Below, piece after piece: positions 1 to 13,637 of a stretch of DNA of 13,637 nucleotides. Under the pieces are notes generated by a model. That model saw nothing but the letters and a program-made list of their open reading frames with translations, was not told where the DNA came from and searched no databases. Every line of letters starts with the position of its first letter. Positions within the stretch are counted from its first letter, which is position 1. Location of the stretch: positions 1 through 13,637 of the forward strand of contig NZ_CP102098.1 of assembly GCF_024582835.1 (NCBI RefSeq). Direction: 5' to 3'. The position numbers and the translations under genes were made by a program. The stretch comes from Vibrio japonicus. Its GTDB lineage: Bacteria; Pseudomonadota; Gammaproteobacteria; Enterobacterales; Vibrionaceae.

Positions 1-601
1 CGAGAACATGGCCGCCGAGCAGCAACGCCAGGAACAAGCCCAGGAACTTGCAGAGACAGCCGCCCGGCTGCATGAGCTGGAACGCCGCGAACAGGACGCA
101 CAGCAGCGCATCGAGGAGCTACGCGCCGAGCTGAAACAGGAGAAGGCCCACGCCGAGCAGCAAGCCACCGCACACGCTCAAAAGCTGGACGAGGTACAGG
201 AGCAGCACCGCCAAGAGCTGGCCGCGATCCGGGAGAAGCTGGAGCAGCAGACCGCCGCCCATGCCGATCAGTTGGCCGCCGTTCAGCAGCAACGCGACAC
301 CGCCGCCCAGGAGTTGGCTACCGTGAAAGCCCGCGCCGAGGCGCAGCAGGAAGCCGCCGCCGACCGCCAGAGCGCCGCCCAGGCTCAGGCCGACCAGTTG
401 GCCGCCGAGCTGGAAAAAGCCCGCCAGAGCGCAGCAGAGGCCCGCGAACAGGCCGCAGGGCTGGCCGGTCAGTTGGAAGCAATCACCGCGCAGAATAAGG
501 AGCTGATGGCCGCGATCCAGAAGGCGCAGCCAGAGAAGAAAGCCACAGCACCCAGGAAGCGCACCACGGCCAAGAAAGATGCCGCCCAGGGGGAAGGCTA
601 A
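1..601 (+). CDS. kfrA: KfrA-like protein, C-terminal part (enters from the window edge)
   Basis: The frame is open from base 2 and ends at TAA 599-601. The internal ATG at position 8 is not the real start: the frame is open upstream of it and joins the fragment at 13228-13637. The encoded 199 residues are a nearly unbroken heptad-rich coiled coil of Glu, Gln, Ala, Arg and Leu, ending in a Lys/Arg-rich basic tail (PEKKATAPRKRTTAKKD). This is the usual shape of KfrA proteins, whose tail forms filaments or multimers and whose basic end may contact DNA or other partners. Joined with the N-terminal piece the protein is 336 residues, within the usual size range of the family. The gene converges on the minus-strand transfer operon, with only about 70 bp and a hairpin between them. 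Confidence 0.88.
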   Translation, partial: ENMAAEQQRQEQAQELAETAARLHELERREQDAQQRIEELRAELKQEKAHAEQQATAHAQKLDEVQEQHRQELAAIREKLEQQTAAHADQLAAVQQQRDTAAQELATVKARAEAQQEAAADRQSAAQAQADQLAAELEKARQSAAEAREQAAGLAGQLEAITAQNKELMAAIQKAQPEKKATAPRKRTTAKKDAAQGEG

Positions 602-619
602 CCCCCTCCCTTTTGGCGT

Positions 620-643
620 TAAAAAGCCGGGCATGGCCCGGCT
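620..643 (-). terminator. Rho-independent terminator of the minus-strand transfer operon
   Basis: An 8-bp perfect stem (625-632 pairing with 636-643, sequence AGCCGGGC/GCCCGGCT, 3-base loop) is followed on the minus strand by a run of five Ts (621-625). It lies 30 bp past the stop codon of the last gene of the minus-strand operon. On the plus strand the stem has no T-run after it, so it should work poorly as a terminator for kfrA. Confidence 0.75.
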
Positions 644-659
644 ATGGTTTGACGCTTCA

Positions 660-676
660 CCCGTGCATTGGATTAG
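660..676 (-). repeat. Boundary motif copy A (CTAATCCAATGCACGGG)
   Basis: This 17-bp motif overlaps the stop codon of the last gene of the minus-strand operon. The same 17 bp occur in the plus strand at 8998-9014, and 15 of them at 11146-11160. All three copies have the same orientation relative to local transcription. No known function is recognised. Confidence 0.8.
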
Positions 677-1140
677 TCGCTAGTCTGTTCCGTGCCGGTG
701 TTCCGCTGTTCCCGTTCCTGCTGCTGGCGATCCGCGCCCAGGCTTCCCCAGGTAACAGTTTTTCGTTCAGGTTGAGCCGGTGCCGGTGTCTCACTGGCTT
801 CTGTAGCTTGATCCGGTTCAGCCGGTGCCGTTGGTACTTTGTCGGCCAGCCGTTCGCCAAAGGTGCGCGTTTCCTGCCGGGCTTCCCGTGCTGCCCGGTT
901 TTCTTCTACCCGCTGTTGTATATAGTCAGGATCGAACCGGGAAATTCTAGGCTGTTCACCTTCCGACTGTTCCCGTGGCTGTATACCTAGCCGCTGTTCC
1001 ATCTTTTCAGCCGCCGCCGCCTTATTTGCCACCGCCTGGCTCCGGTCTTTATCGGCCACCAGGTAGCCGATAGCCACGCCCGCCACGATCACCACAACGG
1101 TTTTCAGCAAAGCGATGGGGTTTAGGGTCATATCAGCCAT
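673..1140 (-). CDS. Small single-pass membrane protein, unknown function
   Basis: This 155-residue protein has one hydrophobic segment near its N-terminus (about residues 9-29, LLKTVVVIVAGVAIGYLVA). A hydrophilic, Glu/Arg/Gln-rich region follows, with helical stretches and a low-complexity Pro/Ala/Glu part near residues 105-130. It starts inside the end of the coupling-protein gene: its ATG and the upstream TGA share the eight bases ATGGCTGA, so the two are almost certainly translationally coupled. It is the last gene of the operon, just before a terminator. A membrane protein coupled to a VirD4-type coupling protein could be its partner at the inner membrane, but that is inference from position only. 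I do not recognise the family. Confidence 0.72.
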   Translation of the reverse strand: MADMTLNPIALLKTVVVIVAGVAIGYLVADKDRSQAVANKAAAAEKMEQRLGIQPREQSEGEQPRISRFDPDYIQQRVEENRAAREARQETRTFGERLADKVPTAPAEPDQATEASETPAPAQPERKTVTWGSLGADRQQQEREQRNTGTEQTSD

Positions 1141-2833
1141 TGTTGTTTGCCTCCTTCCTGATGAAAGCCGGGTTCAGGTTTTCCATTCCGCGATATTCCA
1201 ACGTAATGCGCATTACTGGCAGCCCTACAGGCTTCAAGAAACCGTGCAGGTTTGGCAAAGCGGTAATCTCAGACGCTAGAACCGCCCGTTCCGTCCGGTG
1301 TTCCGTGCTGACATTTTCGGATGAGCTGGCCAGCTCCCCGATCCGGGCCGACTGCCCCTTACTCCGGTTCTCCCGCTGAAATTCCTGATCCCCAATTTCC
1401 CGGCTGAAATACTCCGCTGTTTCACTGTCACCCGCCGCCAACAACAGTTTGGTAGACATACAAGAAAGCAGTGTTTGAGCTTCTTCTTTGCCGTAGGTGT
1501 CCCGAAGCTGGGCGATGGTCTGCAAGCCATTCACGCAGACGCCGCCGTATTTCCGCAGCTTGGTTAAGCCGTTGCGTAAGCTGTTCACTTTCCCCAGGCT
1601 GTCCAGTTCGTCCATGATGTAGAACAAGCGCCGCGTTGGTTTTTCTTCCAGGCTCAGACCTTCGACAATGGCCAGTTCCAGCCAGCACGAAACAAGGTTC
1701 CGCAGCATGGCTAACTGGTTGTCCATATACGTCAGGTACAGCCAGGCGTCTGTTTTTCCTTGATCTACGTCCCTCACCCACTGGCGAACAGAGAAATCAC
1801 CTTGATCCGGCAAATACTCCCAAGGCGCGATATACGTTGCCATAACCGAGCGAATAGAACCCAACATCCGTTCGTTATCGGGTGCAACATACTGGCCCGC
1901 TGGTGTGCCTTTAAGGAGTTGATAGAGTTCCTTTGGTGTCGCACTGGTGGCCAACTTCAAAAGCTCTTTAACGGAGTGATTGCCCTTTTTCCATTGCATC
2001 CGCAGCAGCTCAGAAAACAGAGTTTGAGCATACTTGTTCCATTCGCTACTGCTGCCGTTTGAATCTGGAATGGCCGCTTTTGCGATCATGGCAACATCGT
2101 TTTCATATTCAATTTCAAGAAACGGCGACCAGTTGGAATTACGATCATCAAACGGGTTAAGGATGATGTCATGCTCACGCCCGAACCGCTGAAGATAACC
2201 GCCCGCAGGATCGGCAATAATGGCGACCTGTCCACGTTCGCGCACCGTCCGCAGCATGGCGTTAATTGCCTGAGTCTTACCCGCCCCGGTTTTACCGGAA
2301 ATTAGGAAATGCTCCGCCTCGTTTTGGTAGGGAATCGCCACCCCGCCGAGCTGGATATTAAGCGCGTAGTTCTCCCCGCTTGCTGCCTGTTCAGCCGCAA
2401 CCGCTGCACCATCCAGAACAGCAGCGCCCCGGACGTAGTTTTTCCCGTGTTGGCTAACTGGGGTCGTGCGCGGGTTTGGAATTGCCCGGCCCGCTGGTGT
2501 CCACTTGAGCCAGCCGAACAGTTCCCCGGCTGCCCCGTGATCCGGTATTTTCTCAATCATTTGACTGGCAACGTCCAGAACAACCAGCCAAGTGAACGCA
2601 ATCATTATCCAGGCGAAAACAGCCAGGCCCACGCCTTCATTAACCCCTGTATGCAGCACATACCCTAGTCCAATGGCCGTAACCCCCATGTAAAGCCATT
2701 CGATCCAGATGTAACGCGCACCATTAGCAAACACCATATATAGCTGTCCTGCCAGTCTCCAGGGCGCAAAAAGCGCCGTTCCCAGGGCGCGAAAGAACGC
2801 CCGGAGGAAAAGACCAAAGAAATTCACGTTCAT
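1133..2833 (-). CDS. VirD4/TraD-type coupling protein (T4CP), DNA-transfer ATPase
   Basis: This 566-residue protein has two probable membrane helices in its N-terminal 90 residues (about 47-62 and 68-87). A soluble P-loop ATPase domain follows. Walker A is GKTGAGKT at residues 180-187, Walker B is LFYIMDE at about 403-409, and the downstream GLQTIAQL (about 436-443) is the usual T4CP motif after Walker B. IIADPAGGY at about 205-213 is also typical. Such proteins are hexameric inner-membrane pumps that link the relaxosome to a type IV secretion channel; TrwB of R388 (about 507 residues) and TraG of RP4 are relatives. A very strong Shine-Dalgarno (AAAGGAGG, 7 bases before the ATG) marks the start. 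It follows the TraM-like gene by 15 bp. No channel genes are present, so the protein must dock on a helper's channel. Confidence 0.93.
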   Translation of the reverse strand: MNVNFFGLFLRAFFRALGTALFAPWRLAGQLYMVFANGARYIWIEWLYMGVTAIGLGYVLHTGVNEGVGLAVFAWIMIAFTWLVVLDVASQMIEKIPDHGAAGELFGWLKWTPAGRAIPNPRTTPVSQHGKNYVRGAAVLDGAAVAAEQAASGENYALNIQLGGVAIPYQNEAEHFLISGKTGAGKTQAINAMLRTVRERGQVAIIADPAGGYLQRFGREHDIILNPFDDRNSNWSPFLEIEYENDVAMIAKAAIPDSNGSSSEWNKYAQTLFSELLRMQWKKGNHSVKELLKLATSATPKELYQLLKGTPAGQYVAPDNERMLGSIRSVMATYIAPWEYLPDQGDFSVRQWVRDVDQGKTDAWLYLTYMDNQLAMLRNLVSCWLELAIVEGLSLEEKPTRRLFYIMDELDSLGKVNSLRNGLTKLRKYGGVCVNGLQTIAQLRDTYGKEEAQTLLSCMSTKLLLAAGDSETAEYFSREIGDQEFQRENRSKGQSARIGELASSSENVSTEHRTERAVLASEITALPNLHGFLKPVGLPVMRITLEYRGMENLNPAFIRKEANNNG

Positions 2834-2848
2834 GGCAAAGCCTCCTTT

Positions 2849-3376
2849 CTAAAAAAACGTGACGTAAAACAGCAGCGAGATTAAACCGCCGACCGTACCA
2901 ACCGCCCCCATCCACAACAGGTCTTGTAATTGACTACGCCGAAGCCCGTGCCGGGCCTGTTCCAGCTCCCGCGCCGCTGTTTCGATGGTTAGCGCCGCAT
3001 TGGTCATTTCATCCTGTACGGTTTCCCGGATAGTGGACTTAATGGCCGCCATGACCTGGCTGGTGTAGTCCTCAACCCGTGCCCTCAGTTCGTTATCAAC
3101 GTCCTGTTGCAGCGTTTCGGCCAGTTGTTTGCGTTGGGTTTCCAGGTCGTCAGAGGCGGCCAGAATGCGGGCCGCCGCTTCGTCTATCTCCTTCCGTTTC
3201 AAATCCAGCAAGTAGGGAATGGACTGTTCAGCCTTCCCCACTGCCTCCCGGATTTCTTCGGCCTTTTCTTCGATAACCATTGTTGCCAGGTCAACGATAT
3301 AAAAGGCCGGGTCATCCTCCCGAATAAGCACCCCATGCCGGGATGCTATTTCGGCCACTATCTTTTTTTTGTCCAT
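2849..3376 (-). CDS. traM: TraM-like coiled-coil membrane protein
   Basis: This 175-residue protein begins with about 30 residues (MDKKKIVAEIASRHGVLI, then REDDP) that resemble, from memory, the start of RP4 TraM (a HGVLLSEDDP-like motif). A long Glu/Ala/Lys-rich coiled coil spans about residues 35-150, and a single hydrophobic helix ends the protein (about 153-173, LLWMGAVGTVGGLISLLFYV), giving a tail anchor. Its ATG lies 2 bases after the stop of the ATPase gene and has no clear ribosome site, so translation is probably coupled. RP4 TraM is annotated as a transfer gene activator and is needed for conjugation. The third gene of the R388 stb operon holds a similar place but I am not sure of homology. 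A membrane anchor beside a ParA-like ATPase and a T4CP suggests a platform role (inference). Confidence 0.72.
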   Translation of the reverse strand: MDKKKIVAEIASRHGVLIREDDPAFYIVDLATMVIEEKAEEIREAVGKAEQSIPYLLDLKRKEIDEAAARILAASDDLETQRKQLAETLQQDVDNELRARVEDYTSQVMAAIKSTIRETVQDEMTNAALTIETAARELEQARHGLRRSQLQDLLWMGAVGTVGGLISLLFYVTFF

Positions 3377-3378
3377 AA

Positions 3379-4161
3379 TCAGAACTCGATTTTTTCAAGT
3401 TGCCCGAATACATCACGGGCCACGGTTTTAATACGCTGTTTTTGCATGATATTAAAACGATCAGTTGCAATGGCTTCCTCAATAGTAAGCCGCGCCTCTG
3501 TCATTTCTTTAATATCAAGCCCGAACGTATCTTTATTACGTTCATGCAATGTAACCAGACCGGCAATGGACTTTTCACTTTCTTTAAATAGCGTTGTTTC
3601 GGTAAATTCTTTTCCGTTAGTGTCTGTTGTGCCGAAATGCTCATTCAGCCACAGGACAACCGGAGTATTGGAAATTCCCTTAATGATGGAGTGGAAGCCG
3701 TTAGCAGTGTCGCGCAGGTTATCACCCCCGCCAATAATGGAGTGGATATATACACGCTTGCCGGATTCTTTCAGCATTTCAAAAACATCGTTTTCAACCA
3801 TGTATTGCAGCAACGGCAAGAAGGTATTAGCGCCGCTATCAATTACACAGGGTTCCTCAGTTTCAAGGATTGCAACAACCAAGTTATCGAATTTACGCTG
3901 ATCCAGATTGTTATCCGGCTTCATTACCGGGATATGTGTAACCTTGAGAGCGTCATAAGCGGCCAGAGTTGCGTTAACCTGGTCAATATCAAAAGCGGAA
4001 ACAGAGCCGTGAGCTGTTTTAATATACTGCGCGAGAAGGGCAGAAATGAAAGATTTGCCGATACCGCCCTTGCCTTGCAGGATAAAATGAACCGTGTTTT
4101 TCATGCTTGCACTTTCCTTTTTTTCGGTTGCTTCGGTTGCTTTTGCCTGTTTAGTGGTCAT
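3379..4161 (-). CDS. traL: TraL/StbB-like ParA-family ATPase
   Basis: This 260-residue P-loop protein has a deviant Walker A, GKGGIGKS, at residues 30-37. It continues with a ParA/MinD-like core (FDIDQVNAT near 57-65, VIDSGANTF near 105-113). The motifs and the spacing of the whole chain resemble RP4 TraL (a protein of 241 residues, recalled from memory) and the StbB group of R388, which links plasmid position in the cell to conjugation. There are two candidate starts. ATG 4161 has AGGGGA eight bases upstream, overlapping the stop of the previous gene. ATG 4104 has an AAGGA-type site and would give exactly 241 residues, skipping a low-complexity Lys/Glu/Thr leader. I kept the longer form. It is the second gene of the oriT-proximal minus-strand operon. 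Confidence 0.85.
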   Translation of the reverse strand: MTTKQAKATEATEKKESASMKNTVHFILQGKGGIGKSFISALLAQYIKTAHGSVSAFDIDQVNATLAAYDALKVTHIPVMKPDNNLDQRKFDNLVVAILETEEPCVIDSGANTFLPLLQYMVENDVFEMLKESGKRVYIHSIIGGGDNLRDTANGFHSIIKGISNTPVVLWLNEHFGTTDTNGKEFTETTLFKESEKSIAGLVTLHERNKDTFGLDIKEMTEARLTIEEAIATDRFNIMQKQRIKTVARDVFGQLEKIEF

Positions 4162-4173
4162 TGCTTAAATCCC

Positions 4174-4557
4174 CTATTTAAGTAAGTCGTTTATTCCATC
4201 ACTTTTTGCACTATGGCCAAAAGTTTTGGATTGTTTCTTTTCAAACTTTCCGGGCTTTGCCGGTTTTTCAGTCGTGCTAGAGGCCGGTTCTGGTGCCGCC
4301 TCCTTTTGGCGTTCAACAGGGGTTTCTGCCGTTGCTGGTGTTTCAGCCTTAGCGATGGTGTCCCCTTCTGCTTCACGCCGTTTTATGTACTTGGATATGG
4401 CGGCCACACTGACCGTCACCCCGTTGGCTGCCAGGAACGAACGTACTTGTTCCAGGGTGCAGCCTGCCGCCCTCAGCTTCTTAATGTCCTCCCAGTAGTC
4501 AGCCATTGCAGACCGAGGGCGCGGGGCGTTCTGCTTTAGGAAGCTGTCAGCGTCCAT
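4174..4557 (-). CDS. traK: TraK/StbA-like oriT-region DNA-binding protein
   Basis: This 127-residue protein has a predicted helix-turn-helix at about residues 33-62 (AGCTLEQVRSFLAANG, then SVAAISKYIKRRE). A Pro/Ala/Glu/Lys-rich linker (about 66-105) and a basic C-terminal tail ending in NDLLK follow. This three-part build, the place as first gene next to oriT, and the ATPase gene downstream match StbA of R388 and TraK of RP4. Those proteins bind arrays of short repeats beside oriT and control plasmid stability, local promoters and DNA processing. The intergenic region just upstream carries ten phased repeats that are the obvious binding sites. The start is ATG 4557 behind a GGGGG site only five bases away; an internal ATG at residue 18 is a less likely alternative because it lacks a better site. 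Confidence 0.8.
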   Translation of the reverse strand: MDADSFLKQNAPRPRSAMADYWEDIKKLRAAGCTLEQVRSFLAANGVTVSVAAISKYIKRREAEGDTIAKAETPATAETPVERQKEAAPEPASSTTEKPAKPGKFEKKQSKTFGHSAKSDGINDLLK

Positions 4558-4565
4558 ATGAACCC

Positions 4566-4680
4566 CCTTTTAACCGTTTTTGAATCATTGTTAACCTGTT
4601 TTAACCTTCTTGAACCCAGATTAAACCCAGCATTGTGCAGAGTCAACCCCTTTTTAACACGTTTTAACCTTTGTTGACAC
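4566..4680. repeat. Phased TTTTRACC-type repeats, probable TraK/StbA operator array
   Basis: Two runs of a short motif (consensus roughly TTTTAACC, variants TTTGAATC, CTTGAACC, ATTAAACC, TTGTTGAC) recur about once per helical turn. The first run has its central TT at 4570, 4580, 4591, 4601, 4610 and 4621. After a gap, the second run has TT at 4654, 4664 and 4674, with a degenerate copy near 4643. Spacings of 9-11 bp put the copies on one face of the helix. The last copy overlaps the -35 box of the mobilization promoter. R388 StbA binds two arrays of 9-bp repeats spaced by 2 bp in the same position, which is the nearest parallel. Confidence 0.7.
4620..4646 (-). promoter_or_regulatory. Possible promoter of the minus-strand traK-traL-traM operon
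   Basis: On the minus strand TTGACT (4646-4641) is followed by TTTAAT (4625-4620) at 15 bp, with an alternative -10 TAATCT at 17 bp. The site lies within the gap of the repeat array, about 65 bp before the first ATG. The spacing is not ideal, so this is tentative. Confidence 0.35.
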
Positions 4681-4702
4681 CAATTTCGCACCGGGCTATA
4701 TT
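4674..4702 (+). promoter_or_regulatory. Promoter of the mobC-relaxase operon
   Basis: TTGACA (4674-4679) and TATATT (4697-4702) are separated by exactly 17 bp, close to the sigma-70 consensus. The only plus-strand genes downstream are mobC and the relaxase, 134 bp away. The -35 box overlaps the last phased repeat, so the TraK/StbA-like protein probably represses this promoter (inference). Transcripts from here would cross the putative oriT. Confidence 0.75.
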
Positions 4703-4730
4703 GATGGCACTAGAGCATAGGCACGTCGGA

Positions 4731-4789
4731 TGTTTACAAAAGCCGCTCCGCGTTTTTGAAACATCCCGTGCCAAAGGGCCAGCCCTTTG
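4731..4789 (+). other. Probable origin of transfer (oriT) with nic-like site
   Basis: An imperfect inverted repeat (TGTTTACAAAA at 4731-4741 against TTTTGAAACA at 4754-4763, with one bulged base) ends directly at CATCCCG (4762-4768). That heptamer resembles the MOBP nic consensus YATCCTG|Y, which would place the nick after G4768. A second perfect hairpin follows (4772-4778 with 4783-4789, CAAAGGG/CCCTTTG). An inverted repeat immediately 5' of nic, lying between a traK/stbA-like gene and mobC-relaxase, is the usual MOBP oriT arrangement. The exact nic base and strand are inferred. Confidence 0.55.
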
Positions 4790-4835
4790 AAACCCGAATG
4801 GTGCCCGCCCTAACGGCGGTGGAGGTAGCGAACAC

Positions 4836-5258
4836 ATGAGCAAGCCAGGCAATGAGAAGCTGACCGAATCGGTGGCGTTGCGTCTGCCGGAAGGTCTTTA
4901 TAACCGTCTGCTAGGTGAGGCCACCTTGCAGGGCGTTAGCTTGGGCCAGCATATCCGGCAGCGATTGGGCGAGGTAGGAACCGCACCTATTCAGTCCGCC
5001 GTTTCCCTAGAAAAGATCGAGCGGGCAGCCGCAGCCGCTGCACAGATCAAGAAGGCCAAAAAGATTAAGAGCAGTGATGAAAAGCAGCGCCTTATTTACC
5101 TGTTCAACAAGACGAGCAACAACGTAAACCAGTTGGCGCACCGGGCTAACTTGGATTACAACGCCGGGACTATTAGCGAGGCCACTTATAGCAATATATT
5201 GGATCAGTTGGAGCTGATGGCCCGTTATATGAAAGCGGTGATTAAAGATGTTGATTAG
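4836..5258 (+). CDS. mobC: MobC/TraJ-like relaxosome accessory protein
   Basis: This 140-residue protein has a ribbon-helix-helix-like N-terminus (SVALRLPEGLYNRLLGEATLQ, then GVSLGQHIRQRL). Its C-terminal part carries the MobC signature region around residues 88-115 (LIYLFNKTSNNVNQLAHRAN). Such proteins bind the inverted repeat next to nic, open the strands and help the relaxase load. The start at ATG 4836 has a good GGAGGT site nine bases upstream. Its stop codon overlaps the relaxase start by 11 bases, so both proteins are made together. It is the first gene of the plus-strand mobilization operon and lies just after the putative oriT. Confidence in the family is high; DNA target assignment is inferred. 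Confidence 0.85.
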   Translation: MSKPGNEKLTESVALRLPEGLYNRLLGEATLQGVSLGQHIRQRLGEVGTAPIQSAVSLEKIERAAAAAAQIKKAKKIKSSDEKQRLIYLFNKTSNNVNQLAHRANLDYNAGTISEATYSNILDQLELMARYMKAVIKDVD

Positions 5259-7770
5259 AGTCCGGGGCGGTGAATCAGGTATTAAGGAGTATCTGGAGAA
5301 TGGCCAGAAGCAGGGCCGCGAATTTGACCGCGACACACTGGACGAGCGCGTTATTTTGTCGGGTGATTTAGAGCTAACCGACAGTGTTATAAATGGAATG
5401 GGCAAGCAGGGTGAAAAATATCTGCATATTACTTTGGCGTTCCGTGAGGATGAAATAAGCCGTGAGGCTTTGCAGAATATAACCGATGAATTTAAAGAGT
5501 TTGCCTTTTCAGCATATCAAGATGATGAGTTTAATTTTTATGCTGAGGCACACTTGCCGAAAATTAAAAGCTATAACCACCGTGGAACAGGTGAGTTTAT
5601 AGAGCGAAAGCCACACGTTCATATTGTGATACCTGAACAGAATTTGTTAAGCGGTCACAATTTAAACCCGCTTGGCAAAGTTGAGCAGCAGACTAAATTC
5701 CTTGAGGCATTCCAGGAACATATTAACGCCAAATATGGATTAGCCAGCCCGAAGGATCACCAGCGCCTAGAGCTGACCGGCGAACATGAAATGATAAGCC
5801 GATATAAAGGTGATGTATTCACCGGGCAAGGTGGAGAGATTAAAAACGAGCTGTTGGCCGCTGTTATAAAAAACAACGTCAACGACTGGCAGCAGTTCCG
5901 GGAGCTGGCCGCCGAGTTTGGCGAGGTGAAAGAGCGCCGGGGCGGTGAGTACCTGAATATAAAGCCGGAAGGTGCCGCCAAGGGTGTGAACCTGAAAGAG
6001 CCGCTTTTTTCGCGTGAGTTTATCGAGTTGCCAACCGCTCAGAAGGTGCAGAAGTTGGCCGCCGAGCAGGGCGGGGGGTACAGCACACCAGGGCGACCCA
6101 AGCCGACACCGGAGCAGATCAGCGAGCGCCTGAAAGAGTGGCACGAAGTCCGCGCCCGTGAGGTGCGTTACCTCAATTCCGGCAACCGGAAAATGTACGC
6201 CGAATATAAGGCCGCCGACCAGGAGCGCCGCCGCGAGATTCTGGCCGACCGTGAACAACGATTTAACGCCAAATGGAGAACAGCAGACTATGAGCAACCA
6301 GGACAGCACCGAGCAGCTTTTGCCGATCTTAACAACGATTTGCGAACAGCAGGCCGCCATATCGAATCAGCTAGCCGAGTTGATGGAGGCGTTGAACAAG
6401 CAGCCGGAGGGATCGCTAATAGACGAACTCGCAGAGCTGTTAGCGCCGCTATCCAACGACTTAACGGAAATCAAACAGAGATTGGCCAACAGCGAGAGCA
6501 GCGACCAGAGCGAGCCGCCCGCCGACAGTCTGACAGCGTAGCCAGTCAGTACCGCCGCGACTTGGCAGAGCAGCGACAGCAGCAGACCGGCCAACAGGGT
6601 GAAATGGTACAGATCAAGCGCGAGCTGGACGCCGCCCGCCTACTGGCCGCCACCAGTCAGAGCCACGGCGTACAGCCGGAGCGGTACGAAATCACCAAGG
6701 GCAAGGACGGCAGCGACCGGATCAAGTGCGGCACCCGAAACCTGAACGTGTCGGATTTTCTGACCAAGGAGCTAAACCTACCGTGGCAGCAGGCCCGCGA
6801 GATTTTGCGCGACATCTACGCCGAGCAGCAGGCCCAGGAGCCGCAGAAACAGCACCGAGCCAGACCCCGCGCCGAGTTGTGGGCCGAGTACCGCGACCAC
6901 TGGAAACCGGCACAGCGCGAGGCCAAGGGCGAGGCATGGGAGCAGCAGAAGGAGCGCGACAAGCAGCGCCGGGGCGAGTTGCGGCAACAGTGGTACACCC
7001 GGAAAAACCGCATCGAGGGCGACAAGGGGTTAACCAGGGCACAGCGCCGCGCCGCTTTGTCCGTGGCCCGGATGGAAAAGGCACTTGCTGACAAGGCGCT
7101 ATCGGAGCAGATCAAGGACGAACGCCAGGCATTGAAAGAACGGTTTAACAAGCCGCCCGCCGAGCAGTTCCGGGAGTTCCTGACCGAGAAGGCCCAGCAA
7201 GGCGATCAGGCCGCCCTTTTGGAGTTGCGCCGACAGGCCGACAGACCCAGCCAGGCAGAGCCAGGAACGCCAACAGTGGAAGGGCAGCAGCAGGAGCAGG
7301 CCGCGCCGATCATGCGCCGCCTGAGCTATCAGGTAGATCGCCGGGGCGATGTTCATTACAGCGATGACCGAGGCCGCCGCCTGTTTACCGATGCAGGCCG
7401 GGAGGTTCGCACATACCAGACCAAGCCCCAGGAGCTGGAAACCGCCCTACGGCTGGCCGTGCAGAAGTTTGGCCCGAAGCTGACAGTTAACGGCACCGAT
7501 GAATATAAAAAGGCCGTGCTGGACGTTGTGGCCGCCAGTGGTATGCGCGTCACCTTTGCCGATCCGGCAATGGAGCAGGCCCGGCAGCAACGGGAACAGG
7601 CCGCCCGCCGTGTTCAACAGTTTGACCAGGAGCGTAACCAGGCCGCCCGCAAGGCCGCCCAGGAGCGCGAACAGCAACGCCAAAAGGAAAGGGAGGAACA
7701 GCAGCAGGAGAAAGAGAGAGAGCAGCGGAGAAGCCGCAGCAAGGGCCGCGATGGTGGCCACGGACTTTAA
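5248..7770 (+). CDS. MOBP-like relaxase with C-terminal LPD7 domain
   Basis: This 840-residue nicking and strand-transfer enzyme begins MLIRVRGGESGIKEYLENG. Tyr15 is the likely catalytic tyrosine. Metal-binding histidines are proposed as His102 (AEAHLPKIKSY) and the HxH pair His123/His125 (RKPHVHIVIPE). Residues 1 to about 190 form the relaxase domain. Residues about 340-450 are a low-complexity Arg/Gln/Ala stretch that carries another gene in a second frame. Residues about 470-560 contain NVSDFLTKELNLPWQQA, common in long TraI/MobA-type proteins. Residues about 690-770 look like an LPD7 domain (SYQVDRRGDVHYSDDRG, ALRLAVQKFG, VNGTDEYKKAVLDV). A Gln/Arg/Glu coiled tail ends the protein. The ATG overlaps the end of mobC and has no clear ribosome site, so translation is coupled. 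I cannot place it in a MOB subfamily beyond a general MOBP likeness. Confidence 0.9.
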   Translation: MLIRVRGGESGIKEYLENGQKQGREFDRDTLDERVILSGDLELTDSVINGMGKQGEKYLHITLAFREDEISREALQNITDEFKEFAFSAYQDDEFNFYAEAHLPKIKSYNHRGTGEFIERKPHVHIVIPEQNLLSGHNLNPLGKVEQQTKFLEAFQEHINAKYGLASPKDHQRLELTGEHEMISRYKGDVFTGQGGEIKNELLAAVIKNNVNDWQQFRELAAEFGEVKERRGGEYLNIKPEGAAKGVNLKEPLFSREFIELPTAQKVQKLAAEQGGGYSTPGRPKPTPEQISERLKEWHEVRAREVRYLNSGNRKMYAEYKAADQERRREILADREQRFNAKWRTADYEQPGQHRAAFADLNNDLRTAGRHIESASRVDGGVEQAAGGIANRRTRRAVSAAIQRLNGNQTEIGQQREQRPERAARRQSDSVASQYRRDLAEQRQQQTGQQGEMVQIKRELDAARLLAATSQSHGVQPERYEITKGKDGSDRIKCGTRNLNVSDFLTKELNLPWQQAREILRDIYAEQQAQEPQKQHRARPRAELWAEYRDHWKPAQREAKGEAWEQQKERDKQRRGELRQQWYTRKNRIEGDKGLTRAQRRAALSVARMEKALADKALSEQIKDERQALKERFNKPPAEQFREFLTEKAQQGDQAALLELRRQADRPSQAEPGTPTVEGQQQEQAAPIMRRLSYQVDRRGDVHYSDDRGRRLFTDAGREVRTYQTKPQELETALRLAVQKFGPKLTVNGTDEYKKAVLDVVAASGMRVTFADPAMEQARQQREQAARRVQQFDQERNQAARKAAQEREQQRQKEREEQQQEKEREQRRSRSKGRDGGHGL
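6290..6541 (+). CDS. Gene nested in the relaxase gene: 83-residue acidic helical protein (TraH/MobB-like position)
   Basis: In the frame shifted by +1 from the relaxase, ATG 6290 opens an 83-codon frame (MSNQDSTEQLLPILTTICEQ, later LMEALNKQ, LIDELAELLAPL and EIKQRLANSES). Leu and Ile are spaced in heptads, Asp/Glu greatly outnumber Lys/Arg, and it ends at TAG 6539-6541. GGAG at 6275-6278 lies 11 bases before the ATG, which is loose but usable. The overlapped relaxase segment (residues 348-431) is low-complexity Arg/Gln/Ala, which suggests that selection acts on the nested frame. RP4 carries acidic TraH inside traI, where it stabilises the relaxosome, and RSF1010 carries mobB inside mobA. A relaxosome role here is an inference from position, acidity and helicity, not from sequence identity. 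The frame is open further upstream (ATG 6158), but that stretch lacks protein-like composition. Confidence 0.6.
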   Translation: MSNQDSTEQLLPILTTICEQQAAISNQLAELMEALNKQPEGSLIDELAELLAPLSNDLTEIKQRLANSESSDQSEPPADSLTA

Positions 7771-7791
7771 CCAATACAGGAGCTTTACCCT

Positions 7792-7977
7792 ATGAGCGAT
7801 CGGGATATTAGACGGGCCGAGATCGAGGCCCGATTAGAACACCTTTACAACGAGCAGCACGCTTTAGAAACGAGAAAGGAAATGGGAGAAGGCTATTTTG
7901 ATGACTTCGACCAATCCACGTTGGATATGGTGAACACCGAGATCACCGAAATGGAAGCACTCAGGAACTTGGCATAA
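7792..7977 (+). CDS. Small charged helical protein, unknown function
   Basis: This 61-residue protein (start MSDRDIRRAEIEARLEHLYN) is mostly helical with an acidic centre and C-terminus. A CAGGAG ribosome site lies about nine bases before ATG 7792. The gene starts 21 bp after the relaxase stop and its own stop overlaps the ribosome site of the next gene, so it belongs to the mobilization operon. No membrane segment, signal or catalytic motif is visible. I do not recognise the family; a relaxosome-associated role is possible only from its position. Confidence 0.72.
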   Translation: MSDRDIRRAEIEARLEHLYNEQHALETRKEMGEGYFDDFDQSTLDMVNTEITEMEALRNLA

Positions 7978-7990
7978 GGAGAGCAACACA

Positions 7991-8950
7991 ATGGAGCTTC
8001 AAGAACAGATCAGTAAAGAGCGCGAGAAGTTGGCCAAACTGGATGCCGAGAAAGCCCAGGCAGAGCAGCAGGGCGATCAGGCGAAAGTGGCCGAGCTGGC
8101 CGAGCAGGTACACCGCACCCACGCCGATATTAAGGCGCTGGAGGCACAAGCCGACTTGCTGGCCACCTACTCAGGAGAGGAAGGCCACGAACCAGAGGCC
8201 AAGGAAGAAATGGAAGTCAGCAGCAACAGCCGCACGGTTTACCAGCGAGGCGGGCGGGCTACCACCTTCCGCAGTTCAATCTATGACGTTGCCGACCGTA
8301 TGGGCATGAACGCAACCGTTACAAAAACATCGGTCAGCGTAGAGCTGGACAGCACACAACGGGGCATGGTGTCCGCTGGAGTCACCACACTGGACGACTT
8401 GGCCAAGAACCAGCAACAGAGCAGTTCACTGGACAAGATGCGCCGCGACTTCGACCGGCAGCACCAGGGCGAGGAAAAAGAGCGCGAGCGCGAGGCCGAG
8501 AAGTTGAGCCAGTTTGTCCGAGGTGGCACCGCCGAGAGGGGCCAGGTACAGCAGAGCGACCGCCGCCAGGAACAGGACGCCGAGCTATCCGGCAGCTTTG
8601 GCCCAGCCCGCGACTACAAGCCGGAGCCGCAGCGAGAGCAGGAGAAAGCCGCCACGCATAATCAGACCCCCCAGGCAGAGCAGGAAGCCGCCCAGGGCGT
8701 AGAGATTGACGGCCAGCACTTCCGGCACATGGAGGACGGCGACCGGGTGCGGGGTGAAATCGTCAACACCGTGGAGATGGAGGACGGCAGCAAGTTCTAT
8801 GCAGTGGAGGCCACCGGCCCCGACTGGGAAACCGACCGGGTTCTAGTGCCTGCCACCGAGCAGGAACACGAGATAGGCGACCGGATCAGGGCGACTATGC
8901 AGGCTGACGAGGTGAACACCCGCGAGGATGCCAACGAACTGACCAGGTAA
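7991..8950 (+). CDS. 319-residue charged coiled-coil protein with a C-terminal beta-rich domain, unknown function
   Basis: The start at ATG 7991 has a strong AAGGAG site nine bases upstream, at the end of the preceding gene. Residues 1-75 are a Glu/Lys/Ala coiled coil. Residues about 85-135 (from RTVYQRGGRATTFRSSIYD, through GMNATVTKTSVSVEL) look folded. Residues about 140-230 are Gln/Glu/Arg-rich and low complexity. Residues about 235-319 alternate hydrophobic and charged positions (GDRVRGEIVNTVEME, KFYAVEAT, DRVLVPATEQEHEIGDRIRA) like a small beta barrel. That last part resembles segments found in large TraI-type polyvalent proteins, but I cannot name it. It is the last gene before a hairpin. 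An iteron-like C-tract repeat lies within its coding sequence at 8654-8677. Confidence 0.75.
   Translation: MELQEQISKEREKLAKLDAEKAQAEQQGDQAKVAELAEQVHRTHADIKALEAQADLLATYSGEEGHEPEAKEEMEVSSNSRTVYQRGGRATTFRSSIYDVADRMGMNATVTKTSVSVELDSTQRGMVSAGVTTLDDLAKNQQQSSSLDKMRRDFDRQHQGEEKEREREAEKLSQFVRGGTAERGQVQQSDRRQEQDAELSGSFGPARDYKPEPQREQEKAATHNQTPQAEQEAAQGVEIDGQHFRHMEDGDRVRGEIVNTVEMEDGSKFYAVEATGPDWETDRVLVPATEQEHEIGDRIRATMQADEVNTREDANELTR
8654..8677 (+). repeat. C-tract repeat copy inside a gene (CGCATAATCAGACCCCCC core)
   Basis: The run ACGCATAATCAGA, six Cs and AGGCA recurs almost exactly at 10344-10369, where the C-run is eight long. The core is about 15 of 19 identical to the oriV iteron CGTTAAATCCGACCCCCCC. 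It lies in a low-complexity part of the 319-residue protein. Confidence 0.6.
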
Positions 8951-8958
8951 AAAAGAAA

Positions 8959-8985
8959 GGGCGCTGTAGCAGAGCCGCAGCGCCC
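8959..8985. other. Hairpin after the mobilization operon
   Basis: An 8-bp perfect stem (8959-8966 with 8978-8985, GGGCGCTG/CAGCGCCC) with an 11-base loop lies nine bases after the stop codon of the last mobilization gene. There is no T-run on the plus side, so it is at best a weak terminator or an RNA-stabilising end. Confidence 0.45.
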
Positions 8986-8997
8986 ACCACCAACCAG

Positions 8998-9014
8998 CTA
9001 ATCCAATGCACGGG
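8998..9014 (+). repeat. Boundary motif copy B (CTAATCCAATGCACGGG)
   Basis: This copy is identical over 17 bp to copy A (660-676, opposite strand). It lies 23 bp before the ATG of the first microprotein. Similarity to the repA leader continues downstream through an AACTARGGAGA ribosome-site block (9019-9029). Confidence 0.8.
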
Positions 9015-9037
9015 TTTTAACTAAGGAGATGGTAAGC

Positions 9038-9259
9038 ATGAGTATAACAGCCGATAGGTCTAAATGTCCTACACCAAAGCCGCGAGATTGGGCCGCTATC
9101 GCTATTTTGTGCCTCATTGGCACCGGAGCCATTAGCGCCCCGCTGATGGCCTACGCCGTCCACACGCACCGGGAGAATATCGCCCAGGGCCATGATCTTG
9201 TTGAGCAGTGGCAGGATGCCACCCTGTACCGCCGTTTGCACGGGGAGGGCACCGAATGA
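9038..9259 (+). CDS. Membrane microprotein, 73 residues, unknown function
   Basis: I chose ATG 9038 because AAGGAG at 9023-9028 sits nine bases upstream; the ATG at 9029 directly abuts the ribosome site and cannot be used well. The protein has a hydrophilic N-terminus of about 17 residues. One hydrophobic helix follows (about 20-41, WAAIAILCLIGTGAISAPLM). The C-terminal tail is amphipathic and charged (HRENIAQGHDLVEQWQDATL). It is the first of three genes joined by ATGA overlaps, the third being an exported protease. It might be an inner-membrane partner or regulator of that protease, but no family is recognised. Confidence 0.7.
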   Translation: MSITADRSKCPTPKPRDWAAIAILCLIGTGAISAPLMAYAVHTHRENIAQGHDLVEQWQDATLYRRLHGEGTE

Positions 9260-9393
9260 AAGCCGTTGCCCTTGCCGCTTATATCACGTTCAGCGCCTCG
9301 CTGATCGTATCCGTTGCCGCCGCGACAGAAGCCGCCACCAACCGCCAGGCCGTTGAAGCGTTCGCCGCTCAGGTGCAGGAGGTGCGGCCATGA
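9256..9393 (+). CDS. Membrane or exported microprotein, 45 residues, unknown function
   Basis: This 45-residue frame starts at ATG 9256, sharing ATGA with the stop of the previous gene, and ends with ATGA shared with the protease start. It has a hydrophobic N-terminal half (MKAVALAAYITFSASLIVSV) that could be a signal peptide or a single membrane helix. The second half is a short amphipathic helix (TNRQAVEAFAAQVQEV). The tight overlaps on both sides are the main support for its being a real gene. No ribosome site is obvious beyond GGAGGGC just upstream within the preceding gene. No family is recognised. Confidence 0.6.
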   Translation: MKAVALAAYITFSASLIVSVAAATEAATNRQAVEAFAAQVQEVRP

Positions 9394-10226
9394 TCCGCAG
9401 ACTGTTAGCCGTGTTAGCCGCTGCCGTACTTGCCACCGTGGCGACCGTTGCCCAGGCGAATGACTGGCGAGAGCAAGCCGCCGATGTTCTGCCGTCAGTT
9501 GTGACCGTGAAAACCGTAGACGCAGCAACGGCCAGCCGAGTGATGGAGATCCCCGGCTTTCGTCTGGGATGGGCCACCAAAGCCACCGAATACCTAAACC
9601 GCTGGCTGACCGGCTGGCGACCGACACCCACCGACCAGACCCCGACCTATGACAGCACCGGATTTGTGGTAGAGATCGAGGGCCGTTCGTATGTGATGAC
9701 CGCCGCGCATTCCGTGGAGGCTATGAGCAGGGCAGGGTTTACCGTTATCACCGCAGAGGGTGAGCAACACGCCGCGCAGCTTATCGGCCATGAGCCGCGC
9801 CACAGAGGCGCAGACGTTGCCCTGTTAGCCGTGCCGACCCTGAACCGGCCCGCGCTGCCGTTCGCCGCAGGAACGGAGCGAGGGGAGCCGGTGGCCGCCG
9901 TAGGAGGCCCGGCAGGATTTAGCGAGAGTATCAGCGCCGGGATCGTGAGCCACCCGCGCCGGTCATGGCTGGCCACGTCCAGGAACAACGAAGTTTTGAG
10001 GGGAGGGCGCGACCTGATCCAGATAGATGCCAGAATTTACCAGGGCAGCAGTGGCGGCCCGGTGATTAACCAGGCCGGTGAAGTTGTGGGCGTGGTGAGC
10101 TTCACCCATAACCCTACCGGGTTTGGGTTTCTGGTGAACGCCAAGGATGCACAGCAGGCCGCCCAGCGTATCGCTACCCGTTGCAGCACCGCGAACCCTT
10201 GCGACTGGCTGGCCGTTGTCCAATAA
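9390..10226 (+). CDS. Exported trypsin-like serine protease (DegP/HtrA fold, no PDZ)
   Basis: This 278-residue protein has a clear signal peptide (MIRRLLAVLAAAVLATVATV, cleavage likely after AQA at residue 23). A chymotrypsin-fold domain follows. The triad reads His107 (MTAAHSV), Asp142 (GADVALLAV) and Ser221 (GSSGGPV). GFGFLVN near 244-250 fits the end of the second barrel. There is no PDZ domain, unlike DegP or DegQ. Two cysteines near the end (265 and 271) could form a disulfide, consistent with the periplasm. AGGTGCAGGAGG lies just upstream of the start, which overlaps the microprotein stop. Plasmid maintenance does not need such an enzyme; it might act on envelope proteins during mating, exclude other plasmids, or respond to stress. 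These are inferences, and the substrate is unknown. Confidence 0.88.
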   Translation: MIRRLLAVLAAAVLATVATVAQANDWREQAADVLPSVVTVKTVDAATASRVMEIPGFRLGWATKATEYLNRWLTGWRPTPTDQTPTYDSTGFVVEIEGRSYVMTAAHSVEAMSRAGFTVITAEGEQHAAQLIGHEPRHRGADVALLAVPTLNRPALPFAAGTERGEPVAAVGGPAGFSESISAGIVSHPRRSWLATSRNNEVLRGGRDLIQIDARIYQGSSGGPVINQAGEVVGVVSFTHNPTGFGFLVNAKDAQQAAQRIATRCSTANPCDWLAVVQ

Positions 10227-10251
10227 AAAAGCCCGGCACACTGGCCGGGCT
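10224..10251 (-). terminator. Hairpin with a T-run on the minus strand, after the protease gene
   Basis: An 8-bp stem (10230-10237 with 10244-10251, AGCCCGGC/GCCGGGCT) has six As on its left side, giving a T-run only for minus-strand transcripts. It directly follows the protease stop codon. It would block antisense transcription into the protease operon. On the plus strand it may be a weak terminator. Confidence 0.45.
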
Positions 10252-10324
10252 GCCTCCTGTCCTACTACACCGCGCCCGCTTCCATGCTGGCCCTGATGCT
10301 GAAACCAGTCTAACCACAGAGCCA

Positions 10325-10364
10325 CGCATAATCACCCCCCCCTACGCATAATCAGACCCCCCCC
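10325..10364 (+). repeat. Pair of 20-bp C-tract direct repeats
   Basis: CGCATAATCA followed by eight Cs (10325-10342) and CGCATAATCAGA followed by eight Cs (10345-10364) recur at 20 bp. The second is almost identical to a copy inside the 319-residue protein gene at 8654-8677. Both resemble the oriV iterons. They might be displaced Rep-binding sites or remains of a multi-repeat insertion-sequence end. From 10252 to 10320 nothing else is seen. Confidence 0.65.
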
Positions 10365-10392
10365 AGGCACCGGCCCGGCAAGGGCCGCCCGC

Positions 10393-10506
10393 TGTCGCAT
10401 AACTCCTAACTAATGAGACACCGAATAATTGGCCGGAACTGTCGCATAAATGTGTTCCATAAGTTATGGTTCTTTTGTTCTATTAAAAAATCCGTAGAAT
10501 GCGACA
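10393..10506. promoter_or_regulatory. Probable res site of the adjacent resolvase
   Basis: TGTCGCATAA occurs at 10393 and 10440, and its inverse (ATGCGACA) ends at 10506. The first copy pairs with inverted TAATGAGACA to make a 28-bp imperfect palindrome (10393-10420), the usual size of a Tn3-type subsite I. The second (from 10440) and third (to 10506) half-sites would anchor subsites II and III. The total of 114 bp and the position directly before the resolvase ATG fit a Tn3-family res. The resolvase promoter should lie inside and be autoregulated. Confidence 0.65.
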
Positions 10507-10515
10507 GGTAGGCAG

Positions 10516-11142
10516 ATGGAAACGAGAGACACAGACACCCCCGACTTGTTCACGGGACGAATGACGTTCGGTTATGCCCGTGTCAGCACTAAGGCCCAGG
10601 ACTTCGGTGGCCAGGTAGAGCAGTTGGAGGCGGCAGGCTGTAACCAGGTATTTGCCGAGAAGATCACCGCCAGGCACCAAAACCGCCCGGAGCTTCAAAA
10701 GATGCTGTCCAAGTTGCGGGCCGGTGATGTTGTGATAGTCACCCGTCTGGATCGACTGGCCCGCAGCACCCGCGACTTGCTGATGCTAGTGGAACAGATA
10801 CATGAAGCCGGGGCAGGGTTTAAGAGCTTGGCAGAACCGTGGGCCGATACCACAACACCAGCCGGTAAAATGGTTCTGACCGTTTTTGCGGGCATAGCGG
10901 AGTTTGAGAGGGCGTTAATCAAGGAACGCACCGATATAGGCCGAGCAGAGGCGCGAAAACGGGGCGTTTACATGGGGCCGCCGGTTAAGATGACAGACGA
11001 TAAACGTGCCGCCCTTTTGGAATTATTGGCGTCAGGCAAAACCCCCACAGAGGCCGCCCGAATTTTTGGAATCCACCGATCCACGGTGTACCGGATCACA
11101 CGCCAGGAAGAAAAGAAGCAGCTAAAAGAGAAAGCCAGTTAA
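10516..11142 (+). CDS. Small serine recombinase (resolvase/invertase family)
   Basis: This 208-residue protein has the resolvase N-terminal catalytic domain (residues about 17-155). It contains FGYARVSTKAQDF with catalytic Ser24, the active-site arginine region RLDRLARSTRDL (about 77-88), and the long E-helix FAGIAEFERALIKERT. A C-terminal helix-turn-helix follows (SGKTPTEAARIFGIHRSTVY, about 173-192). The length is typical of Tn3-type resolvases. I took ATG 10516; ATG 10561 (residue 16) is also possible and would start right at the conserved domain, and neither has a strong ribosome site. With the res-like site upstream it most likely converts plasmid dimers to monomers, as ResP-type resolvases do on IncW plasmids. 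No transposase or terminal inverted repeats are nearby. Confidence 0.9.
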   Translation: METRDTDTPDLFTGRMTFGYARVSTKAQDFGGQVEQLEAAGCNQVFAEKITARHQNRPELQKMLSKLRAGDVVIVTRLDRLARSTRDLLMLVEQIHEAGAGFKSLAEPWADTTTPAGKMVLTVFAGIAEFERALIKERTDIGRAEARKRGVYMGPPVKMTDDKRAALLELLASGKTPTEAARIFGIHRSTVYRITRQEEKKQLKEKAS

Positions 11143-11145
11143 ACC

Positions 11146-11160
11146 AATCCAATGCACGGG
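11146..11160 (+). repeat. Boundary motif copy C (AATCCAATGCACGGG)
   Basis: This 15-bp copy lies three bases after the resolvase stop codon and 23 bp before the repA ATG. The following bases (AACTAGGGAGA at 11165-11175) match those after copy B, so the leaders of repA and of the protease operon share about 30 bp. Confidence 0.8.
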
Positions 11161-11183
11161 ATTGAACTAGGGAGAAAATAACC

Positions 11184-12308
11184 ATGAATGATACAGAAGC
11201 GAAGGACTACGCCCGGAGGCTGGTAGATAAAGGGATAGACCCGGAAACAGCCGTTGAAATAGCCCGAAAAGCGCAGCAGGCCCAGGAGCCGCAGCAGGCC
11301 GCCCAGGACAGGAGTAGCGACCCGACACCGGCAGCACCGGCCAAGGTTGATAACGCCAAAAAGGCACCCGCTCAAAAGCGCCGGAGCAGTGCCACCAAGA
11401 AGGCGGCCGCCAGTGGCAGCGAGAAGGCCGACAAGCCCCGGAAACAGCCCACACGGGCCGATATAGCCCTGATTGATGCGTCAGCCCGGATTATGGAAGC
11501 GCCGCCGACAGGGGACGATATGGCTTTTAATCATGGCATTCTGTGCCAAGTAGGTTTGCCCCGATCCAAGGTTAATGGCACCAGTTTCCTACGCCGATCC
11601 GGTGACGCATGGGTTCACGTTCAAGCCGGGTTGCTGGATGAAGGAAGCGGGCCGGTAGAGCAGCCCGTTCCTTATGGAGCAATGCCCCGGCTTGCTTTGG
11701 CTTGGCTTTCTACTTATGCCGTGCGCCACAAGACACCGGAAATTCACATAGGCGAGAGCGCCGCCGAGTTCTTGCGGTTGATGGGCAAGGATGCTCAGGG
11801 CGCACGCTACAAAACCCTACGCACCCAAATGCACGCATTAGCCGCCTGCCGTTTGCAGATGGGGTTTAAAGGCCGCACTTACAGCGCCCAGCCCGTGAGC
11901 CAATTTGATGCGTGGATAAACGACCAGGAAAGCGATCAACGGCCACTATGGCCGGGCACGCTGTGCCTGTCTGCCGACTTCTATAACATTCTGATGGAAA
12001 GCCCTGTACCACTGGATAACAGGGCGCTTGATGCCCTTTCAGGCTCAGCTTTGGCACTGGATATTTATTGCTGGCTAGCCCATCGACTGCACCGGATCGA
12101 GGGCCGTCCGGTAACACTGCACTGGCGTAGCATCCGGGAGCAGTTCGCCCAGGAGTACCAAGGGAAAGACGCAGATAAAGACTTCAAAAAGCGGTTTCTT
12201 CCAGCCCTTCACAATGTCCTAATGGTTTACCCGGACGCCAAAGTAAAGCAGGTAACAGGCGGCCTCCTGCTGATGCCCAGCCCCCCACCAGTGCCCTACA
12301 AGGGCTGA
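11184..12308 (+). CDS. repA: RepA replication initiator (RepA_C family, IncW-like)
   Basis: This 374-residue protein starts at ATG 11184 behind an AGGGAGA ribosome site. The first 100 residues are Lys/Ala/Pro-rich and probably flexible. The conserved RepA core follows (about residues 100-345): MAFNHGILCQVGLPR, FLRRSGDAWVHVQAG and LALAWLSTYAVRHKTPEIH, then a helix-turn-helix-like region LMGKDAQGARYKTLRTQMHA and the family hallmark SALALDIYCWLAHRLHRI. This is the plasmid-encoded RepA family that includes IncW initiators. It is expected to bind the iterons about 100 bp downstream and open the origin with host DnaA. The gene ends at a strong terminator. A promoter was not found; it probably lies within the resolvase gene or is shared with it. 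Confidence 0.9.
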   Translation: MNDTEAKDYARRLVDKGIDPETAVEIARKAQQAQEPQQAAQDRSSDPTPAAPAKVDNAKKAPAQKRRSSATKKAAASGSEKADKPRKQPTRADIALIDASARIMEAPPTGDDMAFNHGILCQVGLPRSKVNGTSFLRRSGDAWVHVQAGLLDEGSGPVEQPVPYGAMPRLALAWLSTYAVRHKTPEIHIGESAAEFLRLMGKDAQGARYKTLRTQMHALAACRLQMGFKGRTYSAQPVSQFDAWINDQESDQRPLWPGTLCLSADFYNILMESPVPLDNRALDALSGSALALDIYCWLAHRLHRIEGRPVTLHWRSIREQFAQEYQGKDADKDFKKRFLPALHNVLMVYPDAKVKQVTGGLLLMPSPPPVPYKG

Positions 12309-12318
12309 TCGACACCCG

Positions 12319-12343
12319 ACCCGGCCACCGTGCCGGGTTTTTT
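12319..12343 (+). terminator. Rho-independent terminator of repA
   Basis: A 7-bp stem (12319-12325 with 12332-12338, ACCCGGC/GCCGGGT) is followed by six Ts (12338-12343). It begins ten bases after the repA stop. This separates repA transcription from the iteron region. Confidence 0.85.
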
Positions 12344-12375
12344 GTGCTTGAAAGGGGCCGCTTTTGAAGGCGTCC

Positions 12376-12590
12376 TGTGCATAACCCTGTTAAATCAATA
12401 ACTTATCCTCGTTAAATCCGACCCCCCCAGCTTCGTTAAATCCGACCCCCCTTTAAGCCGTTTTCTCGTTAAATCCGACCCCCCCAGCTTCGTTAAATCC
12501 GACCCCCCCTAAACCTATAAGGTAATACCTATAGTTTTTACCTGTAAAAATATCCTATAGCGGATCACCCCCGCCGCTGTGGAAAACAGC
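12376..12590. other. Vegetative replication origin (oriV)
   Basis: This non-coding segment follows repA and has the parts of an iteron origin. It contains a DnaA-box match TGTGCATAA (12376-12384) and four iterons (12410-12509). An AT-rich segment (12511-12560) contains three CCTATA words and an inverted repeat TTTTTA/TAAAAA (12535-12550) and is a good candidate for the melting region. A second DnaA-box match is TGTGGAAAA (12578-12586). The order iterons, AT-rich region and DnaA boxes next to repA supports the call. Confidence 0.8.
12410..12509 (+). repeat. Four oriV iterons (CGTTAAATCCGACCCCCCC)
   Basis: Copies lie at 12410-12428, 12434-12451, 12467-12485 and 12491-12509, and differ only by six or seven terminal Cs. 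Start-to-start spacings are 24, 33 and 24 bp, so the array is two equal pairs joined by AGCTT, with a longer gap between the pairs. A partial copy (TGTTAAATC) precedes them at 12389-12397. They are the likely RepA binding sites that set copy number. Confidence 0.85.
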
Positions 12591-13140
12591 CAGGCACCGC
12601 AGAAAATCGACCGCCGAAAAGTGCCTATCGGCACGCCTGCCCTTCGGTCGCTTCGCTCCCTTCGCCCTGCCGCTTCGCGTCAGCCTGGACTATGTGGGCC
12701 GCAAGCGGCCCGCTGGAGTCTATAACGGGCGCTTTCGCGCCCTACCCTGCCAACCCCACCACCAGAGCCAGAAAACGGCCCTTGTGCCTGTTTCTGGCCG
12801 TTTTGGAGGTATCCGCAAGCTGTTAAACCAAGAACTAGCCACCGTGACGACTGAAAGGCCGTCAAAAACAGGTTAATCAAGGTGGAGGTGACTGCTAGTG
12901 CAGTGCCAGGGGCTGGCCACCGTGCCGCCTGTTGGTTTGGTGGAATGTTTGAACGCCAAAAGGAAGGGGGCGCAAGCATCGAGCGATAGCCGGGCAATGT
13001 GAGCGCCGGAGAGGCCGCAGGAGGGCCGAAAGAGTACAAGGCAAGGCATTGGCCTACCCCGACACCAAAAAGCGCACAGAGAGCCGCACAGAGCGCCGGA
13101 CTGACCGCGCACCCGCAGCAGCCAGGGATCACCGCGCAGC
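12591..13140. other. GC-rich non-coding stretch with hairpins between oriV and kfrA
   Basis: No convincing gene is seen here. Stems include GTGCC/GGCAC near 12621-12634, GGGCCGC/GCGGCCC near 12697-12712, and GGGCGC/GCGCCC near 12727-12742. Two mutually exclusive stems share one region: 12768-12774 with 12791-12797, and 12772-12780 with 12796-12804. Such structures may serve as single-strand initiation or priming sites (inference). A short frame with a good ribosome site at 12898 is listed separately. Confidence 0.5.
12898..13002 (+). CDS. Possible 34-residue peptide (GTG start), doubtful
   Basis: GTG 12898 is preceded by GGTGGAGG with nine bases between GGAGG and the start. The frame encodes VQCQGLATVPPVGLVECL and then a short basic stretch before TGA 13000-13002. 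The wording PPVGLVECLNA reminds me of short hypothetical proteins seen in many proteobacterial mobile elements, but I cannot verify this from memory. It may instead be a conserved non-coding element that is often mis-called as a gene. Confidence 0.22.
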   Translation: MQCQGLATVPPVGLVECLNAKRKGAQASSDSRAM

Positions 13141-13161
13141 GCAGGGCGATAATAATAACGC

Positions 13162-13199
13162 TTGCATAATAATAAGAATAATATTATTATTCTTATTAT
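13162..13199 (+). promoter_or_regulatory. kfrA promoter with palindromic operator
   Basis: A 14-bp perfect inverted repeat (ATAATAAGAATAAT at 13169-13182 and its reverse complement at 13186-13199, 3-bp spacer) lies 28 bp before the kfrA ATG. It is an AT-only island in GC-rich surroundings. A weak -35 (TTGCAT, 13162-13167) and a good -10 (TATTAT, 13185-13190) at 17 bp fall on it. This fits autorepression, as known for KfrA of RK2. Confidence 0.72.
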
Positions 13200-13227
13200 G
13201 GTAGTTCATCCAGACGAGGGACAGACA

Positions 13228-13637
13228 ATGGAAATCAGCAACGACATTCGCGCCCGCATCATCGACGCCGCAGACCAGCTTTACCAGGACACCAACCGCG
13301 AGCGGTTCCCCACCGTTGACCAGGTGCGCCGTGCAGCCCGTGCCGATATGAACACAACCAGCGCCGTGATGAAGGAATGGAGGCGACAGCAGACCGCCGC
13401 ACCGGCAGCCGTGGCCGTAGCGATCCCGGAGCGCGTACAGGACGCCATGAGCGCAGCACTGGCCACCGTTTGGAGTGAAGCCCAGGAGCTGGCCAACGAG
13501 TCGCTAACCGCTGCAAAACAGGCATGGGAAACCGAACGTGCAGACGCTGACACCATGCGGGCCGAGCTGGCAGACGCATACGAACAACAGGCCCAGGAGC
13601 TGGACACCTGCAAACAGCAGTTGACCGAGGCCCAGGC
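13228..13637 (+). CDS. kfrA: KfrA-like DNA-binding coiled-coil protein, N-terminal part (runs off the window)
   Basis: This open frame starts at ATG 13228 behind a GAGGGA-type ribosome site and runs 136 codons plus two bases to the window edge. Residues 1 to about 60 match the style of the KfrA N-terminal DNA-binding domain (start MEISNDIRARIIDAAD, then a region with FPTVDQVRRAARADMNTTSAV that reads as a helix-turn-helix). After that the protein is almost entirely Ala/Glu/Gln/Arg-rich helix, as in the long coiled coil of KfrA. The last two bases plus base 1 of the window make an alanine codon, and the frame continues without a break in the piece at 1-601, which supports a circular molecule. 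KfrA proteins of IncP, IncU and IncW plasmids repress their own promoter and help plasmid maintenance. That role is inferred here from the family and from the palindrome upstream. Confidence 0.88.
   Translation, partial: MEISNDIRARIIDAADQLYQDTNRERFPTVDQVRRAARADMNTTSAVMKEWRRQQTAAPAAVAVAIPERVQDAMSAALATVWSEAQELANESLTAAKQAWETERADADTMRAELADAYEQQAQELDTCKQQLTEAQ

Follow-up and report, generated by a model that had tools for sequence, protein, structure and literature searches.

The relaxase gene of the window, by which we mean the whole stretch of DNA analysed here (a complete contig of 13,637 bases that forms part of a 4.2 Mb genome), carries in its +1 frame a genuine, selected gene for a small acidic protein. 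A second gene inside the relaxase gene had been proposed in the initial annotation, and its existence is borne out by homologues in the same slot and frame of other relaxase genes, by a null test that keeps the relaxase protein constant and by the substitution pattern within the overlap. We consider it probable that this gene for an acidic two-helix protein encodes a relaxosome accessory protein, a counterpart of TraH of plasmid RP4. The features concerned are listed in Table 1.

Table 1. Features of the window at and around the nested gene.
Feature	Position	Strand	Basis
MobC-like gene, overlapping the relaxase start	4836..5258	+	weak Pfam MobC match; mobC annotated here in relatives
Host gene, 840-aa MOBP-type relaxase	5248..7770	+	homologues annotated as LPD7 domain-containing protein next to mobC; LPD7 E 6.4e-20
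Candidate ribosome-binding site GGAGA, 10 bases 5' of the ATG	6275..6279	+	sequence; duplex energy -6.4
Nested type A gene, 83-aa acidic protein, +1 frame of the relaxase gene	6290..6541	+	ORF, same-slot homologues, null test, substitution pattern
Helix 1 (residues 2-36) predicted for the nested protein	6293..6397	+	AlphaFold2 model
Helix 2 (residues 43-71) predicted for the nested protein	6416..6502	+	AlphaFold2 model
C-terminal LPD7 domain, relaxase residues 692-782	7321..7593	+	Pfam PF18821

The nested gene lies within a linker of the relaxase, with the relaxase part on one side and the middle and LPD7 domains on the other. The neighbouring MobC-like protein, a presumed relaxosome partner, scores 19.5 bits against the Pfam MobC model and does not reach its cut-off of 23.2. 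The window also encodes a RepA_C replication protein, a TrwB-type coupling protein and a ParA-like ATPase, which by its place in relatives would be StbB. Two ORFs at the contig ends, 13162-13637 (open at the end) and 1-601 (open at the start), have matching frames and, by eye, a similar coiled-coil composition, as if they were one gene spanning the junction of a circular plasmid, a gene that would be KfrA-like. A further ORF at 9390-10226, which by eye and by its GSSGGPV motif presumably resembles a trypsin-type serine protease, is an odd cargo for a plasmid this small. Elsewhere in the same genome, on contig C1 (2387353-2388090, L002), a protein 29% identical to relaxase residues 527-780 is encoded without the relaxase part, and the relaxase has no relatives in the viral collection scanned.

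The nested ORF runs from an ATG at 6290 to a TAG stop at 6539-6541 and begins at relaxase residue 348; its position, its 83 codons, its +1 frame and its own start are all as read in the initial annotation. The protein is also acidic as claimed there, with a pI of 4.05 and a net charge of -12, and has a single Cys; over the family described below, which we call type A, the pI ranges from 4.05 to 4.5. AlphaFold2 predicts a two-helix hairpin with a mean pLDDT of 80.2, but a pTM of just 0.37, and Foldseek returned 0 matches at E <= 10 for this model in the PDB. Baculo_PEP_C and DUF937 were considered among Pfam families and rejected, both falling under their curated cut-offs, and NCBIfam gave no match near any cut-off; the family is without a name in the libraries searched.

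Type A is defined here by nested and free-standing members. A tblastn search of plasmids with the 83 residues matched 33 records at E <= 1, and the nine nested plasmid loci retrieved from this list (three from Vibrio, two from Plesiomonas and one each from Dongshaea, Aliivibrio, Photobacterium and Xanthomonas arboricola) all use the +1 frame of the relaxase. In order to avoid selection on the nested frame, 80 loci were chosen by their relaxase alone, and the pooled set of 117 sequences was searched with profiles in six frames. Type A is nested in the +1 frame in 24 entries of this set, one of which is a copy of the window, leaving 23 distinct loci with the window among them, a total that contains near-copies; one more locus found later (L122) brings the distinct nested loci to 24. 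The counts omit two window copies (L001 and L120), pieces of genes counted already (L021-L027) and relaxase matches that are weak or incomplete and lack the slot (L002, L015-L017, L019 and L020). A stop in the +1 frame beside an intact relaxase had been named beforehand as evidence against a nested gene: this occurs in one of the 24 distinct loci, L044 of Methylobacter luteus, where the nested frame (5090-5243 region) has one stop and the relaxase frame is open across the slot, and in no other.

Four predicted proteins on contigs elsewhere share 70-90% identity with the nested protein of the window. Profile searches of sampled genomes matched 2 of 398 in the phylum, namely the own genome and L121, whose weak match, in a 252-aa ORF, we judged to be chance; among 394 genomes sampled in the order, the two matches were the own genome and L122. 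The nested copies are easy to overlook, since what the plasmid records listed annotate over them is a hypothetical protein or just the relaxase.

Outside a relaxase, type A occurs in the pooled set only in four MOBP plasmids (L005-L008) from Burkholderia, Xanthomonas, Pseudomonas and Bordetella, pBVIE04 and pNCPPB464.67 among them, each of which has two tandem genes of 76-79 aa immediately upstream of traI; the second gene of L006 and of L007 extends 4 bases past the annotated start of traI. These tandem hypothetical proteins are homologous to the nested protein (profile comparison of nested and free-standing members: prob 97, E 3.5e-11), have the same start and length and likewise belong to a relaxase gene, which they adjoin as two free-standing copies, whereas the gene of the window is nested. 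The two copies of each plasmid are clearly unlike each other and possibly form a hetero-pair. A profile search of predicted proteins gave 107 matches at E <= 0.001, and the names shown for them are hypothetical or uncharacterized.

For the null test, the relaxase protein was kept and its synonymous codons were re-drawn 500 times per locus, and the +1 translation was scored against a profile built from free-standing copies only. The test covered 21 of the 23 loci, L039 (whose nested protein is that of L038) and the interrupted L044 being left out, and the nested protein outscored the best of its 500 reshuffles in 21/21. The window reached 48.4 bits against 7.6 for its best reshuffle; the margin of L114 was narrow (10.3 against 8.2 bits). 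The net charge of -12 compares with +3.9 +/- 2.1 in the draws for the window and was equalled in 0/500; a charge as low as the observed one appeared in 0/500 draws for 20 loci and in 1/500 for L108. The openness of the +1 frame is by itself weak evidence: it is preserved in 2/500 draws for the window, but over the 21 loci in 1 to 187 of 500 (187/500 in L038), and relatives with short linkers have long +1 ORFs too, which are rich in Arg and Pro (for instance net +18 over 115 codons in L009). When 13 divergent loci are compared over the same codons, identity is higher in the nested than in the relaxase frame in 78/78 pairs (means of 0.41 and 0.26), with some bias in favour of the nested frame, by which the pairs were aligned. 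The G+C content of the overlap fits the +1 frame as well, at 0.54, 0.38 and 0.75 for nested codon positions 1, 2 and 3.

Selection on the overlap can be read from close pairs of loci, 12 in number and mutually non-independent, in 10 of which the synonymous divergence of the relaxase is lower in the overlap than in every equal-sized segment outside it (0.035-0.331 in these ten, against overall outside values of 0.275-0.770). The overlap is identical between L035 and L038, where 16/699 segments are as low. The drop in synonymous variation that the initial annotation had called for is thus present in most pairs; for the window and L028 it is not significant alone, 287/672 segments being as low. 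In this pair, the amino-acid divergence of the relaxase is 0.123 in the overlap against 0.013 outside, with 0/672 segments as high, and the nested frame has a pN of 0.049 and a pS of 0.329. Differences at relaxase codon positions 1/2/3 number 10/10/66 outside and 14/8/5 inside. This reversal recurs in 13/13 pairs, seven of type A and six of the TraH type described below as a positive control: position 3 of the relaxase leads outside, and position 1, the third position of the nested frame, leads inside, by a small lead in some. Nested pN lies below pS in 11 of the 12 close pairs, which are all the pairs that differ in the overlap. Both marks of an overlapping gene, synonymous constraint in the host frame and pN below pS in the nested one, are therefore found, and homology and selection together are decisive evidence for the nested gene.

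The same linker holds an unrelated Cys-rich protein, also in the +1 frame, at 57 other loci (including L041, L048, L054-L072, L074-L076, L078-L095, L097-L101 and L104-L107, with L071 and L077 excepted as type A), a number that remains after 7 fragments of the same genes are taken from 64 entries and that contains near-copies. We call this protein TraH-type, since tblastn groups it with a protein annotated as TraH on an IncP plasmid. Not among the 57 are L018, L115 and L116, whose TraH-type match lies outside the segments recognised by the relaxase query (in L116 within traI), and L073, whose match (4027-4143) is partial, split and in a different relative frame from that of the near-identical L070. 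The alignment of the TraH-type proteins (A4) has four invariant Cys columns and the motif C..CP...W...C.C, and their AlphaFold2 model (mean pLDDT 72.9) has a low-confidence start and a confident C-terminal part of three short strands and a helix; the predicted models of the two types differ. Among the loci examined, none has type A and the TraH type together.

Thirteen relaxases have neither protein, a class that was reduced to this size because L102 and L103, at first placed in it, have a diverged A-like +1 ORF and were moved out. Where measured, the linker of loci with neither protein is 60-68 residues long, against 107 in the window, and searches of two such plasmids over their whole length gave nothing for type A at E <= 10 and, for the TraH type, nothing stronger than E 0.99. 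The additional residues that type A carriers have in the relaxase alignment mostly coincide with the nested gene, and similarity between relaxases restarts near its stop.

That relaxosome genes can be nested is known. The accessory gene mobB of RSF1010 overlaps mobA, inside the relaxase gene, and the small mobilization proteins MbeB and MbeD of ColE1 are, like type A, nested in the +1 frame of a long frame, not annotated in the record, which we take to be the relaxase gene mbeA. Membership of the nested protein in these two families was rejected (hhalign prob 0.1 for MbeB and 0.2 for MbeD, against single sequences), and neither family is among the Pfam matches listed for the window protein at E <= 0.01 or for four relatives at E <= 1. 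Closer in kind are the TraH proteins of IncP plasmids (RP4, p14EC001a and p7ME01), which are small, acidic and, like type A, encoded in the +1 frame of a MOBP relaxase gene; two IncP TraH proteins have a pI of 4.05. Acidity (pI 4.05) and a coding frame inside the relaxase gene other than that of the relaxase (+1) are traits that the window protein shares with the TraH family, but IncP TraH is Cys-rich with the motif given above and without a profile relation to type A, and in the IncP-type TraI of p7ME01 (L116) it lies near the C-terminus, unlike the linker position of type A and of the 57 TraH-type loci. By sequence, the nested protein was rejected as a member of the TraH family, the two nested families giving an hhalign prob of 0.2 and the window protein having one Cys against four invariant Cys columns. 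The analogy with RP4 traH drawn in the initial annotation is nonetheless apt, as other relaxases of this family carry members of the IncP TraH family in the same place and frame; of its two suggestions, an independent or a highly diverged example, the first fits better, and the profile comparisons with TraH-type, MbeB and MbeD proteins speak against the second. The type A family, its sharing of a slot with TraH and the alternation of nested and free-standing forms appear to be new: in open-access full texts, with subscription journals mostly outside, no report was recognised that describes the family, its presence inside LPD7 relaxase genes or a slot common to it and TraH.

TraH of RP4 has been described as acidic, as encoded inside traI but in a different frame, and as stabilising the interaction of TraI with TraJ at oriT (PMC7314908). 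A TraH-like role at the relaxosome is the best reading for type A because the two proteins have the same slot, the same frame and similar acidity and do not co-occur. What we infer for the binding partner, the biochemical role and the expression in the host of the window is that the protein would be made from its own start codon inside the relaxase message, would bind the relaxase, alone or in complex with MobC and oriT, and would stabilise this complex or help to pass it to the coupling protein. Against equal function of both types stand their unrelated sequences and differing models; what speaks for it is position, acidity and non-overlap. Since 13 relaxases have neither protein, the role may be dispensable there or met otherwise. 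It is rather unlikely that this real protein, linked as it is to relaxase genes, has another role in transfer, as a regulator, as a factor for entry exclusion, or as a chaperone or inhibitor of the relaxase. The present results do not separate these roles, and ColE1 MbeD, small and +1-nested too, is annotated as a mobilization/exclusion protein; against such a role stand the slot, frame and acidity common to type A and TraH-type proteins, their lack of co-occurrence and the absence of a profile relation to MbeB or MbeD.

We hold it very improbable that the +1 frame has no start of its own and is read only via a frameshift, as a fusion to the relaxase N-terminus. Such a fusion would be compatible with the open frame upstream of the ATG, which extends over 52 codons in the window, 77 in L043 and L111 and 88 in L047. 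An in-frame stop, however, directly precedes the nested start in L049, L050 and L112 (plasmid pES100 of Aliivibrio fischeri ES114) and lies one codon before it in L004 and L114, which argues for separate initiation, and the free-standing homologues agree in start and length. An alternative start in the window, an in-frame GTG at 6158, would yield a product of 127 aa, but the conserved part begins near the ATG at 6290. The candidate ribosome-binding site is suggestive only, because its duplex energy is matched in 51/500 synonymous draws, and six of the 21 loci (L035, L038, L043, L047, L077 and L108) have a Shine-Dalgarno strength that does not exceed the null. That the frame is open by chance and its similarity across loci merely echoes relaxase conservation is scarcely credible: long chance +1 ORFs do exist in relatives and the L038 frame often survives reshuffling, but the reshuffles, the 78 pairs, the reversed substitution pattern and the free-standing homologues all contradict it.

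The history of the slot was examined on a quickly built tree of the N-terminal regions of 98 relaxases, in which L046 is absent since its sequence begins inside the relaxase. The states type A, TraH-type and none, assigned without L102, L103, L116 and two loci with free-standing copies, require at least 8 changes on this tree, and a single clade of the 23 type A carriers against the 70 others is rejected (p-AU 0.02). These two results suggest exchange, or repeated gain and loss, at the slot, on a tree with long branches and many open forks on which gain is indistinguishable from loss. A recombinase family search of the own genome gave no match, an uninformative result. We speculate, tentatively, that the linker is an exchange slot into which ready-made mobilization genes of either type were inserted or swapped via conserved flanks, with the relaxase reading through them in a shifted frame. 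This quite possible course of events is hinted at by the free-standing tandem copies of type A, by the nesting of TraH at two different relaxase positions, by the shortness of the empty slot and by the rejection of a single type A clade. If true, it would be overprinting in reverse, with an old nested gene and a new relaxase linker sequence.

Altogether, a single relaxase slot is empty or carries one of two acidic proteins that are unrelated to each other, with a constant +1 frame in the nested copies examined. This alternation offers a natural comparison for the role of TraH-like proteins in conjugation. It also offers one for the origin of overlapping genes, where the free-standing relatives allow the sequence of events to be put to the test.
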